Assembly (NCBI RefSeq): GCF_016758255.1
Contig: NZ_QYAD01000004.1
Location: 124,001 to 188,000, forward strand
Direction of reading: 5' to 3'
DNA: 64,000 bases
Source of the DNA: Leucobacter chromiireducens subsp. chromiireducens
Lineage (GTDB): Bacteria > Actinomycetota > Actinomycetes > Actinomycetales > Microbacteriaceae
The position numbers were made by a program, and so were the translations under genes. Within the stretch, counting starts at the first letter, position 1; every line of letters begins with the position of its first letter. The notes beneath the pieces are model-generated. The model ran no database searches, had not been told where the DNA came from, and saw only the letters and a list, made by a program, of their open reading frames with translations. Below, in pieces: positions 1 to 64,000 of this stretch.

Positions 1-407
1 GCCATGAACGCACCGCGCCACACGGCGGCAAGCTCGGGCTGCGCTCCCGTCGTGAGCCGGTTCGGCAAACCACGGATCTGCCGGCGGCGAGGATCAAGCA
101 GGCCAAGCTGGCGAGCAAGCGTCTCACCGTCCAGTACACGAACGAGGAACTGCGGTGCGCCCGGGCGGGTGCTCGACGGAGGCAGCTGCTTGGCCTCGGA
201 GCGCACGCCGTACAGTTCGGCGAGGTCCTTGCGGACCCGCTGCACGATCTGTGGAGTGTGGAGCTCCGCCTCGAGCGCAATGCGCCCGGAAATGGTGTGG
301 AGTCCGCCAGCCAGGCGGAGGATCGTTGCGACCTCGGCGACACGCTCTCCAGTGCGCTGGACGGGGAAACGTACCAGCTCACTCTTCACCTCAAGGGTCG
401 ACAGCAC
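1..407 (-). CDS. whiA: WhiA, sporulation/cell-division regulator (N-terminal part, cut by window edge)
   Basis: Reading the minus strand from a GTG at 407, the protein starts MLSTLEVKSELVRF and continues through RLAGGLHTISGRIALEAEL, the N-terminal LAGLIDADG-like fold of WhiA; about 135 residues are present before the left edge. WhiA is a DNA-binding regulator found across Gram-positives. GTG is chosen because an in-frame stop lies five codons upstream and a GAGAGGA ribosome-binding site sits just before it. It lies 62 bp downstream of rapZ on the same strand. The yvcK gene that usually sits between rapZ and whiA is absent here. Confidence 0.93.
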   Translation of the reverse strand, partial: MLSTLEVKSELVRFPVQRTGERVAEVATILRLAGGLHTISGRIALEAELHTPQIVQRVRKDLAELYGVRSEAKQLPPSSTRPGAPQFLVRVLDGETLARQLGLLDPRRRQIRGLPNRLTTGAQPELAAVWRGAFM

Positions 408-469
408 GAATGAGTCCTCTCAAAAATCAGGATATGGGAAGGCGGGGCGCCGAAGCAGCGCTGCAGAAT

Positions 470-1348
470 CTACTCGCGACCGAGGTCGCGGTGGCGCAGA
501 CTGACACTGACGCCCGGAAGGCCCGCGAGTCGATCAGCGAGCTCGCGTGCGGTGGCGACAGAACGATGTTTGCCGCCGGTGCATCCTACCGCGAGTGAGG
601 CGTGTCGCTTGTTCTCGCGCTGGAAGCCAGCAAGCACCGGAGTGAGCGCTGCAACGTAGTTGTCGAGGAATTCCGTTGCGCCGTCACGACTCAGAACGTA
701 GTCCTTGACTTCCGCGTCAACTCCGGTGAGAGCGCGCAGCTCAGGCTCCCAAAACGGGTTCGGGAGGAAGCGCATATCGACCATCAGGTCCACGTCTGTG
801 GGCGCACCGTACTTGAAGCCGAAGCTCACCACCGACAGCTGCAGGCCGGGCGTGTTGTCGTCGGAGAAAAGTTCCCGTGTAGCCGTCGAAAGATCGTGCA
901 CGTTGTAGCGCGAGGTATCGATCACTACGTCGCTCGAAGCGCGCAACTCTTGCAGCCGATCACGCTCCAAACGAATGCCCTCGAGCAGGCTGCCGGCCTC
1001 GGCCTGGAAGGGGTGCGGACGCCGGACAGACTCATAGCGTCGAACGAGAATCTCATCGGTAGCGTCTAGGAACACCACACGAACGGTGGCATTCTCGCGA
1101 AGCTCAGTGACGGTGTGCTGAATATCGGCGAACAGGTCACGACCACGAACATCAACGACCGCGGCGATCTTTGGCAGCGCCCCGCCCGAGCGGTCTGCCA
1201 TGTCAGCCAGGGTCTTCAGCATCGTGAGCGGGAGGTTGTCGACAACGTACCAGCCCAGGTCTTCGAGGGTGTTGGCGACGGTGCTTCGACCGGCCCCTGA
1301 CATCCCCGTCACGATCAGTATCTCCTGCGTGGATTCCACCTCGCTCAT
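470..1348 (-). CDS. rapZ: RapZ family RNase adapter / nucleotide-binding protein
   Basis: A 292-residue protein of normal RapZ (YvcJ) length. The N-terminal P-loop GMSGAGRS is at residues 15-22, and the conserved C-terminal domain carries VGCTGGKHRSV. Family members bind nucleotides; in enterics RapZ directs RNase E to a small RNA, while in actinobacteria the role is less defined. The ATG start overlaps the uvrC stop by 4 bp (1345-1348), so translation is probably coupled within a uvrA-uvrC-rapZ-whiA run. Confidence 0.95.
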   Translation of the reverse strand: MSEVESTQEILIVTGMSGAGRSTVANTLEDLGWYVVDNLPLTMLKTLADMADRSGGALPKIAAVVDVRGRDLFADIQHTVTELRENATVRVVFLDATDEILVRRYESVRRPHPFQAEAGSLLEGIRLERDRLQELRASSDVVIDTSRYNVHDLSTATRELFSDDNTPGLQLSVVSFGFKYGAPTDVDLMVDMRFLPNPFWEPELRALTGVDAEVKDYVLSRDGATEFLDNYVAALTPVLAGFQRENKRHASLAVGCTGGKHRSVATARELADRLAGLPGVSVSLRHRDLGRE

Positions 1349-3392
1349 GCGCTTCCCTCCTCGCCCGGCTCCGTCGTGGATGCCGTCTCCAGCTTAGCGT
1401 CAGCCACATCACTCGAAGCAGAATCCGCTGGCACCTCCCCGAGGTGCGCTCGCACCTGTTCGGCGAGCCTGGGCCCGAGCCCGGGCGCCGCAGAGAGCTC
1501 CTCAAGACTTGCAGCCCGCAGACGCGCTACGGAGCCGAAGTATTTGAGCAGGCCCTGCACTCGCTTCGGTCCAAGGCCCGGGATCTCCGAAAGTTGGCTC
1601 GCAATCGCCGTGCTGCGTCGCTGCCGCTGGAAGGTGATCGCGAAGCGGTGCGCCTCGTCGCGCACGCGCTGCACGAGGAACAGCGCCTCACTCGTGCGCG
1701 GCAAAATGACAGGGAACGGATCATCGGGCAGCCAGAGCTCTTCGAGTCGCTTGGCGACGCCACACAGCGCGATGTCCGTGATTCCCGCCTCCCGCAACGC
1801 GCGGGCGGCTGCCTTCACCTGCGGCTCCCCACCGTCAACGATGAGGAGCTGTGGGCGATCGCGATAGATCCCGCTCGGCTGCTCGCCAGCTTCGCGGGCG
1901 GCGTTCAACTGTGCAGCGCGGCGTGAGATCACCTGGTAAATCGAGTCGGTATCGTCGGTGGTCTCTTCGATCCGGTACTTGCGATATGCCCCCTTCGCGG
2001 GAAGCCCGTCTTCGAACACGACAAGGGAGGCCACCACCCCGGTGCCCTGCAGGTGCGAGACGTCCACACACTCGATCCGAAGTGGCGCCTCAACCATGCC
2101 GAGCGCGCGCTGCAGCTCGGCGAGCGCGTCCGTACGCGCCGTGAGGTCGGCGGCTCGCTTGAGCTTGTGCCTGATGAGGTGCTCACCAGCGTTCAGCACC
2201 GCGCGCTCCATGAGCTGTACCTTTTCGCCACGCTCGGGTACGCGCACGCGGACCCTGCCGCGCCGGGGACGCTTCGCGCTGAGCGCGTTCTCGAGCGCTT
2301 CGGAGCCCTCGGGCAGCAGCGGGACAAGAATCTCGGGCGGGGGCTCGCGCTCCCCCTCGTACGCCGACTGGACAACCTGTTCGAGCAGCGTGCTCGGCGA
2401 ATCGTCGAGCTCAACGTCGACGATCCAGCTGCGCTCACCGCGAATGCGCCCCCCGCGAATGATGAACTGGTGAGCCGCAGCCGCGAGCTCATCGGCCCGC
2501 AAACCGAACACGTCGAGGTTCACGTCGTGCCCGAGCACCACCGCGTTCTTCTCGAGCACGTGCTGCACGGCCTGCACCTGATCACGGAGCCGCGCTGCCT
2601 CCTCGTAGCGCTGCTCGAGTGCCGCCTCGCGCATCCCGTGTTGCAGTGCCCGCAGGTGGCTCGTGTCTCCGCCTGCGAGGAACGCGACGAGCTCCTCGAC
2701 TCGCGCCCGGTGATCCTCAATCGAGATGAGCTGCGAACACGGGCCGTGGCACCGGCCGATCTGCCCCGCGAGGCAGGGACGACCGCTCGACATCGCACGT
2801 TTGTAATCGGCGTCGTTGCAGGTGCGAATCGGAAACGCCTGCTGCAGCAGCCCCGTCGTCTCGCGCAGCGCCCACACCTTGGGGTACGGGCCGAAATACC
2901 GGGCACCGCGAATCTTCTCGTTGCGGGTGATGATCAGCCGCGGCGACTCCTCGCGCAGGGTGACCGCGAGGTACGGATAGGTCTTGTCGTCCTTGAACTG
3001 GACGTTGAACGGTGGCTTGAACTCCGTGATCCACGTGTGCTCGAGCACGAGAGACTCGGTGTCGGTGGCGACAACGGTCCAGTCCAGTTTCGCCGCGAGC
3101 GCCAGCATGCGCCGGGTCCGCGGCATGAGTGAGTGCAGCGGCTGGAAGTAGTTTGCGAGCCTGGCCCGAAGGTTTTTCGCCTTTCCGATGTACAGCACGC
3201 GGCCGTACTTGTCGCTGAAGCGATAGACGCCCGGCGAGGTCGGGATCTCGCCCTGCGCAGGCCGGAACGACGCGCGGTTGTCCGTGATCCCGATCTCCGA
3301 GGTCACAGAATCTGCGCTCGCGTTCCTCCCCGCAGGCTCCCCGTCGGCCGGGGCGGCTGCGTGCGGTCCCTCAATGCCCCCTGAGGCGGCGA

Positions 3393-3396
<4 letters not shown>
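1345..3396 (-). CDS. uvrC: UvrABC system protein C (excinuclease subunit C)
   Basis: UvrC makes the two incisions flanking a lesion in nucleotide excision repair. In order: a GIY-YIG nuclease domain (PGVYRF at about residue 55, [12 protein letters not shown] at about 69-80), a UVR motif that meets UvrB ([11 protein letters not shown]), the RNase H-like second nuclease domain ([11 protein letters not shown]) and a tandem helix-hairpin-helix tail ([18 protein letters not shown]). The GTG start overlaps the uvrA stop as GTGA. At 683 aa it has about 45 extra N-terminal residues relative to relatives that begin shortly before the GIY-YIG fold, so an internal GTG at 3306 is an alternative start. 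Confidence 0.96.
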
Positions 3397-6332
<2,936 letters not shown>

Positions 6333-6363
6333 CCCACCATCTTATGCTGCACTGACTGGAAAT

Positions 6364-6379
6364 TCGAACATATGTGCGA
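6364..6379 (-). promoter_or_regulatory. LexA (SOS) box-like site upstream of uvrA
   Basis: The 16-mer TCGAACATATGTGCGA matches the Gram-positive/actinobacterial LexA consensus CGAAC-N4-GTTCG in one half exactly and differs by one base (GTGCG) in the other. It lies 32-47 bp before the uvrA start, where a repressor would cover the promoter. That uvrA is SOS-controlled is established for many bacteria; binding here is inference. Confidence 0.6.
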
Positions 6380-6515
6380 TGGGTCGCGCGGCGCTCGCGA
6401 CGCCCTGAGCGAACCGACCTCGCGCATGAAGGGGCTTCCCGTGCCCCACCCTGGCAGGAAACATACGGGTGTGACAGGGTGGAGGGTGCACAAACATCAG
6501 ACGATTGAGGTCCCC

Positions 6516-7385
6516 ATGAGCACTCCCGAGTCCCCCGCCGCCGCTCCCGCAGCAGCAGCAGCGCCGACGCGCGCCGCACGCACCGCGCGGCCGCAAATCG
6601 TACTCGAGGTGCTCGAACGCGTTCAGCTCTCCCGTCACCTCGTGCGCATCGTCGCCGGCGGTCCAGGGGTCGCGCAGATTGAGCCGAACGGAAAGACGGA
6701 CGCGTACAGCAAGATGCTGTTCACGCAGCCCGATACGCCGCTGAAACCGCCGTACGATCTCGATGCGCTGCGGGAGGAACTGAGCCCGGAGCAGATGCCC
6801 TCGACGCGCACCTACTCGATCCGGCGCTTTGATCTCGACGCCGGAGAGATTTGGATCGACTTCGTGACCCACGGCGAAGCGGGAGTCGCAGGGCCCTGGG
6901 CTGACCGCGCGCAGCCGGGCGACGCTGTCGTTCTCCGTGGCATCGGCGGTGGCTATGCCCCCGACCCCACCGCGGATTGGCACCTCCTGGCGGGCGATGA
7001 GGCCGCCATCCCCGCGATCGCGGCGGCGCTTGAGGCCATGCCGCGCGACGCGGTCGGCACCGCTCTCATCGAGGTGGGCGGCCCGGAGGACGAGCTTTCC
7101 CTCGACGCCCCCACCGGAATCAACGTCACCTGGCTGCATCGCGGTGACGCCGAAGCCGGCACCTCAACAGTGCTTGTCGATGCGGTACGCGCTGCAACGT
7201 GGCTGCCCGGCCGTGTGCAGGTGTTCGTGCACGGCGAGCGGGGGGCGATGAAGGCGCTGCGGCCGTACTTCACCGACGAGCGCGGCCTGGACCGCGCACA
7301 GCTGTCCCTTTCGCCGTACTGGGCCTACGGCCGTCGTGAGGACGCTTTCCAGGCGGAGAAGCGCGAGCCGATCGGCCAGGTCTGA
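6516..7385 (+). CDS. Siderophore-interacting protein (ferric-siderophore reductase, SIP family)
   Basis: A 289-residue flavoprotein of the ViuB/SIP family, which uses NAD(P)H and FAD to release iron from ferric siderophores in the cytoplasm. Visible are the FAD-binding stretch RTYSIRRFD followed by GPWADRAQPGD, a nucleotide-binding half ending in GERGAMKALRPYF, and the family tail YWAYGRREDAF. ATG 6516 is preferred over upstream in-frame starts because the family begins close to VLEVLERVQLSRHLVRI and the extra upstream residues look non-coding. The N-terminus carries an Ala/Pro-rich stretch of about 20 residues. No DtxR/IdeR-type iron box is obvious upstream. Confidence 0.9.
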   Translation: MSTPESPAAAPAAAAAPTRAARTARPQIVLEVLERVQLSRHLVRIVAGGPGVAQIEPNGKTDAYSKMLFTQPDTPLKPPYDLDALREELSPEQMPSTRTYSIRRFDLDAGEIWIDFVTHGEAGVAGPWADRAQPGDAVVLRGIGGGYAPDPTADWHLLAGDEAAIPAIAAALEAMPRDAVGTALIEVGGPEDELSLDAPTGINVTWLHRGDAEAGTSTVLVDAVRAATWLPGRVQVFVHGERGAMKALRPYFTDERGLDRAQLSLSPYWAYGRREDAFQAEKREPIGQV

Positions 7386-7436
7386 ACTTTTCGGGGCGCC
7401 TGGTCTTCTGCGCCGCGTGAGCACCCGCGCTCACGA

Positions 7437-7476
7437 ACGCGTGATGGCCGTTTTCTTCAAGACGGCCATCACGCGT
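7437..7476 (+). terminator. Perfect 15-bp hairpin between the SIP and VOC genes
   Basis: Arms 7437-7451 and 7462-7476 are exact inverse complements (ACGCGTGATGGCCGT), with a 10-nt loop TTTCTTCAAG. It follows the SIP stop by about 50 bp. No U-tract follows, as is usual for high-GC actinobacterial terminators. A shorter hairpin (CGTGAG/CTCACG) precedes it at about 7415-7435. The right arm ends only 17 bp before the next start codon. Confidence 0.75.
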
Positions 7477-7481
7477 GAGCG

Positions 7482-7487
7482 TACGCT
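7482..7487 (+). promoter_or_regulatory. Probable -10 box giving a leaderless VOC mRNA
   Basis: TACGCT fits the TANNNT -10 pattern and ends 6 nt before the ATG at 7494, so transcription should begin at or next to the start codon. No Shine-Dalgarno sequence is visible. No convincing -35 is seen. Confidence 0.45.
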
Positions 7488-7493
7488 TGCCGC

Positions 7494-7895
7494 ATGACAC
7501 TCGCACTGAACTTCATCGGCATCGTCACGAGCGACCTCTCGGCCTCGCTCGCCTTTTATCGCACGCTTGGTCTCGACATTCCCGAGGGGCTCGACGCGGA
7601 ACCCCACGTGGAGGTGACGCTCCCGGGCGGTACCACGCTCGCGTGGGATCCGCTCACTACGATCCACAGCTTCAATCCCGACTTCGTGCTGCCGACTGGC
7701 CCGGGCCGCATCGGCTTCGCGTGCGAGGCGGACTCCCCCGCCGCGGTTGATGCCGCGTACGCCGAGGTCACCGCTCGCTTCCCCGCCGCTGCCGCAACCG
7801 CCCCCTGGGATGCGCCGTGGGGCCAGCGCTACGCCACCGTGCACGACCCCGACGGCAACGCGGTCGATCTCTACGCGCCGCTCCCCGCGGCGTAG
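7494..7895 (+). CDS. VOC (glyoxalase/bleomycin-resistance-like) family protein
   Basis: A 133-residue single VOC module: beta-alpha-beta start LNFIGIVTSDLSASLAFYRTLGL, then DPDGNAVDLYAPL at the C-terminus, the usual edge strand with a metal-ligand-type Asp/Glu region. VOC proteins include dioxygenases, isomerases and antibiotic-binding proteins; the substrate cannot be told from sequence. The 3' end overlaps the convergent AraC-type regulator gene by 25 bp. The nearby AraC-type gene is a possible regulator by position only. Confidence 0.88.
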   Translation: MTLALNFIGIVTSDLSASLAFYRTLGLDIPEGLDAEPHVEVTLPGGTTLAWDPLTTIHSFNPDFVLPTGPGRIGFACEADSPAAVDAAYAEVTARFPAAAATAPWDAPWGQRYATVHDPDGNAVDLYAPLPAA

Positions 7896-8689
7896 CGTGA
7901 GACTCGCCCCGGGGTGGTGCCCGCGATGTCGCGCAGCTCGCGGGTGAGGTGAGCCTGGTCGGCATAGCCCCCACGCGCGGCGACGTCCACGACCGGCACT
8001 CCGCCGCGGAGCAGCTCATGCGCGCGTTCCGCGCGGAGCACCCGTCGCAGGCTCGTGAATCCATAGCCGAAGCCCTCCGTCATCCGCCGTCGAAAGTGGC
8101 GCTCGGACACCCCGAACTCACCCGCCACCGCAGCCGCGGGGGCGCCACTCGCCGCTGCGCTGCGCACCGCGGAGCGCCAGTGCCGCTGCTCCGCGAGCAC
8201 GGGAGCGTAGGCGCGCTGCAACGCGGCCGCTGCAGCCTGAACCGCACGAGCTTGCGCCTCACCGGGCAGGCGGGAGGCCGTGTCGCCCGCCTGACCTGCT
8301 TCTACAACCGCGCCACGGACACGCCGGAGGAGACTCAGCGCGGAGCGCAGCTGGAGCGGGCTGAGCACCGCCGTCCCGGCGAGCTGCGCATCGCGAAGCG
8401 GCGCCGCGGACTGCGAGAGCGCGAGGCCGGCAGCCCCGGGGTCAAAACGCACCCCCACGGTGACCCCGGATCGGGATCCCTGCACGCGGAGAGCGCGTGT
8501 CGACGGGCCGGCGACGAGCAGCGAGTCATCACGGAGGATGAGGTCGGCGCTCCCATCCGCCGCGATGATCCGACCGCCAGCCTCTCCACCAGTCGCCCCA
8601 CCAGCCTCACCATCAGAGAATGACGCTGGATGCTCCGCGTGAGCCCACCAGAGCGTCCCCACTGCGGGGACTCGGAGTTCGTGGTACAC
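7871..8689 (-). CDS. AraC-family transcriptional regulator
   Basis: 272 residues. The C-terminal AraC/XylS DNA-binding domain has two helix-turn-helix units, AAAVAGEFGVSERHFRRRM and VVDVAARGGYADQAHLTRELRDIAGTTPGRV. The N-terminal part (HELRVPAVGTLWW, with VGVRFDPGAAGLAL) resembles the DUF6597-type sensor domain common in actinobacterial AraC proteins. It is convergent with the VOC gene and overlaps it by 25 bp; uvrB ends 16 bp from its start codon side. Its ligand is unknown. Confidence 0.9.
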   Translation of the reverse strand: MYHELRVPAVGTLWWAHAEHPASFSDGEAGGATGGEAGGRIIAADGSADLILRDDSLLVAGPSTRALRVQGSRSGVTVGVRFDPGAAGLALSQSAAPLRDAQLAGTAVLSPLQLRSALSLLRRVRGAVVEAGQAGDTASRLPGEAQARAVQAAAAALQRAYAPVLAEQRHWRSAVRSAAASGAPAAAVAGEFGVSERHFRRRMTEGFGYGFTSLRRVLRAERAHELLRGGVPVVDVAARGGYADQAHLTRELRDIAGTTPGRVSRYAAGSGA

Positions 8690-8704
8690 GACCGCGCCGA
8701 GCGC

Positions 8705-10795
8705 TTAGAGGTGCCCGGCGGCGTCCATGCTCCGCAGCTCTCGCTTCAGCTCAGACACCTCGTCGCGCAGTCGCGCCGCGAGCTCAAACTTCAGCTCCTC
8801 GGCGGCCGCGAGCATCTGCTCTGTGAGATCACCGATCAGCTCCTCAAGCTTCGCCGAGCCCTCGGCCGCGATCGCGCCGGCGCGCGCCGCGGCCTTGCCC
8901 TTCGCACGCTGCGGCGAATCGCCCTTGCGCTGGGAATGCGCGCCCGTCCGTGAGAGCACGTCCTCCGTGTCAGCAGCCTCTCGCGCGAGCATCTCGGTGA
9001 TGTCGCCGATCTTCTTGCGCAGCGGCTGTGGATCGATGCCGTGCTCCGTGTTGTACGCGACCTGGATCTCGCGACGACGATTCGTCTCGTCAATTGCTTC
9101 GCGCATGGAGCGGGTGATCTTGTCGGCGTACATGTGCACTTGCCCGGAAACGTTTCGTGCCGCGCGGCCGATCGTCTGAATGAGCGAGGTACTGGAGCGG
9201 AGGAACCCCTCCTTGTCGGCGTCGAGGATCGCCACCAGCGAGACCTCGGGCAGGTCGAGGCCCTCACGCAGCAGGTTGATGCCGACGAGCACGTCGTAGA
9301 CCCCCGCGCGTAGCTCGGTCAGCAGCTCGACGCGGCGCAGCGTATCGACATCGGAGTGCAAGTAGCGCACGCGCACCCCCGCCTCCTCCATGAAGGTGGT
9401 GAGCTGCTCGGCCATCTTCTTCGTGAGGGTCGTGACGAGCACGCGCTCATCGCGCTCTGCTCGGACGCGCACTTCCTCGAGCAGATCATCGATCTGCCCC
9501 TCACTCGGCTTCACAATGATTTCGGGGTCGATCAATCCGGTCGGGCGGATGATCTGCTCAACGATGCCGTCTGCCCGCTCGAGCTCGTACTTGCCCGGGG
9601 TGGCCGACAGATACACGATCTGGCCCACCCGATCGTTGAACTCGCCGAAGGTGAGCGGCCGGTTGTCGAGCGCGCTCGGCAGCCGGAACCCATGATCGAC
9701 GAGCGTGCGCTTGCGTGATGCATCGCCCTCATACATCGCACCGATCTGCGGCACCGTGACGTGCGACTCGTCGATGACCACCAGGAAATCGTCCGGGAAG
9801 TAGTCGAGCAAGCAGTGCGGCGCCTCGCCCTTCTCACGTCCGTCGATGTGACGCGAGTAGTTCTCGATGCCCGAGCAGAACCCGATCTGTTCCATCATCT
9901 CGAGGTCAAAGGTGGTGCGCATGCGCAGCCTCTGCTCTTCTACCAGCTTGTTCTGTCGCTTCAGCTCGTCGAGCCGAGCGTCGAGCTCGTCGGAGATGGT
10001 GCCCATCGCTCGGTTCATCACCTCGCGGCTTGCAACGTAGTGCGAGCCAGGGAACACCGAGACGGTCTCGACCTGCTTGATCACATCGCCCGTGACTGGG
10101 TGTAGGTAGTACAGCGCCTCGATCTCGTCACCGAAGAACTCGATGCGGATCGCGAGCTCCTCGTACATCGGGATGATCTCGACCGTGTCGCCCCGAACGC
10201 GGAAGTTGCCGCGCACAAACTCGATGTCGTTGCGCTGGTACTGCATGTCCACGAAGCGCCGCAGCAGCACATCGCGATTCAGCACGTCCCCCACCACGAG
10301 CGGCACCATTGCCTCGTAGTACTCCTCGGGCTTGCCGAGACCGTAGATGCACGAGACGGTCGAGACGACGACGGTGTCACGCCGACTGAGGAGCGCGTTC
10401 GTCGTAGAGTGACGCAGCCGTTCTACCTCCGCGTTCACGGAGGAGTCCTTCTCGATGAACGTGTCCGTCTGCGGTACGTACGCTTCCGGCTGGTAGTAGT
10501 CGTAGTAGCTCACGAAGTACTCAACCGAGTTGTTCGGCATGAGCTGACGGAACTCGCTCGCGAGCTGCGCGGCGAGCGTCTTATTGTGGGCGAGGATGAG
10601 CGTGGGGCGCTGCACCGCCTCGATGAGCCAAGCGGTCGTCGCCGACTTGCCCGTACCCGTTGCACCGAGGAGCACAACATCGGTCTCACCAGCGTTAATT
10701 CGGTCGGCAAGCTCTGCGATTGCCTTGGGCTGATCGCCGCTCGGCTCGTACTCGCTGATCACCTCGAAGGGGCGGACGCTGCGCGTAGGTTCCAT
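8705..10795 (-). CDS. uvrB: UvrABC system protein B (excinuclease subunit B)
   Basis: The helicase-like DNA-damage verification subunit, 696 aa from the chosen start [10 protein letters not shown]. Walker A GATGTGKS is at residues 44-51, the DNA-clamping beta-hairpin region is [14 protein letters not shown], the DEAD-like box is [12 protein letters not shown], motif VI is QTIGRAARN, and a C-terminal UVR domain ([15 protein letters not shown]) contacts UvrC. An in-frame ATG ten codons upstream (10825) exists, but the -10-like TAGTCT at 10803-10808 lies between the two and the conserved protein begins at MEPTR, so 10795 is favoured. It is unlinked to uvrA/uvrC here. Confidence 0.95.
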
Positions 10796-10808
10796 ACCAA
10801 AAAGACTA
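10796..10808 (-). promoter_or_regulatory. Probable -10 and leaderless start for uvrB
   Basis: On the minus strand TAGTCT (10808-10803) is followed by 7 nt and then the ATG at 10795, a spacing that places the transcription start on the A of ATG. No ribosome-binding site precedes this ATG, consistent with leaderless initiation. No LexA-like box was found here, unlike uvrA. Confidence 0.45.
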
Positions 10809-10934
10809 ACGCCACCCTCTGACATTCAGATCGGGATCCGCGCACAGCTGATCTCACCTCTCCGCAGAATCCGCGCGCCCGCGCGTGCTAGCCTGGCGTT
10901 CCCGCCGAGCACACCACGAGAATTGAGGCACCGG

Positions 10935-11462
10935 GTGAAACTCGCAGAAGCGCTTGCGCTCCGCGCTGATACGCAGAAGCGCATCGCACAGCTCCGAGCA
11001 CGCATCGTCGCAAACGCGCGCTACCAGGAGGGCGAGGAACCCTCGGAGGACGCGAAGGCGCTGCTCGCCGAGGCCGCGCTCGCTGTCGGTGAGCTCGAGC
11101 AGCTGGTCCGCAGCATCAACGCCACGAACTCAGCGATCGAGGTCGCGCTCCCAACGGCACCCACGCGCAGTTCGGGCGGCCGCCGGCGAGAGGCGGGCGC
11201 AACGGAGGCGAAGACCGTCACCATGACCGACGCGCTCGCGCTCCGCGATAGCCTGCGCATGCGCCACGCGATCCTCGTCGAGGCTGCGGAGGCCGCACAG
11301 GGCAGTGGCGCGTACCGTCAGATGCGCTCGGAGCTCCGCGAGCTCAGTGCCCTCGAGGTGCCGACGCTCCGCACGCAGGCAGACGCGCTGGCCCGCGAGT
11401 TGCGTGAGCTTGATGCGCGCGTGCAGCAGGCGAACTGGGCGCACGAGCTCCTCGGAGACTAG
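10935..11462 (+). CDS. DIP1984 family protein (helical, unknown function)
   Basis: 175 residues, almost entirely predicted helix, rich in Ala, Glu, Arg and Leu, with heptad-like stretches suggesting coiled coils. It starts VKLAEALALRADTQKRIAQLR and includes NARYQEGEEPSEDA and LRMRHAILVEAAEAA, the hallmarks of the DIP1984/septicolysin-like family of actinobacteria and firmicutes. GTG 10935 with GAGG upstream is preferred to the TTG four codons earlier. Function is unknown; no signal peptide or membrane segment is seen. Confidence 0.85.
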   Translation: MKLAEALALRADTQKRIAQLRARIVANARYQEGEEPSEDAKALLAEAALAVGELEQLVRSINATNSAIEVALPTAPTRSSGGRRREAGATEAKTVTMTDALALRDSLRMRHAILVEAAEAAQGSGAYRQMRSELRELSALEVPTLRTQADALARELRELDARVQQANWAHELLGD

Positions 11463-11730
11463 CCGCCGGGGCGGCGGAGTCCGCCCGGCGCAGTGTACGA
11501 CACAACTTCACACAGCGGAGTCGGTACCGACTCGATCAGCGGGCACACCCCGCGCCAGACGGGCAAATCTGGCTCTTGCAGGGCAGCGGGCAGCCCACCA
11601 CACACAGTGCAGCCCAGCACTGTGCACATGTGACCAGCCACCGCGCACCGCGCACTACCGCGTGTCGAGATCGAGTCGGGAGGGTGGGATCGGGGACTCT
11701 CCGCGTCTGATACGCCGCATTCGGTGCGGC

Positions 11731-12924
11731 TCAGGCGGCGTCAAACCGCGCGGGCAACGGCAGGTTCCCGACGCCTGAGACCCGCACTTCGTCAAGCCCC
11801 TGCCACGCTGCGGCACGGGCGAGGAGTGCTGTGGCGACCTCACTCGTGCGGCCGGGCGCGCCCGGTTCGCGCCAGGCAGCCTGCACGAGCAGCACCCGCG
11901 CCTCACGATCCGCTTTCAGGTCGATCCGGCCCGCCAGTTTTCCCGCCACCATGAGTGGCAGGCAGTAGTACCCAAACTGGCGCTGCTCCTTGGGTGTGTA
12001 GATCTCGATGCGGTAGTGAAAGTCGAACATGCGCTCGGCGCGCGGCCGAAACCACACCACCGGATCAAACGGGGTGAGAAGCGCGTCGGGCGCGAGCCGG
12101 GATGGAAGCCGCGCGTCGCGGTGCCGCCACGCGGATTCCACCGCGCCTGAGGCTCGGCGCCACCCCGCAACCTGCACGGGCACGAGCTCCCCTGATTCCT
12201 CCAGGGCGCGGACTGCCGCGCGAGCGGGGGCAGCCTTGAGCCGGTGATAGTCGGCGAGGTCCGCGAGTGTGCCGACACCGAGTGAGCGCGCCGCGCGGGA
12301 AATGAGCTGGCGCTGAGCCTCCGCCCGCGGCACCTCAGCAAGCGCGGCCGCTGGGAGAGCGTGCTCGGCCAGGGTGTAGCGGCGCTGAAAGCCCTCGCGC
12401 CCGGCCGACACCACCTCCCCCTCCGCAAACATGACCTCAACGGCCTGCTTGGTGTCGCTCCAGTCCCACCAGGGACCGCGCTTCTCGCGCGGCCCTTCCT
12501 CGAGCTCGCGAACAAAACGCGGCTGCCCGTCGGCGAGCAGCCTGCGCAGGCGCGCGATCTCGGGCGCAAGCTGTGCGGCTCGACCGTTCGCGGCGAAGCG
12601 ATCCCGGAAGTCAGCCATGCGCCACCCAAATAGGGGTCGGTCGGCCACGGGGAGAAACGCTGCCTCATGCGCCCAGTACTCCGTGTACTCGCTGCCCTCC
12701 CACAGATGGCGATCAAGCGCCGCGTGCGAGTACGCACCGTGCCGCGAGAATACGGGGAGGTAGTGGCTGCGCGAGAACACATTCACCGAGTCAATCTGCA
12801 GCACGTGCAGGGCTTCCAACGCGGGGTCGAACGGTCGCCGCTGCCGCAGCCGCGCGGAACTGGAAAAGCCCTGCGCGGCGAGAGCGATTCGCCTCGCCTC
12901 CGCGGCGCTGAGTGTTTCAGTCAT
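11731..12924 (-). CDS. Winged-helix DNA glycosylase of the YcaQ/AlkX (AlkZ-like, HTH_42) family
   Basis: 397 residues of the HTH_42 fold: tandem winged helices followed by a beta-barrel. The family removes alkylated bases and unhooks interstrand crosslinks. The catalytic Q-x-D type motif is seen in VLQIDSVNVFSRSHYLPVFSR near residue 43, and EYWAHEAAFLP, typical of the family, follows. Later signatures are ALLTPFDPVVWFRPRAERMFDF and YTPKEQRQFGYYCLPLMV. The QID form matches the YcaQ/AlkX branch rather than antibiotic-cluster AlkZ proteins. It stands alone; about 270 bp separate its stop from the preceding gene. Confidence 0.88.
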   Translation of the reverse strand: MTETLSAAEARRIALAAQGFSSSARLRQRRPFDPALEALHVLQIDSVNVFSRSHYLPVFSRHGAYSHAALDRHLWEGSEYTEYWAHEAAFLPVADRPLFGWRMADFRDRFAANGRAAQLAPEIARLRRLLADGQPRFVRELEEGPREKRGPWWDWSDTKQAVEVMFAEGEVVSAGREGFQRRYTLAEHALPAAALAEVPRAEAQRQLISRAARSLGVGTLADLADYHRLKAAPARAAVRALEESGELVPVQVAGWRRASGAVESAWRHRDARLPSRLAPDALLTPFDPVVWFRPRAERMFDFHYRIEIYTPKEQRQFGYYCLPLMVAGKLAGRIDLKADREARVLLVQAAWREPGAPGRTSEVATALLARAAAWQGLDEVRVSGVGNLPLPARFDAA

Positions 12925-12978
12925 GCGAGAACGCTAGCGGGCACCCCCGACACGCGCGCACGCACGCGCCCAGGAACG

Positions 12979-13773
12979 CTACTTTTCGCCCGCCGGTGGG
13001 TACATGACGATGTGCAGGTCCGGTGCATCCGACGGCACGAGCCGGTGGTGCTCGAACACGAGCTCGCCCGCTTCAGGATGGGCAAAGGTGCGCAGGCGGG
13101 AGCGGAACCGAACGACGGACTGCTCAGCCCAGTGCGCGCGAAAGTCGGCACTTTCCTCAATGAGCCCCTGCACGACGGCGCTGTGCCGTGCCGATCCCAA
13201 TCGAATGCCGGACTCCGCACGAAACTCCGCAAGGAAGCTCCGACTGTCGAGCTCCCAGTTGGGCAGGATGTCACGGAGCCGCGGATCGGTGTAGACGAGG
13301 CGCAGGAGGTTGCGCTCCGCGGGCGCGGTGGTCGCGATCGAGCCGTAGAGCCACTCATAGCCGGCATTCCAGCCCACTATGGTCCAATCGCTCGCAAGAA
13401 TGAACGCGGGGAAGTCGAACGCAGCGATGAGGTGGAGCAGGTGGGCGGGCGCGCGATCCACGGGCACCGACACGGGCTCGCGCCCGGGGCCAGCGAGCGC
13501 GAAGACGTACTCGGTCTCCGAATCGGTGAGGCGCAGCACCCGCGCCACCGCGCTCAGCACCTGGCGCGAGGCGTTGATTTCGCGCCCCTGTTCCAGCCAG
13601 GTGTACCAGCTCACGCTAATTCCCGAGAGCGTCGCAACCTCTTCCCGGCTAAGCCCCACTTCACTGCGCCGACTCCCCGGCGGGAGCCCGTGCTCCGCGC
13701 GTGGCTGAGCTCTGCGTCGTGCGGTCAAGAACTCACCGAGCTGCACGCCGCGGGCGGTCCGTGGCCGAATCAT
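12979..13773 (-). CDS. XRE-type helix-turn-helix regulator with MmyB-like ligand domain
   Basis: 264 residues. The N-terminal XRE HTH is SRRSEVGLSREEVATLSGISVSWYTWLEQGR; the GxRREEVA-like pattern is diagnostic of MmyB-type regulators. The C-terminal PAS-like MmyB domain (WTIVGWNAGYEWLYG, NLLRLVYTDPRLRDILPNWE) ends with LVPSDAPDLHIVMYPP. Such proteins usually control a neighbouring redox or efflux gene; here the divergent neighbour is ilvD, and a palindrome sits between them. The ligand is unknown. Confidence 0.9.
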   Translation of the reverse strand: MIRPRTARGVQLGEFLTARRRAQPRAEHGLPPGSRRSEVGLSREEVATLSGISVSWYTWLEQGREINASRQVLSAVARVLRLTDSETEYVFALAGPGREPVSVPVDRAPAHLLHLIAAFDFPAFILASDWTIVGWNAGYEWLYGSIATTAPAERNLLRLVYTDPRLRDILPNWELDSRSFLAEFRAESGIRLGSARHSAVVQGLIEESADFRAHWAEQSVVRFRSRLRTFAHPEAGELVFEHHRLVPSDAPDLHIVMYPPAGEK

Positions 13774-13791
13774 CAGATCATAGTATCACCA

Positions 13792-13801
13792 GTACTAGTA
13801 C
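13792..13801. promoter_or_regulatory. GTACTAGTAC palindrome, candidate operator
   Basis: A perfect 10-bp palindrome lies 19 bp upstream of the MmyB-like regulator start and 46 bp before ilvD, inside an AT-rich island unusual for this genome. It could be the autoregulatory operator of the divergent regulator. A second small dyad, CAGAGC-N5-GCTCTG (13817-13833), is between it and ilvD. Confidence 0.4.
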
Positions 13802-13846
13802 AAATACTCACTTCCACAGAGCCTAACGCTCTGGCTCAATGGTCAT

Positions 13847-15706
13847 ATGCCGACCTATCGCTCGTTTACAGTCACCCACGGCCGCAACATGGCAGGCGCC
13901 CGCGCGCTCTTCCGCGCCGCCGGCGTCAATGGCGCCGATCTCGGGCGCAAGCCGATCATCGCCGTGGCGAACTCATTCACCGAGTTCGTACCCGGCCACA
14001 CGCACCTCGCGCCCGTCGGTCGCATTGTGTCGGACGCGATCACGGAGGCCGGTGGGATCCCGCGCGAGTTCAACACGATCGCGGTCGACGACGGTATCGC
14101 CATGGGCCACGGCGGCATGCTGTACTCGCTGCCTTCGCGCGATCTCATCGCAGACTCCGTCGAATACATGGTGAACGCGCACTGCGCCGACGCCCTTATC
14201 TGCATCTCGAACTGCGACAAAATCACGCCCGGCATGCTGCTCGCGGCCCTCCGCTTGAACATCCCGACCGTGTTCGTCTCCGGCGGCCCCATGGAGTCGG
14301 GCCGCGCCGTGCTCGCGAACGGCATGGTCCGCACGCTCGATCTCGTTGATGCGATCTCCGAGGCCGTCAACGAGAACGTGTCGGACGAGGACATCCAGAA
14401 AATCGAGGAGTCGGCCTGCCCGACCTGCGGCTCGTGCTCCGGCATGTTCACCGCGAACTCGATGAACTGCCTCACCGAAGCGATCGGGCTCTCGCTGCCG
14501 GGCAATGGCTCGACCCTCGCAACACACACCGCCCGCAAGGCGCTCTACGAAAACGCGGGCAAGACGGTGGTCGACATCACCCGCCGCTACTACGACGATG
14601 ACGACGCGAGCGTGCTGCCGCGCAACATCGCCACGCCCGCCGCGTTCGAGAACGCCATGGCGCTCGACATCGCCATGGGCGGATCGACCAACACGATTCT
14701 GCACTTGCTCGCAGCGGCGCACGAGGCGGGGGTCGACTTCGGGCTCACCGAGATTGACGCAGTATCGCGCCGGGTCCCATGCCTCGCGAAGGTTGCCCCG
14801 AACGTGGCCAACGGCAAGACCTACTACATGGAGGATGTGCACCGCGCAGGCGGCATCCCCGCGCTGCTCGGCGAACTGCGCCGCGGCGGCATGCTCGACG
14901 AGAACGTACACACCGTGCACGCGAAGACCCTGGGCGAGTGGCTCGACGAGTGGGATGTGCGCGGGGGGCAGGCGAGCGATGAGGCGTTCGAGCTCTTCCA
15001 CGCGGCACCCGGCGGCGTGCGCTCGTCCACCGCGTTCTCGCAGTCGGAGCGCTGGCGAGAGCTCGATCTCGATCAGGAGAACGGGTGCATCCACTCCGTT
15101 GAGCACGCCTACTCGAAGGATGGCGGGCTCGCCGTGCTGCGCGGAAACATTGCCGTGGATGGTGCGGTCGTGAAGACCGCCGGCGTGGACGAGTCCATCT
15201 GGACGTTCTCGGGCCCGGCCGTAGTCTGCGAATCGCAGGACGAGGCCGTCGAGAAGATTCTCAATAAGCAGGTGGGTGAGGGCGACGTCGTCGTGATTCG
15301 CTATGAGGGCCCGAAGGGCGGCCCGGGCATGCAGGAGATGCTCTACCCGACCTCGTTCCTGAAGGGGCGCGGTCTCGGGAAGGCGTGCGCGCTCATCACA
15401 GACGGGCGGTTCTCAGGCGGCACCTCGGGACTATCGATTGGTCACATTTCGCCGGAAGCAGCGAGCGGTGGCGTGATCGCGCTGGTCGAAGATGGCGACA
15501 TCATCTCGATCGACATCCCCACGCGCGCACTCACGCTGGACGTCCCGCAGGACGAGTTGGATCGCCGCCGCGCAGCCCTTGAGGCTGCGGGTGGCTACCG
15601 CCCGAAGAACCGGGTACGCCCGATCACTGATGCGCTGCGTGCATACGCCGCATTCGCGCAGTCGGCCGACAAGGGAGCCGTTCGCGTGATCCCCGACACG
15701 TTCTAA
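13847..15706 (+). CDS. ilvD: Dihydroxy-acid dehydratase
   Basis: The Fe-S dehydratase of the valine/isoleucine/leucine pathway: it converts 2,3-dihydroxy-isovalerate or -methylvalerate to the 2-oxo acid. At 619 aa it is full length for the E. coli-type subgroup. The cluster region has [11 protein letters not shown] (Cys119, Cys123) and [19 protein letters not shown] (Cys191, Cys194, Cys197). [15 protein letters not shown] near the C-terminus is the family signature. It is monocistronic here, away from ilvBNC, and overlaps the convergent MagIII-like gene by 4 bp at the stop codons. Confidence 0.97.
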
Positions 15707-16329
15707 CGAAGTTCTGCCCAGCTCCGCGCGCCGCTCGCGACGAGTTTCCCAAACTCATCGATCAGCGCGTGGAGCTGTTGCAGTTCGTCGAGCGTAAACC
15801 CGGCGCGGGCCACGCAGGCCTCGTGTGCGCGTCGCGCGGCGGCGTATGAGCGCAGTTCTGCGCCGGTGAGCGCGTCGAACATGCGGCGGGCGTACGCGTC
15901 GTAGATGAACGTCGGCCGGTCGAAGGCGTAGAGCAGAATCGCGTCCGCGGTCTCCTCACCCACGCCCGCAAGCGACCGGAGCTCGGCACGCAGCTCAGGA
16001 TCGGGGCGCGACGGCTGCCTCAGCTCGGCGTCGCCCACCTCACGCATCCAGTCGGCAAGTCCACGAGTGGCACGCAGCTTGGCGCGGTGGAAGCCGCAAG
16101 AGTGTATCGCGGCGAGTACCTGCTGGTCAGAGACCTCATTCCAGCGATCGGGATCGAGGAGTCCTGCCTCGCGAAGCAATGCCATCGCGAGCGTGACGTT
16201 GTGCCACCGCGTGTTCTGCACGAGCACCGCGCCGAGCATCATCTCGAACGCACTCTCCGCGGGCCACCAGTCTTGCCGGCCGAGTGCACGGGTGAGGCGG
16301 TCGGCGACGCGGCGGAGATCGAGCATCAC
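15703..16329 (-). CDS. HhH-GPD base-excision glycosylase, MagIII-like (no Fe-S cluster)
   Basis: 208 residues with the endonuclease III fold: [21 protein letters not shown], then the hairpin [20 protein letters not shown] and the catalytic Asp in [10 protein letters not shown]. Two features separate it from Nth. The lyase Lys of the hairpin (GVGxKTA in Nth) is Glu here (GVGEETA), and the C-terminal four-Cys Fe-S loop is absent. This matches the MagIII/MpgII group of 3-methyladenine DNA glycosylases. It probably acts as a monofunctional glycosylase on alkylated bases. Start is ATG 16329 or the adjacent ATG 16326. Confidence 0.85.
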
Positions 16330-16380
16330 CTCAGCCTAGCGAGCGCGCGCCGACGCGATCGGCACGGCACACATACAAAG

Positions 16381-16411
16381 CGGCGGCCCGACCCATCGGG
16401 CCGAACCGCCG
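16381..16411 (-). terminator. Hairpin terminator downstream of ndk
   Basis: CGGCGG (381-386) pairs with CCGCCG (406-411) and CCCGA (387-391) with TCGGG (396-400), with a 5-nt bulge. On the minus strand it is followed by a short CTTTGT stretch. It lies 16 bp after the ndk stop. Confidence 0.65.
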
Positions 16412-16426
16412 CACGCGAAGCGCGAG

Positions 16427-16843
16427 TTACGCGAACCAGAGGCCGAGCTCGCGCTCGGCGGAGAGGGTCGAGTCCGATCCGTGCACGAGGTTCTGCTGCA
16501 CGGCAACGCCCCAGTCCCGTCCAAGGTCACCACGGATTGTGCCGGGGGCCGCAGCGGTCGGATCGGTGGCACCGGCGAGCGAGCGGAAACCCTCGATCAC
16601 GCGGTTGCCCTCGGCGCGCACGGCGACGACGGGGCCGGAGGACATGAACTCGAGCAGCGGCTCGAAGAACGGCTTGCCCTCGTGCTCCTCGTAGTGCTCA
16701 GCGAGCAGCTCGCGGCTGGCGGTGAGCATCCGCAGATCGGTGATCCGGTAGCCCTTCGCCTCGACGCGGCGGAGGATCTCCCCCGTCAGACCACGGGCCA
16801 CGCCGTCGGGCTTGACCAGGATGAGAGTTTCTTCTGCGGACAT
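16427..16843 (-). CDS. ndk: Nucleoside diphosphate kinase
   Basis: 138 residues, normal length. It transfers the terminal phosphate between nucleoside tri- and diphosphates. It begins MSAEETLILVKPDGVARG, with the substrate-binding KPD, and carries the catalytic His in NLVHGSDS. The ATG at 16843 is fixed by AAGGAGC seven bases upstream. It follows folC and DUF4233 in the usual actinobacterial order. Confidence 0.96.
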   Translation of the reverse strand: MSAEETLILVKPDGVARGLTGEILRRVEAKGYRITDLRMLTASRELLAEHYEEHEGKPFFEPLLEFMSSGPVVAVRAEGNRVIEGFRSLAGATDPTAAAPGTIRGDLGRDWGVAVQQNLVHGSDSTLSAERELGLWFA

Positions 16844-16916
16844 GCACGCTCCTTGTATCGGGGTGTTTCGGTGAGTCTCGTGCGCTCGGCGCACCAGTCT
16901 AGTGGTGGACGGCGCG

Positions 16917-17393
16917 CTACTCTTGCGCGGCGATCCATGCGGCGCGATCGCGGTCCATCTGGCTGCCCTTGACCATGCAGTAGATCCACAGCGCGGTGAA
17001 GAGCAGGCCGACGATGAGCGCCATCGGCAGGATGAAGGCGGTGGCCAGCATGAGTGCGTGGACGATCCACCCGATCGTGATGCCAACGCGACCAAAGCGC
17101 ACCGTCGCGAGGCCGGCGATGATGACCACTGCGAGGCCACCGCCGATGTACAGGCCCAGCTCGCGGGGTTCGAGGGTGCCGAGCCCGAAAAGCGTCAGCC
17201 CGATGAGCACCACGACGATCAACTCAAAGCCGAGCACGATCGAGGCGAGTGCCTTCTGCGTGGAGGTGCCGCCGCGCCGCGCGCCCGAGATTCGCATTGC
17301 CGAGTTGTGCGCAACCGTCTCGGAGGGCGACAGCTTGAGTTCGGGCTCGTCCGGCGTCTCTGCGCCCCCGGACGTGTACGGATCGCGGCTCAT
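16917..17393 (-). CDS. DUF4233 family membrane protein
   Basis: 158 residues. An N-terminal polar segment of about 40 residues precedes four hydrophobic helices (ALASIVLGFELIVVVLIGLTLFGLG; LGLYIGGGLAVVIIAGLATV; ITIGWIVHALMLATAFIL; ALIVGLLFTALWIYCMV). DUF4233 genes follow folC in nearly all actinobacteria. The ATG at 17393 overlaps the folC stop (ATGA), which decides this start over a codon 12 bp upstream. Function is unknown. Confidence 0.9.
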   Translation of the reverse strand: MSRDPYTSGGAETPDEPELKLSPSETVAHNSAMRISGARRGGTSTQKALASIVLGFELIVVVLIGLTLFGLGTLEPRELGLYIGGGLAVVIIAGLATVRFGRVGITIGWIVHALMLATAFILPMALIVGLLFTALWIYCMVKGSQMDRDRAAWIAAQE

Positions 17394-18730
17394 GCGGCAC
17401 TCCATCCTTCGGCGCGTGCGAAGGCAATCGCCTCACCCGCGAGTACGACTGATCCAACGACGAGCACTCCGCGCCCCGGCGAGCGCCCCGCCCATGCGCG
17501 TGCTTCGTCGAGCGCTTCGGGCAGCGACTCCGCGATCTCCACGGGGGTGTCGGGAACCTCGTCACCGGCGATGCGCGCGAGCTCGGCGACGCCGGTGCTC
17601 CGCGGCGAGTCAACGGGGGTGAGCGTGACGCGGTGCGCGATCGGCGCCAGGGCAGCAAGAACACCCGCGGCGTCCTTCTCCTCGAGCACGCCGACGACGA
17701 GGGCGAGCTCATCGAAACTAAACGACTCTGCCACGGCCCGTGCGAGCGCCTCTGCACCGTGCGGATTGTGCGCCGCATCGACGTAGACCACCGGTTCGGT
17801 ACCAATGAGCTGGAGGCGCCCGGGTGAAGTGAGCTGACCAAAGCCCTCCTCGAGCACCTCCTCCGAGATTCCCCGTTCGGCGCCGAAGAACGCCTCGACC
17901 GCCACCATCGCGAGCGCCGCGTTCTGCGCCTGGTGGTGCCCGAAGAGCGGCACAAACGTGGGCGCATAGGTGACACCGGCGATGCCGGAGACCGTGATCA
18001 TGCGTCCGCCAACTGCGAGGCGATCGTCAGTGAGCGCGAAGTCGCGACCCGCGAGCGCGAAAGGCGTTTCGAGGCGCTCGGCCGCGGCCCGCAGTTCCTC
18101 TACCGCTGCCGGATCCTGCTCTGCGGACACCATGAAGCTTCCAGGCTTCACAATGCCGGCCTTCGTGCGCGCAATCGTCTCAATATCCGAGCCCAGGATC
18201 GCGGTGTGGTCAAGATCGATCGGAGTGAACACCGCGACCTGCGCGTTGACAATGTTCGTCGCGTCCCACTCGCCTCCCATGCCCACCTCGATCACGGCGA
18301 CGTCGACGGGGGCGTCCGCAAACGCGGTGAACGCGAGCACGGCGAGCGCCTCAAAGAAGGTGATCGGACCGTGGCCAGCCGAGGCGAGCTCGGCGTCCAC
18401 CAGCGCGAGGGGCGCCTGCAGCTCCTGCCACGCGGACGCGAGCACTTCCCCGTCGATCGGCTCCCCATCGAGTTGGAATCGCTCGGTGAAATCAACGAGG
18501 TGCGGGCTCGTAAACAGGCCCGTGCGCAGCCCGTGCGCGCGCAGCAGCGATTCGATCGCGCGGCTCGTCGAGGTCTTGCCGTTCGTACCTGCGACCTGGA
18601 TCACGGGGAACGAGAGCTGCGGCGAACCAGCGAGCTCGGCAAGCCTGCGCACCGGCTCGATGCGCGGGCGGGGGTTCGCCTCCCCCACGCGCTCAAGCAG
18701 CGCCTCGTACACAGCTTCTGCGGCGCTCAT
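17390..18730 (-). CDS. folC: Bifunctional folylpolyglutamate synthase / dihydrofolate synthase
   Basis: 446 residues, Mur-ligase superfamily. It adds glutamate to dihydropteroate and to folates. The P-loop is [18 protein letters not shown] at about residue 43, HLVDFTERF follows, and [14 protein letters not shown] and the C-terminal [14 protein letters not shown] are family signatures. It overlaps ileS by 4 bp upstream and DUF4233 by 4 bp downstream, forming one transcriptional unit. Confidence 0.95.
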
Positions 18731-21700
18731 CGCGTGCCCTCCGTGTCGGGCGCGTCGAGCCCGGTCGTGTCGATCGTGATGACGAGCGGCGCCTTCTCCA
18801 CCCCGATCGCCTTCGCTCCGGTAATGAAGACGCCGCCGCCTGGCGACTGGATGTCGTCGATGATCGCGTCGATCCCGATCGCCTCCTGGACAGCGATGCC
18901 GACCGCAAGCGTCTCCGCAGCGATGAGGGCGGAATGCGTCTGCAGCGCCACGGCGTGCGCGGGCTCGGCGTTCAGTGCGAGCACGATGCGATCGCTCACA
19001 TCGAGTCCCGCCTGCTTGCGCGCCTCCTGCACGGCTCGAATCGCGTCGCGCGCGACCCCCTCAGCTTCAAGCTCCGGTGTGGTCTCGGTCTCGAGGAGCA
19101 CGAAACCGCCGCCGGGGATGAGCCCCAGCGCGGGGCCCTCTTCGGAACCGTCACCCACGCGCAGCGTGAGCTCGTACTCGTGCGGCTCGAGCGCGATGCC
19201 GCCCGCAACAACCACACCGTTCTCCTCGGCCCAGTCGCCGGACTTTGCCGCCTTGATGGCCTGCTGTACCTGCTTGCCGAGGCGCGGGCCCGCGGCACGC
19301 GCGTTCACCGCAAGCGTCTGCACGACACCGTGGTCGGCTGCGCTGGTCTCGGTCTGCTCGATCAGTTGCACGTTCTTGACGTTGAGCTCCTCGCGCAGGA
19401 TCGCAGCGAACGGCTCGAGCGCTGCCGGGCGCGCCGTGACGACGGTGAGCTCAGCGAGCGGCAACCGGACGCGCAAGCGACGGGCCTTCCGCAGCGCGAG
19501 CGCTTGCGAGGTGATCTGGCGCACCTCGTCCATCGCAGCGACGAGCTCGGGATCGGCAGGGAAATCGGCGGCATCCGGCCACTCGGTCAGGTGCACTGAG
19601 CGCCCGCCCGTGAGGCCACGCCACAGCTCTTCGGTCACGAGCGGTGCGAGCGGTGCCGCGACCCGCGCGACCGTCTCGAGAACGGTGTACAGCGTGTCGA
19701 ATGCCTGAGCGTTCTCGGGCTTCCCGTTCTCGCCGTGCACGCCCTCCCAGAAGCGGTCGCGCGAGCGGCGCACGTACCAGTTCGTCAGCACCTCCGCGAA
19801 GGCACGGAGCGCCTCGGCGGCGGAGGTGGTGTCGAGTCCGTCGAGGTGCGCGCCAACCTCGCGAACGAGGTCGCCGGTCTTCGCCAGGATGTAGCGGTCG
19901 AGCGGATCAGTGGAGTCGGTGCGGCGGCTCGCGGTCACGCCATCGGCGTTCGCGTACAGGCTGAAGAAGTACCAGCTGTTCCAGAGCGGCAGGATGAACT
20001 GACGCACCCCCTCGCGGATTCCCTCTTCGGTGACCACGAGGTTGCCGCCGCGCACCACGGGCGACGCCATGAGGAACCAGCGCATCGCGTCCGAACCGTC
20101 GCGGTTGAACACCTCGTTCACGTCGGGGTAGTTCTGCAGCGACTTCGACATCTTGTTGCCGTCGGAGCCGAGCACAATGCCGTGACTGATCACGTTCGTG
20201 AATGCGGGGCGATCGAAAAGCGCCGTAGCAAGCACATGCTGCACGTAGAACCAGCCGCGGGTCTGCCCGATGTACTCGACGATAAAGTCCGCCGGCTGAT
20301 GTGTATCGAACCATTCCTGGTTCTCGAACGGGTAGTGCGCCTGTGCGAACGGCATCGATGCGGAGTCGAACCACACGTCCAGCACGTCCTCGATGCGGCG
20401 CATGGTCGACTGACCACTCGGATCATCCGGGTTCGCGCGGGTCAGCTCGTCAATGTACGGCCGGTGCAGATCGATCTCGCCATCCGCATTGCGCGGCAGT
20501 TCGCCAAAATCGGCCTCGAGCTCCGCGACCGATCCGTACACGTCGACGCGCGGGAAGTCGGGGTTGTCGCTCTTCCAGACCGGGATCGGGCTGCCCCAGA
20601 AGCGGTTGCGGCTGATCGACCAGTCACGGGCACCCTCGAGCCACTTGCCGAACTGGCCATGCTTGACGTTTGCGGGGACCCAGGTGATGTCCTCGTTCGT
20701 CTCGAGCATGCGTTCCTTGATGTCGGTGACGCGCACGAACCAACTCGACACCGCCTTGTAGATCAGTGGGTTCCGGCAGCGCCAGCAGTGCGGGTACGAG
20801 TGCTCGTAGCTCGCCTCGCGGAGGAGGCGGCTGCGCTCGCGCAGCTGGCGGATGAGCGGCCGGTTGGCGTCCATCCACAGCTCACCGGCTACGTCCGGAA
20901 CGGAGTTCAGGAACCGACCGCCGTCGTCCACGCTCACGATGGTGGGGATGCCGGCCGCGGTGGCGATGCGCTGGTCATCCTCGCCGTAGGCGGGTGCCTG
21001 GTGCACGATGCCCGTACCGTCGCTCGTCGACACGTAGTCATCGACCAGGATCTGCCAGGCCTCGCCCGTTCCCCATACCTCGGCGTCCGCGTAGAAGTCG
21101 AAGAGGCGCGCGTAGCGCACCCCGGCGAGCTCGGCACCGAGAACGGTGCGAGCGACGGCTTCGCGCGCCGCGTCAGGGGACTCGTAGCCGAGTTCCTTCG
21201 CGTGCGCAGCAACCAGGTCGATCGCGAGCAGGTACTCAGTTTCGCCCGCGGCACCGCCGTCGGCCGCCCCGTTCGGACCAGCGGGCACGACCGCGTAGCT
21301 AATTGCCGGGCCGACCGCGAGGGCGAGGTTCGTGGGAAGCGTCCACGGCGTGGTGGTCCAGGCGAGGGCGCGCACTCCGCTGAGGCCGAGCGCGTTCGCA
21401 CGATCACCCTCGAGCGGGAACGTCACCGTCACTGAGGGATCCTGGCGCATCTGATAGACGTCATCGTCCATGCGCAACTCGTGGTTCGAGAGCGGCGTCT
21501 CATCGCGCCAGCAATACGGCAGGATCCGCGAACCCTCGTACGCGAGGCCCTTGTCGTAGAGCTGCTTGAACGCCCAGATGACGCTCTCCATGTAGCCCAG
21601 GTTGAGCGTCTTGTAGCCGTGCTCAAAGTCGACCCAGCGCGCCTGGCGGGTGACGTAGTCCTCCCACTCATCGACGTAGCGCAGCACCGAGGAGCGCGCT

Positions 21701-22110
21701 TCGGCGTTGAACGCCGCGACGCCCATCTCCTCGATCTCGGCCTTCTCGGTGATGCCGAGCTGCTTCATCGCCTCAAGCTCAGCGGGGAGTCCGTGGGTGT
21801 CCCAGCCGAAGCGGCGCTCGACTTTCTTGCCCCGCATCGTCTGGAAGCGCGGGAACACGTCCTTGGCGTACCCCGTGAGCAGGTGACCGTAGTGCGGCAG
21901 CCCATTTGCGAAGGGCGGACCGTCGTTGAAGACCCACTCCTCCGCGCCCTCACGCTGACGAATGGACTCCTGGAAGGTGTCGTCGCGCCGCCAAAACTCG
22001 AGCACCCGCTCCTCAAGCTCGGGGAAACTCGGCGAGGGCGCGACGCCGAACGCGGCGCCGGAGGCGTTGCCCGCCTCTGCGGGACCGGTGGGCTGCTGGG
22101 GGTACGGCAT
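18727..22110 (-). CDS. ileS: Isoleucyl-tRNA synthetase (long, eukaryote-like IleRS2 type)
   Basis: 1127 aa from the ATG at 22110, which has AAGGAAC upstream; another in-frame ATG at 22134 lacks one. The HIGH motif is [15 protein letters not shown] and the KMSKS loop is [12 protein letters not shown]. The editing (CP1) domain contains [15 protein letters not shown] and [29 protein letters not shown] and the long C-terminal part identify the type 2 form, which is often insensitive to mupirocin in other bacteria. It is preceded by a T-box leader and followed by folC with a 4-bp overlap. Confidence 0.96.
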
Positions 22111-22320
22111 GAAGTTCCTTCGTGGTCCGGACATCGATCATCGCTCTGCCGGGACGAGCCCTTCGGCCCGCGGTACCACCCCGCTTGTCGCCCAAACATC
22201 TGGGCTCCCACTTCGTTCGGCTGTAACGGGCCGTTCCCGTTCGGCTCTACTGAGCGCATCCGAGGACGCGCCGTTCTTCCGAAGACTCCCCGGTGATCGC
22301 CGGATCGCAGTCAGTGAAGC
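22111..22320 (-). promoter_or_regulatory. Translational T-box riboswitch of ileS
   Basis: On the minus strand the leader holds the invariant T-box core GGTGGTACCGCG (22180-22169), which pairs with the free tRNA acceptor end. Upstream, GCGATCACCGGGGAG contains the likely isoleucine specifier ATC (22297-22295) within a short Stem I (GGGGAGTCTTCGGAAGAACGGC). The short Stem I and absence of a terminator with U-tract match the actinobacterial translational ileS T-box class, where uncharged tRNA-Ile exposes the ribosome-binding site. A -10-like TACACT at 22327-22322 would start the RNA near 22314. Confidence 0.88.
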
Positions 22321-22761
22321 CAGTGTAGCGCAGCACACCGCGCATACCCTGAACGCCCGGCGAACAGCGCGTTTCGATGCACCACGCTCCCCAAAACAAC
22401 CCCATAGGTAACGAAAACATAACAACCGAAGAAAGATGAAACACCTGATCAGCCCGAACTTGAGCAGGGATATCTCCACGATCACGCACCGCGATCCCTT
22501 GCGCATACACGCAATCCATTGTTAGCGTCGAAGGCAGCGTTGAGTGCGATTTGGCACTGGCGCGCCGCCCTGCCGTCAGGAGCATCGTCGAGAGTCGACG
22601 AACTGCACGAGCAATGTGGCGCCCGTCAAATTCCGCCCCGCAATAGAGATCTGGCCATCGAGTGGCCGCCCGCTCCACAGCGCCTTCGACGAAGCGCTTC
22701 TGCAGCGACTCCGTCGGCGACCCTCTGAGTCCGTGCCAAGAGATTATTCGAGGAGTACTGA
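22321..22761. other. 440-bp non-coding divergent region between ileS leader and proV
   Basis: No convincing gene. It should carry the ileS promoter (minus, near 22327) and the proV promoter (plus). A comparatively AT-rich tract is at 22390-22445. A small dyad CGTCGA-GAG-TCGACG lies at 22586-22600, downstream of the best proV promoter candidate, and could be an operator. Short reading frames here have no recognisable protein content. Confidence 0.5.
22499..22528 (+). promoter_or_regulatory. Candidate proV promoter
   Basis: TTGCGC (22499-22504), 18-nt spacer and TAGCGT (22523-22528). It would give a 5' leader of about 225 nt before the GTG at 22762. The match is modest and other sites are possible. 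Confidence 0.3.
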
Positions 22762-24117
22762 GTGACCCGAACAACTGAACAGTCCGCTTCGGCGGGCACC
22801 CCGGGGGAACCTACGGGAACGCCACCCGCCATCGAAGTGGCACACGCATACAAAGTCTTTGGCCGTCGCCCGCGCGAGGTCGTGAAGCGTCTTCAGCGCG
22901 GCGCGAGCCGCGAGGAGCTCCGCAGCCAGGGAACGGCCGCGGTCATCGACGCAACCTTCGACGTCAAGCCCGGCGAAATCTTCGTCGTCATGGGGCTCTC
23001 CGGCTCGGGCAAGTCGACCCTCATCCGCATGCTGAACGGCCTCAACGACACGACCGACGGTTCCATCCGCGTCTTCGGCACCGAGGTCGCGGGTCTCGCG
23101 CCTGCCGATCTCCGCGCGCTCCGACGCGACCGCATGTCGATGGTGTTTCAGCACTTCGCCCTACTCCCCCACCGCAGTGTGCTCGACAACGTGGCGTACG
23201 GACTCGAGCTCCAGGGCGTCGGGCTCGCCGAACGCCGGGAACGGGCCAGTCACTGGCTCGAGCGTGTTGGTCTTGCTGGCTGGGAGGAGCGGCTGCCCGG
23301 AGAGCTCTCCGGCGGCATGCAGCAGCGCGTCGGCATTGCGCGCGCGTTCGCCACAGACACCGACATTCTGCTGATGGACGAGGCTTTCTCCGCGCTCGAC
23401 CCGCTGATTCGGCGCGAGATGCAGGAGCAGCTCGTGGAGCTGCAGCAGGAGCTCAAGAAGACGATCGTGTTTATCACCCATGATCTGAACGAGGCCATGT
23501 TCCTCGGCGACCGCATCGCGGTGATGCGCGACGGACGCATCGTCCAGGTGGGCACCCCGAACGACATCCTCACCGACCCGGCGAACGACTACGTCGCGCA
23601 GTTTGTGCAGGACGTCGACCGGGCGCGTGTGCTCACCGCCGGCGATGTCATGGAACCGCCGCGCGCGGTGGTTCCCGGTTCGGCCGGTCCCCGCACGGCA
23701 CTGCGCACGATGCGCGATCTGCAGACTTCCGCCTGCTTCGTGACGACCGGCGCGCGTACCTTGCTCGGCGTCGTTCGCGACAAGGACGTGCTGCGTCAGG
23801 TGCGCGAGGGTGGCACCGACCTCACCGCTGTGCTGCGCCCCACCCCCTCGGTGGTGCGTGCCGATCAGGTGATCTCCGAGCTGTTCGAGCTCGCAGTGGA
23901 GAGCCCACTGCCCGTTGCCGTGATCGACGATGAGGATCGCCTCATCGGGGTTGTGCCGCGCGTCACGCTGCTCGCAGCGCTCACGGACCTCCCGCCCGTC
24001 ACCACGGAAATCCCGATCATCGAGCCCACGCTGACCGTGCCATCGGCCACAATCACCGAGACCCTCGCCGAAAGCGCGGCCGAGTCACTCGCACCCCGAA
24101 CGGAGGAGGCACTGTGA
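22762..24117 (+). CDS. proV: Glycine betaine/proline ABC transporter, ATP-binding protein
   Basis: 451 aa. The ABC domain has Walker [11 protein letters not shown]-loop MVFQHFALLPHRSVLDNVAYGLELQGV, signature LSGGMQQRVGIARAFA and Walker B DILLMDEAFSALDPLIR, the ProV/OpuAA pattern. A C-terminal tandem CBS module follows (TAGDVMEPPRAVVPGSAG to IDDEDRLIGVVPRVTLL), which in OpuA senses ionic strength. GTG 22762 has GAGG upstream. The 3' end overlaps proW by 4 bp. Confidence 0.93.
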   Translation: MTRTTEQSASAGTPGEPTGTPPAIEVAHAYKVFGRRPREVVKRLQRGASREELRSQGTAAVIDATFDVKPGEIFVVMGLSGSGKSTLIRMLNGLNDTTDGSIRVFGTEVAGLAPADLRALRRDRMSMVFQHFALLPHRSVLDNVAYGLELQGVGLAERRERASHWLERVGLAGWEERLPGELSGGMQQRVGIARAFATDTDILLMDEAFSALDPLIRREMQEQLVELQQELKKTIVFITHDLNEAMFLGDRIAVMRDGRIVQVGTPNDILTDPANDYVAQFVQDVDRARVLTAGDVMEPPRAVVPGSAGPRTALRTMRDLQTSACFVTTGARTLLGVVRDKDVLRQVREGGTDLTAVLRPTPSVVRADQVISELFELAVESPLPVAVIDDEDRLIGVVPRVTLLAALTDLPPVTTEIPIIEPTLTVPSATITETLAESAAESLAPRTEEAL

Positions 24118-25094
24118 CCCTCACCACCACTTCGATTGCTCTGAGTGCGGCACCCGAGTGGTTCCGCCTGCCCGTTGGCGAGTGGGCCGAAGCGGCGCTC
24201 GACTGGATCAAGGTCGCTTTCAAGGGCTTCCTTGACGTTGTCGGCTTCGTGATGAGCTGGCTGGTCGAAACTCTGTCGGACGGCCTGCTCGCGGTGCCGT
24301 TCCTGCTGCTCATCGTGATTTTCGCCCTGATCGGGTGGACCGTGCGCTCGTGGCGGTTCGGGCTCGGCACGATCATCACGCTGCTTCTCATCGTCGCGAT
24401 GGATCAGTGGGAGAACGCGATGTACACGCTCGCGCTCGTGCTCATCGCGACGCTCGTCGCGGTTGCGCTCGCGGTCCCGCTCGGCATTTGGGCCGCGCGG
24501 AACGATCGTGTCAGCGCAGTGCTGAAGCCTGTGCTCGACTTCATGCAGACCATGCCGGCCTTTGTGTACCTGATCCCCGCCGTGATCTTCTTCACGATCG
24601 GCTTCGCGCCGGGCGTCTTCGCCACGGTAATCTTCGCACTGCCGCCGGGCGTCCGCTTCACCGAGCTCGGAATTCGCGGCGTGGACAGTGAGACCGTCGA
24701 AGCGGGCTACGCCTTCGGTGCGACTCCCGGAGCGATCCTGCGCGGGATCCAGCTGCCCCTTGCCATGCCGACGATTATGGCGGGCATCAACCAGGTGATC
24801 ATGCTCGCCCTCTCGATGGCCGTGGTCGCTGGTATGGCCGGCGCGAACGGGCTTGGCAAGGAAGTCATTGCGTCGATCTCCACGCTCAACGTCAGCCAGG
24901 GCGTTGAGGCTGGACTCAGCGTGGTGCTCCTCGCAGTGTTCCTCGATCGCGTGACCGCCTCGCTCGGAACGCCTAGCCAGTACCCGGCTTCGCTGCGGGC
25001 AACGCTTCGCCGGAAGCGGGGCGTGAGCTCGACCGGAAAGGCTGCCGCATCCGCAACACCCGCAGCGCCGCGTCCGGCGGCCTCCCCCGCCTAA
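24114..25094 (+). CDS. proW: Glycine betaine/proline ABC transporter, permease
   Basis: 326 aa with about seven hydrophobic helices. The binding-protein-dependent permease loop is GVRFTELGIRGVDSETVEAGYAFGATPGAILRGIQLPLAMPTIMAG, the EAA motif that docks on the ATPase. MQTMPAFVYLIPAVIFF is characteristic of ProW/OpuAB. The GTG start lies in GTGA overlap with proV. The Ala/Pro-rich C-terminal tail is not conserved. Confidence 0.93.
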   Translation: MTLTTTSIALSAAPEWFRLPVGEWAEAALDWIKVAFKGFLDVVGFVMSWLVETLSDGLLAVPFLLLIVIFALIGWTVRSWRFGLGTIITLLLIVAMDQWENAMYTLALVLIATLVAVALAVPLGIWAARNDRVSAVLKPVLDFMQTMPAFVYLIPAVIFFTIGFAPGVFATVIFALPPGVRFTELGIRGVDSETVEAGYAFGATPGAILRGIQLPLAMPTIMAGINQVIMLALSMAVVAGMAGANGLGKEVIASISTLNVSQGVEAGLSVVLLAVFLDRVTASLGTPSQYPASLRATLRRKRGVSSTGKAAASATPAAPRPAASPA

Positions 25095-25180
25095 CAGCAC
25101 ACAAACCTGCACGACCCCGAGGCCTCGGCCTCGAACTCCAGACGATCCGCGCTCTGCGCGGGCAGAAAGGAAGACGCACG

Positions 25181-26092
25181 ATGAAGATGAACAAGCGCAC
25201 CCTCACCGGAGTAGTCGCGCTCGGCGCAGCCGCAGCACTTGCGCTCACGGGCTGCAGCTCGAATGGGAACGGCGGCTCCGACGCCGGCGGCGACGCAGAC
25301 AAGACCATCACCCTCGGGTTCCTCCCGTCGTGGACCGATGGTCTGAGCACTGCATACCTCCTCGAGAACCAGCTTGAGCAGCTGGGCTACGAGGTGAAGA
25401 TGGAAGAGCTCACTGAGGCAGCCGTCCTGTACACCGGTCTAGCCTCGGGCGACATCGACATCTACCCCTCGGCGTGGTCGGAGAAGACACACACGAAGTA
25501 CATGGAGAAGTACGGCGACGACATCGAGGATCTCGGCGCGTACTACGACAACGCAGTGCTCACGCTCGCGGTTCCCGACTACGTGGATATCGACTCGATC
25601 GAGGACCTGAAGGGGAATGCCTCGCGTTTCGACGGCAAGATCATCGGTATTGAGCCGAGCGCGGGTCTCACCGAGCAGACCCAGACCGTGGTGATGCCCG
25701 AGTACGGGCTTGACTCGGAGTACGAGCTCGTGACGTCGTCCACCGCAACCATGCTCGCGACGCTGAAGGACAAGATCGATCGCAAGGAAGACGTCGTGGT
25801 GACGCTCTGGCGCCCGTTCTGGGCGAACGACGCGTTCCCGGTAAAGGACCTCAAGGATCCCAAGCAGGCGATGGGTGAGCCCGAGGCACTGCACTTCCTC
25901 GCCACGAAGGGTTTCTCCGAGAAGTACCCGGACGCTGCTGAGCTGATCGAGGGCATCGAGCTCGACGACGCAGAGTACGGCGCGCTCGAAGACCTCGTCG
26001 TGAATGAGTACGGCAAGGGCAAGGAGCCCGAGGCGATCACCGAATGGCTCGGGAAGTTCCCCGATGCATTCAGCACGGAACTGACGAAGTAG
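25181..26092 (+). CDS. proX: Glycine betaine/proline ABC transporter, substrate-binding lipoprotein
   Basis: 303 aa. Lipoprotein signal with the lipobox LALTGC (Cys25) anchors it outside the membrane. The mature OpuAC-type domain begins KTITLGFLPSWTDGLSTAYL and includes ASGDIDIYPSAWSEKTH and VVTLWRPFWANDAFPVKDLKDPK, typical of quaternary-amine binders. AAAGGAA precedes the ATG. The 86-bp gap to proW is longer than the proV-proW overlap. Two hairpins follow the stop. Confidence 0.93.
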   Translation: MKMNKRTLTGVVALGAAAALALTGCSSNGNGGSDAGGDADKTITLGFLPSWTDGLSTAYLLENQLEQLGYEVKMEELTEAAVLYTGLASGDIDIYPSAWSEKTHTKYMEKYGDDIEDLGAYYDNAVLTLAVPDYVDIDSIEDLKGNASRFDGKIIGIEPSAGLTEQTQTVVMPEYGLDSEYELVTSSTATMLATLKDKIDRKEDVVVTLWRPFWANDAFPVKDLKDPKQAMGEPEALHFLATKGFSEKYPDAAELIEGIELDDAEYGALEDLVVNEYGKGKEPEAITEWLGKFPDAFSTELTK

Positions 26093-26107
26093 CCTGACTC
26101 GCGTGGA

Positions 26108-26183
26108 CGGGATCCAGCGATCCCGCCCACCGCAGTCACGCAAGTCGACGGCGGCTCGTCCCCTGGTGGGGCGGGCCGCCGTC
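26108..26183 (+). terminator. Two hairpins ending the proVWX operon
   Basis: CGGGATC-CAGC-GATCCCG (26108-26125) is flanked by GTGG/CCAC, extending the stem. A larger stem GACGGCGGC/GCCGCCGTC (26147-26155 with 26175-26183) encloses CCCC/GGGG. Neither has a U-tract. The second ends 3 bp before the -10 of the next transcript. Confidence 0.65.
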
Positions 26184-26186
26184 GCG

Positions 26187-26192
26187 TAGGCT
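26187..26192 (+). promoter_or_regulatory. -10 box for a leaderless leader-peptide transcript
   Basis: TAGGCT is a good actinobacterial -10 and lies 6 nt before the ATG at 26199, so the mRNA should begin with the start codon of the short peptide. The -35 region falls in the preceding terminator stem and is not recognisable. Confidence 0.5.
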
Positions 26193-26198
26193 GCAGCT

Positions 26199-26222
26199 AT
26201 GCGCGTGTTCTTCTTCATCTAA
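26199..26222 (+). CDS. Seven-residue leader peptide MRVFFFI
   Basis: ATG CGC GTG TTC TTC TTC ATC TAA: a very short, Phe-rich open frame about 130 bp ahead of an ABC-F-type gene. Ribosome-protection ABC-F and methylase genes in other bacteria are commonly controlled by such peptides, where drug-stalled ribosomes refold the leader RNA. Here the predicted leaderless start, the run of three Phe codons and downstream complementary segments fit that model. That it is translated and regulatory is inference; the gene it would control is now broken. Confidence 0.45.
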   Translation: MRVFFFI

Positions 26223-26225
26223 GGC

Positions 26226-26348
26226 TGTCCTCTTCCGCATCGGCCCAGCTGAGTTTCGCGGATGAAGTTTTCGACGCCCGAAGCGCTGTCCTGCGCACCC
26301 GTTTCTGCACGGTGCGTTGTGTGGGGACGGCGCGTACCGCAGAAGGAC
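26226..26348 (+). promoter_or_regulatory. Possible attenuator between leader peptide and ABC-F gene
   Basis: CGCACC (26294-26299) pairs with GGTGCG (26311-26316), and GTCC (26288-26291) with GGAC (26325-26328), giving a two-part hairpin. The GTCCT segments at 26226-26230 and 26288-26292 can both pair with AGGAC of the ribosome-binding site at 26344-26348, so alternative structures could hide or expose it. Judged by eye only; no folding was computed. Confidence 0.35.
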
Positions 26349-26352
26349 CACC

Positions 26353-26835
26353 ATGACCCGCAATTCGTCGACCCCTCACGTCAGCACCCGCATCACTGCG
26401 CACAACGTCACGCTGCGCCGTGGTGGACGCACCCTGCTCAGCGATCTCACGCTGACAATCAGCACGAGCAGCCGCCTCGCCATCGTCGGCGAGAACGGTC
26501 GCGGCAAATCTACGCTACGCTGCGGCGCTCGAGGACGCGGTGCGACTCGACGCGTGGGACGCGGAGCGTCGTGTGACGAAGATGCTCGAGGCGCTCGGCG
26601 CGGAGACGGAGTTCGCACGCCCCCTGGCCGAGCTATCGGTGGGCCAGCGGTACCGCGTCCGGCTCGCCTGCGTTCTCGGCGGCGACGCCGAGCTCCTCCT
26701 CCTTGACGAGCCAACGAATCATCTGGATGCGGCGGGAATCGCGGCACTCTCAGCGTCCCTCACCTCGCGACCGGGCGGCTTCGCGCTCGTCAGCTCATGC
26801 GCCACTCCCTCACGCACGGCGGAGCTCGCTGATGT
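26353..26835 (+). pseudogene. Degraded ABC-F family ATPase (ribosome-protection/EttA-like type)
   Basis: From ATG 26353 (AGAAGGA upstream) the frame gives ITAHNVTLRRGGRTLLSDLTL and the Walker [11 protein letters not shown], then loses sense. The other frame immediately resumes ABC-F sequence, [18 protein letters not shown], followed by the signature [21 protein letters not shown] and [20 protein letters not shown]. The stretch between Walker A and the helical region is missing and the frame has shifted; the second ABC half is lost entirely, ending where the next gene starts. The junction lies in a tandem TACGC repeat (26511-26520). No functional protein is expected. Confidence 0.8.
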
Positions 26836-28510
26836 CGGCCGTGATCGTCCACGCAGACAACGCGACGGTGCGCTTCGGCAAGCAGCACGCGCTCACCGAC
26901 TTCACCGGCATGTTTCAGCCAGCGACGATCTCCGCAGTGATCGGCGGGGACGGTGCAGGCAAGTCCACCCTTTTGCGCGCACTCTCCGGGCGGCTGCCAC
27001 TCACGAGTGGTCAGTTCCGTGGCCTCACTTCGCACCGAGCAGACATTGGCGTACAGCCGGCGGACGCCGGTGTGTGGCGCTCGCTGTCGGTTGCCGAAAA
27101 CCTCGAGTTCGTCGCGCACACGTATCGGATCCCCGCCTCCACCGCCCGTGCCCGCGAGGAGATACTGCTTGAGCGCGCCGGCCTGCAACAGGTGCGCGAC
27201 CGGCTTGCGGGCGCCCTTTCCGGCGGCATGCGTCGGAAGCTCGGCGTCCTCCTCGCCACCCTGCACGAGCCGAGCCTGGTGCTGCTCGATGAGCCGACGA
27301 CCGGTGTCGATCCGCTCAGCCGGTCGGAACTCTGGGCGCTCATCGAGCGCGTCGCAGCCGAAGGCGCGACCGTGGTGTTCGCCACAAGCTACCTGGACGA
27401 GGCGGAGCGCGCCTCGCAGCTGCACTTTCTGGCTGACGGCCGGGTACTCGCTGAGGGCACAGCGACCGATGTGAGTGCGCGTGCTCCCGGGGCGCTCTGG
27501 GAGGCCACAGCCCCCTCGTCGCTCCCGCGAGGCGCGGAGCTCGAGAACGATACCTGGCGGCGCGGTCATTCAATCTACCGCTGGACCCGCGAGGCGAGCG
27601 CCCCACCCCCGGCAGGCTTTCAGCGAGCACAACCGGACCTCGAGAACGCGAGCATCGCGCTGCTCCTGAGCGCGGAAGACCGCGCGGCCGCCCGAGGAGA
27701 GGGCGTCGTCGCCGTGCCGCAGCTCATCCCCGCGCCGGTCGTGGAACGCGACGGATCGCTGCTCGTCGAGGTGCGCGGCATCGTGCAGCGGTTCGGCAGC
27801 TTCACCGCGCTCGACGGGGTGTCGCTCTCCGTCGCACCCGGCGAAATCGTCGGCCTGTTGGGCGGCAACGGCGCAGGCAAAACCACCCTCATGCGCGTGT
27901 TGTTGGGGCTCGAGACCCGAGCGCGGGTGAGGTGACCCTCTGTGGCGGCCTGCCCAGCCTCCCGCGCCGCCGACGCCTCGGTTATGTCGCGCAAGGCCTC
28001 GGGATGTACCCCCTCCTCTCTGCGACCGCCAACCTGCAGTTCGTCGCGTCCGTGCAGGGCTGCCCGATCCCAGACCCGCTGGCGACCTGGGCCGCACAAT
28101 GGGGCACCACACCTGTCACCGAGCTGCCACTCGGCACCCGCCGGCTCCTCGGGTGCGCTGCCGCGTCACTGCATGAGCCTGAGCTCCTCGTACTTGACGA
28201 GCCCACCTCCGGTATGGACGCACTCTCGCGCACTCGCCTCTGGAAGGAGCTGCATCACCGCGCTGATCCTGGCACCGGAATCCTCGTCAGCACGCACTAC
28301 ATGCAAGAGGCGGCGCAGTGCGATCGCCTCGTGATCCTCGCCGAAGGTCGAGTCGCGGCGGAACTGACGGATGCACCCGCCAACATTGAGGAAGCCATCC
28401 TGCTCGCGGCTCGAAACAGGCCACCCGGCCAAGCCGCAGGTCACAGCTCGGCCACGGCCCGCTCCCGCCCGTTCCCCGGCAACCACGCGGCTGGCACAAT
28501 GCTGCCATGA
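26832..28510 (+). pseudogene. Tandem-domain ABC transporter ATPase split by a frameshift
   Basis: ATG 26832 opens a drug-efflux-type ABC ATPase. Domain 1 is complete: Walker [12 protein letters not shown], signature LSGGMRRKLGVLLATL, Walker B LVLLDEPTTGVDPLSR. Domain 2 begins FTALDGVSLSVAPGEIVGLLGGNGAGKTTLMRVLLGLE, then the frame ends at TGA 27935. The -1/+2 frame from 27932 continues it: RLGYVAQGLGMYPLLSATANL (Q-loop), a degenerate signature ELPLGTRRLLG, and ELLVLDEPTSGMDALS. One missing base near 27913-27920 explains this. The break reads GTGA, so coupled translation of a split protein is not excluded. No permease gene accompanies it. Confidence 0.75.
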
Positions 28511-28992
28511 GCACCGAAGACTCTCGCTTCGATTCCCCGACCCTCTCCGAACGCGACGCACAACACCTCGCGGCGGTGCGCGAAACCGTGCACATGGACG
28601 CGATACCCGGCCTCTACGACCGCGCGTTCCCGCTGATCTTTGCCACGCTCGACTCGGCGGGGCTCGCGCCGGGCGGTGCACCGCTCGGGGTGGTGCATGG
28701 CGAACCCGGCACCACGATCGATCTCTCGGTCGCAGTGCCGGTGGCCGCACCGTTCACCCCGGACGGTGACGGCGAGGTCCACGGCGAGACCCTGCCTGCG
28801 GGCACCGTCGCAACACTCCTCGTACGCGGCGACTACAACGGCCTCACCGATGCGTACGCGTTCCTCTTCGATTGGATCGCCGAGGCCGGCCACACCCCCT
28901 CCGGAGTCGCATGGGAGCAGTACCTGACCGAGCCCGAACCGGGTGGCGATCCCGCACTGAATGAAACACTGCTTGGGGTGCACCTGGCCTGA
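28507..28992 (+). CDS. GyrI-like (AraC effector-binding-type) small-molecule-binding protein
   Basis: 161 aa. Two halves of the GyrI-like/SHV fold are visible: FPLIFATLDSAGLAPGGAPLGVVHGEPGTTIDLSVAVPVAAPF and TLPAGTVATLLVRGDYNGLTDAYAFLFDWIAEAGHTPSGVAWEQYLTEP. Such stand-alone domains bind hydrophobic compounds, and some hydrolyse or sequester drugs. Its ATG overlaps the stop of the split ABC ATPase (ATGA), implying a former operon with the transporter. Confidence 0.82.
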   Translation: MSTEDSRFDSPTLSERDAQHLAAVRETVHMDAIPGLYDRAFPLIFATLDSAGLAPGGAPLGVVHGEPGTTIDLSVAVPVAAPFTPDGDGEVHGETLPAGTVATLLVRGDYNGLTDAYAFLFDWIAEAGHTPSGVAWEQYLTEPEPGGDPALNETLLGVHLA

Positions 28993-29005
28993 GCTGCTGG
29001 CCGGG

Positions 29006-29011
29006 TAGACT
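29006..29011 (+). promoter_or_regulatory. Candidate -10 for valS
   Basis: TAGACT, predicting a start near 29018 and a leader of about 120 nt. A hairpin GGTGCC-N11-GGCACC (29013-29035) begins just downstream. No T-box core (GGTGG-N-ACCGCG) is present, unlike ileS. Confidence 0.35.
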
Positions 29012-29141
29012 AGGTGCCGTAAACCATCAGGCACCAGGGCGTTTGCGGTGACACGCACGCAGCCCGACGACGCGGTGCCGCCCACATCGAGCCCGACCGT
29101 GCGAGACACCTCGCCGCGCGTCGAGAACGGAGCCCCCTGGT

Positions 29142-31745
29142 ATGAGCGCGATCCCCGACAAGCCGGCACTCGAAGGCCTCGAAGCGAAGTGGGGCCCGGT
29201 ATGGGAAGAGTCTGGGACCTACGCGTTCCCCCGCGAGGGCGCCACTGCTGACAGCGTCTACAGCATCGACACTCCCCCGCCCACGGCTTCGGGCTCCCTG
29301 CACGTCGGCCACGTGTTCTCGTACACGCACACCGATACCGTTGCGCGGTATCAGCGTATGCAGGGCAAGCGCGTGTTCTACCCCATGGGCTGGGACGACA
29401 ACGGCCTGCCCACCGAGCGCCGCGTGCAGAACTACTATGGCGTGCGCTGCGATCCCTCGCTCCCCTATGTGGCGGACTTCGTGCCCCCGCACGATGGTGG
29501 CGAAGGCAAGAGCATCAAGGCTGCCGACCAGCAGCCAATCTCGCGCCGCAATTTCATTGAGCTGTGCGAGCGCCTGACTGTTGAGGACGAGAAGCAGTTC
29601 GAGGACCTGTGGCGCACGCTCGGCCTGTCGGTCGACTGGTCGCAGAGCTACCGCACGATCGGGGCCGACTCGCTGCGCGCCTCGCAGCTCGCGTTCCTCC
29701 GCAACATTGAGCGCGGCGAGGCGTACCAGGCACAGGCGCCGACCCTGTGGGACATCACCTTCCGCACCGCGGTCGCCCAGGCTGAGCTTGAGGATCGCGA
29801 ACAGCCGAGTGCGTACCACACGCTCGCGTTCCACAAGTCCGATGGCTCGGGCGACATTCTCATCGACACCACCCGCCCCGAGCTGCTCGCAGCGTGCGTG
29901 GCGCTCGTCGCCCACCCCGACGACGAGCGTTTCCAGCCGCTCTTCGGCACCACCGTGCGCACCCCCATCTTCGACGTTGAGGTGCCGATTGTTGCGCACC
30001 ACCTCGCGAAGCAGGACAAGGGCACCGGTATCGCGATGATCTGCACCTTCGGCGATGTGACCGATGTGATCTGGTGGCGCGAGCTCGACCTCCCGAACCG
30101 CGCGATCCTCGGCTTCGATGGCCGCGTGATCAGCGAGGCGCCGGAGGCAATCACCTCGGAGGCTGGCCGCGAGGCGTACGCGCAGATCGCCGGCAAGACC
30201 GTGTTCAGCGCCAAGCAGACAATGGTCGAGCTGCTGCAGGCGTCCGGCGAGCTGACGGGCGAGATCCGCAAGATCACGCACCCCGTGAAGTTCTTCGAGA
30301 AGGGTGACAAGCCCCTCGAGATCGTTTCCACGCGCCAGTGGTACATCAAGAACGGCGCACGCGACGAGTCGCTCCGCGAGCGCCTCCTCGCGCACGGCAA
30401 GGAGCTCGAGTGGCACCCCGACTTCATGCGGGTGCGCTACGAGAACTGGGTCGAGGGCCTGTCGGGTGATTGGCTCATCTCGCGCCAGCGCTTCTTCGGT
30501 GTGCCGATCCCGGTCTGGTACCCGCTTGATGCCGACGGCAATCCTGTCTTCGATCAGCCGATCCTGCCCACGACCGAGCAGCTGCCCGTCGATCCCTCGA
30601 GCGATGTGCCCGCAGGGTTCACCGAGGCACAGCGCGGCGTGGCCGGTGGCTTCCAGGGCGAGGTCGACGTGATGGACACCTGGGCGACCTCCTCGCTCAC
30701 CCCGCAGCTCGCGGGCGGCTGGGAGCGCGATCCCGAGCTGTTTGACCTCGTGTACCCCTATAGCCTGCGCCCGCAGGGCCAGGACATCATTCGCACCTGG
30801 CTCTTCTCGACGCTGCTGCGCTCCGAGCTCGAAGCCGGGCAGCTGCCGTGGAAGAACGCCGGCATCTCGGGCTGGATCCTGGATCCCGACCGCAAGAAGA
30901 TGTCGAAGTCAAAGGGCAACGTCGTGACGCCCGCCGGTATGCTCGAGCAGCACGGCTCGGACGCGGTGCGTTACTGGGCTGCCTCTGCGAAGCTCGGCAC
31001 GGATGCGTCGTTCGACCCGCAGAACCCCACGCAGATCAAGATTGGCCGCCGTCTGGCGATCAAGCTGCTCAACGCGGCGAAGTTCACCCTCGGCTTCGAC
31101 ACGAGCGGCGTCGGCACGGTGACCGAGCCCCTCGACCGAGCGATGCTCGCAGGCCTCGCGAACGTGATCGAGGACGCGACGCGCGCGTTCGAGAACTACG
31201 ACCACGCACGGGCGCTTGAGCTCACGGAGTCGTACTTCTGGACGTTCTGCGACGACTACCTCGAGCTCGTCAAGGAGCGCGCGCACGGCGCGGCGGGCGA
31301 TGACGGCACCGGCCAGCCCCGCGCGTCGGCCGTGACTGCGCTGCGTGCCGCACTGTCGGTGTTCGTGCGCCTCTTCGCGCCATTCCTCCCCTACGCGACC
31401 GAGGAGGTCTGGTCGTGGTTCGGCGAGGGTTCCGTGCACCAGGCGCAGTGGCCCGTTGCGGCTGAAGCCCAGGCGCTAGCGGGAGACGACGCGGATGCGG
31501 CACTCCTCGCGCTCGTGGGTGGCGCACTGATTGGCGTGCGCGGCGCGAAGACAGCGGCGAAGGCCTCGCAGAAGACCCCGGTCACGCTCGCGGTGGTGCA
31601 CGCCCCCGCAGCAGATCGGGATCGCCTGCAGCGCGCCGCCGCTGACCTTGCGGCCGTGGGCCGCATCACCGAGCTGCGCATCGAGGCGGCCGAGGTCGAG
31701 GCGGTTACGGTCGCCGAGATCCAGCTCGAGCAGGCGGAGGGCTAG
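29142..31745 (+). CDS. valS: Valyl-tRNA synthetase
   Basis: 867 aa class I synthetase. HIGH motif is GSLHVGHVFSYTHTDT and the KMSKS loop KKMSKSKGNVVTPAGML. YPMGWDDNGLPTERRVQNYYG is typical of the archaeal-like ValRS variant found in several actinobacteria rather than the long coiled-coil bacterial ValRS. The editing domain includes HKSDGSGDILIDTTRPELLAACVALVAHPDD. MDTWATSSLTPQL precedes the tRNA-binding region. The next small gene starts 2 bp after the stop, so they are co-transcribed. Confidence 0.95.
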   Translation: MSAIPDKPALEGLEAKWGPVWEESGTYAFPREGATADSVYSIDTPPPTASGSLHVGHVFSYTHTDTVARYQRMQGKRVFYPMGWDDNGLPTERRVQNYYGVRCDPSLPYVADFVPPHDGGEGKSIKAADQQPISRRNFIELCERLTVEDEKQFEDLWRTLGLSVDWSQSYRTIGADSLRASQLAFLRNIERGEAYQAQAPTLWDITFRTAVAQAELEDREQPSAYHTLAFHKSDGSGDILIDTTRPELLAACVALVAHPDDERFQPLFGTTVRTPIFDVEVPIVAHHLAKQDKGTGIAMICTFGDVTDVIWWRELDLPNRAILGFDGRVISEAPEAITSEAGREAYAQIAGKTVFSAKQTMVELLQASGELTGEIRKITHPVKFFEKGDKPLEIVSTRQWYIKNGARDESLRERLLAHGKELEWHPDFMRVRYENWVEGLSGDWLISRQRFFGVPIPVWYPLDADGNPVFDQPILPTTEQLPVDPSSDVPAGFTEAQRGVAGGFQGEVDVMDTWATSSLTPQLAGGWERDPELFDLVYPYSLRPQGQDIIRTWLFSTLLRSELEAGQLPWKNAGISGWILDPDRKKMSKSKGNVVTPAGMLEQHGSDAVRYWAASAKLGTDASFDPQNPTQIKIGRRLAIKLLNAAKFTLGFDTSGVGTVTEPLDRAMLAGLANVIEDATRAFENYDHARALELTESYFWTFCDDYLELVKERAHGAAGDDGTGQPRASAVTALRAALSVFVRLFAPFLPYATEEVWSWFGEGSVHQAQWPVAAEAQALAGDDADAALLALVGGALIGVRGAKTAAKASQKTPVTLAVVHAPAADRDRLQRAAADLAAVGRITELRIEAAEVEAVTVAEIQLEQAEG

Positions 31746-31747
31746 TC

Positions 31748-31996
31748 ATGCAGCTGGGGGCACGCTGGCAGGTGGGCGAACCGCCGCACCGCGGCGTGCC
31801 CCCGGAACTGCACGACGCAATCACGGCCGCCGAGGCCGCGCACCCCGGATCCGGCTCGTGGACCCTCACCTGGCTTGAAGGGCGTCCCCAGTGCGCGCTC
31901 GACGAGTTGCTCGTGGTGTCACTCGATGCGAGCGGCGGTGTGCAGACTGCGCAGCGCGAATCCGAAGACGACGATGATGACGACTGGCTCGGCTAG
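31748..31996 (+). CDS. Small conserved protein with acidic tail
   Basis: 82 aa, no recognised domain. It has HDAITAAEAAHPGSGSWTLTWLEGRPQCALDELLVVSLD and ends with SEDDDDDDWLG, six Asp in a row. It starts 2 bp after valS and 19 bp before the lipoprotein gene, so it is probably translated as part of a valS operon. There is no signal peptide or membrane segment. Codon usage is like its neighbours. Confidence 0.65.
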   Translation: MQLGARWQVGEPPHRGVPPELHDAITAAEAAHPGSGSWTLTWLEGRPQCALDELLVVSLDASGGVQTAQRESEDDDDDDWLG

Positions 31997-32015
31997 TCGG
32001 GGCACGGAGGAACTG

Positions 32016-32558
32016 ATGCGTGAATGGCGGAACCCACGGCCGCAACGGCTGCTGTTCGCGGTCTGCGCAGCGACGCTTCTGGCGCTCCCGTTGACCGCGT
32101 GCGCACCGGAGCCGGGCGCAGACACGGGCAACACGATTCCCGAGAGCGTCGCAGGTGCCAAGGGCAAAGAGGGCGACTCTTCCGAGGGGAAGGGCGGCGA
32201 CGGCGAGAGCTGGCCGGAGCGCGACACCTCGGCAGAACTCCCGAAGAGCACCACGCTTCCCGATTCGTTCCCGGCTGAACAGTTCCGTCTCCCCGACGGT
32301 GCGATTGTGGATGACGCCGGCGCTCGCTCAGACACCGCATGGTTCGTCGTGCTCCGCGCCGCGGACACGACTGTCGCGGACGCGCTCTGGAACGAGATCA
32401 TTGCAACAAACGGCTTCACTGCCGCCGAGACCACGGGAACCGCAGAGGGTGGCGTCAGCGCGCAGCTCACCGGTGCGGGGGTGAGCGCGCTCGGCATCAC
32501 GATCCCCCAGGAGGACGGCCAGGTGCTGCTCTCCTATGACATCGAGCTGGCACCGTAG
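32016..32558 (+). CDS. Lipoprotein of unknown function
   Basis: 180 aa. An Arg-rich start and hydrophobic segment lead to the lipobox LPLTAC (Cys29), so it is exported and lipid-anchored. A low-complexity Gly/Ser/Glu/Lys linker (about residues 36-65) follows. The C-terminal domain of about 110 residues, LRAADTTVADALWNEIIATNGFTAAETTGTAEGGVSAQLTGAGVSAL, is not recognised; it resembles small extracytoplasmic folds in Microbacteriaceae. ATG 32016 is set by GGAGG. It converges on clpX. Confidence 0.78.
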   Translation: MREWRNPRPQRLLFAVCAATLLALPLTACAPEPGADTGNTIPESVAGAKGKEGDSSEGKGGDGESWPERDTSAELPKSTTLPDSFPAEQFRLPDGAIVDDAGARSDTAWFVVLRAADTTVADALWNEIIATNGFTAAETTGTAEGGVSAQLTGAGVSALGITIPQEDGQVLLSYDIELAP

Positions 32559-32628
32559 AACGTACCGGCCGAAGCTCCGTGTCCGGGGAGTTCGATGGCC
32601 TGGGAACTCGTGCCCGCGCGGAGCGAGG

Positions 32629-33900
<1,272 letters not shown>

Positions 33901-33979
33901 GCTGAGGCTCCTTCACACTCGGTCGGGGGAACACCATCGAGAATAGCGGGCACCTCCGACATTGGCGGACGGCACGCCG

Positions 33980-34007
33980 CGGGCCCCGGGGCACTCCCCG
34001 GGGCCCG
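33980..34007 (-). terminator. 12-bp GC hairpin between clpP2 and clpX
   Basis: Arms 33980-33991 and 33996-34007 (CGGGCCCCGGGG / CCCCGGGGCCCG) are perfectly complementary with a 4-nt loop. It follows the second clpP stop by 6 bp. There is no U-tract, so partial read-through into clpX is possible. Confidence 0.6.
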
Positions 34008-34013
34008 AGTGGC

Positions 34014-34709
34014 TTACTGCGGAAGGACCGGCTGCGGGTTCTTCCGGCTCGTGAGCACCTGGTCGACCAGACCGTACTCGAGCGCTTCCTGAGCGCTGAG
34101 GATCTTGTCGCGGTCGATATCGCGGTGGACCTCTTCGATCGAACGCTTCGAGTGCTTCGAGAGCGTCTCCTCGAGCCACTCACGCATCCGCATGATCTCG
34201 CGGGCCTGGATCTCGATGTCCGAGGCCTGGCCGTGACCCGCCTGGCCCGTGGAGGGCTGGTGGATCAGCACACGCGCGTTCGGCAGCGCGAGGCGCTTGC
34301 CCGGGGTGCCACCGGCGAGCAGCACCGCGGCGGCCGAAGCAGCCTGGCCGAGGCAGACCGTCTGCACATGCGGACGGATGTACTGCATCGTGTCGTAGAT
34401 CGCCGTCATCGCGGTGAACGAGCCACCGGGCGAGTTGATGTACATCGTGATGTCGCGCTCGGGATCCTGGCTTTCCAGGACGAGGAGCTGCGCCATCACG
34501 TCATCGGCCGAGGCGTCGTCCACCTGCACACCGAGGAAGATGATGCGATCCTCGAACAGCTTGGCGTAGGGGTCCTGGCGCTTGTAGCCGTACGCGGTGC
34601 GCTCCTCGAACGAGGGCAGCACGTAGCGCGACTCCGGCATCATGAGGCCGGAACCGCCGGCCTGCGGCATGTGTGAGGTCATCATCGAAAGGCTCGTTTC
34701 CTGTCCCAT
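34014..34709 (-). CDS. clpP2: ATP-dependent Clp protease proteolytic subunit (second paralogue)
   Basis: 231 aa. Catalytic Ser in [16 protein letters not shown] and catalytic His in RVLIHQPS, then the Asp region [11 protein letters not shown]. Actinobacteria typically have two ClpP proteins that co-assemble. The N-terminus has about 25 extra residues (from [13 protein letters not shown]), so a later ATG (34685/34682) is possible. It starts 3 bp after the first clpP. Confidence 0.94.
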
Positions 34710-34712
34710 GCT

Positions 34713-35297
34713 CTAGCGCTTCGTTCCGCCGCCGCCGATGACATCAGACGCGGAGTCGCGAATGAAGTCGACGAAGCCGTACTCAAGTGCTTCCTGTGCG
34801 GAGAACCAGCGATCCCGGTCTCCGTCCTCGTTGATCTGCTCAACCGTCTTGCCGGTCTGCGCAGCGGTGATCTCGGCGAGGCGGTTCTTCATCGAGGTGA
34901 TGAGCTGTGCCTGCGTCTGAATGTCGCTCGCGGTGCCACCGAAGCCGCCGTGGGGCTGGTGGAGCAGCACGCGGGCGTTCGGCGTGATGTACCGCTTGCC
35001 CTTGGTGCCAGCCGTCAGCAGGAACTGGCCCATCGAGGCCGCCATGCCGATGCCCACGGTGACGATGTCGTTCGGCACGAAGGACATCGTGTCGTAGATC
35101 GCCATACCCGCGGTGATCGAACCGCCGGGCGAGTTGATGTAGAGGTAGATATCCGCTTCCGGATCCTCAGCTGCCAGGAGCAGGATCTTCGCGCAGATCT
35201 CGTTCGCGTTCTCGTCGCGAACTTCAGATCCGAGCCAGATGATGCGATCCTTCAGCAGGCGTTCGAACACGCTGTTCGGTGGCGTCTGTTCTGCCAT
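34713..35297 (-). CDS. clpP1: ATP-dependent Clp protease proteolytic subunit (first paralogue)
   Basis: 194 aa from ATG 35297, preceded by TTGGAGC. The catalytic triad is visible: Ser in [16 protein letters not shown], His in [10 protein letters not shown], Asp in [16 protein letters not shown]. The frame stays open upstream, but that stretch is Arg-rich non-coding and lies over the tig terminator. Together with the following clpP and clpX it forms the Clp proteolytic machine. Confidence 0.95.
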
Positions 35298-35402
35298 TCG
35301 GCGCTCCAATCGTTGGGTCGTGATTCGAGCGTACCGAGTTGCGCGCCCGCTCGCGCCGTTGTTCGCCCTAGGCGCATGTGCGAGCGCCCTGCGCGAAAAC
35401 GG

Positions 35403-35438
35403 CGGAAGCCCCGCACCCAGATGGGTGCGGGGCTTCCG
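35403..35438 (-). terminator. Perfect 16-bp terminator of tig
   Basis: Arms 35403-35418 and 35423-35438 (CGGAAGCCCCGCACCC and its complement) with loop AGAT. It lies 17 bp after the tig stop and about 105 bp before clpP1, separating the two units. Confidence 0.85.
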
Positions 35439-35454
35439 TGCTCGAAGCAGTCGA

Positions 35455-36969
35455 TTACTCGGCAGCCTCGGCAGCAGCCTTCTTCGCGGCGCGAGTGGCG
35501 GCAGCCTTCTTCGCAGCGGCGGAGCGTGCGGCCTTCTTCGCGGCCTCCTCATCGCTCACCTCAGCGTCGTCGGCCTCAGCCTTCGGTGCCTTCTTCGCAG
35601 CAGCCTTCTTCGCGGGCGCCTTCTTGGCGGGCTTCTCCTCGGCCGCGGCCTCGGTTGCCTCAGCCTCGTCCTCAGCGCCCTCGTCCTCGGTGTCCACCGC
35701 GGTGAACTCGCTCAGATCGACAGCCTTGCCGTTCTGGTCCACGACGTTGGCCTTCGCGAGCGCAATCGCGAGCGCCTTGTTACGGGTGACCTCGCCAAGG
35801 ATGACGCCCATCTGGTTGCCCTGGCTGATCGCCTGGAGGAACTGGGTGGGCTCCATGCCGTACTGCTGAGCCGACTGGAAGATGTACTGCGAGAGCTCGT
35901 TCTGGGTCGGGGTGACCTCTTCTGCCTCGACGATTGCGTCGAGCAGGAGCTGGAGCTGGATCTGCTTCTCCGAGGAGACGCGGACCTCTGCGCGGTGCTC
36001 GTCGTCCTCGAGACGGCCCTCACCCTCGAGGTGACGGTGCACCTCCTCCTCGACGAGCTCCTCCGACACGGGGATGCCGGCCTGCTCGATGAGGGTCTCG
36101 GTGAAGAGATCGCGCGCCTGCTGGCCCTGCGCGAACACGCTGGCGCGTGCGGCCTGGTCCTTGAGGCTCTCGCGGAGCTCAGCGATCGTGTCGAACTCGC
36201 TCGCAAGCTGTGCGAACTCGTCGTCAGCCTCGGGCAGCTCGCGCTCCTTGACCGCGGTGAGCGTCAGCGACACCTCAGCGTCGCGGCCCTCGTGCTCGCC
36301 GCCGAGCAGCTGCGAGGAGAACGTCGTCGACTCACCTGCGGTGAGGGTCTCAACTGCCTCATCGGTGCCCTCGAGCAGGTTGCCTGCGCCGACCTCGTAG
36401 GAGACTCCCTGCGCCTGGTCGACCTCTTCGCCGTCAACGGTCGCAACGAGGTCCAGCTCAACGAAGTCACCGGTCTTGGCGGGGCGATCCACCGTGACGA
36501 GGGTGCCGAAGCGCTCGCGGAGCTTGAGGAGCTCAGCGTCGACCGCAGCCTCATCCACCTCAGCGTTGTCCACGGTCAGCGTGATGCCGTCGTAGTTGGG
36601 CAGCGTGAACTCGGGGCGAACCTCGACCTCGAATACGAGACCGAGCGTGCTCTTCGGGTCCTTCGCATCGGGCCAGCTTGCCACGTCAGCGGTCGGGCGG
36701 CCCATGGGGCGCTCATCCGACTCAGCGAGGGCGGCCTGGTAGAAATCGTCGAGTGAGTGGTTCACTGCCTCCTGGATGACCGCCTCGCGGCCGACGCGCT
36801 GATCAATGATCGGCGCGGGAACCTTGCCCTTGCGGAAGCCGGGGATCGAGACCTGCTCGGAGATGGTCTTGTACGCCTGCTTGAGGTACGGCTCCAGCTC
36901 GTCGAGCGTGACCTCCACGCTCAGCTTGGCGCGGGTCGGAGTGAGCTTCTCAGCTGTCGTCTTCGGCAA
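35455..36969 (-). CDS. tig: Trigger factor (ribosome-associated chaperone, peptidyl-prolyl isomerase)
   Basis: 504 aa. The ribosome-binding signature GFRKGKVP is in [20 protein letters not shown]. The FKBP-like domain ([16 protein letters not shown]) follows, then the helical chaperone domain. From about residue 440 a low-complexity tail of Ala/Lys/Glu repeats ([16 protein letters not shown] and beyond) adds about 65 residues to the normal length. The start is TTG 36969 with GAGAGG upstream. Downstream are a strong terminator and the clp genes. Confidence 0.95.
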
Positions 36970-37030
36970 TTTGGCCTCTCAATGATCGAAAATCGTGCTG
37001 CATATCAGCCTGTGTCGGGTCGGATGACCC

Positions 37031-37108
37031 TGGTCGGGGCGACAGGATTCGAACCTGCGACCTCCCGCTCCCAAAGCGGGCGCTCTAGCCAAGCTGAGCT
37101 ACGCCCCG
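37031..37108 (-). tRNA. tRNA-Pro (TGG)
   Basis: The minus strand gives acceptor CGGGGCG/CGCCCCG, anticodon stem CCCGC/GCGGG with loop TTTGGGA (anticodon TGG), and a T-arm GCAGG-TTCGAAT-CCTGT. The 3' CCA is encoded (37033-37031). Confidence 0.95.
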
Positions 37109-37208
37109 AAAACCACGTGGGTTTCACAGCCGGAACACGCGTTACGCGCGCAACCCGAGCAAGTCTATCCGAAACCAGCTGCGTGGCGCACTCCGCGCCG
37201 CAAAACAC

Positions 37209-37235
37209 GAAACCCCCGCGCGAGGCGGGGGTTTC
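37209..37235. terminator. Hairpin between tRNA-Gly and tRNA-Pro
   Basis: GAAACCCCCGC (37209-37219) and GCGGGGGTTTC (37225-37235), 11 bp, loop GCGAG. On the minus strand it follows tRNA-Gly, ending its transcript. Confidence 0.75.
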
Positions 37236-37238
37236 AAT

Positions 37239-37312
37239 TGGAGGGGATGACGGGAATCGAACCCGCGTAATCAGTTTGGAAGACTGAGGCTCTACCATTG
37301 AGCTACATCCCC
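37239..37312 (-). tRNA. tRNA-Gly (TCC)
   Basis: Acceptor GGGGATG/CATCCCC, anticodon loop CTTCCAA (anticodon TCC) in stem TCAGT/ACTGA, T-arm GCGGG-TTCGATT-CCCGT. CCA is encoded (37241-37239). Confidence 0.95.
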
Positions 37313-37358
37313 GTGGCGCGTGCTCCGAGTGCCGAAGCACCTCACTGAGCATAGTGCA

Positions 37359-37976
37359 TCAGTGTTCCGCGTCGCGATTTCCCGCTCCGAGTTCGCGTGT
37401 CGCGGCCGCGTGATGCGCCGTGTGCCGCAGGTAAATCTCCGCGTTTTCGCGCACGCCGGCGCGTTCCTCGGGCCTCAGCTCACGCACCACGCGGCCCGGA
37501 ACACCTGCGAAGAGCGTGTGGGGCGGGACCGTCACCCCCTGCGGTACGAGCGCGCCCGCGGCGATGAGCGATCCCGATCCGATCGTGGCGCCACTCAGCA
37601 CCGTCGCCCCCATGCCGATCAAACACCCATCTTCGACGGTCGCGCCATGGATGATTGCGTTGTGCCCCACCGAGACATCGGCGCCAATCAGCGCGGGATC
37701 GCCGGACTGAGTGTGCACCACAACGCCGTCCTGGAGGTTGCTCCGCGGCCCCACACGCACCGCATCCGAGTCCCCACGTAGCACCGCGTTGTACCAGACA
37801 CTGACATCTTCACCGAGGGTCACGTCGCCCACCACCACGGCCCCGGGGGCGAGCCACGCGCTTGACGCAACGTGCGGGAAACGCTGCGGATCGAGTGGGA
37901 TCACGAGGCCATGCGAACCGTTCGGTACTCCCACCGCTCCGTCGCGCTGCCCCTCTGGCGTGCCTACTTCACTCAC
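37359..37976 (-). CDS. Gamma-class carbonic anhydrase-like hexapeptide protein
   Basis: 205 aa left-handed beta-helix. Hexapeptide repeats run from WLAPGAVVVGDVTLGEDVSVWYNAVLRGD to GSGSLIAAGALVPQGVTVPP. The three metal His positions are present in VVVHTQSGD and VGHNAIIHGA. NLQDGVVVH is the gamma-CA signature. Family members are zinc or iron enzymes or structural homologues such as PaaY/YrdA, so carbonic anhydrase activity is not certain. It lies alone between tRNA genes. Confidence 0.9.
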   Translation of the reverse strand: MSEVGTPEGQRDGAVGVPNGSHGLVIPLDPQRFPHVASSAWLAPGAVVVGDVTLGEDVSVWYNAVLRGDSDAVRVGPRSNLQDGVVVHTQSGDPALIGADVSVGHNAIIHGATVEDGCLIGMGATVLSGATIGSGSLIAAGALVPQGVTVPPHTLFAGVPGRVVRELRPEERAGVRENAEIYLRHTAHHAAATRELGAGNRDAEH

Positions 37977-37999
37977 GTCTGCCTCCTTGAAGATCGCAA

Positions 38000-38027
38000 A
38001 AGGCCCCCACCAAACGGTGAGGGCCTT
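38000..38027 (-). terminator. Hairpin downstream of tRNA-Asn
   Basis: AAGGCCC and GGGCCTT (38000-38006, 38021-38027) enclosing ACC/GGT. On the minus strand it follows tRNA-Asn and precedes the carbonic anhydrase gene. Confidence 0.65.
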
Positions 38028-38031
38028 ATCG

Positions 38032-38104
38032 CTCCCCCGGCTGGGCTCGAACCAGCGACATCCTGATTAACAGTCAAGCGCTCTGCCAACTGAGCTACAG
38101 GGGA
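38032..38104 (-). tRNA. tRNA-Asn (GTT)
   Basis: Acceptor TCCCCTG/CGGGGGA, D-arm with CAGTTGGCAGAG, anticodon loop TGTTAAT (anticodon GTT), T-arm GCTGG-TTCGAGC-CCAGC. CCA is not encoded. Confidence 0.94.
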
Positions 38105-38197
38105 TCATTGCGTTGCAACCTGATTATCGTACCAAGGCGGTGAAACGGGATGCAAATCGGGCCACCACGGGCGGGAAGCCGGGCGCGCCGCGCAGGG

Positions 38198-39046
38198 CTA
38201 CTCCTCGGCAATCTCGTCGTAGGCGGTGGCACGCAGCGCCTGAGCGAGCTTTTGCACGTAGCCGTGATCCGCGGTGCGGAAGATCTCGTTGATGTCGCCG
38301 TGACCAACAAGTCGTCCCTGCTGCATCACCAGGACGTCCTGCACCAGCGCCTCGAGCATCCCAATGTCGTGGCTGATCAGCAGCATCGTTGCGCTGGTGC
38401 GCTCCCGATACCAGCGGAGCAGCTCGACGATGCGTGGGCGATTGTTCGCGTCGACACCGAGGGTGGGCTCGTCGGCTACGAGAACGGGCGGATTCAGCAT
38501 GAGTGAGCGCATCACCGCGACACGCTGGCGCTGCCCCTTTGAGAGCTCGTACGGGTATTCCTGCAGCTTCGCGAGCGGCAGCGCGACGATGTCCATCATC
38601 TCGGCGACCAGTTCGCCAAGCGCCTCCCGGTCGAAATCCCGGCTTCGCTCGGCGATCGGCTCGAAGAGGATGTCGCCGACGTTGAGCTCCGGGGTGAGGG
38701 TCGCACCGGCGTCCTGCGCCAGATGCCCAACGTAGGCCGTCAGTCGGCTGCGGCTCCGACGGCCGAGGCGGCGCATGGGGACGTCAAGCACGGTGGCCGC
38801 GCCGCCCGTGAGCTTCATTCGTGAGGACTTCTCCCCCGCGTCGAGCGCTCGACCCGCCAGAAAGCGCGCGATCGTCGACTTGCCCGAGCCGCTTTCGCCG
38901 AGCAAGGCCATCACCTCGCCACGCCCCACCTCGAAGCTCACGCCCTCAACGGCCTCAAACTCTTTGCCGCCGGCGTGCGCCGGGTACGAGAGCGAGATAT
39001 CGGAAACGCGGATCGCAGGGGCCGCGTCGAGGTTGGGATGAGCCAC
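38198..39046 (-). CDS. ABC transporter ATP-binding protein, oligopeptide/nickel (OppD-DppD) type, orphan
   Basis: 282 aa. Walker A GESGSGKSTIARFLAG, signature ELSKGQRQRVAVMRSLM, Walker B VLVADEPTLGVDANNR, switch His in LLISHDIGML. The Q-loop segment AYVGHLAQDAGATLTPELNVGDILFEPI resembles peptide importers of the Dpp/Opp group. No permease or binding protein lies near it, so its partners are elsewhere or it has another role. Confidence 0.88.
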   Translation of the reverse strand: MAHPNLDAAPAIRVSDISLSYPAHAGGKEFEAVEGVSFEVGRGEVMALLGESGSGKSTIARFLAGRALDAGEKSSRMKLTGGAATVLDVPMRRLGRRSRSRLTAYVGHLAQDAGATLTPELNVGDILFEPIAERSRDFDREALGELVAEMMDIVALPLAKLQEYPYELSKGQRQRVAVMRSLMLNPPVLVADEPTLGVDANNRPRIVELLRWYRERTSATMLLISHDIGMLEALVQDVLVMQQGRLVGHGDINEIFRTADHGYVQKLAQALRATAYDEIAEE

Positions 39047-39170
39047 GGGCTAGTCTCCTCGGGGTGGGCGGAAGGGGTACACCCGGACGCCGCGGCAACG
39101 TGCACCAAGGGTCCGTGTGCGCAAGCCTAGGGGACGGCGCATGCACGCTGGCGTTGCGCGCCCGACGTGT

Positions 39171-41048
39171 TTACTCTTCGCGGAGGCCTCGGCGCGCCGC
39201 TTCAAGCGCAACGAGCTGCTCCTGCAGGCGTCGTGAGCCCGGGTCGGAGGAGTCGCCGATGCGCTGCATGCGCGCCAGGAGCTCCTGCTTCAGCCCTACC
39301 AGATCTCGGTCGAGGAGCGACACCACAACGTCCCGCGCGTACACCGGTAGGTGCTCGGCCCGGCGCTCCGGCATCGGCAACACCGTCAACTCACGGAACA
39401 GCCCGCGATGCGTCTCGGGCGTGGCGGCGGACACGGTCTCGAGCCACTCGGGCGTGCCGAGCGCGGGGAGCGCCGAGGCGATGGCATCGCGCACGATGCG
39501 CAGGTTTGGTTCGTTCACCTGCGCGGTCGCGGCCTGCTGCAGCAGCTCCGCGCCGATTGCGTCGCCCTGCTGCAACATCGCCATCAGCGCATCCCGCTCG
39601 AGTCGCGTCGTCGGGAGATTTCGGAGCGCTGCGATACCCAGTACGGGCGCGGCGGGCGCGCCGCCCAGGTTGCCCGAGTAGTCCGGTTCCGGGCCACGGT
39701 CGGGGCCAGCCTGCGAGGCTGCGCCGCGTCCGCCGCGCTCGGATGTGCGCACCGCATGCTGCACCTCGGCGAGCTCGACACCGAGCATGCGCGCGAGCTC
39801 CCGCGCGTACCCCGGGCGGAGCGAGGGATCCTTGATTTCCGCGACGATCGGCGCGGCGGCGCGGAGCGCAGAGACGCGGCCCTCCACTGAGTTCAGGTCG
39901 AAGCGCGAGACCGCCTGGCGGAGCGCGAATTCGAACAGCGGCTGCTTTCGGGTGAAGAGCTCTCGCACCGCTTCATCCCCGCGGTGCAGTCGCAGGTCGC
40001 AGGGATCGTAGCCATCGGGTGCCACCGCGACATACGTCTGCGCGGTGAAGCGCTTCTCCTCGCTGAACGCGCGCAGCGCGGCCTTCTGGCCGGCCTCGTC
40101 GGGGTCAAATGTGAAGACCACCTCGGCGGCGGTGTCATCGCCCATGATGCGGCGCAGCACCGAGATGTGCTCTTTCCCGAACGCGGTGCCACAGGTGGCA
40201 ACCGCCGTGTCGATTCCGGCCAGGTGGCAGGCCATCACGTCGGTGTAGCCCTCCACCACGACGGCACGCTTGCCGCGGGAGATCGCGCGCTTCGCGAGGT
40301 CAAGCCCGTAGAGCACCTGCGACTTGTGGTAGACCGGCGTCTCCGGGGTGTTCAGGTACTTCGGTCCGTTGTCGTCCTCGTACAGCTTGCGCGCGCCGAA
40401 GCCGATCGTCTGCCCACTCGTGTCTCGAATGGGCCACACCACGCGACCGCGAAAGCGGTCGTAGACGCCTCGCTGGCCTTCCGACACCAGGCCAGCCTGG
40501 GCAAGCTCGGCGGGTGTGAAGCCCTGCGCCTTCAGGTGATCGGTCACGCCGTTCCAGCCGCGCGGCGCGTAGCCGACGCCGAATCGCTCGGCGGCCGCGG
40601 GGTCGAAGCCGCGCTGCTCGAGGAATGCGCGTCCAGCGGCACCCTCCTCGGTCGCTAGTTGCGCGACGTAGAAGGCCGCGGCGGCCTGATTCGCGGCGAG
40701 CAGGCGCGCACGATTCGGGCCGTCCTCCCGTTGGAAGTTGCCTTCCTCGTAGGTGAGCACGTAGTGAATGCGCGCGGCAAGACGTTCAACCGACTCGGCG
40801 AAGGTGAGATGGTCCATGCGCTGCAGGAAAGTGAAGGCGTCGCCAGACTCACCGCAGCCGAAGCAGTGGTAGTACCCAAGCGCGGGGCGCACGTGAAACG
40901 ACGGGCTGCGCTCGTCGTGGAACGGGCACAGCCCCTTCATCGAGTCGATCCCCGCGTTCTTGAGCGTGACGTAGTCGCCCACGAGATCGCCGAGGTTCGT
41001 GCGCCGCTTCACTTCCTCAATGTCGCTCGCGCGGATCCTGCCTGCCAT
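39171..41048 (-). CDS. dnaG: DNA primase
   Basis: 625 aa from ATG 41048 (MAGRIRASDIEEVKRR); the frame is open further upstream but that is not primase-like. CHC2 zinc ligands Cys41, His44, Cys62, Cys65. The RNA polymerase core has AISRGKRAVVVEGYTDVMACH with the TOPRIM acidic residues and VVFTFDPDEAGQKAA. The C-terminal DnaB-binding domain follows a Pro/Gly linker. It makes the RNA primers for replication. Confidence 0.96.
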   Translation of the reverse strand: MAGRIRASDIEEVKRRTNLGDLVGDYVTLKNAGIDSMKGLCPFHDERSPSFHVRPALGYYHCFGCGESGDAFTFLQRMDHLTFAESVERLAARIHYVLTYEEGNFQREDGPNRARLLAANQAAAAFYVAQLATEEGAAGRAFLEQRGFDPAAAERFGVGYAPRGWNGVTDHLKAQGFTPAELAQAGLVSEGQRGVYDRFRGRVVWPIRDTSGQTIGFGARKLYEDDNGPKYLNTPETPVYHKSQVLYGLDLAKRAISRGKRAVVVEGYTDVMACHLAGIDTAVATCGTAFGKEHISVLRRIMGDDTAAEVVFTFDPDEAGQKAALRAFSEEKRFTAQTYVAVAPDGYDPCDLRLHRGDEAVRELFTRKQPLFEFALRQAVSRFDLNSVEGRVSALRAAAPIVAEIKDPSLRPGYARELARMLGVELAEVQHAVRTSERGGRGAASQAGPDRGPEPDYSGNLGGAPAAPVLGIAALRNLPTTRLERDALMAMLQQGDAIGAELLQQAATAQVNEPNLRIVRDAIASALPALGTPEWLETVSAATPETHRGLFRELTVLPMPERRAEHLPVYARDVVVSLLDRDLVGLKQELLARMQRIGDSSDPGSRRLQEQLVALEAARRGLREE

Positions 41049-41145
41049 ACCCGCCAGCTTAGTGCCGCGAACGGCACCGGCACCGACGATCTCCACAGGC
41101 GGAGCGCGCGGGGCCCACTTCACTGAGCTCGCGCCTTTCGGCGCG

Positions 41146-42402
41146 TCACACGAGGGGAATGTCGCAATGTTCCTTGTGCCAGGCGATCGCGGCCTGATCC
41201 GTGAGCGACGCCACCTGGTCGACGACCGCGCGTCGCGCCCCCGCCTCGTCGGTCGCGGCGCGGAAGTCAGCCGCGAACGCGGGCTCGAGCGAACGCTCCC
41301 CCGCCGCCCACAGCGCTTCGAGCAGCTCGGTGAGCAGATCACGCTGGCGGCGATACGTCGGCTGGCGGCGCCCACTCGCCATCACGAAGGCCGCCACGAT
41401 GCCCTTGAGGACGGCAATCTCGGCGCGGATCTCGGCAGGCACGACGACGCCGGAGCCGTAGCGGGCGAGCGGCCGACCATCGGCCTCCGCGAGAGTCGCC
41501 GTGATTGATGCGCGGGCGAAGCGGCCAATCATGTCGCTCGTGAAGTTCTTCAGCTGCGCTTGGTGGCCACGCGAGCCGTCCCACCGAGTCAGCCAGGTGT
41601 CGGTCTCCGCGATGCGGTCGTACGCCGCGCCGAGCTCATCACTAGAGAACGACCCACCGGCCCACTCTGAGACAGCGCGAATGAGCGAGTCGTGCCCCGA
41701 GCGCGCGGTGAGGATCTCAGGATCGATGTACTCGCTCACGACGGCGTCCTCAAAGTCATGCACGGAGTACGCAATATCGTCCGAGAGATCCATGACCTGC
41801 GCCTCGGCACACTTCACCCGAGCCGGAGCGCCCTGGCGCAGCCAGGCGAACACGGGCTCGTCATCCGCGAAGTAGCCGAACTTCACGCTGCCCGGCTCAG
41901 CCTCGGCGAGGCTCCACGGGTACTTGCAGCTCGCGTCGAGGGTGGCACGGGTGAGGTTCAGCCCCAGGCTCGAGCCATCAGCTGCGAAGCGCTTCGGCTC
42001 GAGTCGGGTGAGCAGGCGCAGCGTCTGCGCATTGCCCTCGAAGCCGCCCGCGTCGGCCGCCCAAGCGTTCAGGGCTTTCTCCCCATTGTGCCCAAACGGT
42101 GGGTGGCCCAGATCGTGCGCGAGGCACGCGGTATCTACGACGTCTTGCGCGAGCCCGAGCGCAACAGCAAGCTCACGGCCAATCTGCGCGACCTCGAGCG
42201 AGTGCGTCAGCCGATTCCGCGCGAAATCGATTCCCGCGGTGGGACTGAGCACCTGCGTCTTTGCCGCCAAGCGGCGCCAGGCGCTCGAATGCAGCACACG
42301 CGCACGATCCCGCGCAAAATCGGAACGTGCGCCACCGTGGGTCTCCGGTGCGAAGCGCTCTGCGTCCTCAGCGCTGTACCCCTCGGGCAGCGCCTCAGCC
42401 AC
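41146..42402 (-). CDS. dgt: Deoxyguanosinetriphosphate triphosphohydrolase-like protein
   Basis: 418 aa from GTG 42402. The HD-domain metal site is RLTHSLEV and HDLGHPPFGHNGE; RRLAAKTQVLSP is the family N-terminal signature. It hydrolyses dNTPs to nucleosides and triphosphate. The GTG overlaps the dus stop by 8 bp. The frame could also start at TTG 42444, but that would place 14 extra residues inside dus. It lies in the dus-dgt-dnaG order normal for actinobacteria. Confidence 0.93.
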   Translation of the reverse strand: MAEALPEGYSAEDAERFAPETHGGARSDFARDRARVLHSSAWRRLAAKTQVLSPTAGIDFARNRLTHSLEVAQIGRELAVALGLAQDVVDTACLAHDLGHPPFGHNGEKALNAWAADAGGFEGNAQTLRLLTRLEPKRFAADGSSLGLNLTRATLDASCKYPWSLAEAEPGSVKFGYFADDEPVFAWLRQGAPARVKCAEAQVMDLSDDIAYSVHDFEDAVVSEYIDPEILTARSGHDSLIRAVSEWAGGSFSSDELGAAYDRIAETDTWLTRWDGSRGHQAQLKNFTSDMIGRFARASITATLAEADGRPLARYGSGVVVPAEIRAEIAVLKGIVAAFVMASGRRQPTYRRQRDLLTELLEALWAAGERSLEPAFAADFRAATDEAGARRAVVDQVASLTDQAAIAWHKEHCDIPLV

Positions 42403-43582
42403 CCGAATCGTCCCGCTCAGCCTCAGCAAGGTCTGCGAAGTCAATACCCTCGCTCGTGCGGCTCTTCAGCCAGCCATCGGGCAGGTGCACGCGCTTCGGC
42501 GAACCCGCTCTGCCGCGCTGCCCCTCCGCACCCTCACCGGGGTACGGCATCGCGGCGTCCATCGTCGCGAAGATCTCATCCATCTGCGCAAGTGACTCGA
42601 CCGTCGCGAGTGCGCGGCGTGTGTCGCCTCCCACGCCGTAGCCCTTGTAGTACCAGGCGACGTGCTTGCGAATATCGCGGCAGGCACGATCCTCCTCGCC
42701 GTCGAAGAATTCGATGAGCAGTTCGGTATGGCGGCGCATCGCCTCCATCACGAAGCCGAGCGGCGGTTTCGCGATCGCGGCCTCCGCTTCGTCCCAGCTG
42801 AGCTCGCCAGCCTCGGCGCGGAACGCCGCGGCGAGATCCCCGAAGAGCCACGGGCGACCGAGGCAGCCGCGCCCGACCACCACGCCGTCGCAACCGGTCT
42901 CGCGCACCATCCGAATCGCGTCTTCCGCGGACCAGATGTCACCGTTGCCGAGGATCGGCACACTCGTAATCGTCTCCTTGAGGGTCGCAATCGACGACCA
43001 GTCGGCCTCGCCCGAGTAGAACTCGTTCGCCGTGCGACCATGCAGGGCGATCGCGGCAACGCCGGCACCCTCCGCCGCGCGCGCGGCATCCAGGTACGTG
43101 AGGTGATCCTGATCGATGCCCTTGCGCATCTTGATCGTCAGCGGGATATCGCCCGCCGCCTTCACCGCGCCGGTGACGATGGCCTCGAACAGGTCGCGCT
43201 TCCATGGCAGCGCGGAGCCGCCGCCCTTCCGCGTCACCTTCGGCACAGGGCAACCAAAGTTCAGATCGATGTGATCCGCGAGGTCCTGATCCACCAGGAA
43301 GCGCACCGCTTCAGACACCGTCTTCGGGTCGACCCCGTAGAGCTGGATGGAGCGCGGCGTCTCGCTCTCGTGATGCTTGATGAGACGCAGCGACGCGGGC
43401 GTGCGCTCGACGAGCGCACGGCTGGTGATCATCTCGCTCACGTACAGGCCAGCGCCGTACTCGCGGCACAGGCGCCGGAAGGCGGTGTTCGTGATTCCGG
43501 CCATCGGGGCGAGCACCACGGGCACGTCGAGCGTGAGCGGCCCGATGCGAAGCCGGGAGTCGGGAAGGGTCTGGGCAGTCAT
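42395..43582 (-). CDS. dusB: tRNA-dihydrouridine synthase (DusB type)
   Basis: 395 aa FMN-dependent TIM barrel. VLAPMAGITNTAFRRLCREYGAGLYVSEM starts the barrel; the catalytic Cys is in DLNFGCPVPKVTRKGGGSAL; the FMN phosphate site is ILGNGDIWSAEDA and VVVGRGCLGRPWLF. It reduces uridines in the tRNA D-loop. The 3' end overlaps dgt by 8 bp. Confidence 0.95.
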   Translation of the reverse strand: MTAQTLPDSRLRIGPLTLDVPVVLAPMAGITNTAFRRLCREYGAGLYVSEMITSRALVERTPASLRLIKHHESETPRSIQLYGVDPKTVSEAVRFLVDQDLADHIDLNFGCPVPKVTRKGGGSALPWKRDLFEAIVTGAVKAAGDIPLTIKMRKGIDQDHLTYLDAARAAEGAGVAAIALHGRTANEFYSGEADWSSIATLKETITSVPILGNGDIWSAEDAIRMVRETGCDGVVVGRGCLGRPWLFGDLAAAFRAEAGELSWDEAEAAIAKPPLGFVMEAMRRHTELLIEFFDGEEDRACRDIRKHVAWYYKGYGVGGDTRRALATVESLAQMDEIFATMDAAMPYPGEGAEGQRGRAGSPKRVHLPDGWLKSRTSEGIDFADLAEAERDDSGG

Positions 43583-43603
43583 ATCCTGCCTATTCTCTCA
43601 CGT

Positions 43604-44392
43604 TCAGGAGTCCGCAGTCGGCGTATCCACAGCCCCACCGAAGCGCCGATCCCGCGCATGATAGATCTGGATCGCGCGCCACAGCTCCTCGCGGCTGAAA
43701 TCCGGCCACAGGGTGTCGAGGAATACCATCTCCGCGTAGGCGGACTGCCAGAGCATGAAGTTGCTGGTGCGCTGTTCGCCCGAGCTGCGCAGGAAGAGGT
43801 CCACGTCGGGCAGCTCCGGCACATACAAGTGGCGTTCGAGGGTGCGCTCCGTGATGCCGCCCGGGGTGAGCCGGCCGCTCTCGACGTCCGCGGCGATGGC
43901 GCGTACCGCGTCCACGAGCTCGTTGCGTCCGCCATAGTTCACGCACATCGTGAGAGTGAGGCCGGTGTTGTTTGCGGTTTCCCGCTCGGATGCGCGCAGC
44001 TCGCTGATCACCGACCCCCAGAGCTTGGGCTTGCGCCCGGCCCAGCGCATGCGCACATTCCAAGAGTGGAGCTGGGCGCGACGGCGGCGCAGCACGTCTC
44101 GGTTGAAGCCCATCAGGAAGCGGACCTCATCGGGCGAGCGCCGCCAGTTCTCCGTGGAGAACGCGTAGACGCTGAGGTGTGTCACCCCCGCCTGGATCGC
44201 GCCAGCCACCACGTCGAGCAGCACCTGCTCGCCCATGCGGTGCCCCTCAACGCGGGACAGGCCGCGCTGATTCGCCCAGCGTCCGTTGCCGTCCATCACG
44301 ATGGCAACGTGCTTCGGGGCGGGGCCCGCGAAGCGGGGCGGCTCGACCCCTGTCCAATCAACCGGTACGAGTGCGTCGGGGGCAGAGAACAT
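43604..44392 (-). CDS. uppS: Isoprenyl transferase (polyprenyl diphosphate synthase, UppS-like)
   Basis: 262 aa from ATG 44392. The cis-prenyltransferase signatures are [18 protein letters not shown] (catalytic Asp), [26 protein letters not shown] and [24 protein letters not shown]. It builds the lipid carrier for cell-wall synthesis. It lies between recO and dusB, the order usual for the group. Confidence 0.95.
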
Positions 44393-44402
44393 GGTTCCGA
44401 TT

Positions 44403-45125
44403 CTAAAGCCGCGGTGTGGAGAAGGAGCGCAGGCCACGCTCGAGGTGCCACTGCGTGTACGCCGCGACGATGCCTGCCGCCTGGCCGCGCTCGCGCTCGG
44501 AGGCGGCCAGCGCTGTCTCCCAGTCGCCCGCGAGGAGCGCCTGCAAGAGCGTGATGCTGCCGGGGTCCAGGCGGGGCGCGCCCGGCGGGCGGCATTCCTC
44601 GCACACCACGCCGCCGAGTTGCACGACGACCGCGGTGTGAGGGCCCGGGGCCCCGCAGCGCACGCAGTCCACAAACCCCGGGGTCCAACCGGCCTGCGCA
44701 AGTGCGCGGAGCAGGTATCCATCGCGCACGAGTTCGCTTGGGATCTTGCCCGCCGCAAGCGTGCGGAGCGCGCCCACCAGGAGCGTGTAGAACGCCTGCG
44801 TCGGCTCGCCCTCCGCGAGTTTTTCGGCGGCCTCGACCATCGCGCTTCCCGCGCGGTATCGCTCGTAATCTGCGCTGATTGCTGGCCCGTAGGCTCCCAC
44901 AGTCTCGGCCTGCGTAATCGTGTCGAGTGTTCGGCCCTCGAAGCACTGGAGGTCGGCCACCATGAACGGCTCAAGCCGCGCGCCGAACTTCGACGACGTG
45001 CGTCGCACCCCCTTCGCGACGGCGCGCAGCACGCCGCGACCACGGGTCAGGAACGTGACGATGCGGTCGGCTTCGCCGAGCTTGTGCGTGCGAAGCACCA
45101 CACCTTGTTCACGATAGAGGGGCAC
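44403..45125 (-). CDS. recO: DNA repair protein RecO
   Basis: 240 aa from GTG 45125 ([22 protein letters not shown]), preceded by GGGGGA. The OB fold is followed by a helical part and a zinc-type Cys set, [10 protein letters not shown] and CEECR. RecO loads RecA on SSB-coated DNA in the RecFOR pathway. An ATG six codons upstream (45143) is less likely from family length. Confidence 0.94.
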
Positions 45126-45188
45126 TCCCCCAGTATCGCGCACCCCGCTGACACTCGCGCCGTACGCCAGGCCCCACAGGCTCGCAAT

Positions 45189-45226
45189 TGGTCAGCATTC
45201 ACTGTATGGTCATCACATGCTGACCA
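45189..45226 (+). promoter_or_regulatory. 10-bp inverted repeat and leaderless promoter of cmtR
   Basis: TGGTCAGCAT (45189-45198) and ATGCTGACCA (45217-45226) are exact inverse complements separated by 18 bp. Between them TATGGT (45205-45210) is a -10 ending 6 nt before the ATG at 45217. The right arm contains the start codon. A repressor bound here would block its own leaderless transcript. Confidence 0.65.
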
Positions 45227-45579
45227 TTCCTGATCGTGTCGACGCGATGAATCGCCTGGGCCGCGCCATGGCCGACCCCACGCGTTCTCGAATTTTGCTC
45301 GCTCTCCTCGAACACCCCGGATACCCGGCCGAGCTTGCCCGCGCGCTGGACATCACGCGCACGAATGTCTCCAACCACCTCACCTGCCTCCGCGGGTGCG
45401 GCATTGTCACCGCGACACCGGAGGGACGAAAGACGCGGTATGAACTCGCTGACCCGCACCTCGCTGCCGCATTCCGGGCGCTGGTCGAGGTCACACTGAA
45501 CGTCGATGAGCGCGTCCCCTGCATTGACCCCACGTGTTCGGTGCCGGGCTGTGACGCGCAGACCGGAACGAACGCGTGA
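45217..45579 (+). CDS. cmtR: CmtR-type (ArsR/SmtB family) metal-sensing repressor
   Basis: 120 aa winged helix. Recognition region ELARALDITRTNVSNHLTCLRGCGIVTATPEGRKTRY. Cys57, Cys61 and Cys102 fall at the same numbered positions as the Cd/Pb ligands of the mycobacterial CmtR, and two extra Cys (107, 112) follow. Metal binding should release DNA and allow expression of the downstream pump. It overlaps the ATPase gene by 4 bp (GTGA). Confidence 0.9.
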   Translation: MLTIPDRVDAMNRLGRAMADPTRSRILLALLEHPGYPAELARALDITRTNVSNHLTCLRGCGIVTATPEGRKTRYELADPHLAAAFRALVEVTLNVDERVPCIDPTCSVPGCDAQTGTNA

Positions 45580-47504
45580 GCGAGGACTGCTGCACTCCCT
45601 CACCCACAGCAGAGAAGAAGCCACGATCGCCCACACAGCCCAGCTGGTGGCGTGATCCCACGATGCTCGTGCCGCTCGCGGCCGGGCTCACGCTGATTGT
45701 TGGCGTGGCAATCGAGTTCCTTGGATTCAAGATCGCATCGGAGGCAGCCTTCCTCGTCGCGGTCGCGCTCGGTGGCTCGACGTTCACGCCGCGCGCACTC
45801 CGGAAGCTGGGCAGCGGAGTCCTCACTATCGGGCTCCTCATGACCATCGCCGCGGTTGGGGCGATCGCGCTCGGGCAGCTCGCAGAGGCCGCCATGCTTG
45901 CTTTTCTCTTCGCATTCGCGGAGGCACTTGAGCACCGCGCGATGCGTCACGCACGCGACGGGGTCTACACACTCCTCACATTGCTCCCCGAAACGACGTA
46001 CATTGTCGCGGCAGGCGAGGCGCGCGAAGTGCCTGTTGCCCAGCTGCGCGTCGGCGACCTCATATTGCTCAGAGCAGGCGACCGGGTGCCCACGGACGCG
46101 GTCATCGAGTCAGGCAACTCCACCGTCGACGCTTCAGCAGTGACGGGCGAGTCCATCCCGGTGGCCGTCGGGCCGGGTGACGCCCTGCTTGCGGGCAGCC
46201 TGAACAACAGCGGTGCACTGCGTCTCACCGCAACCGCGCCGGGAAGCGACAGTTCCCTCACCCACACGGTCACGCTGGTGCGTGAAGCACAAGCCCAGAA
46301 GGGTGAACGCGCACGGCTGGCCGATCGCATTGCGCGCCCCCTCGTTCCAACAATTCTCGGGCTGGCCGCGGTGGTGGCAATTCTGGGACTCTGGTCAGAC
46401 GATCCACGAGCGTGGCTCGAGCGAGCACTCATCGTGCTGGTTGCTGCTTCCCCCTGCGCCCTCGCCATCTCGGTCCCCGTCACCGTGATCAGCGCCATTG
46501 GCGCGCTCGCCCGGCTCGGCATCGTGGTGACTTCCGGCTCCGCGTTCGAACGGCTGGGTGGGATTCGCACGATCGCATTCGACAAGACCGGAACGCTCAC
46601 CGCCGGAACCCCGCGCATCGTCGCCTGTCACGCGGCCGAGGGCAGAGTTCCAGAACAGGTGCTGTCGTGGGCGGCTGCGGTGGAGCGCGACAGCGGACAC
46701 CCGCTCGCGGCGGCATTCGCAGCCGCAGTGCCACATGCGCTCCCGGCCACGGCAGTGCGCGAGCACCCTGGGCAGGGCGTTGCAGGCATGGTCGATGGGG
46801 TCGCAGTCCGCGTCGGCAGCAGCCGTTGGATCTCCCCCGGTGCGCTCGCGGAACGCACGGACGAGCTCGCCGCCGACGGGATGACCGTAGTCGTGGTCGA
46901 GCGTGCGGGCGCCCCGGTAGGCGTGATCGGGGTGCGCGACGAACTTCGAGCGGACGCTGCGCGCACCGTACGACAGCTCACCGCGCAGGGCCTGCGCACC
47001 CTCATGCTGACTGGCGACAACGCGCGTACCGCCCGCGCACTGGGCGACGCGGCCGGCATCACCGATGTGCGGGCGGAACAGCTCCCCGCCGACAAGGCAG
47101 CCGCGGTTCGCACACTGAGCGAAGACGCGCCGACCGCTATGGTGGGTGACGGCATGAACGACGCCCCCGCACTCGCGACGGCGACCGTCGGTATCGCGCT
47201 GGGGACTGCGGGCTCGGCCGCGGCCGTTGAAGCGGCGGATGTGGCTCTCGCCGGGCACACGCTTTCGGCGATCCCGATCATGCTCGCGCACGCCAAGCGG
47301 AGCCGCGGCATCATGACACAGAACATCGTCCTCTCGATTGGGATCATTGCCGTTCTTGTCCCGCTCGCTCTGAGTGGCGTACTCAGCCTCGGCGGAGTTG
47401 TGCTGGTGCACGAGATCGCTGAGGTCGTGGTGATCGCGAACGGACTCCGCGCAGCGCGGCTGGGAGGCTCAGCAGGCGCCATCCCGGGGGATGCAGGAGA
47501 ATAG
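45576..47504 (+). CDS. Heavy-metal P1B-type ATPase (SPC / HE subtype)
   Basis: 642 aa. Phosphorylation site FDKTGTLT (Asp336), actuator SAVTGESIPV, hinge VGDGMNDAPAL. The sixth-helix motif is SPC (Ser292-Cys294) and the last helix has HE (His612-Glu613), as in P1B-4-like pumps rather than the CPC of Cd/Zn P1B-2 or Cu pumps. No N-terminal metal-binding domain exists beyond an early CysCys (residues 5-6). It probably exports Cd, Pb, Co or a related divalent cation under CmtR control; specificity is not decidable by eye. Confidence 0.88.
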   Translation: MSEDCCTPSPTAEKKPRSPTQPSWWRDPTMLVPLAAGLTLIVGVAIEFLGFKIASEAAFLVAVALGGSTFTPRALRKLGSGVLTIGLLMTIAAVGAIALGQLAEAAMLAFLFAFAEALEHRAMRHARDGVYTLLTLLPETTYIVAAGEAREVPVAQLRVGDLILLRAGDRVPTDAVIESGNSTVDASAVTGESIPVAVGPGDALLAGSLNNSGALRLTATAPGSDSSLTHTVTLVREAQAQKGERARLADRIARPLVPTILGLAAVVAILGLWSDDPRAWLERALIVLVAASPCALAISVPVTVISAIGALARLGIVVTSGSAFERLGGIRTIAFDKTGTLTAGTPRIVACHAAEGRVPEQVLSWAAAVERDSGHPLAAAFAAAVPHALPATAVREHPGQGVAGMVDGVAVRVGSSRWISPGALAERTDELAADGMTVVVVERAGAPVGVIGVRDELRADAARTVRQLTAQGLRTLMLTGDNARTARALGDAAGITDVRAEQLPADKAAAVRTLSEDAPTAMVGDGMNDAPALATATVGIALGTAGSAAAVEAADVALAGHTLSAIPIMLAHAKRSRGIMTQNIVLSIGIIAVLVPLALSGVLSLGGVVLVHEIAEVVVIANGLRAARLGGSAGAIPGDAGE

Positions 47505-47508
47505 ATGT

Positions 47509-48402
47509 GTGCTTGACGAGACGTTCCGTACCCCGCTCCCCATCGATCTCATCGCGGTCGGCGTGGGCAGTCTGCAGGGTGCGCTGTTCGCCGCAGGCTT
47601 CAAGCGCATTGATCTCCTCGGCGTAGCGATCATCGGCATCGCGTCGGGCATCGGCGGCGGCTTCCTCCGCGACATTCTGCTCGGCGTCACCCCCGCCGCG
47701 TTCTCCGAAAACCTGTATCTGGTCGTCGCAACGCTCGCGGCGTTCGTCGGCATGCTGCTGCCGCGTCTCCTCCAGAAGGTCGACCCGGTGATCACCGTGC
47801 TCGACGCGCTAAGCATCGGGATGTTCGGCGCGATCGGCACGACAAAGGCGCTCGCCATGGGAATGCCCGTGATCCCGGCGCTCTTCATCGGCACCGTCTC
47901 CGCGGTGGGTGGCGGCGTGCTCCGTGACGTGATGCTCAACATTCCGATCGCTCTCATGCACGTCGGCTCGCTCTACGCGGTCGCAAGTCTCGTCGGCGTC
48001 GCGACGCTCGCGGTGCTCCTCGCCCTCGGGGTTCCCGTGATGGTTGCGGGCGTTGTGTGTGTCATCGTCACAGCGATCCTGCGGTTGCTCGCCGTGCGCT
48101 TCGGGTGGAGTCTTCCCGAGCAGCGCGCGCTCAGCCGAATCCAACTGCGCCGACAGCGCCAGGTGGAGCAGGTCATCGAAGAGGCGCTCACGACCGGCGC
48201 GATCACGCTGCCCATCGATCTCTCGCACCTCGCGGATGTGACCGATCTTGGCGAGGTCGATGACTTCGGAACCGCGAGCGGGGCCGCGCGCTCACACTCC
48301 ACGGGAGCAAGCCCAGAGGTGAAGCCAGACCCGCTGTGGGACATGCGTCCCGGCCCGGGCGAAGACCCGCGGGAGTGCCCGCCGGAAGACCGACGCGAGT
48401 AG
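47509..48402 (+). CDS. TRIC-family (YadS/UPF0126) cation channel protein
   Basis: 297 aa from GTG 47509, which has AGGAG nine bases upstream; an ATG at 47491 would overlap the ATPase. About seven transmembrane helices in two repeats, each with the TRIC signature: GGGFLRDILLG and GGGVLRDVML. The C-terminal tail of about 100 residues is cytoplasmic and polar. Bacterial TRIC proteins are trimeric, mainly K+ channels. It starts 4 bp after the ATPase stop, so it belongs to the metal operon. Confidence 0.88.
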   Translation: MLDETFRTPLPIDLIAVGVGSLQGALFAAGFKRIDLLGVAIIGIASGIGGGFLRDILLGVTPAAFSENLYLVVATLAAFVGMLLPRLLQKVDPVITVLDALSIGMFGAIGTTKALAMGMPVIPALFIGTVSAVGGGVLRDVMLNIPIALMHVGSLYAVASLVGVATLAVLLALGVPVMVAGVVCVIVTAILRLLAVRFGWSLPEQRALSRIQLRRQRQVEQVIEEALTTGAITLPIDLSHLADVTDLGEVDDFGTASGAARSHSTGASPEVKPDPLWDMRPGPGEDPRECPPEDRRE

Positions 48403-48420
48403 CTGTTCCTCGCTCGGAGG

Positions 48421-49014
48421 CTACGCGCGGGGCCCGCTTCGCCGACGACCGAGTTTCGCCTCGGCCTCGCGCCACGCGCGCTGGGCCGGGGTCTCCCCCG
48501 CCGGCGCAACGCCCTTCCCTTGGCGGTCGGCCGCGCCACCACGCCCCAGGTGCCAGGCGTGAGTAATGGCGAGGGCGAGCGCGTCAGCCGCGTCGGCGGG
48601 CTTCGGCGGTGCCGCGAGGCCGAGCAGTCGGGTGACCATCGTGGTGACCTGCGCCTTGTCGGCAGCGCCGTAGCCGGTCACTTGAGACTTCACTTCGTTC
48701 GGGGTGTAGAGCGCCACCGGGATCCCACGCTCTTCAGCCAGGTACATGACGACCCCGCTGATCTGCGCGACGCCCATGACGCTCGCGACGTTGCTTTGCG
48801 CAAAGACACGCTCGAGTGCGATCCCATCGGGGCGCTCTCCATCGAGCAGCCGTCGGATCCCTGAGCCGATCTGGTGCAAGCGTGCAGGCAGGCTGGCGCC
48901 AGCGGGGCTGCCCAGTACCTCAACGTGCGAAAACTCAACGCGGCGCCCCGTCCCTGCGGTCACGATGCCGACGCCGCAGCGGGTGAGGCCGGGGTCGATT
49001 CCGATGATGCGCAT
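48421..49014 (-). CDS. ruvC: Holliday junction resolvase RuvC
   Basis: 197 aa. RNase H-like active site: IGIDPGLTRCGVG (Asp near residue 6), ALERVFAQSNV (Glu), and the C-terminal DAADALALAITH (two Asp). A tail of about 35 residues is extra. It follows yebC at 28 bp. The ruvA and ruvB genes that normally follow are not here: the convergent metal cassette occupies that place. Confidence 0.96.
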   Translation of the reverse strand: MRIIGIDPGLTRCGVGIVTAGTGRRVEFSHVEVLGSPAGASLPARLHQIGSGIRRLLDGERPDGIALERVFAQSNVASVMGVAQISGVVMYLAEERGIPVALYTPNEVKSQVTGYGAADKAQVTTMVTRLLGLAAPPKPADAADALALAITHAWHLGRGGAADRQGKGVAPAGETPAQRAWREAEAKLGRRRSGPRA

Positions 49015-49042
49015 GGGTCGGGGCGCCGCTGATGAGATGGTG

Positions 49043-49807
49043 TTACTCGTCTTCTGCGAGCTCGGCCTGCACCTCGGGGGTCAGGTCGAAGTTCGAGAAC
49101 ACGTTCTGCACATCGTCGCTGTCTTCGAGCGCGTCGATAAGGCGGAAGACCTTGCGTGCCGTATCGGCGTCGATCTCCACCTTGAGACTCGGCACGAACT
49201 CAGCGTCGGCCGAGTCGTAGTCGATTCCCGCGTCAACGAGCGCGGTGCGGGCGGCAACCAATTCTGACGGCTCAGTGAGCACCTCGAAAGACTCGCCGTT
49301 CGGCGCGGGGGTGACCTCCTCGGCGCCGGCCTCGAGCACGGCCATCAGTACGTCATCCTCAGTCGTCCCCTCCGCGGGAACAGAAATGACGCCCTTGCGC
49401 GCGAAGTTGTACGCAACGGAACCGGGGTCAGCAAGCGTGCCGCCGTTTCGGTTCAGCGCGGTGCGCACCTCTGCGGCAGCGCGGTTCTTGTTGTCGGTAA
49501 GGCACTCGATCATCAGCGCGACACCGTTGGGGCCATAGCCTTCGTACATGATCGTCGTGTACTCAACGGCATCGCCATCGAGCCCGGCACCGCGCTTGAT
49601 CGCGCGATCGATGTTGTCGCCGGGAACGGAGTTCTTCTTGGCTTTGTGCACCGCATCGGCGAGGGCAGGGTTGCCCGCGAGGTCCGGGCCGCCGATACGG
49701 GCCGCAACCTCAATTACCTTGATGTACTTCGCGAAAGCCTTCGCTCGACGCGAATCAAGGATCGCCTTCTTGTGCTTTGTGGTTGCCCATTTGGAGTGTC
49801 CGGACAT
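49043..49807 (-). CDS. yebC: YebC/PmpR-family translation/regulatory protein
   Basis: 254 aa from ATG 49807, set by [26 protein letters not shown] is the invariant N-terminus, and [17 protein letters not shown] and [18 protein letters not shown] are family blocks. YebC proteins act on ribosomes stalled at proline-rich motifs or as regulators. Order thrS-HIT-yebC-ruvC. Confidence 0.95.
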
Positions 49808-49908
49808 GATCGGACTCCTTCCGTGTGTCAGTCTGTTGAAATCTGTGCGAGCGCGGCCGAGAACCATTCGATTCCCACCGCCATTGCGTCCGCCCGATCC
49901 GCGTGTCG

Positions 49909-50472
49909 CTACTCGGGCTGCACTCCGTCCGGAGGGTCTGCCCACGCCGTGGCGAGCTTCTCTCGGACCTCGCCCAGCAGCTGGGGCAGCGCCTTGGTCT
50001 TCGCGATAATCGGGAAGAAGTTTGCATCCGACGCCCATCGCGGCACGATGTGCTGGTGCAGGTGGGCGGCGACGCCGGCCCCCGCGATCGCACCCTGGTT
50101 CATGCCGAGGTTGAAACCGTCGCAGCCCATGACCTCGCAGGCAACACGCATGGCGCGCTGCGTGAGCGCGCCAATCTCCGCCACCTCGGCGGGCGTTGCC
50201 TCGTCGTAGCTCGCGATGTGCCGGTACGGGCACACGAGCATGTGCCCGTTGTTGTACGGAAACAGATTCAGGATCACGTACGCGGTTTCGCCCCGCGCAA
50301 CGATAAGCGCGTCCTCATCACCCTTTTCGGGCGCCTCGCAGAACGGGCAATCGTGTTGCGTCGGCTGGTGGTGATCCTTTACGTACACCATGCGGTGGGG
50401 CACCCACAGACGATCCATCTCGTCCGGGGTGCCCACCGCTGCGGTGGTCGAAAGGTCTTCTACGCGGTCCAC
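49909..50472 (-). CDS. HIT domain nucleotide-binding protein
   Basis: 187 aa. The histidine triad is HLHQHIV, with [16 protein letters not shown] before it, and [12 protein letters not shown] at the N-terminal side as in AP4A phosphorylase-like HIT proteins of actinobacteria. It likely hydrolyses dinucleoside polyphosphates or adenylates. GTG start 50472 overlaps the thrS stop by 13 bp. The pgsA and acyltransferase genes usual after it are absent. Confidence 0.92.
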
Positions 50473-52427
50473 GCCGTCGACACCTGCTCATGCGACTCGA
50501 TCGAGCCCACGATCCGCTCGATTGCCTCGGCGACCGGCACACCGTTCAGCTGCGTGCCGTCGCGGAAGCGGAACGACACGGCGCCCGCGGCGCGATCCTC
50601 TTCACCAGCGATCAGCTGGAACGGGATCTTGCCCTTCGTGTGGGTGCGAATCTTCTTCGGCATCCGGTCGTCAGAGTGATCGACCTCGGCACGCACGCCG
50701 CGCTTACGCAGTTCTGCGATCACACCGTCGAGGTATTCGCCGTACTGCTCCGCGACGGGGATGCCGACCACCTGCGTGGGCGAGAGCCACACGGGGAACG
50801 CGCCAGCGTAATGCTCGAGCAGGATCGCGAAGAAGCGCTCAACGGAGCCGAGCAGTGCACGGTGGATCATGACGGGCTGCTTGCGCGTGCCATCGGCTGC
50901 CGCGTACTCGAGTTCAAACAGCTCGGGCTGGTTGAAGTCGAGCTGCACGGTGGAGAGCTGCCAGGTGCGCCCAATGGCGTCGCGCGCTTGCACGGAAATC
51001 TTCGGACCATAGAACGCCGCCCCACCGGGATCGGCGACCAGCTCGAGGCCCGATTCCTCGCCGACCTCGCGCAGCGTCTGCTCAGCCTCGGCCCACTGCT
51101 CCTCGGTACCGACCGACTTCTCGGGATCCCGGGTGGAGAGCTCGAGGTAGAAGTCATTCAGGCCGTAGGCGCGCAGCGTGTCGAAGACGAACTCGAGCTG
51201 GGTCTTGATCTCGTCCTTCACCTGCTCGTCTGTGACGTAGATGTGCGCATCATCCTGCGTGAGTCCGCGCACGCGGGTAAGGCCGGAGAGCGTGCCGCTC
51301 TTCTCGTACCGGTAGACCGTGCCGAACTCCGCGAGGCGCAGCGGCAGCTCGCGGTAGCTGCGCGAACGGGCGCGGAAGATGAGGTTGTGGAACGGGCAGT
51401 TCATGGGCTTCAGGTAGTAGTCCTGACCCTGCTTCGTCACGTTGCCCTCGGCGTCGACGACCTCGTCGAGGTGCATCGCCGGGAACATGCCGTCCTTGTA
51501 CCAGTTGAGGTGCTGGCTGGTCTCGAAGAGGGAGCCCTTCGTGATGTGGGGGCTGTTCACCACCTCGTAGCCGTTCTTCAGCAGCTCCGAGCGCATGAAG
51601 TTCTCGATCTCGTGGCGGATGATGCCGCCCTTCGGGTGGAACACCGCGAGCCCCGAGCCGATTTCGTCGGGAAACGAGAAGAGGTCGAGCTCGACGCCCA
51701 GCTTGCGATGGTCGCGCTTCGCGGCCTCCTCCAGGCGAGTCTGGTACGCGCGCAGCTCATCCTTCGTGGGCCACGCAGTGCCGTAGATGCGCTGCAGCAT
51801 CGGGTTCGCCTCGCTGCCACGCCAGTACGCACCAGCGCTGCGCATCAAGGCCCAACCATTCCCCAGCATGCGGGTGTTCGGCACGTGCGGGCCGCGGCAG
51901 AGGTCCTTCCAGCAGACCTCACCGGTCTTCGGGTCGACGTTGTCGTAGATGGTCAGCTCGGCGCCACCCACCTCGACGCTCTCGTTGTCGCTGCCCGAAT
52001 CGGCACCGCCCTTGAGGCCAACGAGCTCGAGCTTGTAGGGCTCGTTCGCGAGCTCGGCGCGGGCCTCATCCTCGGTCACCACGCGGCGAACGAAGCGCTG
52101 GCCCTGCTTCACGATCTTCTGCATCTCGCTAGAGATCGCCTTCAGATCCTCGGGGGTGAAGGGCTCAGCCGGATCGAAGTCGTAGTAGAACCCATCGGTG
52201 ATGGGCGGGCCAATGCCGAGGGTGGTCTCCGGATTGATGCGCTGCACGGCCTGGGCGAGCACGTGTGCCGCCGAGTGGCGGAGGATGTTCAGCCCGTCTT
52301 CCGTGTCGATTGCGACGGGCTCCACCGTGTCCGTCTCCGTAACCTCGGTCGCGAGGTCGCGCAGCTCGCCATTGACGCGCATTGCGACAATGGAACGATC
52401 AGTGAACAGGGAGAAGCCATCGGCCAC
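50460..52427 (-). CDS. thrS: Threonyl-tRNA synthetase
   Basis: 655 aa class II synthetase. An N-terminal TGS-like part ([15 protein letters not shown]), the editing-domain SAD region ([12 protein letters not shown], then [10 protein letters not shown]), catalytic motif 2 in [14 protein letters not shown] and motif 3 in [44 protein letters not shown] is diagnostic. GTG 52427 has GAAGGAG upstream. It leads the thrS-HIT-yebC-ruvC unit; no T-box core was found upstream. Confidence 0.96.
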
Positions 52428-52559
52428 GTGGGCACACTCCTTCGAAAAGAGAAACCGGACCCGGCAATTCTATCGCGCAGGATCCGGGGAACGCATGCAC
52501 CCGGGTCGCGCGCCCCGCACACGGCGTGACACGCGACCCGTCAGGCAACGTGTCGACGA

Positions 52560-53033
52560 CTACTCCGCCGCTCGGGGAAGCGGCTCGGCATCGTAGGTGA
52601 TCCAGCTCGCGGGCGTGGCGAGCGTGTTGTAGAGGGCCTGCGCCTGGTGGTTATCTGCCGCGGTAACCCACTGCACCCCGGCCCGCCCCTCCGCGGCAGC
52701 CATTTCACGCAGGCGAGTGATGAGCGCACGGCCCACGCCGCGACCACGGACGGCCGGATCGGTAAAGAGGTCGTCCAGGAAGAGGTGCGTGGTCCCGGTG
52801 TAGGGCGCAGAGAACCGTCGGTGGTGCGCGAAGCCGAGCACTTCGCCGTCCGCCTCGGCAACAAGGGCGTTGCACTCGTGGCGGGGATCCATCATCCACC
52901 CCCACGCGCGGGACACCACCTCCTCCGATTCGGGGAGGCGGTAGAACTCGCGGTACGCGCGGAAGAGCGCGCGCCAGCGCGGCTCGTCAGCGGGAGCGAG
53001 AAAACGAACGGTGGTGTGCGAGTGATTCGACAA
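52560..53033 (-). CDS. GNAT family N-acetyltransferase
   Basis: 157 aa from TTG 53033, chosen for GAAGGA seven bases upstream; in-frame codons further up give a non-conserved extension. Acetyl-CoA loop LFTDPAVRGRGVGRALITRL and the C-terminal NHQAQALYNTL are the GNAT signatures. Substrate unknown. It is divergent from the MocR-type regulator, about 145 bp apart. Confidence 0.82.
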   Translation of the reverse strand: MSNHSHTTVRFLAPADEPRWRALFRAYREFYRLPESEEVVSRAWGWMMDPRHECNALVAEADGEVLGFAHHRRFSAPYTGTTHLFLDDLFTDPAVRGRGVGRALITRLREMAAAEGRAGVQWVTAADNHQAQALYNTLATPASWITYDAEPLPRAAE

Positions 53034-53178
53034 AGCTGGTCCTTCATATATCTGGTGGATGAGCACGGCGCGGCTCGGGGTGGGGAGATGATCCGAGATT
53101 GGGATCGCTGGCACCGGCGGCCCTCGCGCGGGGCGTAACGCAGTTGCACAAAACTGAGTAACGTTATTGACTAGCTTC

Positions 53179-54621
53179 ATGATTCAGGATAACAGAGCTG
53201 CCGAGATTGCTGCGCGCCTGCGTCCGCGCATCGCAGGTCTCGCACCAGAGACCCGGCTGCCTGGAGTTCGAGCGCTCTCGCAGGAATTCAGCGCCAGTGC
53301 AGCGACCGTGTCTGCTGCGCTCGCCGAACTCAGCGCGCTGGGCCTGGTCCGCGCAGAGCCCGGCCGCGGCACGTTCGCGGTTGGAGTGGGCGAAACGCGC
53401 GAACCAGACTTCTCCTGGCAGAACCAGGCGCTCGGCAGTGCACGCGTGGATCCCGATCGAGCCGCGCGTCTGGGCGGATACGGCAGCGCCGATCACCTGC
53501 CGCTGTCCTGGGGGTATCTCGCGCCCGAGCTGCTTCCCGCAGAAGAGTTGCACAGGCTCGCCTCTCGCGCCGCGAAGCAGGCGCGGTCCTGGGCGATGAC
53601 GCCACCGACGGGATCACCCGAGCTCCGTCGCGTCGTCGCTGCGCCGTATCGCGCCGACCCGAACGAGGTGATCGTCACGCCGGGTGGCCAGCAGGCGCTC
53701 GTTTTCGCCATGCGCACGCTCTCCGAGCCGGGTGCCACACTCATCACCGAGAGCCCGAGCTATCCCGGCGCCCTCATCGCGGCCCAGAGCGCGGGGCTGC
53801 GGCTCGCCCCCGTCCCCACCGATGCAAACGGGATTCTCGTTGACCGCCTAGAAGAGGAGCTCCGGCGGAGCCGTGCGCGACTCATCTATCTGCAGCCGGG
53901 ATTCGCAAACCCCACGGGCGCAACCCTCAGCGCCGAGCGTCGCGCCCGCGTGCTCGAGCTCGCCGCTCAGTACGGCGCGTTCATCATCGAGGACGATTGG
54001 GCGCGGCATTTGGGCATCGAGGCGCAGACACCGCCTCCGCTCTTCACCGCGGCACTGGATGGGCATGTCGTCTCAGTGCTCACCCTGTCGAAACCAGCAT
54101 CGCCAGGGCTCAGGCTCGGCGCGCTCGTCGCGCGCGGTCCCGCGGCGGCACGCCTGCGCGCGTCGCGCACCGCGGAGGATCTCGGCGTCGCGCCACTCAT
54201 CCAGGAGGTCGCGCTCAGCCTCCTCACCTCGAGTGCGTGGCCACGCCATCTCTCCCGCCTCGCGCAGTCGCTTGCGATGCGGCGTGATGCTCTGCTGGCC
54301 GCACTACGCGAGTCGCTTCCGCAGGCCCGCATCGCGGCTCCCCCGCGCGGCGGGCTGCACGTCTGGGCGCGGCTCCCCTTCGGCACAGATACCGATGCGG
54401 TGTGCGCGGCGGCGGAAGACAACGGGGTCCTCGTAGGCAACGGCCGACACTTCTTCGTTGACGAACCGCCTGCCCCACACCTGCGGTTCTCGTTTGGTGC
54501 GGGCACTCCAGCGCAGTTCGCTGAGGGTGCCCGCAGGCTCGGCGCGCTCTTCTCTGAGGGGTCGCGCATGCACGAGCCTTCTGCAGTCGAGCCGGGTTAC
54601 CCGAACGCTGGGCGCATCTGA
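53179..54621 (+). CDS. MocR/GntR-type regulator with aminotransferase domain
   Basis: 480 aa. The N-terminal GntR winged helix is LPGVRALSQEFSASAATVSAALAEL. The large fold type I aminotransferase domain has GGQQALVFAMRTL, the PLP-contact ESPSYPGAL, YLQPGFANPTGATLS, IIEDDW and the Schiff-base Lys in LTLSKPASPGLRLG. Such regulators control B6, GABA, taurine or other amine genes. The TTG four codons upstream (53167) is less likely than this ATG. It may control the divergent acetyltransferase. It overlaps the convergent ABM gene by 25 bp. Confidence 0.9.
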   Translation: MIQDNRAAEIAARLRPRIAGLAPETRLPGVRALSQEFSASAATVSAALAELSALGLVRAEPGRGTFAVGVGETREPDFSWQNQALGSARVDPDRAARLGGYGSADHLPLSWGYLAPELLPAEELHRLASRAAKQARSWAMTPPTGSPELRRVVAAPYRADPNEVIVTPGGQQALVFAMRTLSEPGATLITESPSYPGALIAAQSAGLRLAPVPTDANGILVDRLEEELRRSRARLIYLQPGFANPTGATLSAERRARVLELAAQYGAFIIEDDWARHLGIEAQTPPPLFTAALDGHVVSVLTLSKPASPGLRLGALVARGPAAARLRASRTAEDLGVAPLIQEVALSLLTSSAWPRHLSRLAQSLAMRRDALLAALRESLPQARIAAPPRGGLHVWARLPFGTDTDAVCAAAEDNGVLVGNGRHFFVDEPPAPHLRFSFGAGTPAQFAEGARRLGALFSEGSRMHEPSAVEPGYPNAGRI

Positions 54622-54899
54622 AGGTAGGTGTTCGCGGCACGCTGGTGCGCGTCGATCAGCGGGACGAGCCGCCGGAAGTGTTCGGTAGCGCAGTGCGCGT
54701 CGAGGGCGGCGCGATCGGGCCATTCTTCGACGAAAACGAAGTGTCCAGGATCAGTCTCGTCAACGTACAGCTCGTAGGAGATGTTGAGCGGCTCGCGCCG
54801 CGTCAGCTCAACGAGCTCTTCGTACAACGGGAGCACGATGTGTACGGCGTCTTCCCGAATGAAGTCCTGAGCAATCATCTTCAGCATGCTCGCCATCAT
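54597..54899 (-). CDS. ABM-domain protein (putative quinol monooxygenase)
   Basis: 100 aa ferredoxin-like fold: VLPLYEELVELTRREPLNISYELYVDETDPGHFVFVEEWPDRAALDAHCATEHFRRL is the antibiotic-biosynthesis-monooxygenase pattern seen in YgiN. Members oxidise quinols or similar aromatics without cofactor. Start could be the ATG at 54899 or one a few codons in (54887). Its upstream flank is the breakpoint of an Abi-like gene remnant. Confidence 0.83.
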   Translation of the reverse strand: MMASMLKMIAQDFIREDAVHIVLPLYEELVELTRREPLNISYELYVDETDPGHFVFVEEWPDRAALDAHCATEHFRRLVPLIDAHQRAANTYLQMRPAFG

Positions 54900-54904
54900 T
54901 CCAG

Positions 54905-55014
54905 GCGCCGCCTAATTCAGCGAAGCTGCCGGTCGCCGCTCGGAGGTAAGGTGCCAGCCGCTCGGCTGAGAGCGCCTTGGCGAGCTGGGACGCATGCGTG
55001 CAGCCCCCGGTCAC
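54905..55014 (-). pseudogene. 5' remnant of an Abi-like (abortive infection family) gene
   Basis: GTG 55014 has a strong AGGAGG 7 nt upstream (55027-55022). About 35 codons give CTHASQLAKALSAERLAPYLRAATGSFAEL, resembling the N-terminus of actinobacterial Abi-like proteins, in which a motif like ALxLYxWN follows. That motif and the remainder are missing; the sequence runs into the ABM gene in another frame. The assignment rests on a short stretch and is tentative. The rest of 54900-55203 holds only the tRNA-Val terminator. Confidence 0.3.
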
Positions 55015-55154
55015 CGTCGCACCTCCTGTAGTACCGCGCCGAGCGAAGACCCCGGAAGGTCTCTGCGAGAGCATGTCTCCGGGGGTACTGCTTTCTGCAC
55101 GCTCACCGGCACCAAGAGAAACCCCAGGAACGCACGAGGCCCCAGAAAAGCAAA

Positions 55155-55194
55155 ACGGGAACATCCAACATCTACTGATGTGACATGTTCCCGT
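55155..55194 (-). terminator. Terminator of tRNA-Val
   Basis: ACGGGAACAT (55155-55164) pairs with ATGTTCCCGT (55185-55194), with an inner ACATC/GATGT stem. On the minus strand it is followed by TTTTGCTTTT. Confidence 0.8.
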
Positions 55195-55203
55195 CAGGCA
55201 TTT

Positions 55204-55279
55204 TGGTGGGCGATACCAGACTCGAACTGATGACCTCTTCCGTGTGAAGGAAGCGCGCTACCAACTGCGCCAATCGCCC
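55204..55279 (-). tRNA. tRNA-Val (CAC)
   Basis: Acceptor GGGCGAT/ATCGCCC, anticodon loop TTCACAC in stem CTTCC/GGAAG (anticodon CAC), T-arm ATCAG-TTCGAGT-CTGGT. CCA encoded (55206-55204). Confidence 0.95.
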
Positions 55280-55382
55280 GTTTCGCATTTCCTTGCGGAT
55301 CTGCATCAACCTGATCGATATTACACGGCTTCTCGCGAGTGCCGCGCGACCCCGCCGTTTCCCGCGTAATCTCGGGGATCCC

Positions 55383-56405
55383 TCACTCCTGATCCGGGCG
55401 TGTCGTCACGGGAGCGAGGTCGCTATTCAGCTGGTCGTCGAGCTCAGTGCTCACCTCACTGAGCGCAGTGAGCTGATCCCGCAGCGCGTTGTAGCGATCC
55501 ACATCTGCTTGGATGCCCGCTCGAGTCGACTCAAGGTCACCCCGTCGCCACTCAAGCTCACCGCGCACCTGATCGAAGCCCGCGGGGTCGCCCGAGAATT
55601 CATAGCGGTCATTGCGCACACTGAACTCCGCCGCGTCGGCGTTGAACTGCTCGACCGCGGACACGTAGTCCTTCTTCCGCGCCTCCACATCAGCACGGAG
55701 CGTCTCCATCTCCGCGCGGAGCTCGTCCGCCTGCTGCTGGAGGTCCACGAACACTGCGTGGTAGGTGGCGAACGCATCAACAATGTCGGCTCGGTCAACG
55801 AACCACTGTGCATAGTGCTCTTCGAGCCAATCTGGCAGCTCGCGCACCTCAGTGCCCAACACCGAGTGCAGCTCGTTCACAAAGGAGGCTTCGGACAGGT
55901 GCTCGTACACCGACATGCGCTCCTTCAGCGCGGGATCATCCCCAGCACGGCGGTCGTACTCCTGCCGGAGCTTTGCGCTGAGCGCCGAGCGATCCCCATC
56001 TCCCATGCGCGCGAAGGTGGCATGCAAGAGCTCGTGCGCGGCCGTCACCTCCACGACGCCAGAGAGGCGATCATCCGTGACGTCAAAGAGATGGATCTGA
56101 TCATGGGTGTAACACCCGAGCACGTGCCCCTGCTCGGAGTGGTCCACGCCCGCGCACTGCGTATTGAAGTGCTGACTTCCATCAATAGTGGGATGCGTCG
56201 CCAGAAAGACGCGCTCCCCCGTATCCGTGAGATCGAGATCATGCAGCACACGCTCCACGCTCGGATCGGGATCGAACGAGACCGCCGCGAAATGGTCCTT
56301 CACCTGCTGACGGAAGGTGACCGCCAGGATCAGGCCGAGCGCAACGAGCAGAACAGCAACGAGGCACAGGCCGCGCCTGAGACCAGAACGCTGTGCCTTC
56401 ACCAT
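55383..56405 (-). CDS. Membrane-anchored protein with HELLH zinc-peptidase motif and coiled coil
   Basis: 340 aa from ATG 56405. One N-terminal transmembrane segment (about residues 12-30) puts the rest outside. An extracytoplasmic domain has Cys84 and Cys98, possibly paired, then VVEVTAAHELLHATFARM: HExxH at residues 124-128, as in zincins. A later NELHSVLGTEV may give the third ligand. Residues about 210-300 are a Glu/Arg/Gln-rich coiled coil (LQQQADELRAEMETLRADVE). Not a family I can name; a cell-surface metallopeptidase is inference. Confidence 0.72.
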   Translation of the reverse strand: MVKAQRSGLRRGLCLVAVLLVALGLILAVTFRQQVKDHFAAVSFDPDPSVERVLHDLDLTDTGERVFLATHPTIDGSQHFNTQCAGVDHSEQGHVLGCYTHDQIHLFDVTDDRLSGVVEVTAAHELLHATFARMGDGDRSALSAKLRQEYDRRAGDDPALKERMSVYEHLSEASFVNELHSVLGTEVRELPDWLEEHYAQWFVDRADIVDAFATYHAVFVDLQQQADELRAEMETLRADVEARKKDYVSAVEQFNADAAEFSVRNDRYEFSGDPAGFDQVRGELEWRRGDLESTRAGIQADVDRYNALRDQLTALSEVSTELDDQLNSDLAPVTTRPDQE

Positions 56406-56519
56406 GTGTCCACAGTAACCGCCGAGGTAGCGGCCCGGGTCCAAGAATGCCGAAAATGACGAGAAACCCCCGAGATCCCTTACGTAGAGCCGCGGCGCGC
56501 CCGGGCATACGGGCCCAAT

Positions 56520-56549
56520 TTGCGCACCCCCACAAAACCCCCGTATAGT
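56520..56549 (+). promoter_or_regulatory. Promoter of the tRNA-Gly-Cys-Val cluster
   Basis: TTGCGC (56520-56525), 18-nt spacer, TATAGT (56544-56549). The predicted start near 56556 is about 40 bp before the first tRNA. It is among the best sigma-A-like matches in the window. Confidence 0.7.
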
Positions 56550-56594
56550 CATACAAGTACACGGCAGCAACACAGAAACAAACACCGTGAACAT

Positions 56595-56667
56595 GCGGAT
56601 GTAGCGCAGTTGGTAGCGCATCACCTTGCCAAGGTGAGGGTCGCGAGTTCGAGTCTCGTCATCCGCT
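56595..56667 (+). tRNA. tRNA-Gly (GCC)
   Basis: Acceptor GCGGATG/CATCCGC, anticodon loop TTGCCAA in stem TCACC/GGTGA (anticodon GCC), T-arm GCGAG-TTCGAGT-CTCGT. CCA not encoded. Confidence 0.95.
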
Positions 56668-56720
56668 CTGGTAGTCAGTATTTACTTGATTGCTTATTTG
56701 AATAGGTGGCAACACCATAC

Positions 56721-56791
56721 GGTGGCGTGGCCGAGAGGCGAGGCAGCGGCCTGCAAAGCCGTATACACGGGTTCGAATCCCGTCGCCACCT
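56721..56791 (+). tRNA. tRNA-Cys (GCA)
   Basis: Acceptor GGTGGCG/CGCCACC, D-arm GGCCGAGAGGCGAGGC, anticodon loop CTGCAAA (anticodon GCA), T-arm ACGGG-TTCGAAT-CCCGT. CCA not encoded. Confidence 0.94.
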
Positions 56792-56815
56792 CGCTATAAT
56801 TCAATAGCCTTTTAG

Positions 56816-56887
56816 GCGCGATTGGCGCAGCGGTAGCGCGCTTCCCTGACACGGAAGAGGTCACTGGTTCGATCCCAGTATCGCGCA
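56816..56887 (+). tRNA. tRNA-Val (GAC)
   Basis: Acceptor GCGCGAT/ATCGCGC, anticodon loop CTGACAC in stem CTTCC/GGAAG (anticodon GAC), T-arm ACTGG-TTCGATC-CCAGT. CCA not encoded. Confidence 0.95.
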
Positions 56888-56893
56888 CAGAAC

Positions 56894-56925
56894 AAGCCCC
56901 CGGTTTTCACCGGGGGCTTTCTTGT
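56894..56925 (+). terminator. Rho-independent terminator of the tRNA cluster
   Basis: AAGCCCCCGGT (56894-56904) and ACCGGGGGCTT (56909-56919), 11 bp, 4-nt loop, followed by a T-rich run TCTTGTTTT. Confidence 0.88.
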
Positions 56926-56946
56926 TTTCCGGCTACCCTTGCCAGC

Positions 56947-57264
56947 ATGGACCACACCTCGGCTGAGCTGACACTCCCGGACGTACGCGCGCACATTGAC
57001 GCGATCGACCAAAAGATTGTTTCGTTGATCGCCGAACGACAGCGTTGGGTGGTCGCGGCAGGCAGGTTGAAGTCCACCGAGAGCGATGTTCGCGCACCGG
57101 ACCGGGCCCAGCGGGTCATCGCACGCGTGCGCGACCTCGCCGAGGGAGTGGGCGCGGCACCAGATGTTGTTGAGGGCGCGTACCGCGCACTCATCGCCGG
57201 CCTCATCGAGTTTGAGCTTGACGATCATCGCAGACGCACTGGGAGCCTTCGTGACACAGAGTGA
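56947..57264 (+). CDS. Chorismate mutase, AroQ class
   Basis: 105 aa, all-helical: VRAHIDAIDQKIVSLIAERQRWVVAAGRLK (Arg and Lys of the active site), then VRAPDRAQRVIARVRDLAEG and VEGAYRALIAGLIEFEL. It converts chorismate to prephenate for Phe/Tyr synthesis, or related substrates. The stop overlaps the next gene by 14 bp. Confidence 0.9.
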   Translation: MDHTSAELTLPDVRAHIDAIDQKIVSLIAERQRWVVAAGRLKSTESDVRAPDRAQRVIARVRDLAEGVGAAPDVVEGAYRALIAGLIEFELDDHRRRTGSLRDTE

Positions 57265-57529
57265 AGTGATCACCGTGCTCATCGCCGCGGGCGTCATCGC
57301 ACTGCTCGTCACGGTCTGGCGTATCGATCGCAGTCGCCGCACTCGGGACGGATCCGTACTCTCAGGCACCGTGAGCGCGTTCGACAATGTGTTCCACCCG
57401 GAAGCTGCGCGCGCAGCGGAGATCCGGGAGATCCAGCGTGAGCTCCCGGCGGAGGCGCCGTCCCCGGGTGACCCGCCTCAGGCGGGTCTCTTTTCGACTA
57501 CTCCCCCGGCTCCGCCAAGCCAGACATGA
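57251..57529 (+). CDS. Small single-pass membrane protein
   Basis: 92 aa from GTG 57251 (GGGAGCC upstream). A transmembrane segment EVITVLIAAGVIALLVTVW is followed by a basic stretch DRSRRTRDG and FDNVFHPEAARAAEIREIQRELPAEAPSPG. It resembles small YtxH-like or DUF proteins near chorismate mutase in Microbacteriaceae, but I cannot name it. A terminator hairpin (57470-57494) lies within the last 20 codons, and the end overlaps the HNH gene. Confidence 0.68.
   Translation: MTQSEVITVLIAAGVIALLVTVWRIDRSRRTRDGSVLSGTVSAFDNVFHPEAARAAEIREIQRELPAEAPSPGDPPQAGLFSTTPPAPPSQT
57470..57494 (+). terminator. Terminator hairpin inside the end of the small membrane gene
   Basis: GACCCGCC (57470-57477), TCA, GGCGGGTC (57481-57488), then TCTTTTC. 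The stem lies within coding sequence (PGDPPQAGLF) before the stop at 57529. Confidence 0.65.
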
Positions 57530-57872
57530 TCTCCGAGTAGCGCTGCAGGAAGGTGCGCTCATCGAGCTTCTTCTTGCGCAGCCACGCGGTGACCTCATTG
57601 GTGTGCTTACTCGCGTTGCAGGACGCGCAGGCAGGAACCACGTTCTCGAGGGTGTAGCGGCCGCCGCGCGAGATCGGCTGAATACAGTCTTTCTGCAGCG
57701 CTGACTCCGTGACGCCGCAGTAGGCACAACCGCCCCAAGCTGCACGGAGTTCACCCCACTCGGCAGCGGACAGATCATTCACTACACGCGAGAGGCGCCG
57801 CTGCCGCCGCTTGGCGTAGCGGGCGCGGGTCTTCGCCGAACTCGACACAGGAAACTTGCGACGCGGAGGCAC
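57498..57872 (-). CDS. HNH-type nuclease domain protein
   Basis: 124 aa. A Lys/Arg-rich N-terminus leads to CAYCGVTE, then DCIQPISRGGRYTLENVVPACASCNASKHTN. The zinc Cys pairs and the Asn of HNH are clear. The usual first His (DH) is Cys here (DC). Could be a nuclease or a DNA-binding relative. It is convergent with and overlaps the small membrane gene by 32 bp. Confidence 0.82.
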   Translation of the reverse strand: MPPRRKFPVSSSAKTRARYAKRRQRRLSRVVNDLSAAEWGELRAAWGGCAYCGVTESALQKDCIQPISRGGRYTLENVVPACASCNASKHTNEVTAWLRKKKLDERTFLQRYSEIMSGLAEPGE

Positions 57873-57922
57873 CCCTTCATCCTAGGCACACTCGCGGCGC
57901 GGTTTCACCCCGGCACGCGGGC

Positions 57923-59245
57923 TCACCACCCGAGCGGCAGGCCTGCTGCGGCGAGAAGCGCTCCGACAGTGGCGCCGGCAAGCACGACCTGCCACGCGGG
58001 TCGGCGCCAGAGAAGAAGAATGATCGCGAGCAGCGCGATGCCGAGTGATACCCAACCGGTCAGCCCTGCGGGCACGACGGGAGTCACGAGCGCTGCCGCA
58101 AGGATGCCGACCACTGCTGCGTTGGCGCCCCGCAGTGCAGCCTGCGCGAGAGTGCTCGCCCGCAAGCGCTCCCACACCGACAGCGCCGCGAGCAGCCACA
58201 GCACCCCGGGCAGGAACACTGCCACCAGCGCAAGGGCGGCAGCTCCCAGCGCACCCCACCCCAGCCCCGCGTTCGTGCCAAGCTCAAACCCGAGCCCCGC
58301 CGCGAAAGTGAAGAGCGGCCCGGGCACTGCCTGCGCTGCGGCATACCCCGCCATGAACTGCTCAGGATCAACGCCGGCCGCCACAACAGGTTCAGCGCCG
58401 AGCAGCGGCAGCACGACGTGCCCGCCGCCAAACACTAGCGCGCCTGCACGCGTGAACGCATCGGCGATCCCGAGCCAGATACTCCGCCAGATGAGCGCCG
58501 CCAGCGGCAGCAGCACAAGCAGAGCGCACAGAAGCGTTACTGCCCAGATCCCCGGAATCGGTGTGGGAGCCCAGCTGGTCCGCTCGGCGGGGATAACCTG
58601 GGCGGCCTCCGCGCTCCGCGTATCTTCACGCTCCGCCGCGCGCGATGTTCCTCGATCGCGGAGCCACAGAAGACCGGCGGCTGCCCCGCAGGCAATCGCG
58701 AGCACCTGGCCGAGCGCACTCGGAACCAAGAGTGCGAGCACCATGCCGACGAGCGCAATCACGCGACGCTGGCTGTCAGGCGCGAGGCTGCGTGCCATCC
58801 CCCAGACCGCATGCGCGACCACTACGACGGCCACCGCCAGGAGGCCCAGCAGTGCGCCGCGAACGGCCTGCGTCGAAGGAAGTGCGGTGCCCATCGCCGC
58901 AAGCCCGACCAACAGCACCGCCGACGGCAGCGTGAAGCCGAGCCAGGCAAGGAGACCGCCGAGTGCGCCCGCTCGGTGCAGGCCAATCGCGATCCCGAGT
59001 TGGCTTGAGGCCGGCCCCGGCACAAACTGGCAGAGCGCGAGCAGCTCCGCGTACGCCGCATCGCTCAGCCAGCGGCGTCGCGCTACGAACTCCTCCCGGA
59101 AGTAGCCCAGGTGCGCTACGGGGCCACCAAACGATGTGAGGCCGAGGCGGAGAAACGCACGAAAGACCTCCCCCAGCGCACCCGCAGAGGGCGCCGGCGA
59201 CCCCGCCGCAGCTCTCGGGGTCAAGTGAGGAGGAAGCCGGGCCAT
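57923..59245 (-). CDS. chrA: Chromate transporter, ChrA (CHR) family, long form
   Basis: 440 aa from ATG 59245 (MARLPPHLTPRAAAG); the frame extends 13 codons upstream to a TTG. Two homologous halves: FLRLGLTSFGGPVAHLGYFREEFV with LCQFVPGPASSQLGIAIG, and FTRAGALVFGGGHVVLPLL with YAAAQAVPGPLFTFAAGLG. FGG and PGP motifs in both halves define the two-domain CHR exporter, which pumps chromate out of the cytoplasm. It sits with sulfate-type and redox genes. Confidence 0.92.
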   Translation of the reverse strand: MARLPPHLTPRAAAGSPAPSAGALGEVFRAFLRLGLTSFGGPVAHLGYFREEFVARRRWLSDAAYAELLALCQFVPGPASSQLGIAIGLHRAGALGGLLAWLGFTLPSAVLLVGLAAMGTALPSTQAVRGALLGLLAVAVVVVAHAVWGMARSLAPDSQRRVIALVGMVLALLVPSALGQVLAIACGAAAGLLWLRDRGTSRAAEREDTRSAEAAQVIPAERTSWAPTPIPGIWAVTLLCALLVLLPLAALIWRSIWLGIADAFTRAGALVFGGGHVVLPLLGAEPVVAAGVDPEQFMAGYAAAQAVPGPLFTFAAGLGFELGTNAGLGWGALGAAALALVAVFLPGVLWLLAALSVWERLRASTLAQAALRGANAAVVGILAAALVTPVVPAGLTGWVSLGIALLAIILLLWRRPAWQVVLAGATVGALLAAAGLPLGW

Positions 59246-59311
59246 CCAACAAGCTTCGTGCCCGGCGCCGCCCACCTCAAGCAAACACTTGATGACGTGC
59301 GCGTCGAGATG

Positions 59312-59614
59312 CTAGTGGGCGCGGAGGGCAGCCACGATCTCCGGGGCGGTCGGCGCCCCGCTCGGCCCCGCGTCCGAAGGATAGACGCGACACGCAAGCG
59401 CCGACGCCCGCGTCCCCGCGAAGAGGTCGACCCCGTCTCGCAGGATGGTGGGCGACCCTGAGAACGGGGCATTCGCCGCTGCAGCGTCACTCGTCAGTGT
59501 GGTGACGCGCAGCGTCGCCGGGTCCGCTCCGAGTTCGGCGAGCGCGGCGCGAGTGCGCTGCACGGCAAGCTCGCCGTTTGGGCAATCTGGAATAGTGAGC
59601 ACCTCGACACGCAT
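59312..59614 (-). CDS. Thioredoxin-fold protein with CPNG motif
   Basis: 100 aa from ATG 59614. MRVEVLTIPDCPNGELAVQRTRAAL, then FSGSPTILRDGVDLFA, where the SPT cis-Pro loop marks a thioredoxin/glutaredoxin fold. The CxxC second Cys is absent (CPNG). A later single Cys (ACRVY) exists. Similar genes occur beside mercury or organomercury genes as putative alkylmercury-lyase-like proteins. It is 66 bp upstream of chrA on the same strand and may be co-transcribed. Confidence 0.78.
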   Translation of the reverse strand: MRVEVLTIPDCPNGELAVQRTRAALAELGADPATLRVTTLTSDAAAANAPFSGSPTILRDGVDLFAGTRASALACRVYPSDAGPSGAPTAPEIVAALRAH

Positions 59615-59710
59615 GCGGCAAGTCTCCCACGTGGCGCGCAGGCCCGCGCCTCCGATACGCTGCCCCTCTGCGCACACACGGCGCGACACCGCCATTTGAA
59701 AGGACCGTGC

Positions 59711-61219
59711 ATGCCGAGCCACTCCGCGCAGCTCGCTTCCTCGCGCCCCATGACCGTGGGTGCGGCACTGCGATCCCCTCGCATCCTCACGCGCGAGGCG
59801 CTCGCGGGTCTGGTCGTTGCACTGGCGCTGATCCCGGAGGCGATCGCGTTCTCGGTGATCGCGGGAGTCGATCCACGCATGGGGCTTTTCTCTTCCTGCA
59901 TCATGGCGGTCACGATCGCATTCGTTGGGGGACGCCCGGCAATGATTACCGCAGCAACCGGAGCAGTCGCGCTCGTGATCGCGCCGGTCATGCGTGATCA
60001 CGGCATTGAGTACTTCGTTGCAACGGTGCTGCTCGCTGGGGTCCTGCAGATCGTGCTCGCGGTGCTCGGCGTCGCGCGTTTCATGCGCTTCATTCCACGC
60101 AGTGTGATGGTGGGCTTTGTCAACGCGCTGGCACTCCTCGTGCTTGGTGCGCAGCTGCCACATCTGATTGATGTCCCGTTCGCGGTGTACCCGCTCGTGG
60201 TGGGCGGATTGGTCGTGCTCGCAGTGCTCCCCCGCTTCACGCGAGCGGTGCCCGCGCCGCTCATTGCGATTGTGCTCGTCACCCTCGCGGTTGTTTCGAT
60301 TGGGATCTCAGTTCCCACCGTCGGCGATCAGGGTGAACTGCCCCGGAGCTTGCCGGAGTTCTTCTTCCCGACGGTTCCGATGAACCTGGAGACACTCGCG
60401 ATCATCGGGCCGGCAGCACTCGGAATGGCCTGCGTGGGGCTCCTCGAATCGCTCATGACCGCGCAACTGGTTGACGAGATCACTGACACGCGCACGAGTC
60501 GCACACGCGAGGCGTGGGGGCAAGGTGTCGCCAATCTGATGTCGGGCTGCTTCGGCGGCATGGGCGGTTGCGCCGTCGTCGGACAGACCATGATGAATGT
60601 TAAAGCCTCCGGCGCTCGCACCCGCGTCTCAACTTTTCTTGCCGGCGTGTTCCTGCTCGTCCTCGTCCTCGTGCTCGGGGACGTGGTGGCTGCGATCCCG
60701 ATGGCAGCTCTTGTCGCCGTCATGATCGCGGTGTCCGTGGCCACGTTTGACTGGCACTCGATCACCCCGGCGACGCTCCGCCGCCTGCCGCGCAGCGAAA
60801 CGACCGTCATGGTCCTCACGGTGGCGGCGGTGCTGCTCACCCACAACCTCGCCATTGGCGTTGGCGTGGGCGTCGTGGCGGCGTCTGTTCTTTTCGTGCG
60901 CCGCGTGTCGAGCGTGGTGGAGGTGACCCGAACAGTCACTGGTGAGGCTGACGAAGCGACCGCACATTATTCGGTGCGCGGCGAGCTCTTCTTCGCGTCG
61001 AGCAACGAGCTGACCACCCGCTTTGCCTACGGCGCAGACCCCGCGCGAGTGGTCATCAACCTCAGCGACGCGCACGTCTGGGACGCCTCGACAGTCGCCG
61101 CCATCGATGCGATCGAGACCCGGTACGCACGAAGAGGCATCAGCGTCGAACTCACCGGAATGAACCCTCGCACGAGCGCCATGCACGGGCGGCTGAGCGG
61201 CACTCTCGGCGGATCCTGA
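59711..61219 (+). CDS. SulP/SLC26-family anion transporter with STAS domain
   Basis: 502 aa from ATG 59711 with AAAGGA upstream. The N-terminal transporter has ALIPEAIAFSVIAGVDPRMGL and GRPAMITAATGAVALVIAPV, signatures of SulP. About ten hydrophobic helices follow. The C-terminal STAS domain is RGELFFASSNELTTRF to VINLSDAHVWDASTVAAID. Substrates of the family include sulfate, bicarbonate and chloride. It is divergent from the thioredoxin-fold/chrA pair, and its stop abuts the convergent soxR (1 bp apart). Confidence 0.92.
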   Translation: MPSHSAQLASSRPMTVGAALRSPRILTREALAGLVVALALIPEAIAFSVIAGVDPRMGLFSSCIMAVTIAFVGGRPAMITAATGAVALVIAPVMRDHGIEYFVATVLLAGVLQIVLAVLGVARFMRFIPRSVMVGFVNALALLVLGAQLPHLIDVPFAVYPLVVGGLVVLAVLPRFTRAVPAPLIAIVLVTLAVVSIGISVPTVGDQGELPRSLPEFFFPTVPMNLETLAIIGPAALGMACVGLLESLMTAQLVDEITDTRTSRTREAWGQGVANLMSGCFGGMGGCAVVGQTMMNVKASGARTRVSTFLAGVFLLVLVLVLGDVVAAIPMAALVAVMIAVSVATFDWHSITPATLRRLPRSETTVMVLTVAAVLLTHNLAIGVGVGVVAASVLFVRRVSSVVEVTRTVTGEADEATAHYSVRGELFFASSNELTTRFAYGADPARVVINLSDAHVWDASTVAAIDAIETRYARRGISVELTGMNPRTSAMHGRLSGTLGGS

Positions 61220-61220
61220 G

Positions 61221-61742
61221 CTAGACCCGAATGCGCAGGGCACCAGCCCCGCTGTCTCCGAGCTCATCATCGGGGTTGAGGAGCCGGCACGCCTTCATCG
61301 AGAGGCAGCCACACCCAATGCAACCGGTGAGCTCGCGTTCGAGCTCCTCGATTCCCTTGCGGCGCTGCTCCAGCGTCTTCTTCCACCGCCGCGAGGCGCG
61401 CTGCCAGTCCTCGTGGCTGGGCGGTGTTTCAAGCGGCACGTCGGCAAAGCTCTCTTGCACATCCGAGAGTGGGATCCCGAGCCGCTTGGCCACCGACACG
61501 AGCGCGACACGGCGAAGCATGTAGCGGGGGTACCGCCGCTGGTTTCCGGCGGTGCGCCTCGAAGCGATAAGTCCAAGCTGTTCGTAGTAGTGCAGGGCAG
61601 ACACCGCGACGCCCGTGCGGCGGCTCATTTCGCCAACCGTGAGGAGTTCTTCAGGGACGTGTTGCCCCACCGACGACGTTGTCTTCTCGTTCGGCACCGC
61701 AGATTCTTCACTCAACCCAACCTCCTCCTTGACCTCAACCAT
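61221..61742 (-). CDS. soxR: Redox-sensitive transcriptional activator SoxR
   Basis: 173 aa from ATG 61742. MerR-type [41 protein letters not shown], a dimerisation helix, and the Fe-S ligands [12 protein letters not shown] (C-x2-C-x-C-x5-C), which identify SoxR. Redox-cycling compounds oxidise the cluster and twist the target promoter. The start lies within its own operator. An in-frame start at 61790 would put the operator inside the coding region and is unlikely. Confidence 0.94.
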
Positions 61743-61759
61743 ACTTGAGGTTTTACGGT
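61729..61759 (+). promoter_or_regulatory. SoxR-regulated promoter of fdxA
   Basis: The operator ACCTCAA-CCATAC-TTGAGGT (61732-61751) has perfect 7-bp arms, matching the SoxR consensus. It lies between -35 TTGACC (61729-61734) and -10 TACGGT (61754-61759), spaced by 19 bp, the lengthened spacer that MerR-family activators correct. The predicted start is near 61766, 27 bp before fdxA. Confidence 0.85.
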
Positions 61760-61792
61760 TGTGGGTATGTCGAAGCGAAACATACTGCACGC

Positions 61793-62119
61793 ATGACCTA
61801 CGTGATTGCGCTCCCCTGTGTCGACGTCAAAGATCGCGCGTGCATCGACGAGTGCCCCGTGGACTGTATCTACGAGGGCGAACGCATGCTCTACATCCAC
61901 CCGGATGAGTGCGTGGACTGCGGCGCCTGCGAGCCCGTCTGCCCCGTCGAAGCGATCTACTACGAAGACGATCTGCCGAGCGAGTGGTCCGACTATTACA
62001 AGGCCAACGTCGAGTTCTTCGACGAGATCGGCTCCCCCGGTGGCGCGGCCAAAGTCGGCATGTACAACTTCGATCACCCGATCATCGCCGCGCTGCCGCC
62101 GCAAGCCGCGACCGTCTAG
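61793..62119 (+). CDS. fdxA: Seven-iron ferredoxin FdxA
   Basis: 108 aa from ATG 61793 ([29 protein letters not shown]). The [3Fe-4S] Cys set is at the start and the [4Fe-4S] set [16 protein letters not shown] follows. It is a low-potential electron carrier. It is the first gene of the SoxR-controlled transcript, with a flavin reductase 19 bp downstream. Confidence 0.95.
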
Positions 62120-62138
62120 CCGCTGTAGAGGAGCGCAC

Positions 62139-62660
62139 ATGAACACCGCAACACTCACCGAAACGGCTGCGACCGCGGAAACGCTCGCGGCCGGCTTCAA
62201 GGATGCCTTCCGCACCCACCCCGCCGGGATCGCGCTCATCACCGCGCAGACTCCCGAGGGACCGGTGGGCCTCACCGCGTCAAGCGTCGCCTCGGTGGGA
62301 CTCGATCCCGCAGCGCTCGCCTTCTCCGTGACTCGCGCAACGGGGAGCGCCGGCGGCATCCTCCAAGCATCGAGCTATGTGGTGCATCTGCTCGACGAGC
62401 CGCAGCTCGAAATGGCGCAGCTGTTTGCGGTGAGCGGCACGGAACGCTTCACGGCAGAACAGGGCTGGGAAACCCTTCCCACCGGCGAACCGTTCCTCCC
62501 GAACACGCGCGCGGCGTTCCGCTGCCGCACGCTCCAGTCTGTTGCAGTGGGCGCGTCGACGCTTGTCGTCGCCCAGGTGCTCGACGTGCACCTGGGCGCA
62601 CCCGCAGCTCCACTGATCTACCGCGACCGCGCGTTCCACGCGCTCGGCCCGGCGCTCTAG
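62139..62660 (+). CDS. Flavin reductase-like (FMN-binding split-barrel) protein
   Basis: 173 aa from ATG 62139 (GTAGAGGAGCGCACATG). The domain shows FRTHPAGIALITAQTPEGPVGLTASSVASVGLDPAALAFSVTRATGS, the flavin-reductase-like FMN-binding pattern, and later RCRTLQSVAVGASTLVVAQVL. It reduces FMN/FAD with NAD(P)H for partner monooxygenases, or acts as a small flavoprotein. It is probably co-transcribed with fdxA under SoxR. Confidence 0.9.
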   Translation: MNTATLTETAATAETLAAGFKDAFRTHPAGIALITAQTPEGPVGLTASSVASVGLDPAALAFSVTRATGSAGGILQASSYVVHLLDEPQLEMAQLFAVSGTERFTAEQGWETLPTGEPFLPNTRAAFRCRTLQSVAVGASTLVVAQVLDVHLGAPAAPLIYRDRAFHALGPAL

Positions 62661-62720
62661 CTCCGCACCGCGGGCATCGAGCCAGCACCTTCACCCTCCT
62701 CATATCGAAAGGACCCGGCC

Positions 62721-63353
62721 ATGACCGAGTACACCCTGCCCGACCTGCCCTACGACTACTCCGCACTTGCACCTCACATTTCAGGGCGCATTATGGAGCT
62801 GCACCACTCGAAGCACCACCAGGCCTACGTCACTGGCGCGAACACCGCGCTCGCGCAGCTTGCTGAGGCGCGTGAGAGCGGCAACCTCGCCGCGGTGAAC
62901 AAGCTTGAAAAGGACCTCGCGTTCAACCTCGGTGGCCACATCAACCACAGCGTGTTCTGGGAGAACATGTCTCCGAACGGCGGCGGCGATCCCACGGGAG
63001 AGCTCGCCGAGGCGATTGGCAGCAACTTCGGCTCGATCGAGGCGTTCCGCGCACACTTCGAGGCGACCGCGATGGGCGTCCAGGGTTCCGGCTGGTCGGT
63101 GCTCGCATGGGACTCCGTCGGCGCTCGCCCGGTGGTGTTCCAGCTCTTCGACCAGCAGGGCAACGCACCCCTCGGCGTCACCCCGCTGCTGCAGCTCGAC
63201 GTGTGGGAGCACGCGTACTACCTCGACTACCAGAACGTCCGTGCTGACTACGTGAAGGCGTTCTGGAACGTCGTCAACTGGGAGGACGTTGCACGCCGCT
63301 TCGCTGCCGCGCGCACGCAGACCGCGGGGCTCATCACGGCGCAGAGCCGCTAA
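62721..63353 (+). CDS. sodA: Superoxide dismutase, Fe/Mn type
   Basis: 210 aa. Metal ligands His28, His76, Asp160 and His164 are all present ([29 protein letters not shown]). It converts superoxide to O2 and H2O2 in the cytoplasm. AAAGGA precedes the ATG. The 60-bp gap to the flavin reductase could be read through from the SoxR promoter or hold its own promoter. Confidence 0.96.
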
Positions 63354-63390
63354 ACCCCGCAGCGGGCGTGTCGGGGGCGGCACGCGCGCG

Positions 63391-63429
63391 GTTGAGCCCG
63401 GTGCGACACCAGTTCGCACCGGGCTCAAC
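63391..63429 (+). terminator. Perfect 16-bp hairpin after sodA
   Basis: GTTGAGCCCGGTGCGA (63391-63406) and TCGCACCGGGCTCAAC (63414-63429), 7-nt loop. No U-tract follows, as with the hairpins after tig and the SIP gene. Confidence 0.75.
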
Positions 63430-63487
63430 GCAGTACACTGGGCGGCCGGGGGCTCGACTGGGCCCGCCGCCAAGCCCGAGGAGCGCC

Positions 63488-64000
63488 ATGTACGTGAAGA
63501 TCTGTGGACTCCGCGACGCTGCGCACGGCGCACTCGCCGCGAGCCTCGGCGCCGATGCGGTCGGCGTGGTGATGAGCGAGGGAAGTCCTCGGAACGCCAG
63601 GCCGGAAGAAGCGCTCGCCGTTATTGCTGCGGCACGGGCAGCAGCGAGCACGCACGCGACCGGGATCGACACGGTACTCGTGGTGAGCCGTACGCCCGCG
63701 CGCGAGGCTGCGGAGCTTGCTCGCGATCTCGGTTTCGACGTACTCCAGTTGCACGGCCGATACTCACACACAGACATTGCCGCGGCCCAGCGGGTGATCC
63801 CTCGCGTGTGGCGCGCGGCGTCGCTCGCGCACTTCCCAGAGCTCCGCGCCGGAGAGTTTGGGGAGGAGCGCCTCCTTGTTGACGGCGCCGTGCCCGGCTC
63901 GGGCGAAACGTGGGACCTCTCGCAGCTGGATCCCCAGCGCCTTGGCGCCAGCTGGGTCCTCGCAGGTGGGCTCGCACCCGAAAATGTGGCGGCGGCGATT
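63488..64000 (+). CDS. trpF: Phosphoribosylanthranilate isomerase (N-terminal part, cut by window edge)
   Basis: About 171 residues before the right edge. MYVKICGLRDAAHGALAASLGADAVGVVM is the TrpF start with the catalytic Cys in KICG; LQLHGRYS and LVDGAVPGSGETWDLS (catalytic Asp) and LAGGLAPENVAAA follow. It catalyses the third step of tryptophan synthesis. GAGCG lies just before the ATG. Other trp genes are not in view. Confidence 0.93.
   Translation, partial: MYVKICGLRDAAHGALAASLGADAVGVVMSEGSPRNARPEEALAVIAAARAAASTHATGIDTVLVVSRTPAREAAELARDLGFDVLQLHGRYSHTDIAAAQRVIPRVWRAASLAHFPELRAGEFGEERLLVDGAVPGSGETWDLSQLDPQRLGASWVLAGGLAPENVAAAI

Follow-up and report, generated by a model that had tools for sequence, protein, structure and literature searches.

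A seven-codon open reading frame, MRVFFFI, that lies before a broken ABC-F gene in Leucobacter chromiireducens subsp. chromiireducens is quite likely the relic copy of a ribosome-mediated attenuator that senses macrolides. The peptide belongs to a widespread and apparently undescribed family of tiny, probably macrolide-sensing leaders found before ribosome-protection genes of actinomycetes. The evidence comprises the conservation of the leaders, their promoter spacing, RNA pairing with covariation, the fit of leader type to the ABC-F tree, and the broken state of the gene in the window (the 64-kb stretch of DNA that was analysed).

The leader and its predicted promoter

The locus contains the following features.

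26187 to 26192, + strand: -10 hexamer TAGGCT, separated by 6 nt from the ATG of the leader, whose start is predicted to be leaderless
26199 to 26222, + strand: leader mini-ORF MRVFFFI and stop, read from the sequence and related to the leader family; the syntenic leader of genome G007 is MRVYFFI
26208 to 26214, + strand: anti-Shine-Dalgarno TTCTTCT within the leader codons, pairing with 26341-26347 in RNAduplex
26341 to 26347, + strand: Shine-Dalgarno AGAAGGA of the ABC-F remnant, read from the sequence
26353 to 26517, + strand: ABC-F remnant, N-terminal piece to Walker A, 59% identical over 63 columns to residues 1-63 of the G007 ABC-F
26513 to 26794, + strand: ABC-F remnant, signature/Walker B piece in another frame, 77.7% identical to residues 140-233 of the G007 ABC-F
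26797 to 28358, + strand: end of an ABC-2 permease gene and an ABC ATPase gene, adjoining the ABC-F remnant (blastn to 6622-8199 of the G007 locus, L032, 72%)

The mini-ORF is located where the earlier note had placed it, 6 nt downstream of TAGGCT. Its codons (ATG CGC GTG TTC TTC TTC ATC TAA; ATGCGCGTGTTCTTCTTCATCTAA) occupy 26199-26222, and the ABC-F frame starts 130 nt further on, at 26353. A strict motif for the arrangement consists of TAnnnT, 6-7 nt, RTG, one to four codons, three codons for hydrophobic or aromatic residues, and a stop. This motif, which was defined post hoc from the family, occurs once on both strands of the 64-kb window, at 26187. When the 350 nt that precede 26353 are shuffled with dinucleotides preserved, none of 2000 shuffles contains it, again with a definition made after the family had been seen, and it is present in 59/59 distinct upstream regions and in 0/2950 dinucleotide shuffles, the motif being derived from the same sequences. 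A sigma-70 scan yielded no promoter and one terminator-like site, with 1.0 expected by chance. An Rfam search of eight loci (the window locus and seven relatives, 25125 bases) gave one chance hit with an E value of 0.55.

The distance from the -10 box to the start codon is 6 nt (52) or 7 nt (33) in all 85 leaders detected by a rule that allowed 5-8 nt and required TAnnnT. This spacing suggests that transcription starts at the leader itself, and an RNA that starts at the ATG would be too short at its 5' end to contain a Shine-Dalgarno sequence for the leader. Leaderless attenuators that respond to cysteine exist in mycobacteria.

The broken ABC-F gene

The earlier note spoke of an ABC-F gene behind the leader; ABC-F sequence is indeed present there, but as a broken remnant with two large deletions. 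NF000355 is the best hit for both the N-terminal piece (41 bits) and the signature/Walker B piece (64 bits). About 0.23 kb has been lost inside the first ABC domain, since matches that lie 216 nt apart in the G007 locus have a 19-nt overlap in the window. The second loss, of about 3.1 kb by comparison with the same locus and with Pfam, removed the remainder of the ABC-F gene together with a TetR-family gene and almost the whole ABC-2 permease gene, so that everything past the Walker B region of the first domain is gone. Because the ABC-F gene is a remnant with these two deletions, the switch in the window is a relic. We take the leader to stand before a product of natural decay, with an assembly fault as a possible alternative. 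The same genome has an intact ABC-F relative elsewhere, with the leader MHLYFL (L033/L125). In the adjoining ABC ATPase gene, where Pfam ABC_tran matches lie within 26832-27932, the frame is split near 27932 (27900-27940), which suggests that the remnant operon has decayed further.

Conservation of short leaders

In the syntenic G007 locus, MRVYFFI is found in the same place before an ABC-F of 555 residues. Other leaders of the genus are MRLYFFI, MRMYFFI, MHFYFFI, MHLYFFV, MQWYFFI, MHKHYFFL, MHLYFL, MHLIFL, MHHHFFL and further variants. When 54 genomes of the genus were searched with a profile, 25/25 ABC-F genes scoring at least 820 bits, from 23 genomes, have such a leader, a count that includes one leader accepted by eye (MQQLTYL, L162). 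All 14 ABC-F genes of at least 584 bits in 299 genomes of the family have one as well. These numbers of genes are lower bounds, covering the best 26 candidates per genome for the genus, the best four for the family and order, and the best three for the class. The earlier note had held that lack of conservation before the ABC-F genes of relatives would speak against its proposal; the peptide is kept in relatives, and the idea of a drug-sensing type of leader on a predicted leaderless transcript before ABC-F genes is thereby supported. Because 23 compared ABC-F proteins share 50-100% identity, the leader has outlasted much protein divergence.

Pattern searches agree with these counts. A degenerate MHLYFL pattern is found in 6/398 genomes of the family, each time before such an ABC-F gene (the sixth is the leader of G013), and the reversed pattern has one hit. 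A window-type pattern is found in 6/54 genomes of the genus, always at known leaders including that of the window, and its reversed control has none.

Among 58 distinct short leaders, the penultimate residue is F in 51 and Y in 7, encoded by TTC in 48, TAC in 7 and TTT in 3. The last residue is L in 45 and one of L, I, V or M in 54. The constant feature of the leaders is thus an aromatic penultimate residue, with one of these four residues after it in 54/58.

Predicted pairing between leader and downstream RNA

Two kinds of helix involve the end of the leader. Sorting by eye placed 21 of the 64 short leaders in a Shine-Dalgarno-pairing set and 28 in a stop-helix set used for masking; L128, L130, L132, L134, L152, L153, L155, L156, L166, L175, L179, L203, L249, L250 and L251 are outside both sets, and several of these are near copies. 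Alignment A2 of the long-UTR type (n=30) consists of the 28 stop-helix members, L156 and L250.

In this alignment, a segment made up of the stop codon and the four bases after it is paired in 94.3% of cells with GCCGUCA, which lies about 75 nt downstream. The second base of the stop changes from G to A with C to U on the opposite side in 10/30 sequences (UGA or UAA with UCA or UUA), and two mismatches occur at this position, one of them an A-C in the MHLYFL copy of the window's own genome. Outside A2, L179 has UAAGGGC and GCCCUUA at the same place. RNAalifold recovers the stop helix unaided. Three helices taken jointly are paired in 90.6% of cells, compared with 30-49.1% in slid controls; they include 21 double-change cells (shuffled mean 6.8) and have a covariation score of 0.152 versus 0.107, in shuffles that retain relatedness. 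Two of the five covariation measures are weak, namely double-change pairs (6, reached by 14/500 shuffles) and further pair types (16, reached by 189/500). A search for the best helix in each sequence, which was mostly no better than shuffles (only 14/58 and 6/21 sequences at 5/100 or below), has been superseded by the covariation and swap tests. Because the U-tract downstream of the stop helix is short, the helix is not clearly a terminator. Masking the leader raises the predicted accessibility of the Shine-Dalgarno sequence from 0.28 to 0.55, with a rise in 25/28 sequences; masks of equal size placed elsewhere give 0.30, and the leader mask exceeds every control mask in 19/28.

In the second arrangement, the 3' codons of the leader pair directly with the Shine-Dalgarno sequence of the ABC-F gene. 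Across the 21 sequences of this set, duplex energies are -15.0 kcal/mol for native pairs, -12.3 for swapped pairs and -9.0 for shuffled leaders. None of 20000 permutations is as low as the native pairs, in a set that was preselected for apparent Shine-Dalgarno pairing and in which relatives share both sides. For the seven leaders nearest to that of the window the difference is small (-12.0 native versus -11.1 swapped). Masking the leader increases accessibility from 0.09 to 0.42, upward in 20/21, versus 0.11 for equal-size masks elsewhere, and exceeds every control in 17/20. The syntenic G007 locus has no such rise (0.17 to 0.16). Pairing between an upstream ORF and a Shine-Dalgarno sequence as an off-switch is an established idea in the available text of PMC13236596.

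Covariation of the stop helix, the swap test and masking thus indicate that, in the family, the leader end overlaps a potentially controlling helix; the duplex of the window is weak, the weakest of the 21 at -6.8 kcal/mol. The earlier note had proposed that segments after the leader can pair either with each other or with the ribosome-binding site. The minimum-energy fold contains pairing of the leader with the AGAAGGA region, but the fold of the leader region as a whole is no better than that of shuffles (z -0.25; 76/200 shuffles are equally stable). The unpaired probability of GAAGGA in the window is 0.02 when the leader is free and 0.57 when it is masked, and one of nine control masks gives 0.59.

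A second leader type and the ABC-F tree

The wider survey covered 297 genomes of the order, 394 of the class, and plasmid records, of which 20 matched and eight were read. Leaders of the family occur across the class. For the order, the upstream DNA was read for 50 of the 54 listed matches, the four lowest-scoring ones (at most 427 bits) being left out. By rule, the 118 upstream regions, including the window, divide into 64 with the short YF type of leader, 21 with a longer MRLR-like type defined by an (R/K)x(R/K) motif, and 33 with neither. Five were then assigned by eye, L162 to the short type and L181, L188, L242 and L248 to the second type, and 28 with neither remain. MKLW, MRPW or MKPW replaces MRLR in L181, L242 and L248. 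The MRLR-like leaders, such as MYSGIASMRLRTGR, MRHTGIASMRLRTRR and MLTASMRLRFRA (L244), are also predicted to be leaderless and are found in a sister ABC-F clade.

A quick maximum-likelihood tree was built from 116 ABC-F proteins, three of them from a second subfamily and without the short L222, with SH-aLRT as the only measure of support. Leader type requires four changes on this tree, against a mean of 48.1 for shuffled labels and with 0/200 shuffles as low, subject to long branches and to near copies that cluster the labels. Support is 99 for the single branch that makes up the RLR clade and 93 for the YF clade, which includes L229. Leader type is thus old and has been passed on together with the gene.

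The 28 regions in which no leader was detected comprise L229 and 27 members of one related ABC-F clade (L192-L202, L204-L216 and L219-L221). In L197, L199 and L202 of this clade, the ABC-F start itself lies close downstream of a TAnnnT box. The leader of L188 (genome G587) is frame-broken by one lost base relative to L185/L186 while its ABC-F gene is open, which might represent a naturally constitutive or dead switch.

Relation to known systems

Attenuated ABC-F genes, macrolide arrest leaders, and actinomycete lmrC/ARE5 attenuators with other leaders are already known, as the available texts of the sources cited here describe. The nearest parallel is MsrDL (MYLIFM), the leader of msr(D), likewise a hydrophobic peptide of six to seven residues before an ABC-F gene, with an RNA helix that overlaps the leader end. 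In the available text of PMC10314930, erythromycin or azithromycin arrests MsrDL with its last codon in the P site. Induction is lost when L3 or I4 is replaced by Ala, Y2A is tolerated, and the first half of a terminator lies under the stalled ribosome. MHLIFL (L015/L160) departs from MYLIFM at two places only, residue 6 and the Ala-tolerant residue 2, and both MHLIFL and MHLYFL match MsrDL in length, L3 and F5. The MRVFFFI of the window is one residue longer and is a loose match. MsrDL, as described in that text, has its own ribosome-binding site and lies downstream of mefA, whereas the ATG of the leaders reported here is at the predicted 5' end of the RNA; the hosts here are actinomycetes, and their ABC-F proteins belong to another subfamily.

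The leaders of the sister clade, e.g., MLTASMRLRFRA, resemble a different group of peptides by an MRLR or similar motif. According to the available text of PMC4335068, macrolides need Mef(E)L (MTASMRLR) in order to induce mef(E)/mel, the sequences of Msr(A)L and Erm(K)L are MTASMRLK and MTHAMRLRFPTLNQ, and the stall at erm(K) is assigned to MRLR. Unlike these, the sister-clade leaders are actinomycete and predicted to be leaderless, and they are not of the window type. Among actinomycetes, lmrC, are5sc and tiaA of Streptomyces are likewise attenuated ABC-F genes; as far as the available texts of PMC8546547 and PMC12421871 go, they differ in belonging to the ARE5 subfamily, in having other leaders (start-stalled in are5sc and tiaA), and in responding to LSAP drugs.

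Three intact ABC-F proteins score 279, 315 and 293 bits with NF000171 (TlrC/CarA/OleB/SrmB), below its cut-off of 800, and 277, 311 and 284 bits with NF000355 (ribosomal protection-like ABC-F), below its cut-off of 380, so that NF000171 is the best model by 2-9 bits. Macrolide resistance is thus ascribed to these proteins by kinship.

A literature search with six peptides found only MYLIFM, and searches on leaderless attenuators, Microbacteriaceae ABC-F proteins and tlrC found no recognisable report of this leaderless family; most subscription journals, and supplements, lay outside the scope of these searches.

Proposed mechanism and alternatives

We infer from the sequences a course of events that includes where transcription starts, that the leader is translated, which drug acts, where the ribosome stalls and in which direction expression is controlled. 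The transcript would start at the leader ATG, and ribosomes would load at the 5' end of the RNA. When the drug is absent, the leader would be translated and the ribosome would leave quickly. In the window type, the 3' codons of the leader could then pair with the Shine-Dalgarno sequence of the ABC-F gene, and in the MHLYFL type the region of the stop codon could pair about 75 nt downstream; in either case, the ABC-F gene would be off. When a macrolide is bound, a short peptide ending in Y/F-F-L/I might arrest at or near the stop codon, as MsrDL does. The stalled ribosome would cover the leader, the helix could not form, and the ABC-F ribosome-protection protein would be made. A macrolide is suggested as the inducer because sister clades of one ABC-F subfamily carry MsrDL-like and MRLR motifs, and because, among curated models, that of the TlrC/CarA/OleB/SrmB proteins of macrolide producers scores best, with a margin of a few bits and a score below its cut-off.

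Perhaps the attenuator is the same but responds to one or several other drugs of the 50S subunit (lincosamide, streptogramin, phenicol, pleuromutilin), with a stall that is not at the stop codon. The leaders of actinomycete ARE5 genes offer a precedent, because, in the available text of PMC12421871, LSAP drugs but not erythromycin stall ribosomes at their start codon. However, the ARE5 leaders (MLV, MVGDDDISG) do not evidently resemble the ones described here, start-codon stalling would not require conserved C-terminal residues, and the sister clade has the macrolide motif MRLR, so we consider this reading rather unlikely.

It is much less probable that only the RNA signals (promoter and helices) are conserved, with the peptide a by-product of the anti-Shine-Dalgarno and stop-helix pairing. 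TTC and CTC do complement GAA and GAG of the Shine-Dalgarno sequence, and the penultimate codon is nearly fixed. Yet the best helices of most MHLYFL-type leaders are stop helices, not helices with the Phe codons, and the residues are nonetheless kept; moreover, the aromatic codon TAC substitutes for TTC in place, and the other leader type has a known arrest motif in the same position.

That the leader senses a shortage of Phe-tRNA or another aromatic aminoacyl-tRNA through its TTC run, as classical amino acid attenuators do, is scarcely credible: the window has three consecutive TTC codons, which the earlier note had suggested would be an unusual stalling signal or Phe-tRNA sensor, and at least one Phe is present in 51/58 distinct leaders, but the conserved codon run of such an attenuator is lacking, since seven leaders (MHLPLYL three times, MNLPLYL, MIQSVLYL, MCQSQLYL and MHLYYL) are free of Phe, the syntenic MRVYFFI has TAC in place of the first TTC, the gene to be controlled encodes an ABC-F protein and does not function in Phe synthesis, and the sister clade uses leaders of the MRLR type.

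Plasmid copies and wider significance

MHLYFL is found before plasmid ABC-F genes of Glutamicibacter protophormiae, Microbacterium paraoxydans, Janibacter melonis and a Gordonia sp., in each case with a gene for an MFS transporter directly behind the ABC-F gene. On plasmid pLMV7 of Micrococcus sp. V7, the leader MYRGIASMKLRSAR stands before the same ABC-F and MFS gene pair. In pRErm46 of Prescottella equi, an ABC-F gene at a distance of about 1.2 kb from erm(46) is preceded by MYASTGFMKPWSLR. The MFS gene right behind ABC-F in five of the eight plasmid copies is reminiscent of msr(D) in streptococcal mef/msr elements. Because plasmid copies lie close to erm(46) (one of eight records) or directly before an MFS gene (five of eight), the switch seems to travel with resistance genes.

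On balance, we lean towards the view that these leaders form an old family of macrolide arrest peptides that are leaderless and spread throughout the actinomycetes, with 33 different short sequences that have an aromatic and mostly a Leu or Ile residue before the stop, and whose own stop or Phe codons form the off-switch helix. If this is true, termination arrest works on ribosomes that initiated without a 5' leader, and two arrest motifs (MxLxFx-stop and MRLR) are common to the ABC-F genes of firmicutes and actinomycetes. The macrolide arrest leaders in the cited literature belong to a small number of firmicute and streptococcal genes. A large natural library of leaders of six to eight residues with conserved C-terminal chemistry would allow the rules of stop-codon arrest on actinomycete ribosomes to be read from evolution, and it would account for a possible induction of macrolide tolerance in these bacteria.

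Leaders of more distant ABC-F genes

A separate scan of contigs produced 80 loci, mostly with distant ABC-F genes, for 20 of which the upstream DNA was read; L037 is without upstream DNA. In one of the loci, L046 of Actinomadura oligospora, a predicted leaderless MGSLIFL that resembles MsrDL lies 158 nt before position 2530, upstream of a more distant ABC-F gene (38% identity).

The other 68 matches listed for the family genomes (at most 414 bits) represent a second ABC-F subfamily with other leaders, and 16 of these (L135-L150) were read. Eleven of the 16 have a tripeptide, MKL, MKI, MKN, MKS, MEL or MIL, that starts 6-8 nt past a -10 box. The MK[LINS] tripeptides resemble the short upstream ORFs of CplR, VmlR and VmlR2 (MR[I/M], MIN, MK[L/Q]), which are not of the window type; the available text of PMC10201436 describes these together with one for LsaA and records that none was found for Ard1. 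In the remaining five, ATGAAGTGA is found about 10 nt after TATGGT, TATCGT or TAATCT.
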